Below are positions 1 to 61,292 of a stretch of 61,292 bases of DNA, piece by piece. Made by a program: the position numbers and the translations under genes. Source of the DNA: an uncultured Fretibacterium sp. Its GTDB lineage: Bacteria > Synergistota > Synergistia > Synergistales > Aminobacteriaceae. The notes under the pieces were generated by a model. The model saw only the letters and a program-made list of their open reading frames with translations, did no database searches and had not been told where the DNA came from. The first letter of the stretch is position 1; the number at the start of each line of letters is the position of its first letter. The stretch is taken from contig CAMGZM010000013.1 of the NCBI GenBank assembly GCA_946183145.1, forward strand, positions 1-61,292. The letters are read 5' to 3'.

Positions 1-52
1 GTTTTATCCATCCGTCAGCAGATTCTGTACGAATGTTGCTTATGTGAATCAT
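1..52 (-). CDS. 5' end of an unidentified gene, cut by the window edge
   Basis: Reading leftwards, a GGAG-type ribosome site is followed about 13 bases later by an ATG at 52 and 17 open codons (MIHISNIRTESADGWIK) that run off the window. It would be the next gene downstream of the LCP gene, beyond that gene's terminator. The fragment is too short to assign a family. The SD-to-ATG spacing is long, so the exact start is uncertain. Confidence 0.45.
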   Translation of the reverse strand, partial: MIHISNIRTESADGWIK

Positions 53-98
53 TTATGCGTATTGTCTCCTTTCGCGGGAATTTTGGTTATTCTAGCAC

Positions 99-132
99 AA
101 AAAAAAATACCCCGCAAAAAGCTTCACGGGGC
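99..132 (-). terminator. Rho-independent terminator after the LCP gene
   Basis: On the minus strand CCCCG and CGGGG pair around a 12-base loop and are followed by a run of T interrupted once by A. It lies 10 bases past the LCP stop codon and closes the rplU-rpmA-obgE-nadD-LCP gene run. Confidence 0.8.
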
Positions 133-141
133 AGAATATTC

Positions 142-1524
142 TTATGAGTTCAGCGGTTCGAGCCGCCTGAATAATTCCTCTTTGTCATGGCCGAGTATGA
201 GTGTTATTGATGCTGCTCTCTTGTCGGGCTGTACGAGTCTTTCGTTCTTTATGCCGCATAATTCTGCGAGTGCTAATGCTCCCTGCCTCACGGATTCGTC
301 TTCACTGGGCGGGTAAATTATGCTCGATGACCTGTAATCGTAGTGCCGTGCGTTTCCTGTATACGGTACTTCTATTCCGATTCGCTGGAAGATCTGAGCC
401 GCTCTTTTGCCGATTCCCTTTTCGCCGTCGCCGTTAAGGATTCTTATGCTCATAATCTGGTCGCGCAATTCCGCAATTTTCTCGCTGTCAAAGCCTGACA
501 TGTTTACGGGTTCAGGGCTGAAGTCAAGATCTACATCCTCTGCGCCTTCAACAGTAGCATTTTCTGACGGTGGCAATTTCGCCGCAAGCTGCAACGAGAA
601 CGCGTTGTTGTCGAGAATCCAATAGCTGATATTCTTGCTTGAGCCAGTGCGCCCGGGTGCCATGAACATTTTGATTCTGTCGGGTGATAATGAGTTCGCG
701 AACTGAACGAGCTTCAACGCCTCAAGAGGTGCTAAATCAGTGTCAATAGAGTCGTAAAGCTCCGTAACAATCGCGGGTATTCTCGGCAAAATTGAGGGAG
801 TCTTTATCTTCTTCATCATCGTGTCAATAAATTTCTGCTGCCTTCTCACGCGCCCAATATCGCCTAAAGGATCATGCCTGAATCTCACATAGCCCAAAGC
901 CGTTTTGCCGTTCATGTGCTGCATACCCGCAGGAATGTTGATGAATAATTTTCCCGAATAGTCGTTGTAATGCAGCCTCTTTTCTACGTAAATATCAACG
1001 CCTCCGAGAATGTCGACGATTCGCGGGAAGCTCCGATAATTTATCTTGACGAAATAATCTACAGGCATTCCCGTAAGATTCACGAGAGTCTCACGCAAGA
1101 GATTTATACCCCCGTAAACATAGGCGTGATTGATTTTGTCCCAGCTCCGTCCGGGGATATATACGCGGGAGTCTCTTGGGATTGATGCTATGCGTAATGC
1201 CTTATTCGCCGCGTCAAATATTGCGAGTGCTATTGCGTCAGTGCGTGAGCCTCCTTCTACGTTATCGAGTCCGACAATCAACACATTGACGGTGCTTCGT
1301 GATGTGCTTTCGGCTTTCTGCTCCTCGCCTACTGCTAACTCTGCCGTAACAGACGCGCTTTCAGTCTGGGTAATCTGCTTGGGAAGCTCTGTTTTTGCCT
1401 GTATTTTTTTCGGAATAGGAAGCGGGTTAGGGTCATTAAGGACTTCCATTAATCGCAGTGCTGCTCCTCCCACAGCAGAGGCCGTTACAAGGAAAATCAT
1501 TCCCAAAATTTTTAACACTTTCAT
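142..1524 (-). CDS. LytR-CpsA-Psr (LCP) family cell-wall glycopolymer ligase
   Basis: Predicted membrane-anchored, periplasm-facing enzyme of the LCP family, which transfers lipid-linked glycopolymers to peptidoglycan or related acceptors. An N-terminal hydrophobic segment (about residues 4-22) is followed by a Pro/Glu/Thr-rich linker to about residue 75. The LCP domain (about 78-235) contains VLIVGLDN, GSRTDA and the Arg-rich RFRHDPLGDIGRVRRQQ motif. The C-terminal part (about 355-455) looks like a LytR_C domain. The start is placed at ATG 1524, because the upstream TTG at 1539 overlaps the AGAGGTGAG ribosome site. It follows nadD by 11 bases. Acceptor and polymer cannot be told from sequence. 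Confidence 0.88.
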   Translation of the reverse strand: MKVLKILGMIFLVTASAVGGAALRLMEVLNDPNPLPIPKKIQAKTELPKQITQTESASVTAELAVGEEQKAESTSRSTVNVLIVGLDNVEGGSRTDAIALAIFDAANKALRIASIPRDSRVYIPGRSWDKINHAYVYGGINLLRETLVNLTGMPVDYFVKINYRSFPRIVDILGGVDIYVEKRLHYNDYSGKLFINIPAGMQHMNGKTALGYVRFRHDPLGDIGRVRRQQKFIDTMMKKIKTPSILPRIPAIVTELYDSIDTDLAPLEALKLVQFANSLSPDRIKMFMAPGRTGSSKNISYWILDNNAFSLQLAAKLPPSENATVEGAEDVDLDFSPEPVNMSGFDSEKIAELRDQIMSIRILNGDGEKGIGKRAAQIFQRIGIEVPYTGNARHYDYRSSSIIYPPSEDESVRQGALALAELCGIKNERLVQPDKRAASITLILGHDKEELFRRLEPLNS

Positions 1525-1535
1525 TAACTCACCTC

Positions 1536-2132
1536 TCAAAAATTTTTGTACAGGTTATTAGATTCTATATATATTTCGACAAGATGAGGAACAAGAAATC
1601 TTATACCTTTTCCGTATTTTACTCTCTCTCTAATCTCTGTGCTTGAGACTGCGAACTGTGGAATCTCGATGTATTTCAGCTTTGAGCGTATAAACTCCGG
1701 GAGCGATTCAATTCCGCTCACAGGGTAACCGGGCCGCCGGGCCGTAACAAGCGTGCATAATTCCGGGATTTTCTCGTACTCGTACCATGATGTTATAGAC
1801 AGCATAGCATCAAGCCCCGTGATGAAGTACAAATCTTCCGGCTTTATCCCAGTCTCAAGAAACGCACGCAATGTATCAACGGTGTGAGTCTCTTCCTGCC
1901 TGTCAATCTCAATTCGTGATACCGAATATTCCAGGACTCCAGCTGTAGCAAGAAGAGTCATCGCGTAACGGTCTTCAGCGGGGGTAATTCTGCGTTCGTG
2001 CTTGTGGGGCGGGTCTCCTGTAGGCACAAAGATCAGGCGGTCAATTCCGAGATTTATGCGCGCTTCCTCAGCCGCGAGCAAATGACCGTAGTGTATAGGG
2101 TCAAAAGTTCCTCCCATTATGCCCGTCTTCAT
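1536..2132 (-). CDS. nadD: Nicotinate-nucleotide adenylyltransferase
   Basis: Cytosolic enzyme that adenylylates nicotinate mononucleotide to deamido-NAD in NAD synthesis. The 198-residue protein starts with the nucleotidyltransferase signature GGTFDPIHYGHL (residues 7-18), has FVPTGDPPHK near residue 35 and the C-terminal SSTEIRERV motif (about 163-171) typical of NadD. Length is normal. The ATG lies 3 bases after the obgE stop with no clear ribosome site of its own, suggesting translational coupling to obgE. An obg-nadD pairing is common in bacteria. Confidence 0.95.
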   Translation of the reverse strand: MKTGIMGGTFDPIHYGHLLAAEEARINLGIDRLIFVPTGDPPHKHERRITPAEDRYAMTLLATAGVLEYSVSRIEIDRQEETHTVDTLRAFLETGIKPEDLYFITGLDAMLSITSWYEYEKIPELCTLVTARRPGYPVSGIESLPEFIRSKLKYIEIPQFAVSSTEIRERVKYGKGIRFLVPHLVEIYIESNNLYKNF

Positions 2133-2135
2133 TGC

Positions 2136-3434
2136 TTATGCTACCGTATCAGGCTCAAAATCAAATTCGACATCGCCAATATAAACCTTGTCGCCCTCTC
2201 TCGCTCCTGCTGCCTCTAATGCCTCTTCAACGCTGAGAGCCTTTAACAGCCCCGCGAATTTCTGCAAAGCGTCTTCATGCTCAAAATTGATTCTTGCTAC
2301 TGACTTCTCAAAGTTTGCATGTTCAACCCTGAATGACCCATCAGACTGCCGGATTATTTTCACTGGCTCGCGTGATGATTTCCCTGTTGATTTCCTCATG
2401 GGAAGCTCGATTATTCCGGGAGCGTCAATTTCTGGAGTCGTTACGGGAGTCCGTCTCACAAGGTCAGCGATTGCACGTATAAGCTCGTTGATGTTTGTCC
2501 CGAATAACGCGCTAACGGCCATGTAGGGAGCGGATAAATTTTCGGCTTCCTTCTGCAAAAGCTGTGAATTTTCGTCAGTTCCGGGAATATCTGTTTTGTT
2601 GCCTATGATGATACAGGGACGTTTGTCGAGTCCCGCGCCGTATTCGCGAAATTCATTCATCAACGCTCTGAATGTCGCTACCGGATCAGGCTGTGAAAGA
2701 TCGATAACGTGAAGAAGGATTCGAGTCCGTTCCACGTGGCGCAAAAACTGAAGTCCGAGTCCTTTTCCCTCGTGCGCTCCCTCAATTAGTCCGGGCAAAT
2801 CAGCAATCACGACTTTTGCATCATCAACCGCAAGTACTCCTAGATTCGGCGTAAGTGTCGTGAATGGGTATCCTGCTACTTTGGGTTTTGCCCCGCTTAT
2901 GGCTGAAAGTATGCTTGATTTTCCTGCGTTGGGAAAACCTGCGAGTCCTACGTCGGCAATAAGTTTCAGCTCAAGCGACAAAGATTTTTCCTCGCCCGGG
3001 TCGCCTTTTTCCGCGAATTTCGGGGCGCGCCTTGATGATGTTGCGAAATGGGAATTTCCCCGGCCTCCCTTGCCTCCGTGAGCAGCTATGAATCTTTGCC
3101 CGGGTTCTGTTAGGTCAGCAAGTATTCTGTCATCGCCTGACTCACGAATGAGAGTCCCGCATGGTACGTGAATGATTAAGTCCTCGCCGTTTGAGCCTGT
3201 CTTCATTGCGCCGCTTCCGTGCCCTGCGTGGCCTGCCTGAAAACGCCTGTCGTACTCGAAATCAGCGAGCGTTACGACTCCTCCTACAGCCTCAATGATG
3301 ACATCTCCGCCCTTGCCCCCGTCGCCGCCGTCAGGGCCTCCCTTAGGGACAAACTTTTCACGCCTGAAACTTAATGCGCCGTTTCCCCCGCGCCCGGCCT
3401 TTACGTAAATTTCTGCTGTGTCTGTGAATTTCAT
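2136..3434 (-). CDS. obgE: Obg family ribosome-assembly GTPase
   Basis: GTPase of the Obg/CgtA family, acting on the large ribosomal subunit and in stress signalling. The Gly-rich Obg fold fills residues 1-157 (for example GGPDGGDGGKGGD). The G domain has a P-loop GFPNAGKSS near residue 167, DLPGLIEGAHEGKG as G3, and NKTD as G4. A C-terminal OCT-type domain runs from about 345 to 425. Length 432 is typical. The gene lies downstream of rpmA, separated by a terminator-like hairpin whose T-run ends about 9 bases before the ATG. No Shine-Dalgarno sequence is visible between the hairpin and the start. Confidence 0.97.
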   Translation of the reverse strand: MKFTDTAEIYVKAGRGGNGALSFRREKFVPKGGPDGGDGGKGGDVIIEAVGGVVTLADFEYDRRFQAGHAGHGSGAMKTGSNGEDLIIHVPCGTLIRESGDDRILADLTEPGQRFIAAHGGKGGRGNSHFATSSRRAPKFAEKGDPGEEKSLSLELKLIADVGLAGFPNAGKSSILSAISGAKPKVAGYPFTTLTPNLGVLAVDDAKVVIADLPGLIEGAHEGKGLGLQFLRHVERTRILLHVIDLSQPDPVATFRALMNEFREYGAGLDKRPCIIIGNKTDIPGTDENSQLLQKEAENLSAPYMAVSALFGTNINELIRAIADLVRRTPVTTPEIDAPGIIELPMRKSTGKSSREPVKIIRQSDGSFRVEHANFEKSVARINFEHEDALQKFAGLLKALSVEEALEAAGAREGDKVYIGDVEFDFEPDTVA

Positions 3435-3442
3435 TGTGATGA

Positions 3443-3472
3443 TAAAAAAATTGCCCCATATTTCAGGGGCTT
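3443..3472 (-). terminator. Terminator-like hairpin between rpmA and obgE
   Basis: On the minus strand GCCCC and GGGGC pair around an 8-base loop and are followed by seven T residues. The hairpin sits inside a gene run transcribed in one direction, so it probably works as a partial terminator that lowers obgE/nadD expression relative to the ribosomal protein genes. Confidence 0.65.
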
Positions 3473-3487
3473 GCGTGATTTCCTGTG

Positions 3488-3745
3488 TTATGCCTGTGAA
3501 GGCTCAACCGATACGAATTTTCGTCCGAGCTTCTTGTGATAGTTCACTTTTCCCGGCACTAACGCAAAGAGCGTGAAATCCCTTCCGAGTCCTACGTGCT
3601 TTCCGGGGTGAACTTTTGTCCCGCACTGACGTACTAATATGCTTCCTGCTGTTACTTCCTGCCCTGCGTAAACCTTTATGCCCCTGTATTTCGGCTGGCT
3701 GTCGCGTCCGTTGGTTGAGCTGCCCTGACCTTTCTTGTGTGCCAT
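3488..3745 (-). CDS. rpmA: 50S ribosomal protein L27
   Basis: Large-subunit protein whose N-terminus reaches the peptidyl-transferase centre. The 85-residue sequence begins [16 protein letters not shown], the classic L27 start, and contains the conserved GSILVRQ and HPGKHVGLG segments. The N-terminus starts directly with the mature sequence and has no cleavable extension of the Firmicutes type, which fits a non-Firmicute host. It follows rplU by 13 bases. No ysxB/prp-like gene lies between rplU and rpmA, consistent with no extension to cleave. Confidence 0.97.
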
Positions 3746-3758
3746 AATTCTTCCTCCG

Positions 3759-4073
3759 TTATGCTTCTATGTTCCTGATGATGACTTCCGTGAAGTACTG
3801 ACGATGACCGCGCATTTTGCGGATATTCTTCTTGCTCTTGTACTTGAAGACTAACACCTTGTCGCCGCGTCCCTGCTTGACGATCTCAGCCGTAACCCTT
3901 GCGCCTGTGATGTAGGGATTTCCGAAGCGTGCCTCTGTGTCATCTCCGCCGACTGCAAGAACTTTGTCGAAAATTATCTCTGTGCTTGTTTCTCCGGGGA
4001 GCTTCTCGACTCTGAACTTGTCCCCGGCATTTACGCGGTACTGTTTTCCGCCTGTCTCGATTACTGCGAACAT
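3759..4073 (-). CDS. rplU: 50S ribosomal protein L21
   Basis: Large-subunit protein that binds 23S rRNA. The 104-residue protein has the typical start [14 protein letters not shown] and the C-terminal [12 protein letters not shown] segment of L21. A strong ribosome site (AAGGAGG) lies about 12 bases upstream. It is the first gene of the rplU-rpmA-obgE-nadD-LCP run, and a promoter with an extended -10 is visible about 80 bases upstream. Confidence 0.97.
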
Positions 4074-4150
4074 GAAAATTTTTTCCTCCTTACGCTGAAT
4101 TAAGGCCGTATTATTTCACGTTAAAGCCTGATTCATGCGAGATGTGAGAA

Positions 4151-4159
4151 ATTATAGCA
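4151..4159 (-). promoter_or_regulatory. Extended -10 promoter element for rplU
   Basis: The minus strand reads TGCTATAAT, a perfect TATAAT with the extended TG. No good -35 hexamer is seen. The leader to rplU would be about 70 bases, long enough for L21 autoregulatory structure, although I do not identify one. Confidence 0.55.
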
Positions 4160-4292
4160 TATTGATTCTGACTTGCTGATTTATTCCGAAAGACTCAAAG
4201 TTACATCTGCAATTTTTTTCCGGGAGTTCCAAAAGCAAACCTGATATTTTTTCCTGAGAGTCTCAACCGTTCAGTTTATGTTTGTGGTAATG

Positions 4293-4691
4293 TTACTCGT
4301 AATCGATTCGCTCAATCTTGAAGATTACCGGCCTTGTTCCGTCATTGCAGCAAGTAATCATAGTGTTCTCGTCCTTCATCCATCCGCGCATTATTGAGCC
4401 GCCCTGCAAACCCGTGTATATATAGCGCGAAATTGCGTCCCATGCCTCAGAACAGTGAGGTTTTTCCGGCCCGCCTGCAACTGTCGAGGGATCAGCGTTT
4501 GTCTTTGTGAGAGTGTTAATGCCCATGTGCCAGAAGTCATCGCGTTCATCATCCCGGTAAAACTCGAACTCATCGCCGACATTGTAGCAGGGACATTCGC
4601 CGGACTGAGGGTCAGCGCAGTATTTTCCCTGCAAATCGGGGTAAAGTTTCTTGTCGATAACAGTGAGTCGTACTTTGTGTTTCGTAAACAT
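4293..4691 (-). CDS. TIGR04076-type small protein, IS inserted at its start
   Basis: A 132-residue cytosolic protein matching my memory of the TIGR04076 family of unknown function: an N-terminal KVRLTVIDK strand, CPCYNVGDEFEF in the first half, and the C-terminal block MITCCNDGTRPVIFKIERI. Cys-rich positions (C in ECPC and TCC) suggest metal or redox chemistry, but this is unproven. The native start is taken as ATG 4691. A second in-frame ATG at 4697 belongs to the right-end palindrome of the adjacent IS element. The insertion leaves no proper ribosome site directly upstream, so the gene may be poorly translated. Reading frame is intact. Confidence 0.75.
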   Translation of the reverse strand: MFTKHKVRLTVIDKKLYPDLQGKYCADPQSGECPCYNVGDEFEFYRDDERDDFWHMGINTLTKTNADPSTVAGGPEKPHCSEAWDAISRYIYTGLQGGSIMRGWMKDENTMITCCNDGTRPVIFKIERIDYE

Positions 4692-6028
4692 CCCCATGCC
4701 TAAAGGCGGGGGCTTTCGGTGAAGATTGGTACACGGCCTGACGTCTTGACTCGCTTATTACCGCTCCAGAATACCCTTGTGCGTAGCAAACTTTTCGCCG
4801 GGGCTGGCTTACACAGCCTCTATCCTGTAGAATACTAAGGTTCACCAGTTTACTTTTTCTCAGTATGTTTAATGCTCCGTTTACGTCCGCGTTGAAGATA
4901 TACCCCGCTGATGTCCTGTACTGCCCGCGTGTTATTCTCGTTCCGCTGAATTGATATTTTTGTGGGTTATCCGCGTTGTAAGTCGGCAATTCGTCATCAT
5001 CAAAGAAACTCGCTTTTGACGTGTAACTTTCTTCCTGCTCTACATAATTTATGCCGTAAAGCTCGCAAAGATATGCTAATTTTTCGCGTAATTGTCCGTG
5101 CGGGATTTGCACAAAGTTCTGATTATTCTGCGTTCCTATATGGATTTCGCGCTTCCAGTTGGGATTGTAACCTACTACGATATTCCCTATTCGGTGATTG
5201 ATACAGTACGTAATAATTTTTCGGGCAGCTATACTCATCGCGTAATTAATACGGGCATTGCGTTTTCTCAGATTGCTATATTGACGTTCCGTAAAGCCTT
5301 TGATTTTATGCTTGTCCTTGATACTCTGAAGCCTCGCGTTTTCTTTGTTATACAAGCGATTATATGATTTGATTTGTTTCCCATCGATGATAAACGATGC
5401 CCCCTCGCTTGTTACACACGTTGCCAAGTTATCAAGTCCCAAGTCAACAACTAAGAATTTTTCTGCGTCAACATCTGCTTTCATTTCTGGCTGTTCGTAA
5501 ATATATTCAATCTCAAAGAAACGGGCATTATCTCGCGGGTGAATGCGTACCTGCTGAATTTCTTTGTCTGCTATGTTAGACGGGATTATAAATTTTAATT
5601 CGCCGTGTTCCTTCTTGAAATCCCTTGACATAGGGAGCGTAAAATAACCGTCCTTAATCTTTATTCGCGGGATTATCAGTGAGAACCAGCCGTCTTTTTT
5701 CAGGTAATGCGGAAGATTTATCATGCTGAATTGATACGAGCCTGATTTAGCTTTGTTTATCAGAGCAAAAAAGGATTTGAAACAGCGGTCAACAACTTTC
5801 AAAGTCTGCTGTGCTATCTCAGTGCCTAAAGCCTGATAGTTTTCACTGTCCTTGCAGACATGGTAATTATTCTCATAACGCAGATATTTACGCTCGGCAA
5901 AGTAATACTGCCTGACACTGTATAGAGCTTCATTAAACAAGTTTTTAGATAGTCTGCAAAGAGTACGCAAGGTTGTATATTCACGAACTGAGAGATTTTT
6001 AAGTTGATTTTTTTACAGTTAAGTACAA
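4612..6028 (-). pseudogene. tnpB: TnpB-family RNA-guided nuclease, frameshifted near its start
   Basis: IS605 OrfB/TnpB protein. From about 5970 leftwards the frame is long and intact. It shows the RuvC-like residues Asp (VVDLGLDN), Glu (YVEQEESYTSK) and Asp (FNADVNGALNI). The Cys4 zinc finger of many TnpBs is absent; this subgroup carries YQFSGTRITRGQYRTSAGYIF there instead. The natural start looks like TTG 6028 behind GAGGTG, giving MYLTVKK, but this frame stops after nine codons. One extra A in the A7 run would join it to INLKNLSVREYTTLRTLC and the main frame. The last 25 or so codons run past the element's right end into host DNA. Either a dead copy, a slippage-dependent gene or a sequence error. 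Confidence 0.75.
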
Positions 6029-6118
6029 GATTTTCACCTCACTTTCTTTAAAGAATTATACTATATTTCGCTAAAAATTTAAGATATTGGCGAAAAAACT
6101 AAAAAGAAAGGAGATGAA
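4690..6118 (-). mobile_element. IS200/IS605-family element carrying only tnpB (boundaries approximate)
   Basis: The right end is marked by an imperfect palindrome at 4692-4711 (minus strand: CCCC, GCC, loop TTTA, GGC, AT, GGGG), the kind of subterminal hairpin found at IS605-type right ends just beyond tnpB. It abuts the ATG of the TIGR04076 gene. The left end lies somewhere between about 6035 and 6118, where the DNA becomes A/T rich and holds a TTTCGC/GCGAAA inverted repeat (6066-6095). No tnpA is present, so movement would need a transposase in trans. The guide (omega) RNA of TnpB systems would be expected to map over the tnpB 3' end and right end. Confidence 0.7.
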
Positions 6119-6173
6119 TACGCACGTCCTTTGTGAGATTTATATTTGAGGCTATCACACTAATGTTGCAGAT

Positions 6174-7055
6174 TCAATTCTGAAGAGTATACATGAAGTA
6201 CGTTACAGCTAATAAATCCCCCGCGCCGCCCGGACTTATCCAGCGTGATATAAATTCACCGTCAAGCCTCCGAATATCATCAAGCCCGAATCCCGACTCA
6301 ATCATTCCCCTTGCGAGTGTCATAACCTCGTCTGCTGTCTTCACGTCATGCCGTGATATTATGTTCGTGTCATGAGCATGTGCCATAATGTGAATCAGAG
6401 TGAACGACATCGCGTCATTGAGATTCATTCCCCGCGAAATATATTCCCTCAGCGCAGGAAGCCCCGCAATTCTCACGGAAGGATACCCCGCTTCAGCTTC
6501 TCCCCTTATGCCCGTTATGCCGTGAGTCAGATATACCCGCTCGCCTTTCGTCAGCATGGCCGGATTCTTTTCGCGGACTCCGGCAAAATCTCTCTCACAG
6601 ATTCCCGCGCACATTTCCCCCGCAAGAGTCATGACATCGTCAGCAGTAACTTCACGCCTTGAACCCGCCGAATATCCCGCGCACGCACTCAGAAGACCGA
6701 GCGAGAATATTTCCCCCTTGTGAGTGTTGATTCCCCCGGTCGCCGTGAACATTCTTTTTTCCGCAATGACTCCAATCTCACGAACAGCCGGGAAAACTTC
6801 AGCAGGAGGAATCTTATTCGCACCTCCCGTGAATCCTTCCTGTGAAAATTCGGTGAAACTTTTTGCGAGACTCGCCGCGCTCTTCATGAACGTGAAAAAA
6901 TCCATGTCCTTATGCGCTCCTGAGTTATTGCGGTCAACAAGTCCGGGTTTGGGAGTCGCTGACACCTCAAGCAGCATCGCTTCAAGTGCCAGCCTCCCTA
7001 TTTTTTCTGGTGAAAGTTTTTGTGATTGGGATTGTGATTCTGTGATGGCCGTCAT
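6174..7055 (-). CDS. citG: Triphosphoribosyl-dephospho-CoA synthase (CitG/MdcB family)
   Basis: Family makes 2'-(5''-triphosphoribosyl)-3'-dephospho-CoA from ATP and dephospho-CoA, precursor of the acyl-carrier prosthetic group of citrate or malonate lyases. The 293-residue protein has the signature LLEVSATPKPGLVDRNNSGAHKDMD in its first 60 residues (quoted in parts: EVSATPKPGLVDR, GAHKDMD), FTATGGINTHKGEIF (about 103-117) and HAHDTNIISRHD near 225. The N-terminus is a Ser/Gln-rich tail. It follows the RND permease by 9 bases. No citrate or malonate lyase subunit is in the window, so the acceptor protein is unknown. Confidence 0.85.
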   Translation of the reverse strand: MTAITESQSQSQKLSPEKIGRLALEAMLLEVSATPKPGLVDRNNSGAHKDMDFFTFMKSAASLAKSFTEFSQEGFTGGANKIPPAEVFPAVREIGVIAEKRMFTATGGINTHKGEIFSLGLLSACAGYSAGSRREVTADDVMTLAGEMCAGICERDFAGVREKNPAMLTKGERVYLTHGITGIRGEAEAGYPSVRIAGLPALREYISRGMNLNDAMSFTLIHIMAHAHDTNIISRHDVKTADEVMTLARGMIESGFGLDDIRRLDGEFISRWISPGGAGDLLAVTYFMYTLQN

Positions 7056-7064
7056 GATTCCGTC

Positions 7065-10000
7065 TTACTCGTCAGAATCATCGTCATCATATTCTTCTTC
7101 GTCTTTTTCGCCGTATTCGCGTCCTCTTATTTTTGCCCACAAGAAACGAACGCGCCACACTAATTTATACGCCGCTGGTATCGACAGCATCGCCAGCATT
7201 CCGCCCGCTATGAGTCCTCCAATCGCAACAACTGCTATCGGCCTCTTCATCTCTGAGCCTCGCCCGGTCGACAATAACGGGATTAATGAAACTATTGACG
7301 TAACGACAGCCATTAACAGCGACTTGAATCTAACATGACATGCTTCCTCTACAGCTTCGTAAGGGTGAGTGCCTTTCAGCCGCAAAACTTCTGCGTAATC
7401 GACAACAACAATTGCGTTGTTCACGACCATTCCGACAAGCATTATCATTCCGATTATGGCGAATATTGAGATGTTGACTTCTGAGAGAAGCATTGCAGGA
7501 ACGACTCCGATTGCCGCCATCGGGACAGTCGCGAGGATTACGATGCTGTACGTCCACGACTCCAATATTGCCGCGACAACGAGATATGTTACAACGATTG
7601 CGATAATCAGAGTCCGCAATAATTCGGTGAAATTTTCGGCCATGTCTTCCTGTTCACCGCCGAAATTTATCGATACTCCTTCAGGAAGTTTCATAGCGTT
7701 TACGACATCGCGCATTCTCGCATTTCCCTCGCCTGATGTTATGTAGCGGACTCGCCCCGTAACAACAACAGCCCTTTCACGTTCGACTCTGCGAATCTCT
7801 GTAGGGCCGTCGCTCCACGAAATATCAGCAAGTTCATCAAGCGGAACAAGCCCGTATGATGTCATTATAGGCAGCTCATGAGCCGTAAAAATATCGCTCG
7901 CTAATGACCGTGAAATTCTTGCTTTTATGTCATACTCGTAGCCGCCCTGACGGAATTTCCCGGAGTCCCTTCCGATAAGATACCCTCTCACTATGCTTGC
8001 AAGGTCTGCAATGTTTATCCCTAAAGGAGCGAGCCTCCAGCGTATTGGCGTGATTCGGAGTTCCGGTTTTCCCATTTCCATCTCTATTTTGAGGTCTCGT
8101 ATGCCCGGAATGACTCTGCCCTTTGCGCGTATCTCCTCTGCAATCGTGTAAAGCTGATTCAAATCCTGGCCCTTTATCTGAATCTCTATCGGGTTTCCGA
8201 ATCCTGAACGTGTAGCGGCTATTGAGATTTCGACTCCGGGAAGCTCTAAAAGGTACGGGCGAATCTTGTCCGCAAGCGCTTGTGTTGACGGCCTGTCAGG
8301 GTCATCATTCATGTAAAGTGCTATTTGAGCCTCGCTGATTGAGTTTGAACGCATTGAGCCTGCTACGGTTGATACTACGTTCCTGATGTATTTCCGTTCG
8401 GGAATGGAGTCAATGTATTTCTCGACCGTGTAAATCATATCCGCAGTCCTGTGAATCGATGAGTTGTTATCGAGCGTCAATGTGATTCTTACTGTTCCGT
8501 CATCCGTTGAAGGTGTAAATTCTGTGCCGATGAACGCGCCGAGCTTGAGAGAACCCCACGTAGCAAGCACAGTGAATACTACCGTCAAAAATGGGAATCT
8601 CATGGCCGCATGAAGAATGATGAAGAACATATCCCTGAAGCCGTCAAATATCCAGTTCCACCAGCCTGTGAGAATTTTCCCGATTAACGGAAGCTCGCTG
8701 TCATGGCCGGTCTTCTTGATACGGGCGGCAAGGCATGGAGTTACGGCCATCGTTACCCAGAGTGAAAAGCATGTAGCATACACGATTGTTACGGCGTAAG
8801 GCTTGAGGAACTGCCCCGCGATTGTTGACATTAACGCGACGGGCATAAACACTCCCAAGTTCGTCAAGACTCCCGCAAGAACGGACATTGAGATTTCTAC
8901 AGTGCCTTCTTCAGCAGCCTCAAACGCCCCGTAACCCATATCACGGAATCGGTATATATTCTGTATGATTAGTATTGCGTTCATGACAAGAGTACCCATT
9001 GAGAGCGCGAGTCCTAATGTGCTCATAAGATTCAGCGTGTACCCGTGAACCTGAAGAGGAACGAACGTAGCCGCAAACGCAACAGGCATTGAGAACGCAA
9101 CAATAAACGTCGCTCCGAATCTCCCAAGAAACAAATAAATCACAAGCGCAGTCAAAGCGATTCCGATAGCAGTATCACGGATGATGTTTTTGACCGCAGA
9201 CTCTACGAAGCTCGTATCATCATAAGTGTATTCATACGTGAAATCGGGATAATCTCTCATTGTGCGGGTCATGAGACGCTTAATCTGCCGTCCTGCCTCT
9301 ACAACGTCAGCATTTGAGCGCGGGCTAATTCTGAGCTGGACGACTGGATGACCATCAGCGCGCGCCATGCTCCTTTGATCCTCTTCACCGTCAACAACTT
9401 CACCAAGCATTGAGAGTCTCACGGGTTCGCCGATTGGTGTCGGTATGAGTATATCTTCAAGCTGTTCTACCTCGTTGAACTCGCCCATGAGTCGCAATGA
9501 CACTTCATCTTTCTTCTGAGTCACGTAGCCTGACGGTGTAGTCTGGTTGTTCGCGGCCACAACGTTGCAGACCTGCATATAGTTTATACCGTAATCACTA
9601 AGCGCGGCCGGATCAAGATTGATGTGAATCTCTCTGTCTCTTCCGCCTGTAACGTCAACTCGTCCGACTCCCTCAACACGTGCCATTACGGGCTGTATTC
9701 TGTCCTCAATGAGCTTCTTTGCGGTCTTTTCGGGCATTGATGATGTGAATGATACGATAAGGAAGGGCTGTGCTGATATGTCGAATTTGCTTGAAACTGG
9801 TTCGTCTGCGTCATCTGGCAAGTCCGGGATTTTGGCTTTCACCTTGTTGTTCACGTCAACGAGTGCTAAGTCCGGGTTTGTTCCTGCTTCCATCTCAACA
9901 GCTACCATTGAGATTCCTTCAATTGAGTATGTTGTGATTGACTTCAAGTTTTCGAGGTCGGCTAATGCGTCTTCAAGGGGTTTGCTGATTAGCTGCTCGA

Positions 10001-10178
10001 TTTCGTTCGGGCCTGCTCCCTGATATGTGGTACGCACAAGCACAAACGGTAATTCAACATCGGGATAAAGTGTAACGCCTAACGTGAAATAACTTGATAT
10101 ACCGAGCAATATCCAGATAACAACAGAACACCCGGTAAAGACCGGGTGCGTGATACAAAACTTTATGAATCCTCTCAT
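7065..10178 (-). CDS. RND-family efflux permease lacking the usual proton-relay residues
   Basis: Inner-membrane pump subunit of the AcrB/HAE1 type, 1037 residues with two large periplasmic loops and about 12 membrane segments (first at residues 12-32). The TM4 segment reads LALSMGTLVMNAILIIQN, where canonical pumps have the VDDAIVVVEN Asp pair, so both aspartates are Met and Asn here. TM10 reads GMVVNNAIVVVDY with Asn in place of the usual Lys. The C-terminus is Asp/Glu-rich. It follows the adaptor gene by 6 bases. The fold is clear, but proton coupling must differ from AcrB or be lost. No TolC-like gene is nearby. Confidence 0.9.
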   Translation of the reverse strand: MRGFIKFCITHPVFTGCSVVIWILLGISSYFTLGVTLYPDVELPFVLVRTTYQGAGPNEIEQLISKPLEDALADLENLKSITTYSIEGISMVAVEMEAGTNPDLALVDVNNKVKAKIPDLPDDADEPVSSKFDISAQPFLIVSFTSSMPEKTAKKLIEDRIQPVMARVEGVGRVDVTGGRDREIHINLDPAALSDYGINYMQVCNVVAANNQTTPSGYVTQKKDEVSLRLMGEFNEVEQLEDILIPTPIGEPVRLSMLGEVVDGEEDQRSMARADGHPVVQLRISPRSNADVVEAGRQIKRLMTRTMRDYPDFTYEYTYDDTSFVESAVKNIIRDTAIGIALTALVIYLFLGRFGATFIVAFSMPVAFAATFVPLQVHGYTLNLMSTLGLALSMGTLVMNAILIIQNIYRFRDMGYGAFEAAEEGTVEISMSVLAGVLTNLGVFMPVALMSTIAGQFLKPYAVTIVYATCFSLWVTMAVTPCLAARIKKTGHDSELPLIGKILTGWWNWIFDGFRDMFFIILHAAMRFPFLTVVFTVLATWGSLKLGAFIGTEFTPSTDDGTVRITLTLDNNSSIHRTADMIYTVEKYIDSIPERKYIRNVVSTVAGSMRSNSISEAQIALYMNDDPDRPSTQALADKIRPYLLELPGVEISIAATRSGFGNPIEIQIKGQDLNQLYTIAEEIRAKGRVIPGIRDLKIEMEMGKPELRITPIRWRLAPLGINIADLASIVRGYLIGRDSGKFRQGGYEYDIKARISRSLASDIFTAHELPIMTSYGLVPLDELADISWSDGPTEIRRVERERAVVVTGRVRYITSGEGNARMRDVVNAMKLPEGVSINFGGEQEDMAENFTELLRTLIIAIVVTYLVVAAILESWTYSIVILATVPMAAIGVVPAMLLSEVNISIFAIIGMIMLVGMVVNNAIVVVDYAEVLRLKGTHPYEAVEEACHVRFKSLLMAVVTSIVSLIPLLSTGRGSEMKRPIAVVAIGGLIAGGMLAMLSIPAAYKLVWRVRFLWAKIRGREYGEKDEEEYDDDDSDE

Positions 10179-10184
10179 GAAAAT

Positions 10185-11294
10185 TTATCCCTCGTTTGAA
10201 TCGTCCTGATTATTTTTCCCCGCAATGCCTACATTACGTACAATTCCTACACCGTCATAAAGCACTCTGTTCCCGCTCGTGATTAACGCATCGCCTACTT
10301 TGAGTCCTGACGTAACTATGACTCTTCCTTCGCGGCCTTCTCCTGTCGTTATCTGCGTGAGTTTCGCTTTGTTCCCGTCAGCAACATAAACGGACTGGCT
10401 TGTTCCTCTGTAGACTACAACATTTGACGGGATAACAACAACACTCTGCTGTGTGTCGACTCTGAATCTTCCTTCTACGTATGTCCCCGGCAATATTCCT
10501 GAGTTCGCCGGAAGTCCTACTGTTACGGGGTAAAGTCCCGAACCTGACTGCGCTTCAGGGCTGATACGCTTCACAAATCCTTGATGTGTTTTTCCGTCTA
10601 CACGTATTTCAACAGGCGTGCTTTTGTTGATTCTCGTTATGTCTTTCTTTGACACCATTAAATCGGCTTCCATTTCGCGGGGGTCAACAATCGACAATAA
10701 TATTGCTCCTGCTTCTGCGATTTCTCCCGGCTCTACGTTTCTTGCCGCTACGATTCCGTTAATGCTCGCTTTGAGGGTTGTGCGCTGTAATGATGACTGC
10801 GTTGTCTTCAGTGATGCTTCTGCTGCCTTCACTCTCGAATATGCCGCGTCAACTTCTGACTTTGAGATTCCGCCCTTTGCGTTGAGCTGCTTGAGCCTGT
10901 TATAGTTCAATAATGCCTCGTCGTATGCTGTCTGCCCGGACTGAACCTGCGCTCCTCTTGCCGCTACCTGAAGCGTGATGAGAGTCTGCCCGGCCTTTAC
11001 GGGGCTTCCTACGTCAACATTCACCGTTCTCACTATTTCGCGCTCGTATGTCGTTACGTTCTGAGTGTGCGCGCTTTTTGCCTGACCGTAATAGCTTCTC
11101 CATGTCTCCCAGTCTGATGTCTTCACTGTCTCGGTCTCTACGGGGTAAACTGTTTCTGTCTGAGTCTCAAGCGAACGCAAATTAGCGGCGGCCTGCGCGA
11201 GTTTCGCATTAACCTGCGAGCTTACGAGATACCCGACTCCTACAAGGGCTAAAACCCATAACAATATTCTTATGCGTGTAAAAAACTTCAGCAT
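10185..11294 (-). CDS. Periplasmic adaptor (membrane fusion protein) of the RND pump
   Basis: HlyD/AcrA-type adaptor linking the RND permease to an outer-membrane channel. An N-terminal membrane anchor (about residues 8-26) is followed by a coiled-coil hairpin around 115-165 (QVQSGQTAYDEALLNYNRL and AEASLKTTQSSLQ), flanked by lipoyl halves (DVGSPVKAGQTLITLQV and GIVAARNVEPGEIAEAG). Beta-barrel and membrane-proximal domains end near 350. Length 369 is typical. The start has AGAGGTGAT about 10 bases upstream. Encoded directly ahead of the permease and citG-like gene in one transcription unit. Confidence 0.9.
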   Translation of the reverse strand: MLKFFTRIRILLWVLALVGVGYLVSSQVNAKLAQAAANLRSLETQTETVYPVETETVKTSDWETWRSYYGQAKSAHTQNVTTYEREIVRTVNVDVGSPVKAGQTLITLQVAARGAQVQSGQTAYDEALLNYNRLKQLNAKGGISKSEVDAAYSRVKAAEASLKTTQSSLQRTTLKASINGIVAARNVEPGEIAEAGAILLSIVDPREMEADLMVSKKDITRINKSTPVEIRVDGKTHQGFVKRISPEAQSGSGLYPVTVGLPANSGILPGTYVEGRFRVDTQQSVVVIPSNVVVYRGTSQSVYVADGNKAKLTQITTGEGREGRVIVTSGLKVGDALITSGNRVLYDGVGIVRNVGIAGKNNQDDSNEG

Positions 11295-11331
11295 AAACTT
11301 AAATCACCTCTGTACAAATTTTTGATGTTTT

Positions 11332-11364
11332 CTGTGAAACCGCATTATAGCATAGTGAAACACA
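11332..11364 (-). promoter_or_regulatory. Promoter of the efflux operon with paired direct repeats
   Basis: The minus strand carries TGCTATAAT (-10 at 11344-11349) about 50 bases before the adaptor ATG. Two copies of the plus-strand word GTGAAAC (11334-11340 and 11355-11361) lie 21 bases apart, two helical turns, and straddle the -10. CTGTG/CACAG also flank the block. This has the look of an operator, but no regulator is identified. Confidence 0.5.
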
Positions 11365-11457
11365 GCGGCATGAAGAAATTATGAAGTGAAAGATAAATAG
11401 TTTGATAAAATATAAGCAGTCCTGCAATTTTGGGATTAGGATGACCCCGGAAACTTA

Positions 11458-11507
11458 CCGCCGGGGGTTGTCGAAGGGCAATTCTCCCCGGCAGTATCGG
11501 GGGTGAT
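11458..11507 (+). repeat. Tandem G/C-rich hairpins in the leader of the micro-ORF
   Basis: Upstream of the 27-codon ORF the plus strand holds CCCCGG paired with CCGGGG (starting near 11446) and then CCCCG...CGGGG (about 11486-11503). The second stem contains the GGGGG used as ribosome site, so it could hide the start of the micro-ORF. Confidence 0.5.
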
Positions 11508-11510
11508 GAG

Positions 11511-11594
11511 ATGAGAAACTTTACAGACCTGATAAAGGCTCTCACGGAGCTGGTAAAGGCCGTAACCGCTCTCATCAATTCGTTCAAGAAATAA
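11511..11594 (+). CDS. 27-residue amphipathic micro-ORF between hairpins
   Basis: A short ORF with a clear ribosome site (GGGGGTGA, about 7 bases before ATG). It encodes MRNFTDLIKALTELVKAV followed by TALINSFKK, a single predicted amphipathic helix with Leu/Val/Ala on one face and Lys/Glu/Thr on the other. It has no long neighbour in the same direction and sits between the divergent ends of two minus-strand units. Hairpins flank it on both sides. Size, helix and RNA structure resemble small membrane-active or type I toxin-like peptides, but this is inference and I know no named family for it. A leader-peptide role is an alternative. Confidence 0.55.
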   Translation: MRNFTDLIKALTELVKAVTALINSFKK

Positions 11595-11613
11595 TGCGCT
11601 CGTAACTCTTGGA

Positions 11614-11655
11614 GGTCATTTTTTCGGTTATGGGTGCCAGCCCTGACCGATGACC
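11614..11655 (+). terminator. Long hairpin after the micro-ORF
   Basis: GGTCAT pairs with ATGACC, CGGT with ACCG and GGG with CCC, giving a stem-loop of about 42 bases with a T-run bulge on the 5' side. It lies 20 bases past the micro-ORF stop. Only TTTT follows, so it may be a structured 3' end rather than a standard terminator. Confidence 0.5.
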
Positions 11656-11702
11656 ATTTTGCACATTACCCGCGTCATCCCGGGTACTTCTTAATTATAG
11701 CA

Positions 11703-12740
11703 TTAACGCTTGAAATCTCCCCTGCAAGTTACAATCTCATACCCGATTTTACGCATTCTCCTGCTGAGGCATTCCCGGCATTGTGCTGACTCCTCGCCAG
11801 TGCATATTTTGTTGTCGTAAAGCTCGTACTTTTTCCGCACACTGACGGGCGACAAATTCGGCATCAACACATTAGCACCTGACATTATGCCCTTCTCGCG
11901 TCCTAAAGGGTCAATAGTTCCGAGTGCCGTTGTCGATGGCAGAAGCACAGCAGGATGAATCAGCCGTATCACCGACAATAGATAGCATGTCAGCTCAACA
12001 ATCCCCGCGTGATAATTTCCGAACGGCGTATCTTTATGCGGTATGAACGGCCCAATCCCGCACATTTCCGGCCTGAACTCCTCAATAAACTTCAGATCCT
12101 CAGCAAGATTCCGTGATGTCTGGAACGGACTCCCAACCATGAATCCGCAGCCGACTTGATAGCCCAGTTCACGCAAATCACGCAAACATTTCATGCGGTT
12201 ATCGTACGACATTTCAGCCGGGTGAAGTTTCGCGTAATGCCCGCTGTCCGCTGTCTCATGACGCAGCAAATATCTATCAGCACCGCACGAACGCAAAAAT
12301 TTGTAGCTTTCACGACTCCTTTCACCAAGTGAGAGAGTTACAGCGCAGTCGGGATATTTTGACTTTATTCCGCGAATAATTCCGCCGAGCCTCTCATCAT
12401 TGAAGTATAAGTCCTCGCCTCCCTGCAATACGAATGTGCGGAATCCGAGTCGATAGCCCTCATCAGCGCACGCTAAAATTTCGTCATGACTCAGCCTGTA
12501 ACGCTCGCAGCGTGAATTTCCCCGCCGTATTCCGCAGTAGTAGCAATCGTTGCGGCAAATGTTGCTTACCTCAATAAGCCCGCGTATGTAGATGTCATTG
12601 CCGTAAAAATCACGCCGGACTCTGACAGAAAGAGCGCGGAGAATCTTTGCTGACTCTTCATCGCGCCCCGTGATTAAACGTTCGTACTCTTCAAGCGTCA
12701 GTGAATGAGTCTCTGACAGCCTGCGTATTAATTCCCTCAC
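11703..12740 (-). CDS. hydE: [FeFe]-hydrogenase maturase HydE (radical SAM)
   Basis: Radical SAM enzyme that helps build the H-cluster of [FeFe] hydrogenase. The iron-sulfur motif is Cys-X3-Cys-X2-Cys in NICRNDCYYCGIR (about residues 59-71). HydE features follow: FRTFVLQGGED, HETADSGHYAKLHP and VGSPFQTSRNLAEDL. A C-terminal C-X(n)-C-X2-C cluster (around 318-330) is also present. Length 345 is normal. The start is GTG overlapping the preceding stop by 4 bases. Hydrogenase structural genes and hydF/hydG are not in this window, so the target enzyme must be elsewhere. Confidence 0.93.
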   Translation of the reverse strand: MRELIRRLSETHSLTLEEYERLITGRDEESAKILRALSVRVRRDFYGNDIYIRGLIEVSNICRNDCYYCGIRRGNSRCERYRLSHDEILACADEGYRLGFRTFVLQGGEDLYFNDERLGGIIRGIKSKYPDCAVTLSLGERSRESYKFLRSCGADRYLLRHETADSGHYAKLHPAEMSYDNRMKCLRDLRELGYQVGCGFMVGSPFQTSRNLAEDLKFIEEFRPEMCGIGPFIPHKDTPFGNYHAGIVELTCYLLSVIRLIHPAVLLPSTTALGTIDPLGREKGIMSGANVLMPNLSPVSVRKKYELYDNKICTGEESAQCRECLSRRMRKIGYEIVTCRGDFKR

Positions 12741-12979
12741 TTTGAGAATGCTATCGTTACGCTCACGCCGTCAAGGTTTCCGATTTTCCCGGACAACGCC
12801 GAAATTACGTCTTGCGGCGCGTCAAGGGCTATGCTTATGAGGTTGATGTTCTTCTGGTGATAGGGGAGTCCCATTCTGCCGATTATGTGCTGCCTGTACT
12901 CGTGAAGCGTATTGTTGAGAGCCTCAATTGATGCTGTGTTCTCTACAATTATGCTCATTACTGCGACTCTTGTCTCCAT
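12737..12979 (-). CDS. TM1266-family putative regulator of the iron-only hydrogenase system
   Basis: An 80-residue protein of the TM1266 group, a small ferredoxin-like (ACT/NikR-C-like) fold regularly found next to HydE and HydF genes and thought to be regulatory. Family-like pieces are RVAVMSIIVEN at the start, QHIIGRMGLPYH (about 29-40) and the closing LDGVSVTIAFSK. It has an AAAGGAGG ribosome site and overlaps hydE by 4 bases, so the two are co-translated. No DNA-binding domain is visible, so a direct repressor role is unproven. Confidence 0.85.
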   Translation of the reverse strand: METRVAVMSIIVENTASIEALNNTLHEYRQHIIGRMGLPYHQKNINLISIALDAPQDVISALSGKIGNLDGVSVTIAFSK

Positions 12980-12995
12980 TTCTGAAAGCCTCCTT

Positions 12996-13694
12996 TTATC
13001 TGTAATCCGGGTAAAGTTTCCGTGCTACTTCATCTGAAACTTCAAAGTGCTGATAGTCTTTTACGGTCTTCCATTCTCCGCCCCATTCAAATCCGCGCTC
13101 GGTGAACAGCTTGTAGCACAAATCGCCCTTCTCTATCTTGTAAGGGAATTTCTTGCTCCTGTCTGTATATTCTCCTGCTGTTGCCGGTTCGAGAATGATT
13201 TTTCCGTCTGCTGTTTTCTTGATGTAAGGATTATACAGCGTGTTTATGTCTACTGCCAATCCTAATCCGTGCTTTGAGATTCTTGTCGTGTGCGTTATGA
13301 ACCTGAAGTTGAAACTTGACGAATTGTTATCACGCATTGACATTTCATCGCTTGCATCATATTCATCAACAAGCCTCACTCTTTCAATCGGATAATCAGC
13401 GAGGAACAACGCCCGGAAAATTTCAAGTACATCATCAGCTATATACTTGTTGCAGACTAATTCACCGCCGTGTGTTACGCCCTTCAAATCTTTGTGGAGG
13501 ACATGAAGGTACCGCAAATCCTCAAGCGGAATCGGGCAGTTGTCTTTGTAGGATTTTCCTTTCATGCGCGCAAATGTCGACTCGTCAATCTCAGAGATCC
13601 AGAAGCCGCTCTCATCTTCAGCACAGAAGGAAGGAATCACAGTCGCAAGAATCACACACGTAATCGCGAGAATCATAACGGAAAATTTCATCAT
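12996..13694 (-). CDS. Secreted M15-type D,D/L,D-peptidase
   Basis: Zinc metallopeptidase of the VanY/M15 group acting on peptidoglycan stem peptides in the periplasm. A signal peptide covers residues 1-24 (MMKFSVMILAITCVIL..., ending CAE). The catalytic domain holds SKHGLGLAVDIN (His and Asp zinc ligands, about 145-156) and DYQHFEV near the C-terminus (third ligand). Length 232. It is first in a unit with the TM1266 protein and hydE, spaced by 16 bases, an odd pairing that may be only positional. Exact bond specificity cannot be read from sequence. Confidence 0.85.
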   Translation of the reverse strand: MMKFSVMILAITCVILATVIPSFCAEDESGFWISEIDESTFARMKGKSYKDNCPIPLEDLRYLHVLHKDLKGVTHGGELVCNKYIADDVLEIFRALFLADYPIERVRLVDEYDASDEMSMRDNNSSSFNFRFITHTTRISKHGLGLAVDINTLYNPYIKKTADGKIILEPATAGEYTDRSKKFPYKIEKGDLCYKLFTERGFEWGGEWKTVKDYQHFEVSDEVARKLYPDYR

Positions 13695-13733
13695 TAAGTC
13701 TCAGACTCCTTTGTCAAAAATTTGTACCCGAAA

Positions 13734-13765
13734 ATTATACAGGCAAATTATCCTGCGCGAGTCAA
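13734..13765 (-). promoter_or_regulatory. Possible promoter of the M15 peptidase-hydE unit
   Basis: The minus strand has TTGACT and TATAAT, but separated by 20 bases, longer than ideal. It sits about 40 bases before the peptidase ATG. Confidence 0.35.
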
Positions 13766-13889
13766 TTCTCAATCACAGTTGCATGGACAAAAATCCCGGT
13801 TCACATTCAGAGTCGGAGAGTCAAAAATGCCGATGCGATATTAAGTATATGGGGAAAATCCTTTTGCCTGAAAATTTATTCACTCGTAG

Positions 13890-13923
13890 TATACTAGTTA
13901 ATATCACATTCACGCAAAGGAGG
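13890..13923 (+). promoter_or_regulatory. Possible -10 and ribosome site for the YjfB-like gene
   Basis: TATACT at 13890-13895 is followed 20 bases later by AAAGGAGG (13916-13923), itself 11 bases before the ATG at 13935. No convincing -35 is seen. Confidence 0.4.
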
Positions 13924-13934
13924 CGCAAATTATC

Positions 13935-14198
13935 ATGATCAACCTGAAGAGTTTTGACACGCTCGGACAGAACGGACTCGCAATGATGCAGCAGGGACTC
14001 AACACTGCGAACGCCGCAAGCACGAAAGTACTCGAAAGCGGTGCAGACCCTATGAGCATAGCAGAAGCCTCAATGGGAATGAGCCAAGCAAAAGTTCAGA
14101 TGGCGTTAGGCTCATGGCTCGTAAAGCAGCAGAACGAGCTTATGGAGACATCGCTTCAGATTTTCGGAATCGGACGGAATCACAGCGGATTGTACTAG
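13935..14198 (+). CDS. Small YjfB-like protein (putative motility-associated family)
   Basis: An 87-residue, Met/Ala/Gln-rich helical protein without signal peptide. The middle, SIAEASMGMSQAKVQMALG (about 41-59), resembles the AAMSMAMSQAKV core of the YjfB putative motility family, followed by a helix ending in NELMETSLQIFG. The match is by eye and modest. It has its own ribosome site and is followed by a terminator, so it is a single-gene unit. Function is unknown. Sigma-28-type control, sometimes seen for flagellar genes, is not evident here. Confidence 0.5.
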   Translation: MINLKSFDTLGQNGLAMMQQGLNTANAASTKVLESGADPMSIAEASMGMSQAKVQMALGSWLVKQQNELMETSLQIFGIGRNHSGLY

Positions 14199-14206
14199 AA
14201 TTACAC

Positions 14207-14236
14207 GGCCTGCCTTGAAACATTAGGCGGGCTTTA
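14207..14236 (+). terminator. Terminator after the YjfB-like gene
   Basis: GCCTGCCT and AGGCGGGC form an 8-base-pair stem (one G-U) around a short loop, followed by TTTAT. Confidence 0.6.
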
Positions 14237-14268
14237 TCATATTCATTAAAGGGGGAATTGCTTACACG

Positions 14269-15597
14269 ATGGAGCATACCCAAGACGAAAAAATTTCACT
14301 CATTAACGGCAGGATTCATACACAGTCAGGCACAGCGTCAAACATCACTTTTGAACATGGCCGTATAGTTTCTGTTGACGATGACAGCACCGGCCTCAAC
14401 GGGAAAATTATCGACCTTCACGGGAGGACAGTTCTGCCCGGCTTCTGTGATACGAGCCTTGATTTTCTTGCGTGGGCGGAATCTCAGGAGCGACTCAGCC
14501 TTGCAGGTGTTCATTCAGTCCGCGAAATGTCAGAGCTTCTCACAACATACTCACATGCCACTCCCAAGCCTTTGCGCGAATGGTACATAGCCGTGAATCT
14601 TCCTGATGAGATTGTGATTTCACGCGACGATCTGGACTCGGTGATTTCCGCACTTCCCTGCGCTGTTATTGACGCTAAGAGGAGTCATGCGGTTCTCAAC
14701 ACTCCGGCCATGAATGAATTTAACATGCCGCAGGACAATGTAGAGCTTGACGAGTTCACACAGCATTTGCCGCCATTAAGCGAAGAGGACATAATTCACC
14801 TCGTGAAGACTTACGCGCCCAAAGCAAACGCGCTCGGAGTAACAGAAATATGGTCAGACTTTCACGGGGTCAGCAAGAACGCAAAAAGATTATGGGATAT
14901 ATTTTTCACGGACGCTTATAACCTGCTGACATTCAGAATGCGTTGTAATTTCGGTTTCAATGACGTTTCAACGCTGAATGAATTTTTGTCAGAAGGACTC
15001 AGGACAGGCGACGGACTCCCGTTCTGCAAATTAGGCGGGATAATCGTAGACGGAAATTTAGACCAGCAGGAGCAGAAAAATATGATTTACTCCGCTCATC
15101 TCTCAGGCTGTCAGGTAATCAGCGACAACAGCAAATCATGCCTTAACGCGTTGGAGAGAGTCATAAAGAGATCCCGCAAAAATTCACGTCATGCAGTCAG
15201 GAACATCGCCGGAAATATGATCGACAGAATGCGCCTTCTTGGACTAGGAGGAATCGCCCTCGCCGGAAATGAGAACGATTTTGTTCACGAGGCATTCCAG
15301 AACGGACTCGTAATCTCAGCCGGAAGCGGTGAAAATCTCGTGCCGCCCGTGAGAATCATAAGCTCTCTTGTGTCTAAAGGCTTGAGCGTTGCTGAGGCAT
15401 TGAGCGTATATACATGGTCGGCTTCATGGAACGGAGGAGTCGAGTCAAGGCGCGGTGAATTGGCTGTTGGGAATGACGCGGACATAGTGATACTTGAGCA
15501 GGATCCGTTTTTGGTGAGGCCGGAAGAAATTTCTGCGATTGATACGGCTATGACATTCTGCGCGGGGTGTGCTGTTTACGACTCCGGCGCGATATAA
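14269..15597 (+). CDS. Amidohydrolase-fold protein with degenerate metal site
   Basis: YtcJ/Amidohydro_3-like protein of 442 residues. Family traits are LINGRI at the start, GKIIDLHGRTVLPGF (about 45-59), SIVEALSVYTW-type text near 370 (GLSVAEALSVYTWSAS) and the closing ELAVGNDADIVILEQDPF. The catalytic HxH that normally follows LPGF is replaced by CDTSLDF, and the later RHRIEHAQ-like segment reads RHAVRNIAGNM, so expected His ligands are missing. It probably does not hydrolyse substrates the usual way. malQ follows with a 20-base gap. Confidence 0.75.
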   Translation: MEHTQDEKISLINGRIHTQSGTASNITFEHGRIVSVDDDSTGLNGKIIDLHGRTVLPGFCDTSLDFLAWAESQERLSLAGVHSVREMSELLTTYSHATPKPLREWYIAVNLPDEIVISRDDLDSVISALPCAVIDAKRSHAVLNTPAMNEFNMPQDNVELDEFTQHLPPLSEEDIIHLVKTYAPKANALGVTEIWSDFHGVSKNAKRLWDIFFTDAYNLLTFRMRCNFGFNDVSTLNEFLSEGLRTGDGLPFCKLGGIIVDGNLDQQEQKNMIYSAHLSGCQVISDNSKSCLNALERVIKRSRKNSRHAVRNIAGNMIDRMRLLGLGGIALAGNENDFVHEAFQNGLVISAGSGENLVPPVRIISSLVSKGLSVAEALSVYTWSASWNGGVESRRGELAVGNDADIVILEQDPFLVRPEEISAIDTAMTFCAGCAVYDSGAI

Positions 15598-15617
15598 CTT
15601 TAGGAGGAAAAATTATT

Positions 15618-17117
15618 ATGAGGAGTGCAGGAATATTACTGCCGGTTACGTCTCTTCCGTCAAAATTCGGCATAGGTGATTTCGGCCCTGAGGCTGTTAA
15701 ATTCGCGGACTTCCTTCATGACGCGGGCCAAAAGATATGGCAGGTTCTCCCGATGACAACAATAGACCCCGGGTGCGGAAATTCTCCCTACAGTCCTACA
15801 AGCGCGTTTGCGGGGAATTATCTCCTTGTCAGCCCGGAAATTTTAGCCGATGAGGGAATGATTACGCCTGACGAGTTAGAGAAGATGTCAGCAAAATATG
15901 ATTTCGCGAAAAATCCTGAGAGAGTCGACTACGAGTCAGCAAGAGCCTTCAAGACAGAAGTTCTTAACGCGGCTCATAAACGTTACATGAAGGGGAATAC
16001 TTCAGACTTCAAAGCGTTCTCAGCGTCAACAGAATGGCTTGAAGATTTTGCGCTGTTCAGCGTGATAAAGCAGGTGAACGGCGGGGCAGCCTGGTACGAT
16101 TGGCCGGAAGATCTCAAGCATAGAGGCCCCGAAGCGATTCGCAGGTTCAAGGCTGAATACTCCGCTGAAATTTCACGACAGGAATTTTATCAGTACATCT
16201 TCTTCCGTCAGGTTAAAGCACTTCACGAATACTTGAATGAGCTTGATATTCAGATTGTCGGGGATATGCCGTTGTATGTTACGCTTGACTGCGCGGACGT
16301 TTGGCAGAATCCCTCACAGTTTGACATTGACGAGGATTTGAACCCTGTAACAGTCGCAGGAGTCCCGCCGGATTACTTCAGCGAGACCGGGCAATTATGG
16401 GGAAATCCCTGCTACAAGTGGGACGTTATGGAGAAAGACGGCTTTGCGTGGTGGATTCACAGGCTGAAGAATCTTCTTGCGATGTTCGACAAGATTCGCA
16501 TTGACCATTTCCGCGGGCTTGTGGCGTACTGGGCAGTTCCTTACGGCGAGGAGACCGCCAAAAATGGAGAATGGGTTGATGTACCGTATGAGAAATTCTT
16601 TGCGGCTCTCAAGGAAAAATTCCCGTCAATGCCATTCTGGGCGGAAAATCTCGGAATCATTACGCCGGACGTTGAAGAGGTCAGAAAGAATTACAATCTT
16701 CCCGGAATGCTCGTTCTTCATTTCGCGTTCGGAAATCCTTGGGATAATCCGTATGCCCCTCACAATCACACGCGGGACTCTGTCGTCTACACTGGCACTC
16801 ATGATAACAACACTTCGCGGGGATGGTTCGAGAATGACGCATCAGAGGACGAAATCAACAATTTTGCGTCATACATAGGGCGCGGAGTTATGGACGGATT
16901 CATTTTCGCGTCGGAAGTTACGCGGCTCGCAGTGAGTTCTGTTGCTGACACCGCGATAATTCCCATGCAGGACTATTTGAGGCTCGGAGCTGACGCAAGA
17001 ATCAACATTCCTTCAACGCCTTCTGGTAATTGGGCGTGGCGAATGAGGAATGACGCAATCCCGGACGGACTCGCTGACAGGATAAAGGCGGCCTGCAAAC
17101 TTTACGGAAGAATATAG
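15618..17117 (+). CDS. malQ: 4-alpha-glucanotransferase (amylomaltase)
   Basis: GH77 cytosolic enzyme that transfers alpha-1,4-glucan segments in maltodextrin and glycogen metabolism. The start is ATG 15618, behind TAGGAGG; an earlier in-frame ATG lies inside the upstream gene. Family features: RSAGILLPVTSLPSKFGIGD at the N-terminus, GNSPYSPTSAFAGN (about 59-72), IVGDMPLYV, the nucleophile segment KIRIDHFRGL (about 294-303), WAENLGIITPDVE and YTGTHDNNTSRGWF. Length 499 is normal. Upstream is the degenerate amidohydrolase; PTS genes follow after the tRNA. Confidence 0.95.
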   Translation: MRSAGILLPVTSLPSKFGIGDFGPEAVKFADFLHDAGQKIWQVLPMTTIDPGCGNSPYSPTSAFAGNYLLVSPEILADEGMITPDELEKMSAKYDFAKNPERVDYESARAFKTEVLNAAHKRYMKGNTSDFKAFSASTEWLEDFALFSVIKQVNGGAAWYDWPEDLKHRGPEAIRRFKAEYSAEISRQEFYQYIFFRQVKALHEYLNELDIQIVGDMPLYVTLDCADVWQNPSQFDIDEDLNPVTVAGVPPDYFSETGQLWGNPCYKWDVMEKDGFAWWIHRLKNLLAMFDKIRIDHFRGLVAYWAVPYGEETAKNGEWVDVPYEKFFAALKEKFPSMPFWAENLGIITPDVEEVRKNYNLPGMLVLHFAFGNPWDNPYAPHNHTRDSVVYTGTHDNNTSRGWFENDASEDEINNFASYIGRGVMDGFIFASEVTRLAVSSVADTAIIPMQDYLRLGADARINIPSTPSGNWAWRMRNDAIPDGLADRIKAACKLYGRI

Positions 17118-17137
17118 AGAGTCGGCAGCGTGAGAAT

Positions 17138-17174
17138 CTCCCGGCAGTGTGAAAATCTCCGGGGGAATTTTTTT
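17138..17174 (+). terminator. Terminator after malQ
   Basis: CTCCCGG and CCGGGGG pair around a 14-base loop and are followed by AATTTTTTT. Confidence 0.7.
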
Positions 17175-17193
17175 ATCCTTTTTGCCCGCACAT

Positions 17194-17226
17194 AACAAAA
17201 ACTCCCTGACGTTTTCATCAAGGAGT
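17194..17226 (-). terminator. Terminator of the tRNA gene
   Basis: The minus strand has ACTCCTTGA and TCAGGGAGT pairing (one G-U) followed by TTTTTG, 19 bases beyond the tRNA 3' end. Confidence 0.65.
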
Positions 17227-17244
17227 CTTTCATCATCTCTTCAA

Positions 17245-17318
17245 TGGGCCCACCTGGACTCGAACCAGGAACCTTCCGGTTATGAGCCGGTGGCTCTGAC
17301 CACTTGAGCTATGGGCCC
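17245..17318 (-). tRNA. tRNA with CAU anticodon, probably Ile2 (lysidine type)
   Basis: A full cloverleaf is readable on the minus strand. The acceptor stem is GGGCCCA/TGGGCCC, with A as discriminator. The D arm is AGCTCAAGTGG, the anticodon loop CTCATAA (CAU, plus positions 17282-17284) and the T arm GGTTCGAGTCC. The 3' CCA is not encoded. CAU can be Met or Ile2. Acceptor pairs C4-G69 and C5-G68 match known TilS-recognition features of Ile2, so Ile2 is favoured over elongator Met. Confidence 0.9.
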
Positions 17319-17381
17319 GGCTCGAACAACGAGAAATTTTACACGTCCTCTTGTTTTGCGTCAAGCCTGAAATTTTTACGG

Positions 17382-17516
17382 ACTCGGTTTTACGCTGAGT
17401 GTTTCATCTTCACGGACTCGATTCGCAATTGATGTGATAATCCTGCTGACTCTGATTCGCAATCGATGTGAAAATTTTTGCGGACTCGATTTGCAATTGG
17501 GCATGAAAATTTTTTG
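17382..17516. repeat. Four degenerate ~34-bp direct repeats upstream of ptsH
   Basis: The word ACTCGATTCGCAATTGATGTGA and variants begin at 17416, 17449 and 17484, with a weaker copy at 17382, spaced 34, 33 and 35 bases. Copies end in AAAATTTTTG or similar. They lie between the tRNA and the ptsH promoter and contain no ORF with a ribosome site. Spacing near three helical turns suggests a protein-binding array, but no factor is known. Confidence 0.55.
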
Positions 17517-17533
17517 ACCGCGCTTTAGTTTCA

Positions 17534-17558
17534 CGTTATTTGAAACTTGTATTATAAT
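17534..17558 (+). promoter_or_regulatory. Probable ptsH promoter
   Basis: A TATAAT at 17553-17558 lies about 68 bases before the ptsH ATG. The upstream -35 (TTTCAC, around 17529-17534) is weak. The last of the 34-bp repeats ends about 35 bases before the -10. Confidence 0.5.
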
Positions 17559-17625
17559 CAGGCATAACAATACCCCGTTACAAAATGGCAATATACACAT
17601 TACACAGGAAAGGAAGCACATAATC

Positions 17626-17883
17626 ATGAAAGAATTTACGTATGTCATCACCGACCCTGTAGGCATCCACGCACGCCCCGCCGGACTCCTCGTCAAGGAA
17701 GCAAAGAACTTCAAGAGCACAGCGACATTCATCAAAGGCGAGAAGTCAGCGAAAGCAACCGCCCTCATGAAGCTCATGGGAATGGGAATCAAGCAGGGAG
17801 ATGAAGTGCTTGTCCGCGTGGAAGGTGAAGACGAAGAAGCCTGCGCCGCCGCTCTGGAGAAATTCATGAAGGAGAACTTCTAG
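17626..17883 (+). CDS. ptsH: Phosphocarrier protein HPr
   Basis: General PTS phosphocarrier, 85 residues. The active His sits in DPVGIHARPAG (about residue 15). The regulatory Ser46 region of Gram-positive HPr (LKSIMGVMSLG) reads TALMKLMGMG here, so Ser46 is replaced by Ala and HPr-kinase control looks impossible. AGGAAAGG ribosome site 13 bases before ATG. ptsI follows after 4 bases. No sugar-specific EII genes are nearby, so this HPr/EI pair must serve EIIs elsewhere or have a regulatory role. Confidence 0.95.
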   Translation: MKEFTYVITDPVGIHARPAGLLVKEAKNFKSTATFIKGEKSAKATALMKLMGMGIKQGDEVLVRVEGEDEEACAAALEKFMKENF

Positions 17884-17887
17884 CACA

Positions 17888-19600
17888 ATGGAAACCTTCA
17901 AGGGTACGAAAATCGTAAACGGAATAGCAATCGGCAAAATAAAACTCTACAAAGCCCCCGTCTACGAAATTAGCGAAGAGCTTGTCAGCGATATGAAGGC
18001 CGAACTTGACCGCTACAACGCCGCCCGCGCAAAAGTACAGGAGGATCAGTCCGCGCTTTGCGAGAAGGAGAAAGCAGCAGGCCATGAAGAGACCGCCGGA
18101 ATATTCGACGCTCATGCAGCAATGCTTGATGATGATGATGTAATCGATGAGGCTTGCAAGGAAATTCTCAGCGAGGGACATACAGCAGAATACGCCGTAA
18201 GCAAAGGGTGCGAGGCCGCTGAACAGATGTTCCTGAATATGGAGGATGAATATTTCCGTGCAAGAAGCGCAGATGTTGTTGACCTCAAGAACTCAATGCT
18301 TGATGTGTTATTCGGCGCGGACACTTCAAGCCTTCAGGGAACAGAACCCGCAATCCTCGTAGCAGAAGATTTAGCCCCGTCAGAAACAGTGAAGCTCGAC
18401 AAGTCATTACTTCTCGGACTCGTTACGAGACTCGGAAGCTCAAACAGCCACACGGCAATTTTAGCCCGCTCCATGAACTGGCCGACATTGATTCAGTGCC
18501 ATGACATTGCGGACGACTGGGACGGGAAATTTGCGATTCTCGACGGCTATAACTCGTGCATATACATTGAGCCGGATCAGAAAATCATTGACGAGCTTTC
18601 AGCAAAACAGGCTGAGGACAAACGCAAAGAAGCAGAGCTGCAGAAGCTCAAAGGACAGCCAAGCGTAACGAAAGACGGCCGGAAGGTGAAACTTTATGCC
18701 AACATCGGCGGCCCGAAAGATGTCAAGGCAGTAATCGAGAATGACGCAGAGGGAGTCGGCTTGTTCCGCTCGGAGTTCGTATATCTCAACAGCAAGACAG
18801 ATCCGACAGAGGAAGAGCAGTTCAAAGCGTACAAGCAGGTGTTAGAGGGACTCGCGCCCCGAATGGTAATCATAAGAACGTGCGACATTGGCGCGGATAA
18901 GACGATCGACTATATGAACCTCGAAAAGGAAGAAAACCCCGCGTTAGGTTTCAGGGCTGTACGAATCTGCCTGACCCGGACGGATTTCTTCAAGCGTCAG
19001 TTAAGGGCGTTGCTCCGGGCTTCAGCATTCGGCAATCTTGGAATAATGTTCCCGATGATAATCAGCAAGTGGGAAGTCGTGAAATGCAAAGAGATTCTCA
19101 ACGAGTGCAAAAAGGAGCTTGAGTCGGAGGGCGTTGCAGTCGGAAAATACGAGATCGGCATAATGATTGAGACTCCTGCGGCGGCATTGTGCGCTGATGA
19201 GTTAGCAGAAGAGGTTGACTTCTTCTCGCTCGGAACGAATGACTTGACGCAGTACACATGCGCTATTGACAGGCAGAGCGCGAGCCTTGAGCCTTTTGCG
19301 AACACACATCACCCCGCTGTATTGAGGCTCATACGTGAAACGATAGAGGCAGGACACCGCCATAACACATGGGTAGGAATCTGCGGTGAACTGGGAGCTG
19401 ATCCGACACTGACAGAAGATTTCCTGAAATGGGGAGTCGATGAGCTTTCAGTCAACCCGAAAAGCATTCTTCCTTTGCGCGGAAATGTGCGGAATGTTGA
19501 CCTGTCGAATTACAAGACTGAATCCCCGAAAGCAGAGGAGAAACACGAACCTGTTCAGGCACCTAAGCAGAAGGGATTTTTTGGGAGGTTGTTCAGTTAA
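17888..19600 (+). CDS. ptsI: PTS enzyme I (phosphoenolpyruvate-protein phosphotransferase)
   Basis: Cytosolic enzyme transferring phosphate from PEP to HPr, 570 residues. N-terminal HPr-binding and phosphohistidine domains, with the active His in SSNSHTAILARSMNWP (about residue 187). The C-terminal PEP-binding TIM barrel has EGVGLFRSEFVY, RTCDIGADKT, GIMIETPAA, FFSLGTNDLTQYT and the active Cys in VGICGELGADP. The tail after residue 545 is extended with Pro/Glu/Lys and ends GFFGRLFS. Its stop overlaps the ROK kinase start by 1 base. Confidence 0.96.
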   Translation: METFKGTKIVNGIAIGKIKLYKAPVYEISEELVSDMKAELDRYNAARAKVQEDQSALCEKEKAAGHEETAGIFDAHAAMLDDDDVIDEACKEILSEGHTAEYAVSKGCEAAEQMFLNMEDEYFRARSADVVDLKNSMLDVLFGADTSSLQGTEPAILVAEDLAPSETVKLDKSLLLGLVTRLGSSNSHTAILARSMNWPTLIQCHDIADDWDGKFAILDGYNSCIYIEPDQKIIDELSAKQAEDKRKEAELQKLKGQPSVTKDGRKVKLYANIGGPKDVKAVIENDAEGVGLFRSEFVYLNSKTDPTEEEQFKAYKQVLEGLAPRMVIIRTCDIGADKTIDYMNLEKEENPALGFRAVRICLTRTDFFKRQLRALLRASAFGNLGIMFPMIISKWEVVKCKEILNECKKELESEGVAVGKYEIGIMIETPAAALCADELAEEVDFFSLGTNDLTQYTCAIDRQSASLEPFANTHHPAVLRLIRETIEAGHRHNTWVGICGELGADPTLTEDFLKWGVDELSVNPKSILPLRGNVRNVDLSNYKTESPKAEEKHEPVQAPKQKGFFGRLFS

Positions 19601-20505
19601 TGTTATACGGAGCATTAGAGGCCGGCGGAACGAAAATGATATGCGCTGTCGGCAACGAGAACGGACAGATATTAGATCAGGAGTCAATTCCCACAACGAC
19701 ACCTGATGAGACAATGCCGAAAATCATCGAGTACTTCACGGCAAAAATTTCGCCCGAACTCCCTGAAGATGACAGAATAAAGGCTCTTGGTATTGCGTGC
19801 TTCGGGCCTGTTGACGTCAGGCCGAAATCGAAAACTTACGGAAATATCCTCAATACCCCCAAAATTCCGTGGCGCAATTATCCCATCGTAAAGACTCTCA
19901 AAGACGCTCTGAATATCCCCGTCAGCATTGATACGGACGTGAACGGCTCATTACTCGGCGAGGCTACATGGGGCTGCGCTCAGGGACTCACGGACGCGGT
20001 ATATTTCACGATCGGAACAGGAATCGGAATGGGCGCGATGTCAGGCGGAAAACTCATTCACGGAATGCTGCACCCTGAAGCGGGACATCTCTTTATGGTG
20101 AAGGTTGACGGCGATGAATACAAAGGTCATTGCCCTTCACACGGAGCGTGCTTTGAGGGAATGGCGAGCGGCCCGGCAATTCAGGACAGATGGGGCAAAC
20201 CCGGGAAGGAACTCGCAGAAATGCCCGAAGTCTGGGAGCTTGAAGCAAAATATATCGCTCAGGCACTCACGGATATTACAATGGTGCTCAGCCCGCAGAA
20301 AATCATTCTCGGCGGCGGCGTAATGACTCAGACTCAGCTTTTCCCGATGATAAGGAAATACGTTACGGAGTACATCAACAACTACATTGACACAAAGGAA
20401 CTCCGAAATATGAACGCCTATATTACCCCGGCGGCTCTCAACGGCAACCAGGGCATAATGGGCGCAATCAAGCTCGCTGTAATGGCGGCTGAAGAAGAAG
20501 CATAA
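19600..20505 (+). CDS. ROK-family fructokinase
   Basis: Sugar kinase of the ROK family, probably fructose to fructose-6-phosphate with ATP. The N-terminus GALEAGGTKMICAVG is the phosphate-binding loop. VSIDTDVNGSLLGEATWG (about 107-124), FTIGTGIGMGAM and HPEAGH follow. The zinc motif has His in HPEAGH and Cys/His/Cys in GHCPSHGACFEGMASGPA. Length 301 fits bacterial ROK fructokinases (ScrK/GmuE type), which are the closest by eye. Its ATG overlaps the ptsI stop (TAATG), so it is translationally coupled to ptsI. Confidence 0.88.
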   Translation: MLYGALEAGGTKMICAVGNENGQILDQESIPTTTPDETMPKIIEYFTAKISPELPEDDRIKALGIACFGPVDVRPKSKTYGNILNTPKIPWRNYPIVKTLKDALNIPVSIDTDVNGSLLGEATWGCAQGLTDAVYFTIGTGIGMGAMSGGKLIHGMLHPEAGHLFMVKVDGDEYKGHCPSHGACFEGMASGPAIQDRWGKPGKELAEMPEVWELEAKYIAQALTDITMVLSPQKIILGGGVMTQTQLFPMIRKYVTEYINNYIDTKELRNMNAYITPAALNGNQGIMGAIKLAVMAAEEEA

Positions 20506-20591
20506 CAATTCACAAAAATTTTTCCCTGCCCTGACGCAAAAAGAATCGGGGCGGGGATTATCCCATCACAGGAATCGAGGCAGTAAACTTT

Positions 20592-21122
20592 ATGGCAGAC
20601 GTTCAGAATACAACCCCGGCAAAAAAGGAAGCAAGTCAGGACTTCAGAGATATAGACATGGAGTCGCTTGGCGAGGAGCATATCAATCTAGTGTTCAAAC
20701 TTGGGCAGGAGAATTTCGGCGTTGATGTGAACATGGTGCGCGAGATTGTTCGCGTTCCGTCATTCATCACCAGAGTCCCGAACGCACCCGCATATATTCG
20801 CGGAGTGATTAACTTGCGGGGGACAATCGTACCTGTTTTTGACATGCACATGAAAATAGGCATGGCCGGTCATCCTCTCACTGATGAGGCGCGTATAGTC
20901 GTTATCGCCGTCAATGAGGTAACTTTCGGAATGATAGTAAACTCTGTAAGGGAAGTTTTGACGATTTACGACTCACAGCTTGAAGTAGCGACAAAATTAT
21001 CATCAGCGATTGACAGACGTTATGTGTTATGGGTAGCAAAGCCGGCTGATGACAGACTGATATTGCTTCTTGACGTATCTAACCTCTTTGAGCTTGACCA
21101 GATTTTAGAGGACAGCGAGTAA
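20592..21122 (+). CDS. cheW: CheW-type chemotaxis coupling protein
   Basis: Adaptor that couples receptors to the CheA kinase. The 176-residue protein has a 28-residue charged N-terminal tail and then a full CheW domain: FKLGQENFGVDVNMVREIV, RVPNAPAYIRGVINLRGTIVPV (quoted in parts: IRGVINLRG, IVPVFDM) and the C-terminal LILLLDVSNLFE. The gene stands alone, without cheA or receptors nearby. A G/C-rich hairpin (about 20528-20563) precedes it. The amidase gene begins 5 bases after its stop. Confidence 0.92.
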   Translation: MADVQNTTPAKKEASQDFRDIDMESLGEEHINLVFKLGQENFGVDVNMVREIVRVPSFITRVPNAPAYIRGVINLRGTIVPVFDMHMKIGMAGHPLTDEARIVVIAVNEVTFGMIVNSVREVLTIYDSQLEVATKLSSAIDRRYVLWVAKPADDRLILLLDVSNLFELDQILEDSE

Positions 21123-21127
21123 TTGTT

Positions 21128-23374
21128 ATGCGTAAGATTTTTACGTTTGCGCTTGCTTCTCTGCTGAGCCTCTATTTTTGTGCCTTTGCGTTTGCTGATG
21201 CTATGCTTTACAGGGGCCAGCAAAGTGTTTCGTCAGTTCCTTCTGTGGAGAAAGATTCGTTTCTCTGCGTTCCTGTTGAGGATGTCGGAAAAATATTCGG
21301 ATTCTCAGCACACAGAAATGATGACGAGCTTACGTTGTCGCGGGGAAATGCACAGATTCGAATCTCACTCGGAGCTGCTGCAGGGTGGTACGGTTTTGTG
21401 ATTATCCCGCTTCATTCTGCGCCGTTTGTGAATGACGGAAAATTTTGGATTGACACACAGAGCGCGGCGACATTGTTTCAGAAATTTTCAGGAAGAGGAG
21501 TCAATAACCGCTTGCGTTTCGCAAAGATCGCAGGAAAACCCGCAAATGATTTCGGCGATTTCGGAGACTCAGACTCAGACAGCAAGCAGACAGCAGGCAA
21601 ATCACAGCCGTTCCCGTCAGGGCGGGGCTTGCCCCCGAAAACGGATCTCAACGAGGTAATCAACAGGACAGTAACGACAAATCCATATTCACAGCAAACA
21701 ACACGGTTGCCGCAAAATCAGACTCAGAGTCAGAATCAGCAGGCACAAAGACAGACTCAGACTCAGGAAATATCACAGGCATCACAGACTCAGAGTCAGA
21801 GTCAGGAAACTTTACGGGCATCAGAGACTCAGAGTCAACCAACATCACGGCAATCACAGACTCAGACTCAGAGTCAGGAAATATCACAGGCATCACAGAG
21901 TCAGACTCAGGAAATTTCACGGACAAAACGGACTCGGAGTCAGCGGGCATCACGGACTCAGCGTCAGGAAACTTCACAGCCTTCACAGACTCAGCAGACG
22001 GAAATCACAGCTTCAGCGGAGGAAGCACAGCCCGTAATCACAGCTTCAGCAAAGAAATCATCAGGCAAGAAACAGCCCCGCATGGAGACATTCAGCCCGG
22101 ATGACTCGAAAACGGATAAAGCCGAAAATTACAGCGGAACGATTCAGGGCATAAGATGGACAGCGCAGGAGGGAACTCACAAAAAGATCCGCGCCGTTGT
22201 CATGGCCGATGAAGATTCAGACCCTCAAGTCTACATGGACAAAGGGAAACTTCACGCGCTTTTCGCTTCAAGCCTCGAAAACACAAAGAGCATCGCTTCA
22301 CCGTTCGCAGAAAATATCAAGGCCGAAATCAAGACCAGCATTAACGGAGCAGAATTGATTTTCACGCCTGAAGGAATCATTAAGGCAGAAAAACTTGTGC
22401 TCAATAATCCGCGCCGTATAGTGTTCGATTTCTTTTACCCTGAGGACGAGAACATAGCAGAAACTCAGCCGAAAATCGCAGACGTAAATATACAGCTTCC
22501 CGGACAGGTTACGGAGACTCAGACAGCAAAGACTCCGGCGCAATCCCCGACTCAAACGCAGACTCAAAGCGAGCCTGACAGGATAATCATCACAGGAAAC
22601 CAGCCCGAAACCGCAAGGACTCCCGCGACAATGACCCCGCCAAGCTCCATAACGATTCCAACAAGCCCGAAAGCAGCAGAGAGACTCAGAGCCGAAAAGC
22701 TCAAGAAAACGATCGTAATTGACCCCGGGCACGGCGGAAAAGATCCCGGAGCTATGGACAACGGAGTCCGCGAAAAAGATATTAACCTCGCTGTAGGACT
22801 CGAACTCCACAAAGTTTTGACGGAAAGAGGCTACAACGCAATAATGACGAGGGCTACAGATGTCTATCTCAAACTTCAGGAACGCACAGACATTGCGAAT
22901 AACGTTGAGGCGGATTTGTTTGTGAGCGTCCACGTGAACGCGCTGCCCAGAAGAAAATCTATGTCAGGCTTTGAGATATACATTATGGCACTTCCTACGG
23001 ACAAAGACGCAATGGAACTCGCAAAAGCTGAGAACCGCGAATACGTTGAAGGCAAAGGAATGGACTCAGAAAATGTTGACAGAAGAACGCAAATGCTCCT
23101 GAAAATTTTGGGCGACATGCAGCAGAACAACAAGATCTCCGAAAGCACAGACTTTGCGGCCATGCTCTACAATGCAGGCGTGAGAAACGGACTCCCAATG
23201 AGGAGAGTCGCTCAGGCTCCTTTCTTCGTGTTGCGCGGCGCGGGAATGCCGGCAGTATTGCTTGAGATCGGCTTCGTAACGAACGCGAACGAGTCCCAGC
23301 TACTTACGACTCAGGCTTACCAGCAGAGAATCGCAAATGCAATGGCTGAAGGAATCATAAACTACATCAGGTAA
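21128..23374 (+). CDS. Secreted N-acetylmuramoyl-L-alanine amidase with SQTQ-rich linker
   Basis: Periplasmic zinc amidase that cuts the lactyl-peptide bond of peptidoglycan, 748 residues. Signal peptide 1-24 (MRKIFTFALASLLSLYF...). A domain resembling the copper-amine-oxidase N-terminal fold covers about 28-140. A Ser/Gln/Thr low-complexity linker of SQTQ/SQSQ repeats covers about 180-300. An AMIN-like domain lies around 335-440. A second Thr/Pro/Gln linker leads to the Amidase_3 catalytic domain (about 530-745) with DPGHGGKDPGA, the Glu of REKDINLAV, SVHVNAL and LLEIGFVTN. Forms a unit with cheW upstream and the GerMN gene downstream. Confidence 0.92.
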   Translation: MRKIFTFALASLLSLYFCAFAFADAMLYRGQQSVSSVPSVEKDSFLCVPVEDVGKIFGFSAHRNDDELTLSRGNAQIRISLGAAAGWYGFVIIPLHSAPFVNDGKFWIDTQSAATLFQKFSGRGVNNRLRFAKIAGKPANDFGDFGDSDSDSKQTAGKSQPFPSGRGLPPKTDLNEVINRTVTTNPYSQQTTRLPQNQTQSQNQQAQRQTQTQEISQASQTQSQSQETLRASETQSQPTSRQSQTQTQSQEISQASQSQTQEISRTKRTRSQRASRTQRQETSQPSQTQQTEITASAEEAQPVITASAKKSSGKKQPRMETFSPDDSKTDKAENYSGTIQGIRWTAQEGTHKKIRAVVMADEDSDPQVYMDKGKLHALFASSLENTKSIASPFAENIKAEIKTSINGAELIFTPEGIIKAEKLVLNNPRRIVFDFFYPEDENIAETQPKIADVNIQLPGQVTETQTAKTPAQSPTQTQTQSEPDRIIITGNQPETARTPATMTPPSSITIPTSPKAAERLRAEKLKKTIVIDPGHGGKDPGAMDNGVREKDINLAVGLELHKVLTERGYNAIMTRATDVYLKLQERTDIANNVEADLFVSVHVNALPRRKSMSGFEIYIMALPTDKDAMELAKAENREYVEGKGMDSENVDRRTQMLLKILGDMQQNNKISESTDFAAMLYNAGVRNGLPMRRVAQAPFFVLRGAGMPAVLLEIGFVTNANESQLLTTQAYQQRIANAMAEGIINYIR

Positions 23375-23393
23375 AAGGAATGGTGAAAATATC

Positions 23394-24158
23394 ATGCCGC
23401 CTTTAAGACATAATGACTCATCAGGAAGGCCAGTACCAAACAGACGCAGGCAGGCCCAAATAGCAATGGCTGAAGCAGAAGCCCGCAAACGTCATCAGCA
23501 GATGAAGAGGCCCAGACCGTCAGCAATTGACGCAGACGCAAAGAAGCCTACACCGTTATTGCTGAGAATATTATCGATATTGGGTGTTATGCTGCTGTGC
23601 TTTGTTCTTGGTTATCTCGGAACGTCATGGGTTGTGGATTTCCTCAACACAAAATTATTCCTTAAGCCCGAAAACAGAATCGAGAATCAAGAAGACCTGT
23701 CGAATTTCGAGGAATCAGAACGCACGCAGGCCGCAAGAAACGCAATCATGAACGGCGCAAACGTACAGCAAATATCACTGAATATCTATCACATTCAGGA
23801 TGACGCATTAGCCGAAACGAGGAAGAATTTTCTTGCGCTCACACGCGAGGACAATATACGGGATGCCGTGAACGAGATAATTTTGATGAGCAACGTACCT
23901 CACGCTGACAGGATAAAACTGCTTCACGTGTTCAGAGTCAACGACACCGCATTTCTGGACATGCCGGGGCAGTTTGCTTCGGCTCTTAACGCTATGGGAA
24001 AACAGAAATCACTCCTACTCATAACGGGAATCGTCCGAACAATGGAGGAGAATTTTTCGCCCCTCTCACAAGTAAGATTCCTCATCGACTCAAAGACTCC
24101 TCAGTCAGGAGGAACAGTAGACCTCTCATCAGTCTGGAAACTCCCCAAGAAATCATGA
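23394..24158 (+). CDS. GerMN-domain membrane protein
   Basis: A 254-residue protein with a basic cytosolic N-terminus (RRRQAQIAMAEAEARKRHQQ), one membrane segment (about 54-78) and an external GerMN-like domain (about 125-245) with LNIYHIQDDALAETRKNF and VRFLID near its end. The domain was first noted in spore germination protein GerM, but it is widespread and often sits beside cell-wall amidases, as here. Role in wall remodelling is inferred from the neighbour. rdgB overlaps its stop by 4 bases. Confidence 0.75.
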   Translation: MPPLRHNDSSGRPVPNRRRQAQIAMAEAEARKRHQQMKRPRPSAIDADAKKPTPLLLRILSILGVMLLCFVLGYLGTSWVVDFLNTKLFLKPENRIENQEDLSNFEESERTQAARNAIMNGANVQQISLNIYHIQDDALAETRKNFLALTREDNIRDAVNEIILMSNVPHADRIKLLHVFRVNDTAFLDMPGQFASALNAMGKQKSLLLITGIVRTMEENFSPLSQVRFLIDSKTPQSGGTVDLSSVWKLPKKS

Positions 24159-24748
24159 AGTTCACGAAACTAATCATAGCGACAGGCAACAGGGGAAAAT
24201 ACCGCGAGTTTTGCGAAATCATACGAGATACAGCGGGTGAAAATTTTGCTGACGAAATAATTTTTGCGCCGGAAATTTCACGGATGATTGTTGAGGAGAC
24301 CGGGAAAACTTACGCTGAAAACGCAATGCTGAAGGCTCGCGCATGGGCTGAACGTTCGGGGCTTCCGTGCCTCGCTGATGACTCAGGGCTTGAACTTGAC
24401 GCTCTTGACGGTGCGCCGGGACTCTATTCTGCGCGTGTCGTTGCGGGTAATGACTCCGATAAAGTTTCGTGGCTTCTGGGACAGCTTGAGGGAAAAGCTG
24501 ACAGGGGCGCGAGATTCGTTGCGTCATTGTGTCTTTGCGTCCCGGAGAAATTCACGCTGATCACTGAGGGAGAATGCCGGGGGAAAATTGTGGATTCTCC
24601 GAGTGGTTATGATGGATTCGGCTATGACCCTGTATTTTTGCCGGAAGGATATGAATTGACGTTTGCGGAATTATCCGGCCATGCAAAGAATCAAATCTCA
24701 CACAGGACAAACGCATTCAGAAAAATATACGGCCTCTTGAAACAATAA
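24155..24748 (+). CDS. rdgB: XTP/dITP diphosphatase (RdgB/HAM1 family)
   Basis: House-cleaning pyrophosphatase removing non-canonical purine triphosphates. The 197-residue protein begins with LIIATGNRGKYREF, carries the catalytic LADDSGLELDALDGAPGLYSAR (quoted: LADDSGLELDALDG, PGLYSAR), then GFGYDPVF and LSGHAKNQISHR at the C-terminus, all RdgB hallmarks. It is translationally coupled to the GerMN gene. The RNase PH gene often found in this neighbourhood in other bacteria is absent here. Confidence 0.95.
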   Translation: MKFTKLIIATGNRGKYREFCEIIRDTAGENFADEIIFAPEISRMIVEETGKTYAENAMLKARAWAERSGLPCLADDSGLELDALDGAPGLYSARVVAGNDSDKVSWLLGQLEGKADRGARFVASLCLCVPEKFTLITEGECRGKIVDSPSGYDGFGYDPVFLPEGYELTFAELSGHAKNQISHRTNAFRKIYGLLKQ

Positions 24749-24762
24749 ATTCTGCGTGCTAT

Positions 24763-25758
24763 TTATGAGCTTTCACGTTCTGAGAGCGAGGCGGCGAATG
24801 TCAAATGCTGAATGCTTGTTTTCTTTCCGACGGGCGACTCTATTTCCTCGATAACCATTCTTGCGGCGTTTGCTCCGATTTCAACGGCCGGAAGCTCAAA
24901 CGATGTCAGAGACTTCTCAAGAAGATTCCCGACGTAACAGCCTGTGAGACTCACTATGCGTATTTGTTCCGGGACATTTATTCCGCGCTGTCGTGTTATT
25001 CTCAGGGCGGCCATTCCGTAAATATCTACAGCCGTCATTATCGCGTCGAGTCCGGGATTTTCGTCAATCATTTTCTCTATGCACTGAGTCCCGGATTCGT
25101 AGCCGTTGATTATTCCGCTGGTGCATTCGCAGATTTCCTTCAAGCCCAATTCTGAGATTGCGCGCTTGTAGCCGTCGTAGCGAGTCCTGTATGGCTTGAG
25201 AATGGGACGGCTGTTTGAGGGGCCGTTGATGAGTCCGATATTACGGCAGCCTTTGCTGTAGAGATAGTGAACAGCGTCATAGCTTCCTCCCTCGTAATCG
25301 CTCACAATGCTGCTGAGTGAGTCATCCTGCTTCCTGATGATCTGCACGACAGCGATTCCCTGATTGTGTATGTCGTGTATGAGGCTCATATTCTTTCCTG
25401 TCGCCGCGATAATGAGTCCATCTGTCATATAGCGGAAAAGTTCAAGGCGTTCACGCTCAATTTCTGAATCATCGTCAGTATAAGCCAGTCTAATACAATA
25501 TCCGCATTCACGTGCTTTGCTGTCTATACTTCCTATAATGTCGGCAAATTCATTGACATTCGTATTAGGCACAATAACGCCGATTGCATGATGTAATCTC
25601 CTTTGAATGCCTTTCTTGGTCATTAACGGCTCATAACCAAGTTCATGTATTGCGGCCATGATTCTGTCGCGTGTGTCAGGGTGAACTTTAATGAAGTCGT
25701 TTGTTGCCCTCGATACTGTAGCAGGATCGCAATTCGCCAAATATGCAACATCCTGCAA
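24763..25758 (-). CDS. LacI-family transcriptional regulator, start uncertain
   Basis: DNA-binding HTH at the extreme N-terminus (LQDVAYLANCDPATVSRATN) and a periplasmic-binding-like sensor domain from about residue 57 (IGVIVPNTNVNEFADIIGS) to the end. The only conventional in-frame start is TTG 25758, which would trim the usual Val-Thr before the HTH. Upstream, the same frame reads RRRKKVT but has no ATG/GTG/TTG. One more A in the A6 run (25764-25769) would instead join an ATG at 25794 (MKKFTEGAKK) to the HTH. Divergent from the aldolase/NRAMP genes and so probably their regulator (inference). Confidence 0.82.
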   Translation of the reverse strand: MQDVAYLANCDPATVSRATNDFIKVHPDTRDRIMAAIHELGYEPLMTKKGIQRRLHHAIGVIVPNTNVNEFADIIGSIDSKARECGYCIRLAYTDDDSEIERERLELFRYMTDGLIIAATGKNMSLIHDIHNQGIAVVQIIRKQDDSLSSIVSDYEGGSYDAVHYLYSKGCRNIGLINGPSNSRPILKPYRTRYDGYKRAISELGLKEICECTSGIINGYESGTQCIEKMIDENPGLDAIMTAVDIYGMAALRITRQRGINVPEQIRIVSLTGCYVGNLLEKSLTSFELPAVEIGANAARMVIEEIESPVGKKTSIQHLTFAASLSERESS

Positions 25759-25808
25759 TGTAACTTTTTTGCGCCTTCTGTAAATTTCTTCATCTCTAAT
25801 TGTATCTT

Positions 25809-25925
25809 TTAACCATTTCTGAAATTGCGGTTCTTTTTGCCTGTGCCTGTAAATTGTCCGAAAACTTCAGGCAGGCAAAATCCCAGTATAGTGAAAATGA
25901 GCATCACAATATATCCGTTGTCCAT
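25809..25925 (-). CDS. 38-residue single-pass membrane micro-ORF
   Basis: Starts at ATG 25925 behind AAGGAAGGGAC (about 9 bases away) and encodes MDNGYIVMLIFTILGFCL, then PEVFGQFTGTGKKNRNFRNG. Residues 4-22 are a hydrophobic helix and the rest is polar and basic, the layout of small accessory peptides of transporters. It is co-directional with and 50 bases ahead of the LacI gene. No family is recognised. Alternatively it is a leader peptide of the regulator gene. Confidence 0.5.
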   Translation of the reverse strand: MDNGYIVMLIFTILGFCLPEVFGQFTGTGKKNRNFRNG

Positions 25926-26033
25926 GATATTTAGTCCCTTCCTTTTATGTTGTAAACAGGTATATTAAATCATGCAAGGCATCAATATAGTTTGCAGGAT
26001 TTTCGAGGAGCTTTACCGCCTAAATGCTTATGA

Positions 26034-26879
26034 ATGCTAAGACTGTTATATGCAAGAGAAGCACTTTCTGAAATCACCGGCCTCACCAGAGTAGAGCGCA
26101 AGCACGTAACGGAAATCTGCGCTGAGGAATGCGGCGACAAGATGACAATCATCTCCGGCGTAAACTGCGAGAACACACAGGAATCAATCGAGATGGCACG
26201 CGAGGCAAAAGAAGCCGGCGTAGATGGTATCCTCCTTATGCCCCCGCATATGTGGCTCCGCTTCGGAATGAATCCCAACGCACCGTTTGAGTACATCAAG
26301 GACGTTGCAGAGGGCGCGGACATCGACATCATCATTCACCTTTACCCGGCGACAAGCAAAGCATTCTACCCCGTCGAGACTCTCATCAAGATGTGCAAAG
26401 AGATTCCTCACGTAAAGTGCATCAAGGTCGGCACAAGAGTTACGGCTATCTATGAGCATGACGTTCGCGAACTCCGCAAGCACTGCCCGGATATTTCCCT
26501 CATCACATGCCACGATGAGACACTCTGCGTAACATGGTTTACAGGCATGGACGGCGCGTTAATCGGTTTCGCAGGCTGCGTACCCGAACTCATCACAGGC
26601 GCGTGGGAAGTCTTCTCGCACCCCGAAAAGCACACACTCAAAGAGGCTCAGGAGTGGTCGAACAAGATTTACCCGATCTCACAGGCCATTTACGGCGGCG
26701 GCCAGCCTTCAGGAGAAGCACACGCAAGACTCAAAGAGACACTCGCACAGCGCGGAATCTTCAAGAGCGCACTCATGAGGAAGCCCGTACTCCCGTTAGA
26801 CCAGGAAGAGAAAGACTGGGTTGCAGAGGGAATCAAACTCAGCGGACTCGGCAAAGTCGACATGAGCAAGTTCGCGTAG
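26034..26879 (+). pseudogene. Dihydrodipicolinate synthase/NAL-family aldolase, N-terminus missing
   Basis: A DapA-superfamily TIM-barrel aldolase. From about residue 10 it is well preserved (EITGLTRVERKHVTEIC, AKEAGVDGILLMPPHMW, IHLYPATSKAFYP with the conserved Tyr, and the Schiff-base Lys in VKCIKVGTRV). Normal family proteins are about 300 residues and carry about 45 residues ahead of this point, including strand 1 and the GTTGE loop. Here the upstream DNA has no matching text in any frame and stops in frame nearby. ATG 26034 has only a distant GAGGAG. Probably a truncated gene after a deletion next to the LacI promoter region. Substrate unknown; lysine synthesis is not indicated. Confidence 0.7.
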
Positions 26880-26904
26880 CATAAAATTTTCACGCAAAGG
26901 ATAA

Positions 26905-26961
26905 AAATTTCGGAGCGGTCAAAGAGATTCACAAAAAAATTCTCTGAGGCCGCTTCTCTTG
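26905..26961 (+). repeat. Long hairpin between the aldolase and NRAMP genes
   Basis: AGCGGTC pairs with GGCCGCT and AGAGA with TCTCT around a loop with seven A residues. It is followed by TTCTCTTG and then the AAGGAGG ribosome site of the next gene. It may act as a partial terminator or 5' stabiliser. Confidence 0.45.
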
Positions 26962-26981
26962 TAAGAAGGAGGAAAAAATAA

Positions 26982-28223
26982 ATGGACGTTTCAAAAATAA
27001 AGCGCGCGTCATTCCTCGAAATCTTGAAACGAATCGGGCCGGGAATAATTCTCGCGGGCGTTGTAATAGGGCCTGGAAACATCACGACATCGGCCATGAT
27101 GGGAGCAAATTACGGCTACACTATGATATGGCTGATTATCCCGATAATAATCATGGGGATAACATTCATGCTCACGTGCTACCGTATCTCAATGCTTACG
27201 GGAATGCCGACAATACACGCGATAAGGCATTATTACGGAACACCTGCGGCCATGATTACGGGGATTGCGACATTCCTGTCATGCTTCTTCTTCACGATGG
27301 GGAATATCACAGGCTCAGGCACAGGTCTTAACCTCATAACGGGAATCAACTGGAAAATCGGCTCAATCTTCATGATTGTGATCACTCTTGCGTGTTACTT
27401 TGCGAAGGGCGTTTACTCGAAAGTTGAGAAGATAATAACGCTTTGCATTGTGGGCATGATTATATGCTTCTTTGCTACGCTTGTTGCAACAGGCGGCCCG
27501 GACTGGGGAGAGTTCGGACACGCCATAACTCACTGGACAGTTGCGCCAGGGAGCCTTGCTACTTCACTTGCATATGTTAGCACAAACGCGGCGATAACTG
27601 CGGGCATTTACGGGACATATCTCGGCCTCGAAAAGAAATGGAAGCAGGAAGACCTCTTCAACGGTATCATGTTCGCGGACGCAATCGCACATATTGTAGC
27701 AGTCGTGCTGATTTCCGGCGCGATATTCCTTGTCGGCGCGATCGTCCTTCATCCTACAGGGCAGGGCATAAAGACTCCGGCACAGTTAGGGCAGCTTCTT
27801 GTTCCGTTTTTGGGAAGCGCAGCACCAATCATAATGGGAGTTGCATTGCTTGCGGCGGCGTTCTCTTCATTGCTCGGAAACACTCAAAGAGGAATGGTAT
27901 TGCTTGCGGCTGGAATCGACAAACCTACGCGGCTTGAGTCGAACTTCATCAAATGGGGAAGCCTCGTATGCATAGTGATAACGACAGCGATATGCTTCAT
28001 GTACAACGGGAGTCCCACGCAGTTAATATTAATCGCAAATATTTCAACGGCAATTGCGACACCGTTCGGAGGATTTTTTGTTACGCGGTTAATCTTCAGG
28101 AAGGACATCAACAAGCAGAATAATCTTCCTCAGCCGAGAATGCTGCAGTTCTTCATGCTGATTAGTTACTTGTTCGCGCTTGTAATGACAGGCTCATCAA
28201 TTCTGAGAATGTTAGGGAAGTAA
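26982..28223 (+). CDS. NRAMP-fold transporter with non-canonical substrate site
   Basis: Membrane protein of 413 residues with about 11 helices and clear SLC11/NRAMP character (RIGPGIILAGVVIGPGN in TM1, GATLG-like packing motifs, LVALLAAAFSSLLGN near TM8). Canonical metal ligands are changed. TM1 has GPGN in place of DPGN, so the Asp is lost. The TM6 segment reads LAYVSTNAAITAGIYG where metal carriers have AxxMPHN, so the Met-Pro-His is lost. A divalent transition metal is therefore an unlikely substrate. AAGGAGG ribosome site. Pairing with a carboxylate-type aldolase and a LacI regulator suggests an organic substrate or Mg-like ion (inference). Confidence 0.82.
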   Translation: MDVSKIKRASFLEILKRIGPGIILAGVVIGPGNITTSAMMGANYGYTMIWLIIPIIIMGITFMLTCYRISMLTGMPTIHAIRHYYGTPAAMITGIATFLSCFFFTMGNITGSGTGLNLITGINWKIGSIFMIVITLACYFAKGVYSKVEKIITLCIVGMIICFFATLVATGGPDWGEFGHAITHWTVAPGSLATSLAYVSTNAAITAGIYGTYLGLEKKWKQEDLFNGIMFADAIAHIVAVVLISGAIFLVGAIVLHPTGQGIKTPAQLGQLLVPFLGSAAPIIMGVALLAAAFSSLLGNTQRGMVLLAAGIDKPTRLESNFIKWGSLVCIVITTAICFMYNGSPTQLILIANISTAIATPFGGFFVTRLIFRKDINKQNNLPQPRMLQFFMLISYLFALVMTGSSILRMLGK

Positions 28224-28226
28224 GAA

Positions 28227-28256
28227 CAGGGGAAAAAAATTATCCCCTCGTTTTTT
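28227..28256 (+). terminator. Terminator after the NRAMP gene
   Basis: AGGGG and CCCCT pair around an 11-base loop, followed by CGTTTTTT. Confidence 0.75.
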
Positions 28257-28296
28257 GGCCGGGGGGATTTTGTTTTGCTCTGGTAAAAATAAATTC

Positions 28297-28367
28297 TTGA
28301 AATAATAAATTTGAGTGTGCTATGATGCCCAACATAGTTCCATAAAAATCTTTACAGGAGGTAATGT
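28297..28367 (+). promoter_or_regulatory. Promoter and conserved leader of cassette A
   Basis: TTGAAA (28297-28302) and TATGAT (28321-28326, with extended TGC) are separated by 18 bases. The stretch to the ATG ends in TTTACAGGAGGTA. The same order of elements, TAtGATGC then ATTCC-like text, A-rich run, TTTT/ACAGGAGGTA, recurs upstream of cassettes B and C. Confidence 0.6.
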
Positions 28368-28370
28368 AAC

Positions 28371-29901
28371 ATGTTTAAGCGTTACAAGTTTGTTGCGCTG
28401 TTGTTGTGCTTGTGCGTTTTTTCGTTTGGCATTGCTGGTAATGCGCTGAGGCTCAAGAGTTCACATCTGACAATTGCTCAACTACATTTCTTGCGGCGTT
28501 GAAGGCAGCTACGGGAACAACTACAGATACAGTAACAATAGACGTAACAAGCATTACAGGGCTTAGTTTCACTTCTGACGGTCTATCGAATGCCGGGGGA
28601 ACTGATTTTTCAAAAGCTACTGATGAAACGACAAAAAAGCTGTTGCGGCTATCACGAATATGAAAGGTATTGAGCTTTTCACGCAACTCACGGCACTTGA
28701 TGTTTCAGGATGCACGGCACTCACGGCACTTGATGCTTCAGGTCTCACGCTCTCAACGCTGAATATTACGGGAGTTCCCGGATTCATCTCAACGAGGCAG
28801 TACACACTGAGCGACACAAAAAAGCTCCTTTACGGCGGCAATCCCACAATTACCAGCGATGCAAAATTTTACGCAAAGCAGCTTGAGCTTACAGAAGGCA
28901 GCCTCAGAATGTATTTCTACATGGAACCCGCAAGTACTACATCTGGTTTGAGCGATAACAGCATAATGGAGTTTTATGTAGGGAATAGCAGCACTAAGCA
29001 AACAGCGAAATACGATGCAAGTGTTACGTACACTGATTACTACGATTCGACTAATCACACATTCAGTGCAACACAGTCAAGCGGCACAGCAGTAACACAT
29101 TACGGATTTGCGTGCGACGTAACATCAATACAGATGGCCGATAGTATTCAAGCTACGTTTACGCCCGGAGATTCAGGAAGCCCGTCATCAATTACTTACA
29201 CCGTAGCAGATTACCTCGATGCGGTTATCGCTCTGAATGGCAGCGCAACGGATCTCGCAAAAGCCATCAAGGATTACGGGCATTATGTGCAGAAACCTCT
29301 TGCGACGCTTCACGGTTTTGTTACAGTAGCAACAGCAATAAACGAAGGCAAGGAAGGCCACATCACAATACCCACGTCAAACACAACAATTACCAATGTA
29401 ACAACAACTACCGTTGAATCGTATAAACTCACCAGCACGCTCGGCGATGGTGCTGAAGTCGGAAGTGCGTTACAGCTCGACTCAAATATTACGCTCCTTG
29501 TGTATCTTCCTTCAGGAACAACGGTTAACGAGGTCAAGAAAGGCGACGAGACAAACGCGCTCACACTAAATACGGATTACTCAGTTGACGGTGAAGACTA
29601 CAAGACAGGCGGAAAAGTTGTTGTAGCAATTCCGAACCTCACAGCAAAGGAACTCACAACGAAATACACAATCACCACATCAGACTCAAACAAGACGGTT
29701 ACAGCTTACGGATTATCTTACGTTCATTCCGTGCTTAATCTGACGGATGCACAGAAAACAGCACTGAAAGCCTCATCAACAAATCTGTTAAGCCTGAACG
29801 ATAACGATTTCAACGACTTCGTTACGAATCTGCAAAATGCGGTTAAGGCACTCTATAACTACTACTATGCAGAAACACAATACAACCCCCAGAACTCATA
29901 G
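28371..29901 (+). pseudogene. Cassette A secreted protein, two -1 frameshifts
   Basis: Begins MFKRYKFVALLLCLCVFSFG, a signal peptide nearly matching cassettes B and C. The frame breaks after GNA (about 28444) and resumes one base on as EAQEFTSDNCSTTF. It breaks again in an A6 run (about 28631-28636) and resumes as VAAITNMKGIELF. Restored length would be about 510 residues. The order is a unique N-terminal region, short Leu-rich repeats (LTALDVSGCTALTALDASG), a beta domain (LELTEGSLRMYFYM, HYGFACDVTSIQMADSI), a KAIKDYGHYVQ helix and a second beta domain ending in FNDFV/ALYNYYYAE. Such domain pairs occur in clostridial LRR surface proteins (memory). Function unknown. Confidence 0.75.
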
Positions 29902-29916
29902 AGAGGAGAACACAAA

Positions 29917-30051
29917 ATGACGAAAGACACAAAGAAAATCTACAGCACACCCGAAGCAGAAATCGTACGTTTTGACTCAGAAGACGTAATCACAGCAAGC
30001 GGCGAGGAAGGCACAAGCGGACACTCAACACTTATGCCCGTAGTCTACTAA
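29917..30051 (+). CDS. Cassette A small peptide with RFDSED core
   Basis: A 44-residue peptide starting 15 bases after the cassette A protein, behind GAGAGGAG. It reads MTKDTKKIYSTPEAEIVR, FDSEDVITASGEEGTSG, HSTLMPVVY. It shares PEAEI.RFDSEDVITA with cassette B and C peptides and keeps a Gly/Ser-rich middle, a conserved His and a Leu/Met-Pro pair near the end. The spacer and ribosome site are identical to those of cassette B. Shape (acidic conserved front, Gly/Ser/Thr variable tail) recalls a precursor peptide, but no modifying enzyme is near and no family is recognised. Confidence 0.7.
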   Translation: MTKDTKKIYSTPEAEIVRFDSEDVITASGEEGTSGHSTLMPVVY

Positions 30052-30080
30052 CTCATTCACGCATTAAGCGCAAAAAAATT

Positions 30081-30118
30081 CCCCCGGCTCATTCACGGCT
30101 GGGGGATTTCGTTTTTCT
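30081..30118. terminator. Bidirectional terminator between cassette A and argD
   Basis: CCCCCGGC pairs with GCTGGGGG. The plus strand is followed by ATTTCGTTTTT and the minus strand by AATTTTTTT, so it can serve both converging units. Confidence 0.75.
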
Positions 30119-31278
30119 TACGCGCAGCACTTCTTGATGACTTCAGCGGCCTTGCGCAATAATTCATCAGGAATATTCAGCGCAGGCAGCAGTCTCACTT
30201 TGTCTTTTGCCGTCAAGCACAATACACCTTCAGCAATGCACGCCTTCACGATGTCTTTCGCGGGTTTCGTCGTCTTCAGTCCCATCATCAAGCCCATTCC
30301 CGTAACCGACTCAATGCCAGCCGCGCCCTTGAACGTCTCAAAAAGATATTTGCTCTTCTCCCTGACTCCGGCCATGAGTGAGTCGTCAATACGTTCGAGA
30401 ATGCTCACAGCTCCAGCGCACGCTACAGGATTCCCGCCGAATGTTGAGCCGTGATCCCCGGGCTTCAGAGTGTCTTTCACCTTCCCGCCTAACATTGTCG
30501 CTCCCAGAGGAAGACCGCCCGCAAGTCCTTTCGCCGTTGATACTATATCGGGGATTATGTCATAGTTCATGTAGCTGTAGAGATGCCCCGTCCTGCCGTT
30601 GCCCGTCTGAACCTCGTCAACAATCAGCAGAATTTCTTTCTCCTTTGCGAGTTCGGCGACTCCCTTCACGTATTCTTCATCAAGCGCAATGACTCCGCCT
30701 TCACCCTGAACACACTCAATCATTATTGCGGCTGTCTTGTGAGCGTCTGCAAGCACCTTCATGTACTCAAGATTATTTGCCTCAGCGTGAACAAATCCCG
30801 GTGTCAGCGGCCTGAATAACTCGTGAAATTTATCCTGCCCGGTTGCCGATAACATTGCGATCGTTCGTCCGTGAAAACTATTCTTCAGGGTTATGATTGT
30901 GTTATAGTCCGGGCCTTTTGTGTCAGCTATGTATTTTCTTGCTACTTTAACCGCACACTCGTTAGCTTCTGCGCCTGAGTTTGAGAAGAATACTTTGCTC
31001 ATTCCCGTACGTTCGCAGAGCATTTCCGCAAGTTTCGCGCAGGGTTCGGTGTAAAACAGGTTTGACATGTGCTGAACTTTTGCGGCCTGTTCGCATACTG
31101 CCTTGTACCATATATCATCGCAGACTCCGAATGACGTTACGCCGATCCCTGACGTGAGGTCAATATAGTCTTTTCCGTCAATGTCCGTAACTATTGAGCC
31201 TTTTCCGGCGGTTATTGTTACTGGGTAACGGTCGTAAGTTGACGCTACATATTCGCGGTCTGTCTCCTGAATATTCAT
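30118..31278 (-). CDS. argD: Acetylornithine aminotransferase
   Basis: PLP-dependent class III aminotransferase converting N-acetylglutamate semialdehyde to N-acetylornithine. The 386-residue protein has FYTEPCAKLAEML, FFSNSGAEANECAVKVARKY, SFHGRTIAMLSATGQ, the LLIVDEVQTGNGRTGHLY segment and the PLP Lys in VSTAKGLAGGLPLGA (about 241). TTAGGAGG ribosome site. Last in the argC-argB-argD unit, 14 bases after argB. argJ/argA and ornithine-to-arginine genes are not in the window. Confidence 0.95.
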   Translation of the reverse strand: MNIQETDREYVASTYDRYPVTITAGKGSIVTDIDGKDYIDLTSGIGVTSFGVCDDIWYKAVCEQAAKVQHMSNLFYTEPCAKLAEMLCERTGMSKVFFSNSGAEANECAVKVARKYIADTKGPDYNTIITLKNSFHGRTIAMLSATGQDKFHELFRPLTPGFVHAEANNLEYMKVLADAHKTAAIMIECVQGEGGVIALDEEYVKGVAELAKEKEILLIVDEVQTGNGRTGHLYSYMNYDIIPDIVSTAKGLAGGLPLGATMLGGKVKDTLKPGDHGSTFGGNPVACAGAVSILERIDDSLMAGVREKSKYLFETFKGAAGIESVTGMGLMMGLKTTKPAKDIVKACIAEGVLCLTAKDKVRLLPALNIPDELLRKAAEVIKKCCA

Positions 31279-31292
31279 GTGGATAATTCCTC

Positions 31293-32141
31293 CTAAGCCA
31301 AAAACATTGTGCCGGCTCCCTCATCCGTAAGAAGCTCTATCAGGATTGAGTGAGGGACTCTGCCGTCCATAATTATAACTTTATTCACGCCTTCTTTGAT
31401 TGCCTTTATGCAGCAGTCAGCCTTAGGAATCATTCCGCCTGTTATTACCCCTGACGCTTTAAGCTCCTGCGCCTCTGAAACTGTGATTTCGCTGATGAGG
31501 GTTGACGGGTCTTTAGGGTCGCGCAAAATTCCGGCAATGTCCGTCATCATTATGAGCCTCTCTGCGTGCAATGCCCCCGCGATATATGCCGCTGCCGTGT
31601 CGCCGTTGATGTTGAAGATTTCACCGTTCTCACCGCTGGCAATTGTTGAGATTACCGGGATATAGTTTTTCGCGAGAAGGTCATAAACGCATTCGGGATT
31701 GATTTTTGTGATTTCGCCGACAAGCCCTAAACGTTCGTCCTTGAATTTCGCCTGAATGAGTCTGTCATCGATTCCCGAAAGTCCTACAGCCCTTCCGCCT
31801 TTTGTCTCAAGGAGTCCGACAAGAGACTTGTTGATTTTCCCGGCAAGAACCATCTGCACAATGTCAATAGTTTCCTGATCCGTAACTCTCAATCCGTCAA
31901 CAAATTCGGGCTTCTTTCCGAGTCTGTCCATCAATGAATTTATCTCCGGGCCTCCTCCGTGAACGAGTACGACATTCACGCCGACGAGCCGCAACAACAC
32001 AATATCTTCCATCACCTGCTGTTTTAGGCTTTCAGATGTCATTGCGTTGCCGCCGTATTTTATGACTACGATTTTTCCCGCGTATTTGCGTATGTAGGGA
32101 AGTGCCTGCACAAGAATCTCTGCGCGTTCTGTTGCCTTCAT
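31293..32141 (-). CDS. argB: Acetylglutamate kinase
   Basis: Phosphorylates N-acetylglutamate in arginine synthesis. The 282-residue amino-acid-kinase-fold protein contains KIVVIKYGGNAMT, VLVHGGGPEIN, GLRVTDQETIDIVQMVL, the NINGDTAAAYIAGAL segment and ASGVITGGMIPK. The extra N-terminal helix before KIVVIKYGG (residues 1-22) is typical of arginine-sensitive hexameric forms, so feedback inhibition is plausible. Behind GGAGGAATC, 12 bases after argC. Confidence 0.96.
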   Translation of the reverse strand: MKATERAEILVQALPYIRKYAGKIVVIKYGGNAMTSESLKQQVMEDIVLLRLVGVNVVLVHGGGPEINSLMDRLGKKPEFVDGLRVTDQETIDIVQMVLAGKINKSLVGLLETKGGRAVGLSGIDDRLIQAKFKDERLGLVGEITKINPECVYDLLAKNYIPVISTIASGENGEIFNINGDTAAAYIAGALHAERLIMMTDIAGILRDPKDPSTLISEITVSEAQELKASGVITGGMIPKADCCIKAIKEGVNKVIIMDGRVPHSILIELLTDEGAGTMFLA

Positions 32142-32153
32142 GATGATTCCTCC

Positions 32154-33065
32154 TTAAACGTTAAGCCCTTCTGACTCATTTATGCCGAGAAGTATATTCA
32201 TGTTCTGAATCGCCGCGCCTGACGCACCTTTTCCGAGATTGTCGAATCTTGAGACGAGAATAATACGCTCATCATTCCCGTAAACAGAAATCTCCATATC
32301 ATCGCGCCCGGAAAATTTCCCCGCAGAAATGAATCCGCCCTCATCTGAATTTTCCGCGAAATGAATCACTCCGTCATGATAATAATCTTTGTAGCACTCT
32401 TTCACGGCCTGAATATTTTTCCCATGCAATGAAACTGTAACCTCCATTCCCGCGAAAAACGGAGCGACAACAGGACAGAATACCGGCGGAACATCAAGCC
32501 CCGTGATTTTCGTCATTTCCGGCAAATGCTTATGACTCTGACTCAGCCCGTACTGCCTCGGCGCGTCAAGAAGCGAGTCGCGTTTGACGTCCTCATACTG
32601 CGCGATCATCTTTTTACCCCCGCCTGAATACCCCGTGAGTGAAAAGCACGTGAGAGGCTCATTTTTCGCGATGATTCCCGCCTGCACTAACGGAGCAACA
32701 AGCGCAATGAATCCTGTTGCGTGGCATCCGGGATTCGCGATTCGTTTTGAGGCTGAAATCTTTTCGCGCTGTGATGAAAGCTCCGGCAGTCCGTAAACCC
32801 ATCCGGGACTCACTCTGTGCGCTGTTGACGTGTCAATGACTGCTGTTGACTCATTGCTGACGAGTGAGACTGACTCCCGCGCCGCGTCATCAGGAAGGCA
32901 CAAGAAAGCTATATCGGCCATGTTGAGAGCATCACGGCGGGCGTTGATGTCCTTGCGTGTTTCCTCTGTGAGTGTGATTAGCTGAATGTCTTTGCGGGAA
33001 ATAAGCCGCTCGTAAATTTTGAGTCCTGTTGTTCCCGCGCTGCCGTCAATAAATATTTTCTTCAT
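32154..33065 (-). CDS. argC: N-acetyl-gamma-glutamyl-phosphate reductase, short (type 2) form
   Basis: NADPH-dependent reductase of arginine synthesis, 303 residues, of the shorter type 2 kind. The nucleotide-binding start is KIFIDGSAGTTGLKIYERL. AFLCLPDDAA and VIDTSTAHRV follow. The catalytic Cys is in IANPGCHATGFIALV (about 113), then TGYSGGGKKM and the QYGLSQSHKHLPEM segment. First gene of argCBD, transcribed from a near-consensus promoter about 45 bases upstream. Confidence 0.95.
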   Translation of the reverse strand: MKKIFIDGSAGTTGLKIYERLISRKDIQLITLTEETRKDINARRDALNMADIAFLCLPDDAARESVSLVSNESTAVIDTSTAHRVSPGWVYGLPELSSQREKISASKRIANPGCHATGFIALVAPLVQAGIIAKNEPLTCFSLTGYSGGGKKMIAQYEDVKRDSLLDAPRQYGLSQSHKHLPEMTKITGLDVPPVFCPVVAPFFAGMEVTVSLHGKNIQAVKECYKDYYHDGVIHFAENSDEGGFISAGKFSGRDDMEISVYGNDERIILVSRFDNLGKGASGAAIQNMNILLGINESEGLNV

Positions 33066-33106
33066 GACAAAATTTTTCTCCGTTGTTGGGATTTTTGTTG
33101 ACGCGT

Positions 33107-33136
33107 ATTATAACGGCGCATGAAATTTTCTGTCAA
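33107..33136 (-). promoter_or_regulatory. Near-consensus promoter of argCBD
   Basis: The minus strand has TTGACA (33131-33136) and TATAAT (33107-33112) with an 18-base spacer, the best sigma-70-type promoter in the window. No clear ARG-box operator was recognised. Confidence 0.8.
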
Positions 33137-33215
33137 TCATAAAGTTTCAGAGTGAACAAAAGTTTATTCTTCCTCGTGTAAAATTCACTCATCAAAATTT
33201 GAAGGAGTTGCAATC

Positions 33216-33785
33216 ATGGATGATTATTACAGAGTGAAGCACAGCATGTTCATGAATGCCCCTGTCAATGAAGGCTGCGTGATATTTCTCGGAGACAGCT
33301 TGACGGACTGGCTGAGTCTCAATGAGCTTCTGCCCGGCGTGAACGTCATAAACAGAGGCATTGCAGGCGACACGACAATAGGAGTCATTAACCGTCTCGA
33401 TGAGGTGATAAGGCATAAGCCCGCAAAAATTTTTCTCCTGATTGGCACTAATGATATTGCTATGGGAATTAGCGAGCGGGAAATTGCCGGCAACATTCGC
33501 GAAATCGTCAGAAAGATTCATGGAGGCTCAAACGAAAGCATAATATATCTTCAGACTCTTATCCCGGTTAACTCGAAATTCATGGGTTACAGGCACAACA
33601 TGAAGATAGAAACTGTGAATGACGAGATACGGAGATTTGCCGCTGAAATTAACTGCACGCTTGTTGATCTCTATGAAATTTTTTCGGAGAATGGCGAGCT
33701 GCCATTGCGATATACATTTGACGGGCTGCACTTAAATGGTGAAGGCGCGCTGAAATGGATTGACTTCATAAAGCCTCTTGTGTAA
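33216..33785 (+). CDS. SGNH/GDSL-family hydrolase
   Basis: Cytosolic esterase/lipase-like protein of 189 residues with no signal peptide. The four SGNH blocks are visible: nucleophile Ser in FLGDSLTDW (about 27), Gly in NRGIAGDTT, Asn in LIGTNDIAMG, and His in FDGLHLNGEG (about 173) with its Asp. The closest look is the PAF-acetylhydrolase-like group. Behind GAAGGAG, single-gene unit. Substrate cannot be told. Confidence 0.88.
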   Translation: MDDYYRVKHSMFMNAPVNEGCVIFLGDSLTDWLSLNELLPGVNVINRGIAGDTTIGVINRLDEVIRHKPAKIFLLIGTNDIAMGISEREIAGNIREIVRKIHGGSNESIIYLQTLIPVNSKFMGYRHNMKIETVNDEIRRFAAEINCTLVDLYEIFSENGELPLRYTFDGLHLNGEGALKWIDFIKPLV

Positions 33786-33818
33786 GAAAAATCCCCCTCA
33801 CATTTTCAGCAAGGGGGA
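33786..33818 (-). terminator. Terminator of the 5'-nucleotidase gene
   Basis: The minus strand has CCCCCTT and GAGGGGG forming a stem followed by ATTTTTC. The plus strand can also fold, and has AAAAAATTTT after it, so it may serve both converging genes. Confidence 0.7.
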
Positions 33819-33826
33819 AAAAATTT

Positions 33827-35437
33827 TCACTTCACGAATTTGATTCTTCCTTCTGCGTTTCTGTATTTCTCCGGGAGAGTCTCAAACTGTTTCACGTAGT
33901 TTGCCAGCGTCATGTCATACGCTATGTAGTCAGGCTCAATAACTTTTGCGCCCTTGAACATATGCCCGTCGCCCTTCATGTAGAGTACGTAGCTTGTTGA
34001 TACGACTTTGTACGTTTTCGCAGGGTCAAGCGGTTCGCCGTTCACTTTCACGTCCCTGACTCTTCTGTCGCCCGAAATCGCAACGAGCATATTCTTATCG
34101 TCAACAATAATCGGAGTCGGAATTGATGAGTCTACAGTGTACGTCATTCCCGAAACGTGAAGCAATCCGCCGTTGTTGCTGGGAAAAGATTTCGCGCCTA
34201 ATTCGAGTTCGTCAAGAATGCTCTGCCCCGGCACTTCGCAAATGCAAACGGTGTTGTTGAACGGAAGAACGCCAAGTACATCACTGTACGTTATCTCGCC
34301 TGCTTTGATGTCCGTTCGGATTCCTCCTGCGTTATTGACAGCTATATCCGCCTTGCCTGTCTTTGTCTTCTTTGCTGAATCGAGGAAAGCATCTGTTACG
34401 AGGTTGCAGAGATTCGTCTCGCCGTTTCTCACAAGCCAGTCTCCTTTTTCGTCCTTTGCAAGAAGATCAAAGCTCGTATGACTCAGACGTTCACCCAATG
34501 CGCTGTTAATGATAGCTTTTTTCTCGTTGATGATCGCGGTGATTTTCGCGTCTTTCCCGTCAACTTTGTTTATCAGCTCGGTTGTGATTTTTCCTTCTTT
34601 GCTGATTGTGAGCTTCCCGACATTGTTTAATTTCGTTCCTGTCTGAGTAATTATTACGTCTTTGCTTTCTGCGTTCTTGAGGACAAGCGCGGGTGTGATT
34701 TCGTGTGAATGCCCGTCAATAAACACATCTATTCCCTTTGTGCGCGGCGCGATGAACGGAGTACTCCACGCTTCTACAACGTCCTCATATTCGCCCAGAT
34801 GTCCGACAACAATAACGTAGTCAGCACCTTCAGCCCTTGCAGAGTCAACAGCTTTCTGTATTGAGGCTATGAGCTTCAGCCCGGTATGCTCGCCGTCAAA
34901 ATCGTAAATGAATTTCCCGTCATCGTCCATGAAGTAATAGGGGGTTGATGAAGTAATTGACTCAGGGGTAGTAACTCCGACAAAAGCGACTTTCACATCA
35001 CCGTATGTCAGAATCTTGTAGGGCTTGAAGACTAATTCACCCGTGCGCAAGTCTCTTATGTTGCAGGAAATGAAGCCGCACTTGAGATTCTTTGCGAAGT
35101 TCTCGAACTGACTCCAGTTGTAATCGAACTCATGATTTCCCGGTACTGCGATGTCATATCCGACAGCGTTCATGATTTCGAGGATGTAACGCCCCTGCGA
35201 GATTGCGCCGATTGTACCGCCCTGCGCCCAGTCTCCAGCGTCAACGAGAGTAACATACGGTGTCTCCTTTCTCGCCTCGTCAGCACAGAACGCGAAACCA
35301 GCATAGCCGATATTCTCATCGACTCCGCAATGTACATCATTTGTGTACAGAATGATTATGTCCTTGTCCGGGACTTTTGCGAATGAAGGAGTGCAGATAA
35401 GTGCGAAAAGTGAAAGTAAAACAAAAAATTTCTTCAT
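33827..35437 (-). CDS. Periplasmic 5'-nucleotidase/metallophosphatase (UshA-like)
   Basis: Secreted two-domain nucleotidase, 536 residues. Signal peptide 1-20 (MKKFFVLLSLFALICTPSFA). The metallophosphatase domain (about 26-250) has DIIILYTNDVHCG, DAGDWAQGG, PGNHEFDYNW and FIDGHSHEITPA metal motifs. The C-terminal 5'-nucleotidase domain (about 330-500) has NNAGGIRTDIKAGEITYSD and LPFNNTV. Probably releases nucleosides and phosphate from external nucleotides. Single-gene unit ahead of its terminator. Confidence 0.92.
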   Translation of the reverse strand: MKKFFVLLSLFALICTPSFAKVPDKDIIILYTNDVHCGVDENIGYAGFAFCADEARKETPYVTLVDAGDWAQGGTIGAISQGRYILEIMNAVGYDIAVPGNHEFDYNWSQFENFAKNLKCGFISCNIRDLRTGELVFKPYKILTYGDVKVAFVGVTTPESITSSTPYYFMDDDGKFIYDFDGEHTGLKLIASIQKAVDSARAEGADYVIVVGHLGEYEDVVEAWSTPFIAPRTKGIDVFIDGHSHEITPALVLKNAESKDVIITQTGTKLNNVGKLTISKEGKITTELINKVDGKDAKITAIINEKKAIINSALGERLSHTSFDLLAKDEKGDWLVRNGETNLCNLVTDAFLDSAKKTKTGKADIAVNNAGGIRTDIKAGEITYSDVLGVLPFNNTVCICEVPGQSILDELELGAKSFPSNNGGLLHVSGMTYTVDSSIPTPIIVDDKNMLVAISGDRRVRDVKVNGEPLDPAKTYKVVSTSYVLYMKGDGHMFKGAKVIEPDYIAYDMTLANYVKQFETLPEKYRNAEGRIKFVK

Positions 35438-35468
35438 GAAAATATCACCTCACGCGGAATTATAGCGC

Positions 35469-35506
35469 AAAAAAAAAATTCCCCCGCTGTTTAATGACGA
35501 GGGAAA
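35469..35506 (-). terminator. Terminator after dut
   Basis: TTCCCTCG and CGGGGGAA pair on the minus strand, followed by a run of T. Confidence 0.7.
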
Positions 35507-35519
35507 AATTTTATCTCGT

Positions 35520-35963
35520 TTATCTCGTTCCTGTGCTGCCGAAACCCCCGGCACCGCGTTTTGTCATCGATAATTCTTTGACTTCCTCAAATTTAGCCCG
35601 CGCAACAGGCACAAACACAAGCTGCGCGATTCTGTCGCCGAATCTCAATGTGAAGGGATCTTCCCCCATGTTCAGCAGCAAGACTCGAATTTCCCCGCGA
35701 TAATCTGAGTCGATTGTTCCGGGGCTGTTGGGAATGATTATGCGGCTGTTCATTGCGAGTCCGCTTCTGGGTCTGATTTGTCCCTCGTAGCCTTCTGGGA
35801 TTTCTAGGTAAATTCCCGTTGAGATTAACGCCATTTCGCCGGGCTTGATCATGCAGTACTTCATAGAGCATAAATCAACGCCGGAAGAACCCGGAGTCGC
35901 GTATTCAGGAATCGCAATCGTATTAGCCTCGCGCTTTATCTTCACAACAATTTCATCAGGCAT
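35520..35963 (-). CDS. dut: dUTP diphosphatase
   Basis: Trimeric dUTPase that hydrolyses dUTP to dUMP and keeps uracil out of DNA. All five family motifs are present in order: PGSSGVDL, RPRSGLA, IDSDYRGE preceded by NSPGT, RIAQLVF and RGAGGFGSTG. Length 147 is typical. The start is ATG 35963, overlapping the pnp stop by one base (TGATG), with GGAGGG about 9 bases upstream. Translationally coupled to pnp. Confidence 0.96.
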   Translation of the reverse strand: MPDEIVVKIKREANTIAIPEYATPGSSGVDLCSMKYCMIKPGEMALISTGIYLEIPEGYEGQIRPRSGLAMNSRIIIPNSPGTIDSDYRGEIRVLLLNMGEDPFTLRFGDRIAQLVFVPVARAKFEEVKELSMTKRGAGGFGSTGTR

Positions 35964-38302
35964 CAATAATCCCTCCTGCCACGATCGCGCCTACCTCTTG
36001 ACTCCCGGTCATAATCGTTTCTTGTGGCACGGTTTGAGGAGTACCCGCGCTCTAAATATTTTGCCGCTGAGGATGCACCGCCTACCCTGTCGCGCATTGA
36101 GAAGCTCCCGTAACCCCTTTCACGTGATGCAAGAGTTGTGATGAGATTATCGCGTTCACGTTCATCGGGGAGGGCATATGCGAGTCCGGCTGTCCTGATT
36201 TTGTTCTCATCGGCCATGATTCTGCGTCTCGTGAGATTCGCGCGTCCCTGATCGTCAATCTCCTTCACCATGACAAGGACTCTGTCCCCCGGCTTGAAGA
36301 TGTCCTCTATTCTTGGGACTCTCGCTGTGCTTACCTCGCTGATGTGCAGCAGTCCTTCTTTGCCCGGCAGACATTCAACGAACACGCCGAAATTCACCAT
36401 CCGCGTAACAGTCCCGTAATACACCTCGCCTACAGCAAGCTCACGGGTCAACGCCATTACGATTGCGTGAGCGTCCTCAACCTGTGCCATTGTAGGCCCT
36501 GAAATCGTGATTACTCCGTCATCCTCAATGTTCATCTTTACGCCCGTGCGCTGTGTTATGCTGCGTACGACTTTTCCGCCCGCGCCGATAACATCGCGTA
36601 TCTTGTCGGGGTCAATCTCGAACGAAATTATACGCGGTGCATTCGGTGAAATCTTGTTAGGCACCGGGATTACTGACTCCATCTCCTCAAGTATCTGGAA
36701 TCTTGCGCGCCGTGCCTGCCCTAATGCTTTCTCCAGAATCTCGCGTGTGATTCCCCCGGCTTTGTTGTCCATCTGCAACGCCGTAACACCTGCGCGAGTA
36801 CCTGCTACTTTGAAGTCCATATCACCATAATGATCCTCTAAGCCCTGTATGTCTGTGAGGATTTGAACCTTGTCGCCTTCCTTGATGAGTCCCATTGCGA
36901 TTCCCGCGACATGACAGCGGATTGGGACTCCCGCGTGCATCATTGAGAGACTTCCGCCGCAAATACTTGCCTGTGAGCTTGAGCCGTTTGACTCTAAGAT
37001 GTCTGAGACGACTCGGATAACGTACGGAAATTCCTCTTCAGGGGGGATTACTGGCAATAACGCCCTCTCAGCTAATGCGCCGTGTCCTATTTCGCGCCGC
37101 CCCGGTCCTCGTATCGCTCTCACTTCACCGACAGAATACGGCGGGAAGTTGTAGTGCAGAAGGAATCTTTTTGCGGGTTCATTGAGCTTTATGCCGTCCT
37201 GAATCTGGTCATCTTCTCCGATCATGCCGAGTGTCGTTGTTGCGAGTGATTGAGTCTCGCCGCGTGTGAAGAGTGCAGAGCCGTGTACTTTCGGGAGTAT
37301 GTCAACCTCGCATGTTATCGGGCGGATCTGATCCATTTTCCTGCCGTCAACGCGTATATGTTCATTGATGATTATCCCGCGCATTATGGTTTTCACTCTG
37401 CTGTCTACGTACGCGCTTATGTATTCTTCTTTCGAGGGGTCTTCTTTGATGAGTTCGCTGAAATGTTCATTTGCTGAGTCTTTTACCGAATTGATTTTCT
37501 TTTCGCGCGGTTTCTTTTCGTGGATTCTTACGGCTGAGTCTATTTCGCTGTCTAAATTTTCGCGTATCCAGTCTTCTATTTCGGGTAATTTTTCGGGGAG
37601 TTCGATTTCAAGCTGAGGTTTTCCGATTTCTTCCTTCATCTGACGGAACAAAGCTATTATCTTCTTTATCTCATTGTGCGCGAGTTCTAACGCATCTACT
37701 AATAACTCTTCTGAGACTTCATACGATCCCGACTCTACCATTGTGATTCCGTCATCATGGCCGGCTACAATCAGATTAAGCATTGAGTTAAGCATCTGCT
37801 TTTCTGTGGGGTTGACTACGAGATTCCCGCCGATGAGTCCGATTCTCACAGCTCCTACAGGGCCGCCCCAAGGGATCCCTGAGATCGATAATGCCGCGCT
37901 CGCTGCGTTGATTCCGAGAATGTTCGGGGGGTATACCTGATCCATAGCGAGAACTGTATTGACGATCTGAACCTCGTTGCGCATGTCGTCCGAGAAAAGC
38001 GAACGTATTGCCCTGTCAGCGACTCTTGAGCCTAATATAGCGGAGTCCGCCGGTTTTCCTTCGCGCTTGATGAATCCTCCCGGGACTTTTCCTGCCGCGT
38101 AATATCTCTCCTCGTAGTCAACAACAAGCGGGAAAAAGTCTATTCCTGTCCGTGCTGTGTCTGACATGCAGGCGGTTGAAAGCATGACCGTTTCACCGTG
38201 AGAAGCTATTACTGCTCCGTTAGCCTGCTTTGCCATGTGTCCTGTCCTGAACACAAGCTCTTCTTCTCCAATTTTCACCGAGTATCTTTTTTCCTGATCC
38301 AA
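35963..38302 (-). CDS. pnp: Polyribonucleotide nucleotidyltransferase with RGD-rich tail
   Basis: 3'-5' phosphorolytic exoribonuclease of mRNA turnover. Two RNase PH domains (about 12-145 and 325-540, with FTRGETQSLATTTLG and GPGRREIGHGALAERAL), a KH domain (about 560-615, VIGAGGKVVRSITQRTGVK) and an S1 domain (about 625-695, GTVTRMVNFGVFVECLPG). A 60-residue Arg/Gly/Ser/Tyr/Asp-rich disordered tail follows, ending RRDRGRRDY, longer than in many homologues. Start is TTG behind AAGGAAGG. rpsO, a frequent upstream partner, is not adjacent. Confidence 0.96.
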   Translation of the reverse strand: MDQEKRYSVKIGEEELVFRTGHMAKQANGAVIASHGETVMLSTACMSDTARTGIDFFPLVVDYEERYYAAGKVPGGFIKREGKPADSAILGSRVADRAIRSLFSDDMRNEVQIVNTVLAMDQVYPPNILGINAASAALSISGIPWGGPVGAVRIGLIGGNLVVNPTEKQMLNSMLNLIVAGHDDGITMVESGSYEVSEELLVDALELAHNEIKKIIALFRQMKEEIGKPQLEIELPEKLPEIEDWIRENLDSEIDSAVRIHEKKPREKKINSVKDSANEHFSELIKEDPSKEEYISAYVDSRVKTIMRGIIINEHIRVDGRKMDQIRPITCEVDILPKVHGSALFTRGETQSLATTTLGMIGEDDQIQDGIKLNEPAKRFLLHYNFPPYSVGEVRAIRGPGRREIGHGALAERALLPVIPPEEEFPYVIRVVSDILESNGSSSQASICGGSLSMMHAGVPIRCHVAGIAMGLIKEGDKVQILTDIQGLEDHYGDMDFKVAGTRAGVTALQMDNKAGGITREILEKALGQARRARFQILEEMESVIPVPNKISPNAPRIISFEIDPDKIRDVIGAGGKVVRSITQRTGVKMNIEDDGVITISGPTMAQVEDAHAIVMALTRELAVGEVYYGTVTRMVNFGVFVECLPGKEGLLHISEVSTARVPRIEDIFKPGDRVLVMVKEIDDQGRANLTRRRIMADENKIRTAGLAYALPDERERDNLITTLASRERGYGSFSMRDRVGGASSAAKYLERGYSSNRATRNDYDRESRGRRDRGRRDY

Positions 38303-38418
38303 AATTTATTTTTCCTTCCTTTAGTTTTTACGCGGTATATTTTACTCACACGCAAAGAAAAAATCACGTATTATGACATCTTAAAATTAACTCAGCGATT
38401 CAAAACGGAGGCATTCAA

Positions 38419-39645
38419 ATGGCGATTGATGACAAAAAATTTTTATCCCTCTGCGCGTCTGGGACTCTTGAAGAAGTTGTTACAGCTTTGAATGAAGGAG
38501 CTAATCCCAACGCTAAAGATATAGAGTGTATCACAGCATTAATGAAAGCGGCGCATCACAACAATGACTCAAGAATCATCACAGCACTTCTTGAAGCGGG
38601 AGCGGACATTCATGCAAGAAGCATTTACCGTATGACAGCTTTAGACTGGGCGGAAGGTGTTACGAAAACAGGCGGTCAAATTATGCTACTCCAGTCAGAA
38701 AGAGACAAACGACTCTCAATCCTCAAATCCGCAATACTCTCAATGAATGAGATTGATGATGACATTTTCACGGTCTTATGCCGTTACGCGGACTCGCAGG
38801 AAATAATTTCAGCGTTGAGGAAAGGAGCGAACATTAACGCAAGAGATATTTACGGCCAAAGCGTATTGATGTGGGCTTCATGCCATGAGAAAAGATTATG
38901 GCTGACAGAATTAATGCTCCGTGAAGGTGCTGACGTAAATTTGCGCGACAATTACGGACAAACCGCCCTGATGTATTGCGCTGCGAGCTGTGAGTCTCCC
39001 GTCATGCTTCACACTTTGGTTGATGCAGGAGCTGACATTAACGCGAGGGACGATGACGGAGTTACAGCCCTCATGATTTCGGCAAAACATAACGCGCCCG
39101 GAATAATTACGGCCATTCTTGACGCAGGAGCAGAGATTAACACGAGGGACAATAACAGAAGGACGGCAATATTTTACGCGGCTGAAAACGACAGCGCAGA
39201 GCCAGCAAGAATCATCACAGAGAGACTCACAAAGTCCGGGAAAAATATCCGAACTATAAGAGACTCTGAAGGCTTAACGGCTCTCATGTATGCTGCTGAG
39301 ACAAGCTCTGACCCAGAAATCATACGCATATTCATTGAGGCAGGCTCAGACGTAAACGCAAGGGACAAAGACGGAACGACCGCATTAATGTTAGCGGCGG
39401 CAAAAAACATAAGGCCGGAAATTCTGTACTCACTGATTGACGCAGGAGCAGACATTAACGCACAGAACAGCGCGGGAAATACAGCATTGATTCTCGCGGC
39501 AAAATTTCACATTTATCACGCAATTCTTGAAGGGAAGCTGCGAATCAAATCACAGAACTTGAAGATTTTGCTTGATGCAGGAGCTGATACGGCCATGAAG
39601 AACAGCGCGGGCTTGACGTTTGCGGATTATCTCAAAAAGTTTTAA
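38419..39645 (+). CDS. Ankyrin-repeat protein
   Basis: A 408-residue protein built of about ten ankyrin units of the type GADINARDxxGxTALMxAA, beginning near residue 12 and ending at the C-terminus. Units are unusually spaced (34-37 residues, with two insertions around 85-110 and 260-290). No signal peptide or membrane segment, so probably cytosolic. GGAGG ribosome site 10 bases upstream. Its stop overlaps rsmI's stop by 4 bases on the opposite strand. Bound partner unknown. Confidence 0.9.
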   Translation: MAIDDKKFLSLCASGTLEEVVTALNEGANPNAKDIECITALMKAAHHNNDSRIITALLEAGADIHARSIYRMTALDWAEGVTKTGGQIMLLQSERDKRLSILKSAILSMNEIDDDIFTVLCRYADSQEIISALRKGANINARDIYGQSVLMWASCHEKRLWLTELMLREGADVNLRDNYGQTALMYCAASCESPVMLHTLVDAGADINARDDDGVTALMISAKHNAPGIITAILDAGAEINTRDNNRRTAIFYAAENDSAEPARIITERLTKSGKNIRTIRDSEGLTALMYAAETSSDPEIIRIFIEAGSDVNARDKDGTTALMLAAAKNIRPEILYSLIDAGADINAQNSAGNTALILAAKFHIYHAILEGKLRIKSQNLKILLDAGADTAMKNSAGLTFADYLKKF

Positions 39646-40448
39646 CGCTGGGAGAGAATGAATCTTTTTGCCTCGTTAGGTGAGACTCCGTATTTACTCC
39701 CGATGATTTTCACGGTGTCTTTTACGCTCATTCCGTCATGAATCATTGAGAGTGCTTCTTCCTTCCACGAGGCATTAACGGAGTCTTCACAGCCCGAAAT
39801 CACAAGCACTAATTCACCCTTCACGCCCTCAGTAACACGCTCAAGAATCACGCTGAGAGTCCCACGTATTGATTCCTGATACACTTTGCTGATTTCACGG
39901 ACCAACGCCGAGTCCCTGTCGCCGAAAACCTGAATCATGTCGGCAATATCTTTCACGGCTTTGTGAGGTGAGATGTAGAAGCATAATGTTGCGGGGAAAT
40001 TCTTGACGGCCTCAAAGAGTCTCATTCGTTCCCCGTGTTTTTCCGGCGGGAATCCTATGAACATGAACGGCTGTGGACTCATTCCCGACAAAAGCACGGC
40101 AGGAATTACGGCATTCGGACCGGGCAGAACATCAACGCTCAATCCCTCATCAACAGCACGGCGCAACAATATCCATCCGGGATCAGAAATTCCCGGAGTC
40201 CCTGCGTCAGAAATCACCGCGACTTTGAGTCCTTCACGGAGTTTTGAGAGGAGAAACGGCAATTTTTCGTTCTCGTTGTGAATGTGAAATGATGTCAGCG
40301 GCTTGTGAATGCCGTAATGCGTGAGAAGTATTGATGAAGTCCTCGTGTCCTCGCAGGCTATAATGTCGGCCTCACGGAGAACACGAAGAGCTCGCAAAGT
40401 TATATCCTCAAGATTTCCGATTGGAGTCGGGACGAGAGTCAGAGGCAT
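39642..40448 (-). CDS. rsmI: 16S rRNA (cytidine(1402)-2'-O)-methyltransferase
   Basis: SAM-dependent tetrapyrrole-methylase-fold enzyme for C1402 in the 30S decoding centre. The 268-residue protein has LVPTPIGNLEDITLRALRVL (residues 4-23), ACEDTRTS, the SDAGTPGISDPG loop and LPGPNAVIPAVLLSGM. The C-terminal small domain is present (about 230-268). Its start overlaps the stop of the metallophosphoesterase gene by one base, so it is coupled. Confidence 0.96.
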   Translation of the reverse strand: MPLTLVPTPIGNLEDITLRALRVLREADIIACEDTRTSSILLTHYGIHKPLTSFHIHNENEKLPFLLSKLREGLKVAVISDAGTPGISDPGWILLRRAVDEGLSVDVLPGPNAVIPAVLLSGMSPQPFMFIGFPPEKHGERMRLFEAVKNFPATLCFYISPHKAVKDIADMIQVFGDRDSALVREISKVYQESIRGTLSVILERVTEGVKGELVLVISGCEDSVNASWKEEALSMIHDGMSVKDTVKIIGSKYGVSPNEAKRFILSQR

Positions 40449-41515
40449 TAATCTTCACGGACAATATCAATCACTGTAACTTCAGGAGGAACGAACAATC
40501 TCATCATGGCCTGGTTGAAGCCTGAACCGTTGCTGACGTAGACATATCCGCCAGCTTTCTTTGTGAGTCCCTGTGTGCTGTTTAGTGCCATGCTCTTGAA
40601 GTATCCTAAAGGCCAGAACTGCCCGCCGTGTGTATGTCCCGAAAGCATCAAGTCAAATCTTCCTTCTGCGTCAACAGGGAGTCCGGGTCTGTGCTTCAGT
40701 ACGAGAATGAAGCTGTCTTTGTCTTCGGGCTTCTCAAAAATTTTCAGCCATCCATACTTTATATCTTCCATTCCGATTAATGTTATTCCTGCGACTTCAC
40801 GGCGTTCATCAATCAGCAAATCATATCCGCATTCACGTATTATCCCTTCAACATCTTCATCAAGAATCAAATAGTGTTCGTGATTCCCGTTGACCGCAAA
40901 CGCTCCGTAACGCGTATTTTTCGCGGCCTCTTTCAACATTGCCATTTCTCGCGGCCTGTACGACATATCGCCGTCAATAACATCTCCGCCCAAAAGCAAT
41001 ATATCCGGCTTTGCTTCTTCCACAATATTCATGACTCTCTCAATGTGCGAGAACGTTGCGAGTCCTCCTATGTGAACGTCAACAAGAAATACGACTCTCA
41101 ATTTGTCGATGCCTTCAGGAAGTTTGCGGGTCGGGATTGTTACGTAACGGGGCTGAACGTTATACGCTTCCCACATGCTGTAACCTGTAATGCAGAGTGT
41201 GAGAACGAACGCGCATAAAGCCTTCTTTTTCGTGAAACCTTTGAAGCGCGTAAAAAGGTCAACAAGAAAAGTCATTCCGAACCAGTAAAGCAAGATGATA
41301 AATATCGTTTTGTTCAGAGCCTGTATTATCTCGTCAAAGTGAATCGGGAATATGTCATACTCTGCGTAATGGAAATCAAATCCCGCTGTGAACGCAAGAA
41401 CAATCCACAATACAAACGCAAGAAAGAGAAATTTCAGCAGCTTTTTCGGGACTCCTGCTTCAGCTAATTTCCTGAAAATGAATAACAATGCGCCTGACGC
41501 TAAAACCTCGTACAT
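40448..41515 (-). CDS. Membrane-anchored metallophosphoesterase (YkuE-like)
   Basis: Protein of 355 residues with about four membrane helices in the first 130 residues and a calcineurin-like phosphoesterase domain after that. Metal motifs: VFLVDVHIGG, LLGGDVIDGD, VNGNHEHY and LSGHTHGGQFWPLGY. The family includes YkuE/YaeI-type enzymes acting on lipid-linked substrates. A second member with the same layout is at 54618-55724. GAGGAG ribosome site. Specific substrate unknown. Confidence 0.88.
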   Translation of the reverse strand: MYEVLASGALLFIFRKLAEAGVPKKLLKFLFLAFVLWIVLAFTAGFDFHYAEYDIFPIHFDEIIQALNKTIFIILLYWFGMTFLVDLFTRFKGFTKKKALCAFVLTLCITGYSMWEAYNVQPRYVTIPTRKLPEGIDKLRVVFLVDVHIGGLATFSHIERVMNIVEEAKPDILLLGGDVIDGDMSYRPREMAMLKEAAKNTRYGAFAVNGNHEHYLILDEDVEGIIRECGYDLLIDERREVAGITLIGMEDIKYGWLKIFEKPEDKDSFILVLKHRPGLPVDAEGRFDLMLSGHTHGGQFWPLGYFKSMALNSTQGLTKKAGGYVYVSNGSGFNQAMMRLFVPPEVTVIDIVRED

Positions 41516-41533
41516 AAAGTTATCTCCTCATTT

Positions 41534-42268
41534 CTACAAATGCCCGTCAATCTCGTAAGCTCTCAAAATTTCGGGGGTGTAATTGTTACTCTCATCCCTA
41601 ACGAAAAGCGGAGGAAGAATATTCATACCCTCGCCGCCGTCTTTAACGCATTCGGATAAAAATACGCCGGAATTATAATTCATCTTAGGGTAAACAGGGC
41701 GCAATCTTTTCGGAATCATTCTGTGATTTCTCATTGCTGACAGGAAAGAGTCAAGCCGCAAACTTGTGAATATCGTGAAGAGTCTCCCTCTGCTTTTGAG
41801 GACTCTCCGTGAGAAATCTGCTACGTCATCAGGAGTGCAGGAGACTTCAAGACGTGCTTTTGTGCGCGAATCATCAGGGCTTTCACGTCCGGCCATGAGC
41901 GAGGAATACGGCGGATTCATCACAACAGCGTCAAATCTCCCTGAAGGCAGTAAACTTTTGTCGCGAATATCACCCGCAATGAATTTCACCTTGTCAGAAA
42001 GATTATTGTTATCCGCATTGAGTCCCGCAATCCGAATCAGTTCCGGCTGAATATCGACTCCCGTAACATGAACAGTCCTGTAACGCTGTGCGAGTATGAG
42101 AGATATTGCACCCGTTGCGCATCCTGCCTCTAAGATCTCGCGCATTCCCGAACGTATTTTCACCCACGCAGAAAGCAAAACCGTATCCATGTTCACACGC
42201 GGGCCGTTAAGGGGCTGAATCATTTTCACGCTTCCGAAAAGAACATCATCAAAAGTTGTCTCACACAT
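41534..42268 (-). CDS. tRNA1(Val) adenine-37 N6-methyltransferase-like protein
   Basis: SAM-dependent methyltransferase of the YfiC/TrmN6 group. Family start FDDVLFGSVKMIQPLNGPRVNMDTVLL, SAM motif ILEAGCATGAISLILAQ and the N6-adenine signature VVMNPPYSS (about 120-128). The start is set at ATG 42268 because the longer ORF would overlap smc further; with this choice the overlap with the smc stop is 8 bases. Length 244. Exact tRNA target is inferred from the family. Confidence 0.85.
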   Translation of the reverse strand: MCETTFDDVLFGSVKMIQPLNGPRVNMDTVLLSAWVKIRSGMREILEAGCATGAISLILAQRYRTVHVTGVDIQPELIRIAGLNADNNNLSDKVKFIAGDIRDKSLLPSGRFDAVVMNPPYSSLMAGRESPDDSRTKARLEVSCTPDDVADFSRRVLKSRGRLFTIFTSLRLDSFLSAMRNHRMIPKRLRPVYPKMNYNSGVFLSECVKDGGEGMNILPPLFVRDESNNYTPEILRAYEIDGHL

Positions 42269-45200
42269 AATTTTCCGGGTCAATGCCGACAACAGCAGAG
42301 AGTCCCGCCTCAATCATAGTTACGCCGTAAATCAGATCAGCACGTTCCATAGTCGCACGCCTGTGAGTCATCGCGATAATCTGAATCGTTTGCGAATATT
42401 CCCGCGCAAGCTCCGAAAAACGTATGAGATTGTATTCATCTAACGCCGCGTCAACCTCATCAAGTACCGCTAAAGAGCTTCCAGCCGCCTCAAGTGTCGC
42501 GAAAATCAGTGCTATTGATGTCAATGACTGTTCGCCGCCCGAAAGCTGAGAGATACTCTGCAACTTTTTCCCAGGAGGACGCGCAAAGATTTCGACTCCT
42601 TTGTCCCAGACTGAGTCGCCGTCCTGCAAAATCAATCTTGCCTCGCCCCCGCCGAATAATCTCACGAACAACTCATTGAAGCGCGAGTCGATCCGGGTCA
42701 TTGAGTCGGTGAATGAGTGTTCAACCTGTGAGTCTGTGTCGTCAATTAATGCTTTGAGTTCATCCGCTGATGTCTTCACGTCGTCAAGCTGATCCGTCAA
42801 GAAATCTATTCTTTCTGCTAATGACTGGTCTTCTGAGATTGAGCCGAGATTGTACGCGCCTAACGATTTAAGCTCGCGTTCAAGTTTGCGGAGTAATGAT
42901 GTCAGTTCGCGGCCTCCTTCTGTGTCGCGTGCCTCGTTCCTGTCGTAAGGATATTTTTCCTCCCAAAGGTCAATGAGCTGCGAGCATTCCGACTCGATGT
43001 GTGAGATTTTTGCGTCAGCCTGCGAGATATTTCCCTTCATGGCCGAAACGTTTTCAGACGAACGCGCAAATTTTTTCCGTAACATTTCGACTCTCATCAT
43101 TGCCCCGGCGAACTCGCTGTTATGCTTTGCTATTTCACGGCGCAACGTTAATTCCTCGCGGTAAATTCTCTTTTTGTCCTGCGACAACGTGAAAAGCTCC
43201 GTGCGGTTGATTCTCTCGGTTTCAATCCCTGAAGAAATTTCTGACTCAGCCCTGGCGATTCCCGCCGAAATTTTTGCGTGCTCAGAGTCTACACGCTCAT
43301 AAAGAGTCCGCGTAACATTAAGCCTCTCAGACAGCAAGCGAATCTCATTGCGTAACGGTGAAAGAAGAGAGTCAGAATCCTCACTCACAACATCAGGAAG
43401 ACCCGACAATTCAGCCTCAAGGGACTCAATTTTCCCGGCCATGTCATGAATCTCACGCGCTAATTTCTGCGAACGAGATTCGGACTCGGAATGTTCAGAT
43501 TTTACGCGCTCCAAGTTTTTGCTGACGGACTTTATGACCCGCGACTCCGTGTTAATCTCAGAAATCACATCTTGAAGCTCTGACTCTGACTCCTCTGCGC
43601 TGATTCTGATTCTGTGTTCTGACTCTGAAAGCTCCTCAAGTTTTCCGGTTAATTCTGAGATTTTCCGGCCCAGTTCGTCCGCTTTCTGGCGTGAAGTTAC
43701 AGCCCCTGATTTGTTCCGTGAAGCACCGCCCGTTATTGTCCCTCCTGTCGCAAAAATATCACCTTCAGCCGTAGCAATTGGGAACTTTGCGCCAGCCCTG
43801 ACGATTTCCGCGCCCGTCCTGTAATCACGAACAATCAGCAAATCGCCCATCATGTGAGAGATTGCGAGCCTCCATTCATCAGCGACATTCACGAGGTCAG
43901 CCGCCCAGCCTATAACGCCGTCAGAAAAAGCAAGCCGATAATCACGACTCCTTTCACGGCATCTTTCGAGAGCTAAATACGTTGCGCGCCCGGCCATGTG
44001 AGTTTTCAGGAACGTGATACCCTCTTGAGCTTCCTCCATTGTGTGGACGAGAAGCCAATACTGCCGGCCTCCTAAGAACGCCTCTACAGCCTCCGCGACA
44101 TCAGGCGATGAGCATGTGAAAACGTCAGCGGCGATTACGGGATTTGAGCGGATGAGATTCTTCTCTGCTGCCTGCAAAATTATTCGCACTGGTTCGGGAT
44201 AATTTCCTGTCATGATATGACTCATCTGTGATTCTGTGTGGGACAATTCGCGCCTTAACGCCTGAATCTGTGATGCCTTCTGCTGAAGTGAAAATGTCAG
44301 TTGCGTGTAGGTGTCTTCAAGTTTGCTTTTTCGTTCTGTGAGGAGGGATAAATTCTGCTGATGTGATTCGTTTTCTGCCTTCAGCGATTCGATTTCCTGA
44401 GACAATGACTCATGCTGTGATTCTGACGCTGTAATTTCTGACTCGCCGCGTGATTTTCTGAGCTTCAACTCTGCAATCTCATCAAGAATCTTTTTGCGCC
44501 GTGTGGTAATTCTCTGTGATTCTTTCTGCGACTGCCTGAAGATTTCCTCCTGCCGTGAAAATTCCTTCTGCTTTGCGTCAAGCTCAAGCCGTAAATTTTC
44601 GTGCTCGCTGTGAGTCCGTTCACGTTCCTGCGATAATGCTTCCTGCTGTATTCTGAGTGTGTCAAGCTCATCTGTGAGAGTTTTGCGGCGGGACTTTATG
44701 CCCTGCACTTGTGTTGAGAGCTGAAATGCTTTGCGCTGAATCGAATCTTTCTGCGAATTTAGACTCTCAAGCCGTGATGTCTGGTCGTGATTTTTCGGAC
44801 TGGCCTGTAATTTTCCCTCGTAATGTCTGAGTCCTGACTCCCATAATTTTTGCCATCTCTCTAAACTCTCAAGCCTCGAAAGCAGAATATGACGCTGTAA
44901 TTCAGAGTCTTCAAGCTCCTTTTCACATGCGTAACGCCTCACGAAATAATAATCATGCCGCAATATCTCTAAGCTGTCGATTATTCCCTGAGCGTTCACG
45001 GCTAATTCAACGTCTGATGAGATTTCCTGCCTCCGTGCGTCAAGCTCGTCAATGAGAGTCTGAATCCTGAGTGCTTCCGACTGTGCGTCATCGAGCCGCC
45101 TCAATGTGTCATCGCGTTTTTCCCGGTAACGTTCGATCCCGAAAAGTGAGTCGAGCTGCCTGCGTCTTTCTTTTGGGCGTTGATGTATTGTCTGTGAGAT

Positions 45201-45611
45201 TTCGCCCTGCCCGATTAGCGCGAATCCCTCGCCTTCAAGATTGAATCTCTGCTTTACGCTTGCGAGTTCCTGCAATAATATTCTTCTGCTGTCAAGAAAG
45301 AGTGATGAGCCGTCTTTCGTGAAGATTCGTCTGAGATTAGCGCGGTCATTATCGTTTGTGAGTCTGAGTGAGACTTCTGCTGAGATTGCCGGGGGAGATG
45401 AGCTGCTGCCCTGAAAAAGCAAGTCGCTCTGTCGTGTGATTCTGAGTCCTGATGCTGAACCTTCGCCGAGAATCCATTTCAGAGCGTCAAGGATGTTGCT
45501 TTTTCCTGAACCGTTAGGGCCTACGATGGCTGTGAAATTTTTTGAGAATGTGAAATCGCATTGAGTGCCGAAACTCTTGAAGCCTTTAAGCCTTAATGAT
45601 GATACGGGCAA
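42261..45611 (-). CDS. smc: Chromosome segregation protein SMC
   Basis: Coiled-coil ATPase of bacterial condensin, 1116 residues. Walker A is GPNGSGKSNILDAL (about 31-44). Two long coiled coils rich in Glu/Ser/Arg flank the hinge (about 480-620, VAEAVEAFLGGRQYWLLV and ATAEGDIFATGGTITGG). The C-terminal head has LSGGEQSLTSIALIFA and VLDEVDAALDEYN. The start is TTG behind GGAGG, and that site lies inside a hairpin that ends the upstream cassette. ScpA/ScpB genes are not in the window. A methyltransferase gene overlaps its end. Confidence 0.95.
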   Translation of the reverse strand: MPVSSLRLKGFKSFGTQCDFTFSKNFTAIVGPNGSGKSNILDALKWILGEGSASGLRITRQSDLLFQGSSSSPPAISAEVSLRLTNDNDRANLRRIFTKDGSSLFLDSRRILLQELASVKQRFNLEGEGFALIGQGEISQTIHQRPKERRRQLDSLFGIERYREKRDDTLRRLDDAQSEALRIQTLIDELDARRQEISSDVELAVNAQGIIDSLEILRHDYYFVRRYACEKELEDSELQRHILLSRLESLERWQKLWESGLRHYEGKLQASPKNHDQTSRLESLNSQKDSIQRKAFQLSTQVQGIKSRRKTLTDELDTLRIQQEALSQERERTHSEHENLRLELDAKQKEFSRQEEIFRQSQKESQRITTRRKKILDEIAELKLRKSRGESEITASESQHESLSQEIESLKAENESHQQNLSLLTERKSKLEDTYTQLTFSLQQKASQIQALRRELSHTESQMSHIMTGNYPEPVRIILQAAEKNLIRSNPVIAADVFTCSSPDVAEAVEAFLGGRQYWLLVHTMEEAQEGITFLKTHMAGRATYLALERCRERSRDYRLAFSDGVIGWAADLVNVADEWRLAISHMMGDLLIVRDYRTGAEIVRAGAKFPIATAEGDIFATGGTITGGASRNKSGAVTSRQKADELGRKISELTGKLEELSESEHRIRISAEESESELQDVISEINTESRVIKSVSKNLERVKSEHSESESRSQKLAREIHDMAGKIESLEAELSGLPDVVSEDSDSLLSPLRNEIRLLSERLNVTRTLYERVDSEHAKISAGIARAESEISSGIETERINRTELFTLSQDKKRIYREELTLRREIAKHNSEFAGAMMRVEMLRKKFARSSENVSAMKGNISQADAKISHIESECSQLIDLWEEKYPYDRNEARDTEGGRELTSLLRKLERELKSLGAYNLGSISEDQSLAERIDFLTDQLDDVKTSADELKALIDDTDSQVEHSFTDSMTRIDSRFNELFVRLFGGGEARLILQDGDSVWDKGVEIFARPPGKKLQSISQLSGGEQSLTSIALIFATLEAAGSSLAVLDEVDAALDEYNLIRFSELAREYSQTIQIIAMTHRRATMERADLIYGVTMIEAGLSAVVGIDPENYV

Positions 45612-45613
45612 AA

Positions 45614-45656
45614 TAAAAGCCTCCTTTCACGGGTAATATATCACATTAGGGAGGCC
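45614..45656 (-). terminator. Hairpin after cassette B, holding the smc ribosome site
   Basis: GCCTCC (minus strand, 45650-45655) pairs with GGAGGC (45619-45624), followed by TTTTATTTTG. The T-run fits a terminator for cassette B. The second arm is also the smc ribosome site, 8 bases before the TTG start, so folding would hide it. Confidence 0.65.
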
Positions 45657-45679
45657 GGTTGATTTCTGCACTGGTGATT

Positions 45680-45820
45680 CTAGTTGACTATGGGGAGTCT
45701 TGTTGCGTGTCCTGATGTGTCGCCGCTGTCGCCGCCGCTTGCTGTGATTACGTCCTCTGAGTCAAAACGTATGATTTCTGCTTCGGGTGCGCTGTAGATT
45801 TTCTTTGTGTCGTGTGTCAT
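45680..45820 (-). CDS. Cassette B small peptide with RFDSED core
   Basis: A 46-residue peptide reading MTHDTKKIYSAPEAEIIR, FDSEDVITASGGDSGDTS, GHATRLPIVN. Start ATG 45820 behind GAGAGGAG, 22 bases after the stop of the cassette B protein, the same gap and site as in cassette A. Nearly identical to the A peptide in its first 29 residues, with most changes in the Gly/Ser/Asp-rich middle. It is intact even though the upstream protein gene has a stop, which suggests the peptide is kept by selection or that decay is recent. Confidence 0.7.
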   Translation of the reverse strand: MTHDTKKIYSAPEAEIIRFDSEDVITASGGDSGDTSGHATRLPIVN

Positions 45821-45842
45821 TTTGTGTTCTCCTCTCTATGAG

Positions 45843-47099
45843 TTATTCTGTCAGTCCCTTGTACTTGCATGTTTCTGCGTAGTAATTGTAGAGTGCGATT
45901 ACTGCGTTCTTTAGGTGAGTCGCCCGCGTTTTCGCATTATCTACAGTTACAACGCTATTCGTGGTAGCTTTAATCTCCTCTTCAGTAAATAGCGTTTTTT
46001 TCATGTCATCCGTTAATGTCAAATTTTCAACATTAACAGTAGCGACGAAATCAAGCATACCCTTCACGTAGGACATCGGCGAAACTGTAACCGTGTAATT
46101 TGTGCCTGAGAGTGTTACGGGAATCGTGTACTTGTAGAACAGCTCATGCGCTGAAATGTCCGCGAACGTTATAGTATTCTCTGTTTGGTCGTGTATGTAC
46201 CCGTTGCCCCCGTTGCCGTCCCCGAGTGTGGCTTGTTCTGTCTCGTTCCATGTCCACGTAGTACCCCCGTTTGACTCTTCCGACTTCCACGCGCCTGTCC
46301 GGGTAATGTTTACGTTATCTGTAATCGATGCGCCTTCAGGAAGATTCACGACAAGACTCGTTTTTGACATAAGGTCGAGCGTGAACCCTAAATCTTTGAG
46401 AGCGGTACTTGCGTCAGTATTGTTATTGTCTGCGTAAGTTTTGGTGATACCGTAATCTTTAACAGCATTCGTAGCGTTTGTACTATCATCAAGCGTATTA
46501 TCTGATTGGGTTATTGTCGCATGATTAGCACTTTTGCAATCCGCGTTTGTCTCATTAAGTGTAGTCAGCGCGTAATGTCCGTAATCCTTGAGTGCCTTCG
46601 CAAGAGCTACAGTCTCTGTGCTGTATGACGTACCATTAGATGTAGTACCATCAAGTATGTTGAGGTACTCTTACACGGTGCAGCTATCAACTGTTCCTGT
46701 TTTGTCGCCGACTTTTATCGTTCCGATTATCGGGTCATTCATCTGCACAGAGGTTAATTCAACGAGAAACGCGTAAAGTGTAACCGCTGCCGCCCCTGTT
46801 TCCCCGCTTGGTGCATTGCCTTCCGTAAATTTTCCGTCCTTGATATAACCTGTGAGGCACTCATTCTTGTTGAATGTCCAGTTATTTGTTACTACGCCGT
46901 TAATGCTGAAAGTCGTTCCCGTTGTACTTGCGTCAGGGTTATCAAGCGCAACATAGAAGGCCATATTGAGACTCCCGTCAAGAATGAGCTGCTTCGCATA
47001 AACCTTGAACTCAACATCAGCGCACGCCGTACCAACAATGCTGCACGAAAAAACGTACGCGCAAACCATAAGCGCAATAAACCTGCAACGCTTAAACAT
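45843..47099 (-). pseudogene. Cassette B secreted protein interrupted by an in-frame TAA
   Basis: Start ATG 47099 (MFKRCRFIALMVCAYVFSCS) behind ACAGGAGG, with a signal peptide ending near CADV. The first beta domain reads LILDGSLNMAFYVAL and LVELTSVQMNDPI. At 46671-46673 a TAA stands in place of the residue that precedes EYLN (the A and C proteins read ADYLD and EDYLN). The same frame then runs open to 45843: KALKDYGHYA twice-like, FTLDLMSKTSLVVNLPEG, ISAHELFYKYTIPVTLSG, ALYNYYAE. Total about 418 codons with the stop. A one-base change would restore it. TAA rules out selenocysteine or pyrrolysine readthrough. Confidence 0.75.
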
Positions 47100-47141
47100 G
47101 ATTCTGTTACCTCCTGTAAAATTTTCTGGGATTGTCCGTGC

Positions 47142-47169
47142 ATCGTAACACATTCCAGTACGAAATGAA
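47142..47169 (-). promoter_or_regulatory. Promoter-leader of cassette B
   Basis: The minus strand has TACGAT (47142-47147) with TTCATT about 16 bases upstream, weaker than in cassettes A and C. The leader GATGC...ACAATCCC...AAAATTTTACAGGAGGTA matches the other two. Confidence 0.45.
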
Positions 47170-47210
47170 ACCTCCCTTCACGGCTTCTTGATCCCGATCG
47201 GGGAGGCCGT
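47165..47210 (-). terminator. Terminator after cassette C
   Basis: GGCCTCCC and GGGAGGTT pair on the minus strand with an inner hairpin, followed by TCATTTCG. It separates cassette C from B. Confidence 0.6.
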
Positions 47211-47226
47211 TTGTTTCGTGCTGAGT

Positions 47227-47376
47227 CTAGTAGAGCGGATTGCTTCCGGTGATGAACGGGAGTCTTGTTTCGTGTCCGCCGGTTGTGGCTGTGATTATGT
47301 CCTCGCTGTCGAAACGGATGATTTCTGCTTTGGGTGATTCGTATTTGCGCGCCTTGCTGTATTCTTTCTTCTGCAT
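47227..47376 (-). CDS. Cassette C small peptide with RFDSED core
   Basis: A 49-residue peptide starting at ATG 47376 behind AAGGAGG, 31 bases after the cassette C protein. It reads MQKKEYSKARKYESPKAE, IIRFDSEDIITATTGG, HETRLPFITGSNPLY. The core SPKAEIIRFDSEDIITA matches A and B, while the basic front and the tail after the LP pair differ. This is the most diverged of the three, and its partner protein is the only intact one. Confidence 0.7.
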   Translation of the reverse strand: MQKKEYSKARKYESPKAEIIRFDSEDIITATTGGHETRLPFITGSNPLY

Positions 47377-47407
47377 GAGTATATTTCCTCCTTAATTCGT
47401 GCGCTGA

Positions 47408-48607
47408 TTAGTTCGTTGCTGTTGGAGCTTTCCTGTAAGCGAGTGTTTTCTCGTAGTAATTGTAGAGTGCAACGACAGCCTGCTTGAAGCGCGTAAGTTC
47501 GTTATTGTCATCAAGTCCCATGCTTGTCTTCATGTCTTCTTCATATGTCAGTAGCGTTACAGCGTAAACATATGACATTGGTGAAATCACGATAGTGTAT
47601 GACGTGTTGTTTATCGTTACGGGGATTGTGAATGTGTCGCCGAGCTGGTGCGCTGAAATATTGGAGAACACAATCTGAAATTCAGAGTCGGAATCAGGAG
47701 TTGTTACGTTATCCGCAACTTTATAAACGTCATCGTTAGTAATGCTATTAGCAGAGCCAGCCTCTACAGTTATAGAACCAGCCTTTACAGTTATATCACT
47801 AGTCGCACTTCTGAGGGATGACTCTTTCGGAAGATATACACGAAGAGCAGTCTTTGAGTCGAGGTCAAGCGTGAAACTTACGCCCTTATAAATCTCCGTA
47901 TTGGCCTCCGCTGTCTTATTATCATCTGTGTAGATTTTGATTTTGTGAGATTTAGTCAAACTTGTGGTTGTACCAAGACTATTATTGTTTGGTGTCATTT
48001 CTTTGTGACCTAAGGACTTGGAGTTGGTATCTGCGAGCGTTTTTTGTGCGTAATACCCGTAATCCTTTATCGCATTCACGAGTGCCACAAGATTAACATG
48101 CGTACCGTAAGTATCATATTTCAAGAGTTTGTTAAGGTAGTCTTCTACGCTGTCAATTGTGGAGCTGTTTGTTACGGTTGTTTCTGTTGAGGCTTTTGTG
48201 TATTTGTATGTAGCGATAATTTCATCGGCCATCTGAATCGCGTTTACATCGCATCGGAATCCGTGAAGCGTAATATCTTGATCATTATCGTCTTTTGCTT
48301 TTTGAGTTTCTATTTGCTCGCCGCTGTTTTCTTTTATGATCATATCTGTCTTGTAGTCAATACTTGGGTCTGCTTCAGTGTTAGCGATATCGAAATTCAT
48401 TGTGCCAGCAGTATTAGTATCGAAATCCTTCATGTAGAAATACAGTCCGAGCTGACCCGAAAGCACTAAAGCATTTGAGCTGAAAGTCGGATCCGTCGCC
48501 CACGCAATTGACCTTCCGCCCCAATCACCGAAAATATTCACCGTGTCATACGCAAAAACACATAGACACAACGCCAGCGCAACAATAAACTTGCAACGCT
48601 TAATCAT
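47408..48607 (-). CDS. Cassette C secreted two-domain protein (intact)
   Basis: The start is ATG 48607, behind ACAGGAGG (an earlier in-frame ATG lies outside the conserved leader). 399 residues. A signal peptide (MIKRCKFIVALALCLCVFAY...) ends near AWA. The first beta domain has LVLSGQLGLYFYMKDF and LHGFRCDVNAIQMADEI. A helical piece LVNAIKDYGYYAQ (about 190) follows, then a second beta domain with FTLDLDSKTALRVYLP, ISAHQLGDTFTIPVTI and the closing FKQAVVALYNYYEKTLAY. No membrane anchor or sorting signal at the C-terminus. Same architecture as A and B. Function unknown. Confidence 0.7.
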   Translation of the reverse strand: MIKRCKFIVALALCLCVFAYDTVNIFGDWGGRSIAWATDPTFSSNALVLSGQLGLYFYMKDFDTNTAGTMNFDIANTEADPSIDYKTDMIIKENSGEQIETQKAKDDNDQDITLHGFRCDVNAIQMADEIIATYKYTKASTETTVTNSSTIDSVEDYLNKLLKYDTYGTHVNLVALVNAIKDYGYYAQKTLADTNSKSLGHKEMTPNNNSLGTTTSLTKSHKIKIYTDDNKTAEANTEIYKGVSFTLDLDSKTALRVYLPKESSLRSATSDITVKAGSITVEAGSANSITNDDVYKVADNVTTPDSDSEFQIVFSNISAHQLGDTFTIPVTINNTSYTIVISPMSYVYAVTLLTYEEDMKTSMGLDDNNELTRFKQAVVALYNYYEKTLAYRKAPTATN

Positions 48608-48651
48608 GTTTATCGTACCTCCTGTTAAAATTTTTCGGAATTGCATTGAGC

Positions 48652-48680
48652 ATCATAACGCAAACTATTTTTTCCCGCAA
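48652..48680 (-). promoter_or_regulatory. Promoter-leader of cassette C
   Basis: TTGCGG and TATGAT on the minus strand are separated by 17 bases, followed by GCTCAATGCAATTCCG, AAAAATTTT and ACAGGAGGTA, the same block as in cassettes A and B. Confidence 0.55.
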
Positions 48681-48784
48681 ATTCATTCAGCAATTTTTTC
48701 ACAAACGACTCGAATTTCCTTCACACTCAAGAATCAAATCACGTTCGCAAAGAGACAAACGCAAAAATTTTTTTACTGTTACGC

Positions 48785-48790
48785 TATAAT
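48785..48790 (+). promoter_or_regulatory. Possible -10 of the rnf operon
   Basis: TATAAT lies 43 bases before the rnfC ATG. No good -35 is visible in the A/T-rich stretch upstream. Confidence 0.4.
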
Positions 48791-48833
48791 ACTTTCATTC
48801 CATAAAATTATTGAGGGGAGTGTTTATTCCACA

Positions 48834-50189
48834 ATGAACCTGCCTACATTCTTAGGGGGAGTACATCCTCCTGAAGGCAAAGCACTCACGGAGAACAAAG
48901 CCATAGAAATTTTACGGCCGAATGATTCGCGTGAGTTCATTTATCCGTTGTCCCAGCATATTGGCGCGCCGTGTTCGCCTCTCGTCAAAAAGGGCGACAG
49001 AGTTCTTGCAGGGCAGAAAATTGCTGACACGGAAGCGTTCGTATCTGCTCCGATTTTCTCATCAGTTTCGGGAACGGTGAAGGAAGTCGGCCCGCGCATG
49101 ACTATTCCCGGAAGCGTTGACCCGTGCATTGTCATTGAGAGCGATGGGAAATACGAGAAAGCACCCTCGCTTCTTGATGAGTTAGGACACAAGCCGCAGC
49201 CTTCAGAGTATGTGAAGCTGATACGTTCTGCCGGTATTGTCGGTATGGGCGGAGCATGTTTCCCGACTCACGTAAAGTTATCGCCCCCGAAAGACCGCGT
49301 AATCAAATGGCTTATCGTAAACGCCGCTGAATGTGAACCGTATCTTTCATGCGACAACCGTTTAATGATTGAGAGTCCTGACGAGGTTATACGTGGACTC
49401 GGTTATGCGCTTGAGATTTTCCCGGAGGCAAGCGGAGTAATTGCGATTGAGAACAACAAGCCCGAAGCGATTTCAACAATGACAGCTCACAACAAGAACC
49501 CGCGTATAAAAATCATGCCTCACACAGTGAAATACCCACAAGGCGCGGAGAAAATGCTCATATGGTCAGTAACAGGCCAGGAGATTCCGTTAGTCCCTGC
49601 TTTGCCCGCTGATGTCGGCTGTATAATCCTCAACACCCGGACGGCTTGGCACATCTGCAAGGCCATTGAGGAAGGCGAACCCGTAACAGAGCGCGTAATC
49701 TCCGTAACAGGTGATGCTGTATGTGAACCGAAAAATGTGCAAGTTCCGCTTGGGATTTCTGTGCGTGAGCTTGTGAATTTCTGCGGGGGATTCAAGGATG
49801 AGCCTGTGAAGATTCTTGCGGGCGGCCCGATGATGGGACTCGCAATGCGTTCTGTTGATGTCCCTGTCGTAAAAGGCACGTCAGGAATTTTAGCCCTCAC
49901 GAAAAATCTCGCCTATATCGCTGAAGAGTCTGCGTGCATTCGCTGCGGAAAATGTATTGAGGCTTGCCCCATGCACTTGAACCCGACATATTTAGACCAG
50001 CTTGTGAGGAAGCGCGACTATGAGTCATTCGAGGCGTATAACGGCATGAACTGTATAGAGTGCGGATGCTGTTCGTATTCATGCCCGGCATCAAGGCATT
50101 TGACTCAGACGTGCAAAGAGGGTAAAGCGGCGGTTAATCTTGCGCGGAGAAAAGCGGCTCAGGCAAAAGCGAAACAGGAGGCGAAATAG
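48834..50189 (+). CDS. rnfC: Rnf complex subunit C
   Basis: Peripheral NADH- and FMN-binding subunit of the ferredoxin:NAD+ oxidoreductase, facing the cytoplasm. The start is ATG 48834 (MNLPTFLGGVHPPEGKALT), behind GAGGGGAG; longer readings run through the upstream intergenic DNA. Features: GMGGACFPTHVKL, VNAAECEPYLSCDNR, PQGAEKMLIW and two 4Fe-4S motifs, CIRCGKCIEACP and CIECGCCSYSCP (about 371-420). 451 residues. First gene of rnfCDGEAB. Confidence 0.96.
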   Translation: MNLPTFLGGVHPPEGKALTENKAIEILRPNDSREFIYPLSQHIGAPCSPLVKKGDRVLAGQKIADTEAFVSAPIFSSVSGTVKEVGPRMTIPGSVDPCIVIESDGKYEKAPSLLDELGHKPQPSEYVKLIRSAGIVGMGGACFPTHVKLSPPKDRVIKWLIVNAAECEPYLSCDNRLMIESPDEVIRGLGYALEIFPEASGVIAIENNKPEAISTMTAHNKNPRIKIMPHTVKYPQGAEKMLIWSVTGQEIPLVPALPADVGCIILNTRTAWHICKAIEEGEPVTERVISVTGDAVCEPKNVQVPLGISVRELVNFCGGFKDEPVKILAGGPMMGLAMRSVDVPVVKGTSGILALTKNLAYIAEESACIRCGKCIEACPMHLNPTYLDQLVRKRDYESFEAYNGMNCIECGCCSYSCPASRHLTQTCKEGKAAVNLARRKAAQAKAKQEAK

Positions 50190-50191
50190 TC

Positions 50192-51154
50192 ATGTCAGAA
50201 AAACTAGTAGTATCATCATCACCGCATATTCACTCCGATTTCAGCACACAAAAAATTATGGGCATGGTCATATATTCGCTCGTGCCCGCTGGGATTATGG
50301 GAGTATATTTGCTCGGCTTCCGTTCGCTTCTCGTGATTATCGCGTGTGTTGCGGCGTGTGCTTTGTGCGAATGGTGCTGGCAGAAATTCATCATGCACAG
50401 GAAGGACACAACCGGGGATCTTTCAGCAGTTGTTACCGGGTTATTATTGGCGTATAACCTTCCTCCAACGATTCCGATCTGGATGGCAATTTGCGGAAGT
50501 GTTTTTGCGATTCTCATCGTGAAGCAGTTTTACGGCGGAATAGGCTGCAACATCGTCAACCCTGCTTTAGCCGCGCGCGCAATGATGCTCATATCATGGC
50601 CGACAGCTATGACTACATGGACGGTAAACGGGATTTCCGGCGCGACTCCTCTTGCTGCGATGAAGGCCGGAACAATGCCTGCAAATCTCTCATGGTGGAA
50701 TCTCATTGTCGGCGACATGGGCGGCTGTATAGGTGAGACAAGCGCAATACTTCTCATACTCGGCGGGGCTTATCTCGTTTGGGAGGGCGTAATCTCTGCG
50801 CGAATCCCATTAACATACATTCTCACGACAGCAATATTATCCGCGCTATTCAACCACGGCGGGGGAATGTTCCCGGTTCACGAGATTTTGACGGGCGGTT
50901 TGTTGCTCGGTGCTATCTTCATGGCGACTGACTACACTACATCACCAATGACGGAGAAAGGGCAGTACATTTACGCGTTCGGGTGCGGTTTGCTTACGGC
51001 GTTAATCAGGACATGGGGCGGCTATCCTGAGGGCGTATCATTCTCAATTCTCATCATGAATATTGCAGTGCCGTTAATCGACAAGTATACAGAGCCTCGC
51101 ACACTGGGCGCGCCAAAAAGCAATTTCTTCAAGAGGATGGGGGGCAAATCATAA
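50192..51154 (+). CDS. rnfD: Rnf complex subunit D
   Basis: Integral membrane subunit with about nine helices and a covalent FMN. The flavinylation motif SGATPLAAMK (about 150-159) has the acceptor Thr. IVKQFYGGIGCNIVNPALAARAM and FMATDYTTSPMT are conserved ion-path features of NqrB/RnfD. 320 residues. It starts 2 bases after rnfC and its stop overlaps rnfG by 1 base. Confidence 0.96.
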   Translation: MSEKLVVSSSPHIHSDFSTQKIMGMVIYSLVPAGIMGVYLLGFRSLLVIIACVAACALCEWCWQKFIMHRKDTTGDLSAVVTGLLLAYNLPPTIPIWMAICGSVFAILIVKQFYGGIGCNIVNPALAARAMMLISWPTAMTTWTVNGISGATPLAAMKAGTMPANLSWWNLIVGDMGGCIGETSAILLILGGAYLVWEGVISARIPLTYILTTAILSALFNHGGGMFPVHEILTGGLLLGAIFMATDYTTSPMTEKGQYIYAFGCGLLTALIRTWGGYPEGVSFSILIMNIAVPLIDKYTEPRTLGAPKSNFFKRMGGKS

Positions 51155-51759
51155 TGTCAGAAGCAACAGTGAATGATACAGTATCTTTCAAGGACGCATG
51201 GAGGAAAGCCCTTCACTTAGGGGGGACTCTTTTCGCGGTAACAGCAGTAACAGGAATAATACTCGGACTTGTCGAGAACGTTACGAGCCGCGCAATACTT
51301 CAGGCGGAAATAGCAGCGAGGAATGAAGCGTACAAAATCATAATGCCCGCCGGAAAAACTTTCGAGGACTCAGAATTCAAGCCCGACGATTTCGTTACAG
51401 GAGTCGTAAAGGCAAGCGATGAGTCTGGCGTTGTAGGCTGGTGCGTCTCGGTAAGCTCAAAAGGTTACGGCGGCCAGATCGGATTCGTTGTCGGAATCAC
51501 GAAAGACGGAACAGTGAAGGCCATCAACATTTTGAGTCATTCAGAGACTCCCGGACTCGGCGCAAAATCTACAGAGCCGGAATTTTACGGGCAGTTTGCG
51601 GACAAATCATCGTTCCCGCTCAAAGTCGTTAAGGGCGGAGCGTCAAATCCTGACGAAATATCAGCAATATCAGGAGCGACAATAACATCAAACGCGGTAA
51701 TCAGCGGCGTGAATGGTGCTGTCGATTACTGGCAGAAGAATCTGAAAGGGGCTGAATAG
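51154..51759 (+). CDS. rnfG: Rnf complex subunit G
   Basis: Single-pass subunit whose extracytoplasmic domain carries covalent FMN. Membrane helix at about 20-42, then FMN-binding domain with SHSETPGLGAK and the attachment motif ISGATITSNAV (Thr, about 178). 201 residues. The 1-base overlap with rnfD and a 2-base gap to rnfE point to coupled translation. Confidence 0.95.
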   Translation: MSEATVNDTVSFKDAWRKALHLGGTLFAVTAVTGIILGLVENVTSRAILQAEIAARNEAYKIIMPAGKTFEDSEFKPDDFVTGVVKASDESGVVGWCVSVSSKGYGGQIGFVVGITKDGTVKAINILSHSETPGLGAKSTEPEFYGQFADKSSFPLKVVKGGASNPDEISAISGATITSNAVISGVNGAVDYWQKNLKGAE

Positions 51760-51761
51760 AA

Positions 51762-52469
51762 TTGAGCGGGGGAAAATTCAGAATCATCACAAACGGAATC
51801 TTAGCGGAAAATCCTACGTTCGTTCAGTGCATCGGATTATGTCCTACACTCGCAGTAACAACGAGCGTCGCAAACGGACTCGGAATGGGAATCGCCGCAA
51901 CGTTTGTTCTTGTAGCGTCAAATATAGTCATCTCACTTTTGCGCAAAATTGTCCCGGATGAAGTCCGTATACCGATTTTTATCGTGGTAATTGCGGGTTT
52001 CGTTACGGTTATCGAGTTCATGATGAAGGGATTTGCGCCGGAGCTGAACAAGTCATTAGGCATATTCATTCCGTTAATTGTCGTCAACTGTATCATTCTC
52101 GCACGTGCTGAGGCTTTTGCGTCAAAGAACGGCGTATTTGCTTCCGCGCTTGACGGTATAGGAATGGGACTCGGCTTCACGATCGCGCTAATGTTCTTGG
52201 GTGCAATCCGTGAAGTTTTTGGAGCCGGGACTCTTCTCGGAAATCCTGTTGTGAGCTTTGAGCCTGCATTGCTGATTGTGCTTGCGCCGGGGGGATTTAT
52301 CGTTCTTGGCTGCTGCATGGGCGCATTCAGGGCGATTCAGGCGCGTGCTGCAAAGATGAAGGGACTCGCCGCGACTCCTGCTGAAGCCAGGCCGATGGGA
52401 TGCGGCTCTTGCGTGATGGCGAAATTCTGCAAGAAGGACGCAGATTCATGCGAGGAGGCGAAATCGTAA
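51762..52469 (+). CDS. rnfE: Rnf complex subunit E
   Basis: Integral membrane subunit, paired with RnfA, binding the shared [2Fe-2S] cluster. 235 residues, six helices. LCPTLAVTTSVANGLGMGIA holds the conserved Cys (about 25) and NCIILARAEAFASKN the second. The C-terminal tail has extra Cys residues (MGCGSCVMAKFCKKDADSC), beyond the usual end. Start is TTG. rnfA follows directly. Confidence 0.95.
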   Translation: MSGGKFRIITNGILAENPTFVQCIGLCPTLAVTTSVANGLGMGIAATFVLVASNIVISLLRKIVPDEVRIPIFIVVIAGFVTVIEFMMKGFAPELNKSLGIFIPLIVVNCIILARAEAFASKNGVFASALDGIGMGLGFTIALMFLGAIREVFGAGTLLGNPVVSFEPALLIVLAPGGFIVLGCCMGAFRAIQARAAKMKGLAATPAEARPMGCGSCVMAKFCKKDADSCEEAKS

Positions 52470-53057
52470 ATGACACTCACAGAATTATTTTTGCTCTTCA
52501 TAAGCTCAATCTTTGTGCATAATATTTTGTTGTCGCGCTTTCTTGGGTGCTGTCCTTTCATGGGAGTAAGCTCAAAGCTCAAGACTGCTCAGGGAATGGG
52601 AGCGGCTGTCGTCTTCGTCATAATGCTTGCGTCATTGATGACATGGATAACGTACAACTATCTTCTTGTGCCGCTGCATCTTGAGTACCTTTACACGCTT
52701 TCGTTCATTCTCGTAATTGCGGCGTTAGTTCAGTTCGTTGAGCTTGCGCTGAAGAAACTGAATCCGACTCTCTATAAGTCATTGGGAATCTTCCTGCCGT
52801 TAATCACAACAAACTGCGCTGTTCTCGGCGTTGCAGTCCTGAATATGAATGAGGGTTACGGACTCGCGGCGGCTCTGGTTAATGCTCTCGGCTCATCGTT
52901 GGGTTTCCTTCTCGCAATTTCTCTCATGGCCGGAATACGTGAACGAATCGAGGACAACGAGGGAATCCCGGACAGCCTTCAGGGACTTCCTATGGCGTTA
53001 ATCACAGCGGGGTTAATGTCGATTGCCTTCATGGGCTTCACAGGAATCATAAAGTAA
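52470..53057 (+). CDS. rnfA: Rnf complex subunit A
   Basis: Integral membrane partner of RnfE, with inverted topology. 195 residues, six helices. NILLSRFLGCCPFMGVSSKL and TTNCAVLGVAVLN hold the conserved cysteines for the membrane iron-sulfur cluster. It starts at the base after the rnfE stop. Confidence 0.96.
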   Translation: MTLTELFLLFISSIFVHNILLSRFLGCCPFMGVSSKLKTAQGMGAAVVFVIMLASLMTWITYNYLLVPLHLEYLYTLSFILVIAALVQFVELALKKLNPTLYKSLGIFLPLITTNCAVLGVAVLNMNEGYGLAAALVNALGSSLGFLLAISLMAGIRERIEDNEGIPDSLQGLPMALITAGLMSIAFMGFTGIIK

Positions 53058-53070
53058 GGGGGCGGGATAA

Positions 53071-53904
53071 ATGGACATAATGCACACAATGATAACTCCT
53101 CTTGCGTTAATGGGAATCATGGGCGGCATATTCGGCGTATTGCTCGCTATTGCTTCAATAGTATTCCGCGTTCATCAGGACGAACGAATCGGGAAAATCC
53201 GTGCGGCTCTTCCTGGTGCGAACTGCGGCGGCTGCGGTTACCCTGGCTGTGATGGCTACGCGTCAGGAGTCGTGAATGACGGCGCGCCTGTCAACAAATG
53301 CAGCGTGGGAGGTGCAAAAGTTTCTGAGATTATCGCGTCAATAATGGGAGTCGAGGCTGGAGCAAGTGTACCTTTGCGTGCGTTCGTGAAGTGCAAGGGA
53401 ACATGTGAGGCTTCACCGCGCCAGCTGATATATGAGGGTATCAATGACTGCAAAAGCGCGTCAGTGATTCCGGGAGGCTCGCCAAATTCCTGCCCGTTCG
53501 GGTGCATTGGACTCGGTACGTGCGTAAGTGTGTGCCAGTTTGGTGCGCTGTCAATGGGTTCTGACGGTCTGCCGAAAGTTGACGTGTCGAAATGTGTCGG
53601 CTGCGGTGCGTGCGTTGAGCATTGCCCGAAAGGAGTCATTACGCTTGTTCCTGCGACGGCTGATGTGATTGTCGCGTGCAATTCTCACTGGAAAGGCCCG
53701 GCGGTTAAGAGCGTGTGCAGTGCGGGGTGTATAGGCTGTACTCTTTGCGCTAAGAAATGCCCGAAAGAAGCGATCGACATCGTGAATGATTTGGCGGTCA
53801 TCAATCAGGACAAGTGCGTGAAGTGCGGAATATGTGCGAAAGTCTGCCCGGCGAAATGTATCAATGTCGGCGAAAAAGTTACAGTGATGGAAAAATCTGC
53901 GTAA
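53071..53904 (+). CDS. rnfB: Rnf complex subunit B
   Basis: Ferredoxin-accepting subunit with a membrane anchor (about 8-30). The Fe-S clusters include the ALPGANCGGCGYPGCDGYA motif (about 44-62), CPFGCIGLGTCVSVCQFGA, CVGCGACVEHCPKG, CIGCTLCAKKCPKE and CVKCGICAKVCPAKC. 277 residues. Last gene of the operon. With the other five subunits it forms a complete Rnf complex coupling ferredoxin:NAD+ electron transfer to Na+ or H+ movement. Confidence 0.96.
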   Translation: MDIMHTMITPLALMGIMGGIFGVLLAIASIVFRVHQDERIGKIRAALPGANCGGCGYPGCDGYASGVVNDGAPVNKCSVGGAKVSEIIASIMGVEAGASVPLRAFVKCKGTCEASPRQLIYEGINDCKSASVIPGGSPNSCPFGCIGLGTCVSVCQFGALSMGSDGLPKVDVSKCVGCGACVEHCPKGVITLVPATADVIVACNSHWKGPAVKSVCSAGCIGCTLCAKKCPKEAIDIVNDLAVINQDKCVKCGICAKVCPAKCINVGEKVTVMEKSA

Positions 53905-53942
53905 CAAAATTTCTGCTTCAAGTTTCAAATGCACTGGATTGG

Positions 53943-53980
53943 AATCACTCTGTTAATATAGAATTGACAGGGTGATTTCT
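53943..53980 (+). terminator. Hairpin after rnfB
   Basis: AATCACTCTGT and ACAGGGTGATT pair over 11 bases (one G-U), followed by TCTGTC. The T-run is poor, so termination may be weak, or this may be a 3' stabiliser. Confidence 0.5.
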
Positions 53981-54000
53981 GTCATATGGAGGGATTAAAC

Positions 54001-54465
54001 TTGTCTAAGCGTTCGGAAATCCTGAAGATTATACGTTCAAGGATTGATAAAGTAGCCAGCTCATGGGAATCAGCGTATCTTGCGCCTGATATTCCTGAAA
54101 AGATACTTTATCTTGCGACGTGGCATTTGGGATGTTGGGAAACTGGTGATGATGTTCTTGCGGTTATCGACATTACACTGTCAGATGCGTGCGATGAAGG
54201 TTTTGTGTTTACGTCTTATGGTATGCACTATACGGCAGGAAACCAGCAAGAGTTCTTCAACTATGAAGACATTGAAGGCATACGAGTTATTTCTCACTGG
54301 CTCAATGACAAGCTGGGTATTACAACGAAATATGGCGAGAGCATAATAGACATAGTGAGCATTAATAAAAAGGAATTAATGTGGTTGCTCATTGAGATAA
54401 GTTCCCTCGTAACAGGCCATGAATGGGGTTACCGAATGGGAGAACATAAGTTTGTCATAATATAA
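54001..54465 (+). CDS. Unknown small protein with a PH-like look
   Basis: Not recognised. 154 residues when started at TTG 54001; an ATG at 53986 is less likely, since the GGAGGG ribosome site lies within its first codons and is 7 bases before the TTG. Acidic, helix-rich front (RSEILKIIRSRID), then DACDEGFVFTSYGMHYTAG and EFFNYEDIEGIRVIS, a pattern seen in bacterial PH-like domains that read out a cytosolic signal. No signal peptide. It stands alone between rnf and the metallophosphoesterase gene. Confidence 0.65.
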   Translation: MSKRSEILKIIRSRIDKVASSWESAYLAPDIPEKILYLATWHLGCWETGDDVLAVIDITLSDACDEGFVFTSYGMHYTAGNQQEFFNYEDIEGIRVISHWLNDKLGITTKYGESIIDIVSINKKELMWLLIEISSLVTGHEWGYRMGEHKFVII

Positions 54466-54520
54466 GTTTATCATAAATTTTTAGTCTTAGATTAAGCCGG
54501 AAGCTAGATAGGAGTGTTAA

Positions 54521-54552
54521 TCCTGAAAATTCCGGGCAGGGATTTTTATTTG
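54521..54552 (+). terminator. Weak terminator before the metallophosphoesterase gene
   Basis: ATCCTG and CAGGGAT pair imperfectly and are followed by TTTTATTT. Confidence 0.35.
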
Positions 54553-54579
54553 CTTAAACGTTAATTGAGCTTGTATAAT
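54550..54579 (+). promoter_or_regulatory. Promoter of the second metallophosphoesterase gene
   Basis: TTGCTT (54550-54555) and TATAAT (54574-54579) with an 18-base spacer lie about 40 bases before the ATG. Confidence 0.55.
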
Positions 54580-54617
54580 TCGCGCAAAAATTTTCCCAAT
54601 CACAGGAGCAAAAATTT

Positions 54618-55724
54618 ATGTTCAATCCCTTTATGTTAGTCCCTTGCCTGATATGTTTATATGACATTCTCAGCATGATTTTTCCCCTGCGTTTTTCATG
54701 GCCGCTCAAAATTCTTCTCATACTGCTGATTATTTCCGGCCCTGCTAAAATGTTGCTCATGAGAATGACTCCGTCAGGCTTCACGATTCCAGAATTAACG
54801 AGAAATATTGCGCTGATTCTTTCGGCAATGTTCAGCTTCATGATTGTTGCGGCAATTCTCCTCATCATGAAAGATATTGTGCAGGTATTCTGGCGTTTGT
54901 TCCTTCATGCGAAATTTCCCGCTCACTTTGCATCACTTGCAGTCTTAATCATCGCGGCAATCTCTACAGTTTACGGAGTGTATCAGGGTACGAGAGTTCC
55001 CGAAGTCGTTGCGCATGACGTGAAAATTCCCGGCCTCGCGAAAAGTTTTGACGGACTCAGAGTCGCAATGATCGTTGATATTCATGTAGGCTCAGTAAAC
55101 AGGCGGCCATTTGTTGAAAGCGTTGTTGAAAGCGTGAACGCATTAAGCCCGGACGTTATATTGATTCCCGGTGATTTTGTTGACGGAAGAGTCAAAGACC
55201 GAAAATATGACCTCGAACCGCTGAAAGACTTGCGCGCAAAATTCGGTGTCTTTGCTGTTACGGGAAATCACGAATACTATTATGACTTGCATGGATGGCT
55301 TGAGACTCTCACAGGCTTCGGCATAAAGTTTCTGCACAATGAACACGCTGTAATCTCATCAGGAGACTCAAAGCTCGTTATAGCAGGAAGCCTTGACCCT
55401 ACGAGCAGAAATCACGACACAGAACGCGCACTTGAGAATGTCCCGGCAAATGTCCCGGTGATATTGATGGATCATCAGCCGAAATTCGCGAACAACAACG
55501 CAAAATTAGGAGTCTCGCTTCAAGTTTCAGGACACACGCACGGCGGGCAGATTCCCGTAGTTTACCAGATAACACGAAAGTTAAACGGCGGATTTGTACG
55601 TGGATGGTACGACATTGACGGCATGAAGTTATACGTGAGTCCCGGTACATCACAATGGGACGGATTCCCGATGAGATTATTTGACCCGTCAGAAATTTCA
55701 CTCTTCACACTTCACGCAGAGTAA
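54618..55724 (+). CDS. Membrane-anchored metallophosphoesterase (YkuE-like), second copy
   Basis: 368 residues with the layout of the protein at 40448-41515: about four helices in the first 125 residues, then a calcineurin-like domain with MIVDIHVGS, LIPGDFVDGR, VTGNHEYYYD and VSGHTHGGQIPVVY. The two differ in detail, so this is an older duplication or separate acquisition. CAGGAG ribosome site and own promoter. Substrate unknown; lipid-linked phosphate compounds are the family guess. Confidence 0.88.
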   Translation: MFNPFMLVPCLICLYDILSMIFPLRFSWPLKILLILLIISGPAKMLLMRMTPSGFTIPELTRNIALILSAMFSFMIVAAILLIMKDIVQVFWRLFLHAKFPAHFASLAVLIIAAISTVYGVYQGTRVPEVVAHDVKIPGLAKSFDGLRVAMIVDIHVGSVNRRPFVESVVESVNALSPDVILIPGDFVDGRVKDRKYDLEPLKDLRAKFGVFAVTGNHEYYYDLHGWLETLTGFGIKFLHNEHAVISSGDSKLVIAGSLDPTSRNHDTERALENVPANVPVILMDHQPKFANNNAKLGVSLQVSGHTHGGQIPVVYQITRKLNGGFVRGWYDIDGMKLYVSPGTSQWDGFPMRLFDPSEISLFTLHAE

Positions 55725-55765
55725 CAAAAATCCTCCCTCAAAACTTACGGGGGAGGATTCATTTT
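55725..55765. terminator. Bidirectional terminator between converging genes
   Basis: AATCCTCCC and GGGAGGATT pair perfectly. T-rich sequence follows on both strands (CATTTT on plus, TTTTG on minus). Confidence 0.75.
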
Positions 55766-55783
55766 CACGCGGTAAATTCGCTT

Positions 55784-56920
55784 TTACTTCCTGAAAAATT
55801 TTCTCATGGCCGTAACTAATGACTCTTGTTCGTCAGCTTTGAGTCCCGGGAAGACAGGAAGCGCAAGAACTTCACGCGACAAAGTTTCACTCACAGGGAA
55901 ATCCCCGGCCTTATAGCCCAAATACTTGAAGCACGGCTGAAGGTGCAAAGGCAGCGGATAATATACCCTCACTGCGAATCCCTCAGCGTTCAAATACTGC
56001 ATAAGCTCATCACGTTTTGACTTGACGCGCACAACATACTGATGATAGATGTGATAATTCCCCGAAAGCTCAACGGGTGCTGACACAAATTCGTGAAGGT
56101 CATTCGCCTTGAACAATAACTTGTAGTACTCCGCAATCTTCCTTCGTTCCTCGTTCCATGCTTCAAGCCGTGATAGCTTTATGTCGAGAATTGCGGCCTG
56201 TATAGCGTCAAGCCGTGAATTGATTCCTATCTCGTCATGATAGTATGTCGTTCCTGAGCCGTGAACACGCAAACGCCGGAGTCTTTCTGCACGGTTCGAG
56301 TCGCGTGTTACGACCATTCCGCCGTCGCCGCATCCGCCGAGATTCTTTGTCGGGAAGAACGAGTAACATCCCACATCGCCAACAGTCCCGGCACGCAGAA
56401 TTTTTCCGTCAGCAAAACGAGTCGCCCCGAATGCCTGCGCTGTATCCTCAACCGTGAGTATATTGCGTTCGTGCAATTCTGAGATTACGCCCTCAATCGA
56501 TGCCATCTGCCCGAAAAGGTGAACGGGCAAAAATATTTTCGTCTTGTCCGTGATTTTCGTCATGGCCTGATTGATGTCTATGTTGTACGTGTTAGGGTCA
56601 ACGTCAGCAAAAACGGGTACAGCTCCGAGCCTCGCAATTGTCCCGGAAGTCGCAAAGAACGTGAAAGGAGTCGTAATCACCTCATCGCCCGCGTGAACAT
56701 CGCACGACATCAGCGCGAGCAAAAGCGAGTCAGTTCCTGAAGCACACCCTACGCATGAACCTTCAGGGACATCAAGATACGAATCGCAATGAGCCTCAAA
56801 AGTTTTCACTTCATTCCCAAGTATGAAGCTCTGTGAGTCAAATATTCTCTCCATTGCCGCAAATACTTCCGGTTTTATTTCACCGAATGAGCGCGACAAG
56901 TCTAATATTGGTACTGTCAA
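55784..56920 (-). CDS. DegT/DnrJ/EryC1/StrS-family sugar aminotransferase
   Basis: PLP enzyme that puts an amino group on nucleotide-activated keto-sugars for surface polysaccharide. 378 residues. Features: FEAHCDSYL, GCASGTDSLLLALM, TTPFTFFATSGTI, LTVEDTAQAFGA and the PLP Lys in SFFPTKNLGGCGDGG (about 190), INSRLDAIQAAIL. Start is TTG behind AGGAGATG. No neighbouring sugar pathway genes, so the product sugar is unknown. The rhodanese gene lies just upstream. Confidence 0.92.
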   Translation of the reverse strand: MTVPILDLSRSFGEIKPEVFAAMERIFDSQSFILGNEVKTFEAHCDSYLDVPEGSCVGCASGTDSLLLALMSCDVHAGDEVITTPFTFFATSGTIARLGAVPVFADVDPNTYNIDINQAMTKITDKTKIFLPVHLFGQMASIEGVISELHERNILTVEDTAQAFGATRFADGKILRAGTVGDVGCYSFFPTKNLGGCGDGGMVVTRDSNRAERLRRLRVHGSGTTYYHDEIGINSRLDAIQAAILDIKLSRLEAWNEERRKIAEYYKLLFKANDLHEFVSAPVELSGNYHIYHQYVVRVKSKRDELMQYLNAEGFAVRVYYPLPLHLQPCFKYLGYKAGDFPVSETLSREVLALPVFPGLKADEQESLVTAMRKFFRK

Positions 56921-56960
56921 TTAATTCATCTCCTGCAATTATTATCGCACTTCCACAAAA

Positions 56961-57488
56961 TTATTTTCCCCTGAATGATTCAGAATTTACATCAGTGAGA
57001 AATCCTGTCTCATGTTCCGGCGGCAAAAGTATATTGTGAGGATCTTTTACCCATTCGACTGTACTGCCCCGGTAATTCTTTATCTTTTCTGACGAGAAAT
57101 TGAACCGTCTTATGAGCTGATCCGCCATTCTCCCCGATAATACTCCCGTGTTGCAGTAAATTATGATTGTCTTGTCCTTCGTTATTCCTTCACGCGCCAA
57201 AAGTGCGGCGGCAATTTGAGTCCTCATAGTGAGATTCTCAAGCGGGAAATTTATCGCTCCGGGGATATGTCCTCCGGGGACTCCGGGGCGCGGTGATTTT
57301 CCGTTGTATGATTCTTCCGGGCGGGCGTCAACGAGAATGTAGCCGGGCTTGCCTGAATGTTCTTTCACGAATGACGAGTCAACATCTTCAACGTGAGGTT
57401 CAAACGCCGAATATATCAGCGCAAGTATGAAGATCAGCGCGAACATTAACGGTGCTGCAATTTCAAGAGGAGGATAATTTCTCTTCAT
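56961..57488 (-). CDS. Membrane-anchored rhodanese-domain protein
   Basis: The start is set at ATG 57488 (MKRNYPPLEIAAPLM), behind AGGAAGG, rather than the longer ORF start in the intergenic. 175 residues. A membrane helix at about 9-29 is followed by an extracytoplasmic rhodanese domain with ILVDARPEESY, GGHIPGAINFPLENL and the active Cys in IIIYCNTGVLSGRMAD (about 113). Sulfur-transfer donor and acceptor unknown. Divergent from miaA. Confidence 0.85.
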   Translation of the reverse strand: MKRNYPPLEIAAPLMFALIFILALIYSAFEPHVEDVDSSFVKEHSGKPGYILVDARPEESYNGKSPRPGVPGGHIPGAINFPLENLTMRTQIAAALLAREGITKDKTIIIYCNTGVLSGRMADQLIRRFNFSSEKIKNYRGSTVEWVKDPHNILLPPEHETGFLTDVNSESFRGK

Positions 57489-57585
57489 ATCGTTTTGCCT
57501 TCCTGTACGCAAATTTTTGGGATGAATTTTTATATTATACGCCGGCAATTTTTTTTGCTGCGTGTGATTGCATTTTTCAAGATTG

Positions 57586-57594
57586 TGTTATAAT
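57586..57594 (+). promoter_or_regulatory. Extended -10 promoter of miaA-ispH-rpsA
   Basis: TGTTATAAT with extended TG, about 52 bases before the miaA ATG. The -35 (TTGCAT) is at a tight 15-base spacing. Confidence 0.5.
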
Positions 57595-57645
57595 TCACGC
57601 ACGCTTTATTTAATCACGCAGTATTAACGAGGTCTTGCGATTTTC

Positions 57646-58590
57646 ATGAACAGGCAGCCAGCGGTTGCTTTAATCGGAGCTACAGCTGTAGGAAAAACAG
57701 CACTCAGTTTAACCGCAGCAGAAAAATTAAACGCAGAAATTATTTCCGTGGACTCGCGCCAGGTTTACAGGTACATGGACGTTGGCACTGATAAAGTTTC
57801 GGCCTCATTGCGGCGTGAAATTCCCCATCATCTTATCGACATTGCAGACCCTGACGAGAAATTTACGGTCTCAGACTTTGCGGAAAAATCATCACAGGCA
57901 GTAGCAAGAATATACGCGCGCAAGAAGATTCCTATTTTTGTCGGGGGGACTCCGTTCTACTACAACGCGTTGTTTCACGCGGCACTGAATGAGGATCTGC
58001 CGTATGACTCAGAGATTCGCGGAAAATATGAGGCACTCGCAAATTCACAGGGAGCGGAGTTGCTGCATATGAGGCTCGCAGAAGTTGACCCGCAGACAGC
58101 ACAGAGGCTTCACAAGAATGATGTGCAGAGAGTAACGCGCGCGCTTGAGATTTACGAGCTTACTGGGCGGACTCCTTCACAGGTTTACAGCGAGGGCGCG
58201 AAGAAGGATTACGGGTTCAATGTTCTGTACATAGGGTTGTCTCGTTCACGTGAGGAATTATTCAGGCGTATTGAAATCAGGTTAGAGCAGGAATATTCAT
58301 CAGGATTGCCGGAAGAAGTAGAATGGCTCATGAAAAACGGATTTGATGACAGGTATACGCCCCTGAAAGGACTCGCGTACAAAGAGCTTATAGACTATCA
58401 CAGGGGAAAAATAAAACTTGACGAGGCACTGGAAATATCTATATCACGGACAAAGGCATTTTGCAGAAGGCAGCAGACATGGTTCAAGAAATTCGAGCCT
58501 GCAATCTGGTTTGACATGTCAGAGTCCAGCCACGAGGAAGAAATCATAGAGACGATAAACAATCACATACACAAAGAGGCGGCATCATGA
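57646..58590 (+). CDS. miaA: tRNA dimethylallyltransferase
   Basis: Prenylates A37 of tRNAs reading UNN codons. 314 residues. P-loop LIGATAVGKTALS (about 8-20), VDSRQVYRYMDVGTDK, DFAEKSSQAVARIY, GGTPFYYNAL and VQRVTRALEIYELTG are all MiaA features. Its stop overlaps the ispH ATG by 4 bases, so miaA, ispH and rpsA are translated as a coupled set. Confidence 0.96.
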   Translation: MNRQPAVALIGATAVGKTALSLTAAEKLNAEIISVDSRQVYRYMDVGTDKVSASLRREIPHHLIDIADPDEKFTVSDFAEKSSQAVARIYARKKIPIFVGGTPFYYNALFHAALNEDLPYDSEIRGKYEALANSQGAELLHMRLAEVDPQTAQRLHKNDVQRVTRALEIYELTGRTPSQVYSEGAKKDYGFNVLYIGLSRSREELFRRIEIRLEQEYSSGLPEEVEWLMKNGFDDRYTPLKGLAYKELIDYHRGKIKLDEALEISISRTKAFCRRQQTWFKKFEPAIWFDMSESSHEEEIIETINNHIHKEAAS

Positions 58591-59462
58591 TAATCATGGC
58601 CGAACATGCCGGATTTTGTTTCGGTGTGAAACGCGCGGTAGATGCAATATCTGAGTCGCTGAAATCACATAGTGAAGTCTGGACGATAGGACTCCCAATA
58701 CATAACCCGCAGGAAGTCTCACGGCTTGAGTCATTGGGCTTGCGAGTCGCTGAGAATGATTCGGAAATTCCTGACGGCGCAAAAGTGTTAATCCGCGCGC
58801 ACGGTGAACCGCTTGAAGTCATAGAGAGGCTCAAACGCAGAAATATTCACGTTGAGGATATGACATGCCCTTTCGTGAGAAAAGCTCAGGAGAAAGCCGC
58901 AATGTTATCACGCGAGGGGTATTACGTTGTTTTGCTCGGCGACAAGAATCACCCCGAAATCAAGGGCATAACCGGCCATGTTGAGGACGTGAGGAACTCA
59001 GAAGTAATTGCTGACGAAAAAGAAGCGGACAACGTACAGTATCACGCGAAAACAGCACTAATCTCACAGACAACACAGCGCGAGGAAAGACTCGAACGAA
59101 TAGCCGGGATTCTCGTGGGAAAATCATCGGAGCTTAGAGTCTGCAACACTATCTGCAAGGCTACGGCACAGCGTCAGGAAGCAGTACGCGAGCTTGTGAG
59201 GAATAATCATGTTGACGGTGTTGTACTCATCGGCGGGAAATCCAGCGCGAACACGGGAAAATTGCGCGACATTCTCGAATCTGAGGGCGTTAATGTTTTG
59301 TGGGTTGAAGATGAAGAAGAGACAGAACAAAATTCAGAATGGTTTAACGATAAAATTATGGTTGGTATTGCTGCGGGTGCAAGTACACCTGAATGGCTTA
59401 TCGATAAAATCAAAAATATTATTGCGGCAAAGCAGGAAGCACAGGGGGTATTGATTCATTGA
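58587..59462 (+). CDS. ispH: 4-hydroxy-3-methylbut-2-enyl diphosphate reductase
   Basis: Last enzyme of the MEP isoprenoid pathway, with a [4Fe-4S] cluster. 291 residues. Cluster Cys in [12 protein letters not shown] (about 12), [11 protein letters not shown] (about 94) and [13 protein letters not shown] (about 193). IRAHGEP and SQTTQREE complete the active site. Fused IspH-S1 proteins occur in other anaerobes; here the genes are separate but overlap by one base (TGATG), supporting coupling. Confidence 0.96.
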
Positions 59463-61105
59463 TGGAGAATCAGCAGGAAGTTATGCAGGAAGCAACACAG
59501 GCAACAGAAGCAGCAGAAACAGCGCAGGCAGTAACAGAGTCAGCAGCTCAGCCCGAAACAGCTCAGGCAGAGTCCCATGAGCCTGAAACAATGCAGGAAG
59601 CACTTGACCAGTACGGCGACAACGTTCACCTCAAGCGCGGCGAGACACGTACAGGCACAGTAATCAGCAAGACAGAGAGCGGATTTCTTGTTGATGTAGG
59701 CTTCAAGTGCGAGGGATTTTTGCCCATGAGGGAATACACGAATCACTCACTCATTGAGGACGAAGGCACAGAACCCAAGCCCGGCGATTCGATTCAGGTT
59801 GAGATCGTAAGCGTGAGGGACGGAGATGACGCGCAGTTATTGCTTTCACGCTGGCATATCGAGTTCAACAAGAGATGGGACGCGTTAGAGGCAGCACTGA
59901 AGGAAAATCCCGTTATTGACGTTAAGGGCGTAAGCAGGGTTAAAGGCGGCCTCATGGTGAACGCAATGGGGCTTGAGGGATTCATACCCGTATCACAGCT
60001 CACATTAGCGGGAAGAGGCGCGAATCCTCAGAATTTCGTCGGACAGACTCTCACGGTGAAAGTACTTGACCACGACAGAAGAAAGCACAGGCTTGTATTC
60101 TCACGCAGAGTCCTTCTTGAAGAGGCAGAGAACGAGCGCAAAGCAAAATTCTACGAGCGTGTTCACGAGGGCGATATTGTATCGGGTGAAGTTTCGAGCC
60201 TGACGGATTTCGGCGTTTTCGTGAATCTCGGCGAAATGGACGGGCTTGTACACCTCACGGAAATTACGTGGAAGCGTTCCTTCAAGATCAAGGACATGTT
60301 CAAGAAGGGCGACAAAGTTACGGTTAAGGTTATCGGAATTGACCGCGAGAAAGACAGAATTTCCCTCAGCATAAAGCAGGTAGCCGGAGATCCTTGGGAC
60401 ACAGTAAGCGAGAGGATTCACGCAGGCGATGTCATGAAGGGTACTGTAACGAACTTGACGGATTTCGGCGCGTTTGTTGAGCTTGAACCGGGCATTGAGG
60501 GACTCGTTCATGTCGGCGATATTGCCTGGGCGAGAATCAAGAAGCCCCGCGATGTTCTCAAGAGAGGCCAGGAGCTTGAAGTTCTTGTGCTTGATGTTGA
60601 CCTTGAGAAGAGAAGAATCAGCCTCGGCTACAAACAGCTTAATGACCCGTGGCACGAACTCGACAAGAAATATCTCAAGGGTCAGGATATAACGGTGAAA
60701 GTTGTGCGTCTTGCTGATTTCGGCGCGTTCGTTGAGGTTGAGAAAGACGTTGAAGCACTCATCCACATTTCGCAGCTCAGCAGGAAGAGAGTCGAAAAGC
60801 CTTCAGACGTTCTTGAAGTTGGGCAGGAAGTTACAGCAAGAGTCCTTGAAGTGAGTCCTGAGCAGAGAAGAATGAGATTGTCCCTCAGCGCGTTAGAGCC
60901 TGAACCCGAACCCGAACCCGCTCCCGCACGTGAAGAGCGTGAACCCGGAAAGCCCGAAGGAAAGCCCGAACGTTCAGACCGCGCAGGAAGAAAGAGAGCA
61001 CGCACTCGCACAGTGAAAGACACATCAGGCTATGAGGATGACGGAGAAGCATTAGAGTACAATCCGTTTGCGGAAGCCTTCAAGGGTGCTGACTGGTCAG
61101 AGTAA
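59462..61105 (+). CDS. rpsA: 30S ribosomal protein S1 (five S1 domains)
   Basis: RNA-binding ribosomal protein that helps load mRNA. 547 residues when started at ATG 59462, which overlaps the ispH stop; no separate ribosome site. The first 45 residues are Ala/Gln/Glu-rich. Five S1 domains follow at about 55-130, 140-212, 228-298, 315-385 and 402-470, each of the type G.V..L.DFGAFVE. The tail is Pro/Glu-rich, then Arg/Lys-rich. Six-domain enterobacterial S1 is longer. Confidence 0.94.
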
Positions 61106-61136
61106 ACGAACATCAGCAAAATTTCAGCAAAAAATT

Positions 61137-61170
61137 AACGGTCTCTCACAAAATCGGGGAGGCCGTTTTC
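61137..61170. terminator. Bidirectional terminator after rpsA
   Basis: AACGGTCTC and GAGGCCGTT pair over nine bases (one G-U). TTCTT follows on plus and AATTTTTTG on minus, so both converging genes can end here. Confidence 0.75.
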
Positions 61171-61177
61171 TTATGAC

Positions 61178-61292
61178 TTAATACAGAGATTTAATCCATT
61201 CAGAAAAATTTTCAGGCTTTGACGTGAAACAGACTGTAATTTTCCCGCCGTCATTGCTGAGAATTTTTGCGTAAAGACTCCCGCCTATGTCA
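61178..61292 (-). CDS. 3' end of an unidentified gene, cut by the window edge
   Basis: An open frame entering from the right edge, stopping at 61178-61180, with 37 codons visible (DIGGSLYAKILSNDGGK, then ITVCFTSKPENFSEWIKSLY). Codon use is like the neighbours, and the bidirectional terminator directly follows. The family cannot be assigned from the fragment. Confidence 0.6.
   Translation of the reverse strand, partial: DIGGSLYAKILSNDGGKITVCFTSKPENFSEWIKSLY

Follow-up and report, generated by a model that had tools for sequence, protein, structure and literature searches.

The question raised by this locus is what is encoded by three short open reading frames in the window, by which we mean the whole stretch of 61,292 nucleotides analysed here, from an uncultured Fretibacterium sp. 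An initial annotation, made from the sequence alone, had described peptides that are alike at the front and variable at the tail and had likened them to precursors of modified natural products. The reading favoured here, to which we give a probability of about 0.8, is that they are precursors of a RiPP system of the type of the Linear Polyphosphorylated Peptides (LPP; reported in 2026 with the lpp cluster of Paenibacillus alginolyticus, PMC13381572), with the precursors dispersed over the genome.

Three short peptides and their family

All three reading frames were found where the initial annotation had placed them. Precursor peptide 1 (29917..30051, forward strand) has 44 amino acids, with the leader MTKDTKKIYSTPEAEIVRFDSEDVITAS and the tail GEEGTSGHSTLMPVVY. 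Peptide 2 (45680..45820; 46 amino acids, leader ending in DVITAS, tail GGDSGDTSGHATRLPIVN) and peptide 3 (47227..47376; 49 amino acids, leader ending in DIITAT, tail TGGHETRLPFITGSNPLY) are encoded on the minus strand, a point on which the annotation was silent. Peptide 3 carries Thr at the position of an otherwise conserved Ser. The predicted tail ending with a His and an [LM]P pair was recovered as a GH..T[LR][LM]P stretch, and the claim that each peptide has its own ribosome site was borne out by a GGAG-type site close upstream of each; for peptide 1 the site GAGAGGAG lies in the spacer to the preceding secreted-protein gene (29902..29916, forward strand). Directly downstream of peptide 1 there is a terminator-like stem of 10 pairs (30080..30106, forward strand), recognised by consensus match only.

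Used as a query against the source genome, peptide 1 retrieved copy 2 with E=4e-16 and copy 3 with E=8e-7, a likeness well above what chance would give. The DNA of peptide units 1 and 2 was 86% identical over 167 nt, and the likeness between these units (29848-30004) stopped at the junction of leader and tail. Codon changes among the window copies were few and leaned towards synonymous (dN/dS about 0.5), with numbers too small for a strong test.

The source genome contains eight copies of the peptide over five contigs, three in the window and five paralogues on other contigs, the weakest of which gave E=0.7 with a single sequence and 5e-11 with a profile. A profile scan of named genomes added 80 peptide loci, mostly from Ruminococcus, other Oscillospiraceae and Lachnospiraceae, with one from Thomasclavelia and one from Synergistaceae. 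Ruminococcus flavefaciens YAD2003 and Y1 each have several precursors. An alignment of homologues, suggested with the initial annotation, confirmed a conserved leader in 115 peptides from Synergistales and gut Clostridia, with the consensus Y..PE.E[IV][IV].F[DE].ED[VI]ITxS (n=115: Y 100%, P 90%, E 97%, F 97%, D 99%, I 97%, T 90%, S 97%). The tails comprise 4-25 residues and are rich in Gly, Glu, Asp and Pro; many are merely 4-8 residues long, which is short for a natural product and counts against their being precursors. An [LM]P pair was present in 43 of the 115 tails; when the tails were shuffled, the number averaged 16 and never exceeded 25. The peptides have no family name in Pfam or NCBIfam, a search of the peptide profile against solved structures gave no match, and the motif strings did not occur in the open-access literature collection searched.

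A probable processing cassette and its link to the peptides

In agreement with the initial annotation, no cassette enzyme was found in the window. A PqqD search identified a single copy of a PqqD-type discrete RiPP recognition element (RRE) in the source genome, on a different contig, where it forms part of an operon encoding a secreted papain-like protein with an IGV domain (see below), the RRE, an HprK-like kinase, an S26 peptidase and an NTP transferase. The kinase matched HprK_rel_B at 2e-5, below the family cut-off, and gave no match as a profile against solved structures; its P-loop, SGTGKST, was invariant in 17 sequences. The S26 peptidase, of the SipW/archaeal type, matched TIGR02228 at 5e-9, also below the cut-off; Ser27 and His67 were invariant, and most sequences had an Asp 26 positions after the His. 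The NTP transferase (PF14907) was detected in all eight genomes tested and adjoins the S26 gene in the source genome. The closest likeness to the source cassette was found in a Synergistaceae MAG from goat (L015/L127), with 71% identity for the kinase and 77% for the RRE; the goat cassette also contains a tandem repeat of the kinase end and the S26 start (L122:2399-3200). The genome-wide search for enzymes that the initial annotation had called for yielded a protease, and the likely modifier is the kinase rather than the radical SAM enzyme it had named. The peptide exporter that it had also named was present, as an ABC exporter, in the Clostridial cassettes, but none adjoins the source cassette, which counts against an LPP-type system.

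The gene arrangement kinase - RRE - S26 peptidase - ABC exporter - NTP transferase recurred in most neighbourhoods examined in peptide-bearing genomes. All eight peptides of the source genome lie away from the cassette, whereas in several relatives a precursor lies inside the cluster. Within the same genus, two loci (L166, L167) have an operon of IGV protein, peptide, kinase, RRE and S26 peptidase, and a third (L165) has at least four precursors in tandem ahead of the kinase. A cassette gene was located within the flank at 13 of the 80 peptide loci, against about 0.5 expected.

Co-occurrence was strict in two samples from different phyla. The peptide was found in seven and the kinase in 11 of 151 Synergistales genomes, all seven peptide-bearing genomes having both (one-sided Fisher p 1e-9); in the family sample of Ruminococcus flavefaciens (119 genomes) the respective numbers were nine and 16, again with both in all nine (p about 1e-9). 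These p-values take genomes as independent and overstate the strength of the association, because relatives share history. A PqqD match was obtained in 29 of 30 peptide-bearing genomes and scored over the cut-off in three of 14 control genomes. Seven genomes of the Clostridial sample had the kinase and no peptide at the strict threshold, which counts against an LPP-type system; one kinase-only case in Synergistales turned out to have a diverged peptide after all. At the level of sequence, the cassette operon, the strict co-occurrence in two clades and the linkage in relatives together support the suggestion that the peptides are precursors of modified natural products.

Recognition of the leader by the RRE was modelled at a Ruminococcus locus at which peptide and RRE share one frame, so that reading the stops as Gln gave a single chain. 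AlphaFold modelled the two leader blocks of this chain with pLDDT 95 and 82, the linker below 50 and the RRE at about 95, and the best Foldseek matches of the model were lasso RREs solved with leader peptides. The confidence values and the strand assignment suggest that the leader docks on the groove of the RRE, for the one Clostridial pair modelled in this read-through form. The RRE matched LppB (PDB 9x8z_B) at 1e-5, with the lasso protein TbiB1 scoring higher. In LppB, N33 and D70 hold the Pro and Tyr of the YxxP motif (PMC13381572), and the equivalent Asn and Asp were invariant in 18 RREs; they were aligned to N51 and D88 of the LppB chain, the offset of 18 to the published numbering being a mapping made here, and many lasso and PQQ RREs also have these residues (PMC13381572).

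Secreted proteins and lipoproteins next to the peptides

Each window peptide follows a gene encoding a secreted protein. Copy 1 (28660..29901, forward strand), upstream of peptide 1, encodes a C-terminal domain (E 1e-21) that we term IGV from its motif IGVNFY, with boundaries set here; AlphaFold gave a pLDDT of about 90 across most of it. Copy 2 (45843..47099, minus strand; signal peptide) precedes peptide 2 and copy 3 (47408..48646, minus strand; C-terminal IGV domain, E 5e-17) precedes peptide 3. Frameshifts between 28371 and 28660 displace the start of copy 1, and copy 2 contains one in-frame TAA near 46669, so that two of the three IGV genes in the window look disrupted, each followed by an intact peptide; this may reflect an error of assembly, as MAG assemblies may carry frameshifts.

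Seven of the eight peptides in the source genome follow a gene for an IGV-domain secreted protein; a paralogue without such a gene (L012; G000:C4:154208-154312) has a very Gly-rich tail. Over the whole collection, 70 of 107 peptides were immediately preceded by an IGV gene, and of 83 IGV genes 71 had a peptide behind them. The domain occurred in seven of the 151 genomes of the Synergistales sample, all seven with the kinase. A fold search with the IGV domain returned just Ig-like sandwich matches of middling Z, from which no function was read. A second class of secreted protein (TRFVF; ending in DLTCxLxFE or similar) precedes peptides at L025, L030, L035, L050 and L060, and a secreted Ruminococcus protein with a ubiquitin-like domain was seen ahead of a peptide at L090:3441-5954.

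The peptide or the cassette often has a neighbour in Clostridia that encodes a small lipoprotein containing a disordered linker. These lipoproteins end in IELPFVPVG-like sequences or, where the secreted protein belongs to another class, in DDGLxWSPLxPVN, an association seen by inspection; the lipoprotein neighbours at the second-class loci likewise end in DDGLxWSPLxPVN or close variants. Paired lipoproteins and peptides had nearly identical C-termini (five pairs, scores 50-76, against 29 for the 99.9% null), and IELPLVPLR was common to a peptide tail and a lipoprotein C-terminus (L048, L070). No such lipoprotein was seen beside the window peptides.

A probable variant of the LPP systems

The close pairing with IGV genes could also mean that the peptide is no RiPP precursor and instead serves the upstream-encoded secreted protein as a small cytosolic partner, such as a chaperone or regulator. 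We regard this as unlikely, since peptides also occur in tandem arrays adjoining the kinase and behind unrelated secreted proteins or lipoproteins, the cassette co-occurs strictly with them, and the leader was modelled confidently with the RRE; in a read-through model with the IGV domain the peptide stayed undocked, which is weak evidence. That the peptide forms a C-terminal extension of the secreted protein through stop-codon read-through is barely conceivable: peptide 1 and some two dozen others are in frame with the upstream gene, but the frames over 70 pairs (25/28/17) fit an absence of selection for a shared frame, and this randomness, on which the fusion was rejected, is joined by the separate ribosome site of each window peptide.

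Lasso peptide precursors offer a closer comparison. Clusters of the paeninodin type share the RRE, here a discrete PqqD protein, an HprK-like kinase, a nucleotidyltransferase and an aromatic-xxP leader motif, represented here by YxxP (PMC7533575, PMC13381572). The leader aromatic is Tyr here and Trp there, however, the RREs have Asn and Asp where those of paeninodin systems have Gly and Gln, and an S26 peptidase takes the place of the B2 leader peptidase. The latter (PF13471) was absent from the source genome and over the cut-off in one of 30 genomes searched; membership was rejected because B2 is lacking, and many tails are in addition too short for a ring, which makes a lasso precursor very improbable.

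The LPP systems agree with the present one in the discrete RRE, the HprK-like kinase, the archaeal/SipW-type signal peptidase and the NTP transferase, as well as in the YxxP leader, a conserved front with a highly variable C-terminus and the lack of a lasso B2 peptidase. LPP clusters include an MsbA-like exporter, to which the ABC exporter corresponds in the Clostridial cassettes. In LPP biosynthesis LppS, a signal-peptidase-like protein assisted by the RRE, cuts the leader after T-1, and LppK multiply phosphorylates residue S3 of the core (PMC13381572). The Thr (90%) and Ser (97%) of our junction resemble this arrangement, at a spacing one residue shorter, and by analogy are the likely sites of cutting and phosphorylation; a -3/-1 signal-peptidase rule considered for the T-x-S junction was replaced by this LPP reading, with a cut after Thr and a phosphorylated Ser. 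The Thr at the conserved Ser position of peptide 3 counts against it, because a Ser-to-Thr change abolished phosphorylation in LPP (PMC13381572). After YxxP the leader reads E.E[IV][IV].F..ED[VI]ITxS here and xVLxHQxIxFETxxS in LPP; the eight precursors are dispersed behind secreted-protein genes, whereas LPP clusters contain one to three; and IGV-domain proteins and lipoproteins accompany them. The hosts are Synergistales and gut Clostridia, while LPPs have been called restricted to Bacillota and were studied in Bacilli near capsule loci (PMC13381572). As the leader departs from the LPP consensus and most precursors lie outside the cluster, we class the system as a variant of LPP rather than a plain member. 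Judged against one open-access literature collection and the family libraries, the leader, the genome-wide dispersal of precursors, the IGV domain, the companion lipoproteins and the presence in Synergistales are new relative to LPP.

For an LPP-type system we infer phosphorylation, a cut site, export and a surface role in the following sequence. The peptide would be made along with the secreted protein whose gene immediately precedes it, and its leader (YxxPE.E[IV][IV].F) would bind the discrete RRE as a strand. The HprK-like kinase would then phosphorylate the nearly invariant Ser at the leader/tail junction, and the SipW-type S26 peptidase would cut next to the conserved Thr two residues before it, freeing a short tail that the NTP transferase may modify further. 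The tail would leave the cell, in Clostridia probably through the linked ABC exporter, and act at the surface in some connection with the protein encoded next to it. More tentatively, this could amount to a surface-labelling system in which one central cassette of kinase, RRE and peptidase processes many dispersed precursors, each tail being a ligand, tag or tether of the neighbouring secreted protein or lipoprotein. We consider that extension possible rather than probable; if it were true, the match between tails and lipoprotein C-termini and that between lipoprotein motif and secreted-protein class would reflect a shared binding partner.

The findings would extend LPP-like systems to Synergistales, in an arrangement shared by gut bacteria from two phyla. 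Because the precursors of such systems lie far from the enzymes, most of them can escape mining that is based on clusters. LPPs are without a known role, and in bacteria of the rumen and gut the ties of precursors to particular secreted proteins and lipoproteins offer a concrete, testable starting point for seeking a function at the surface of the cell.
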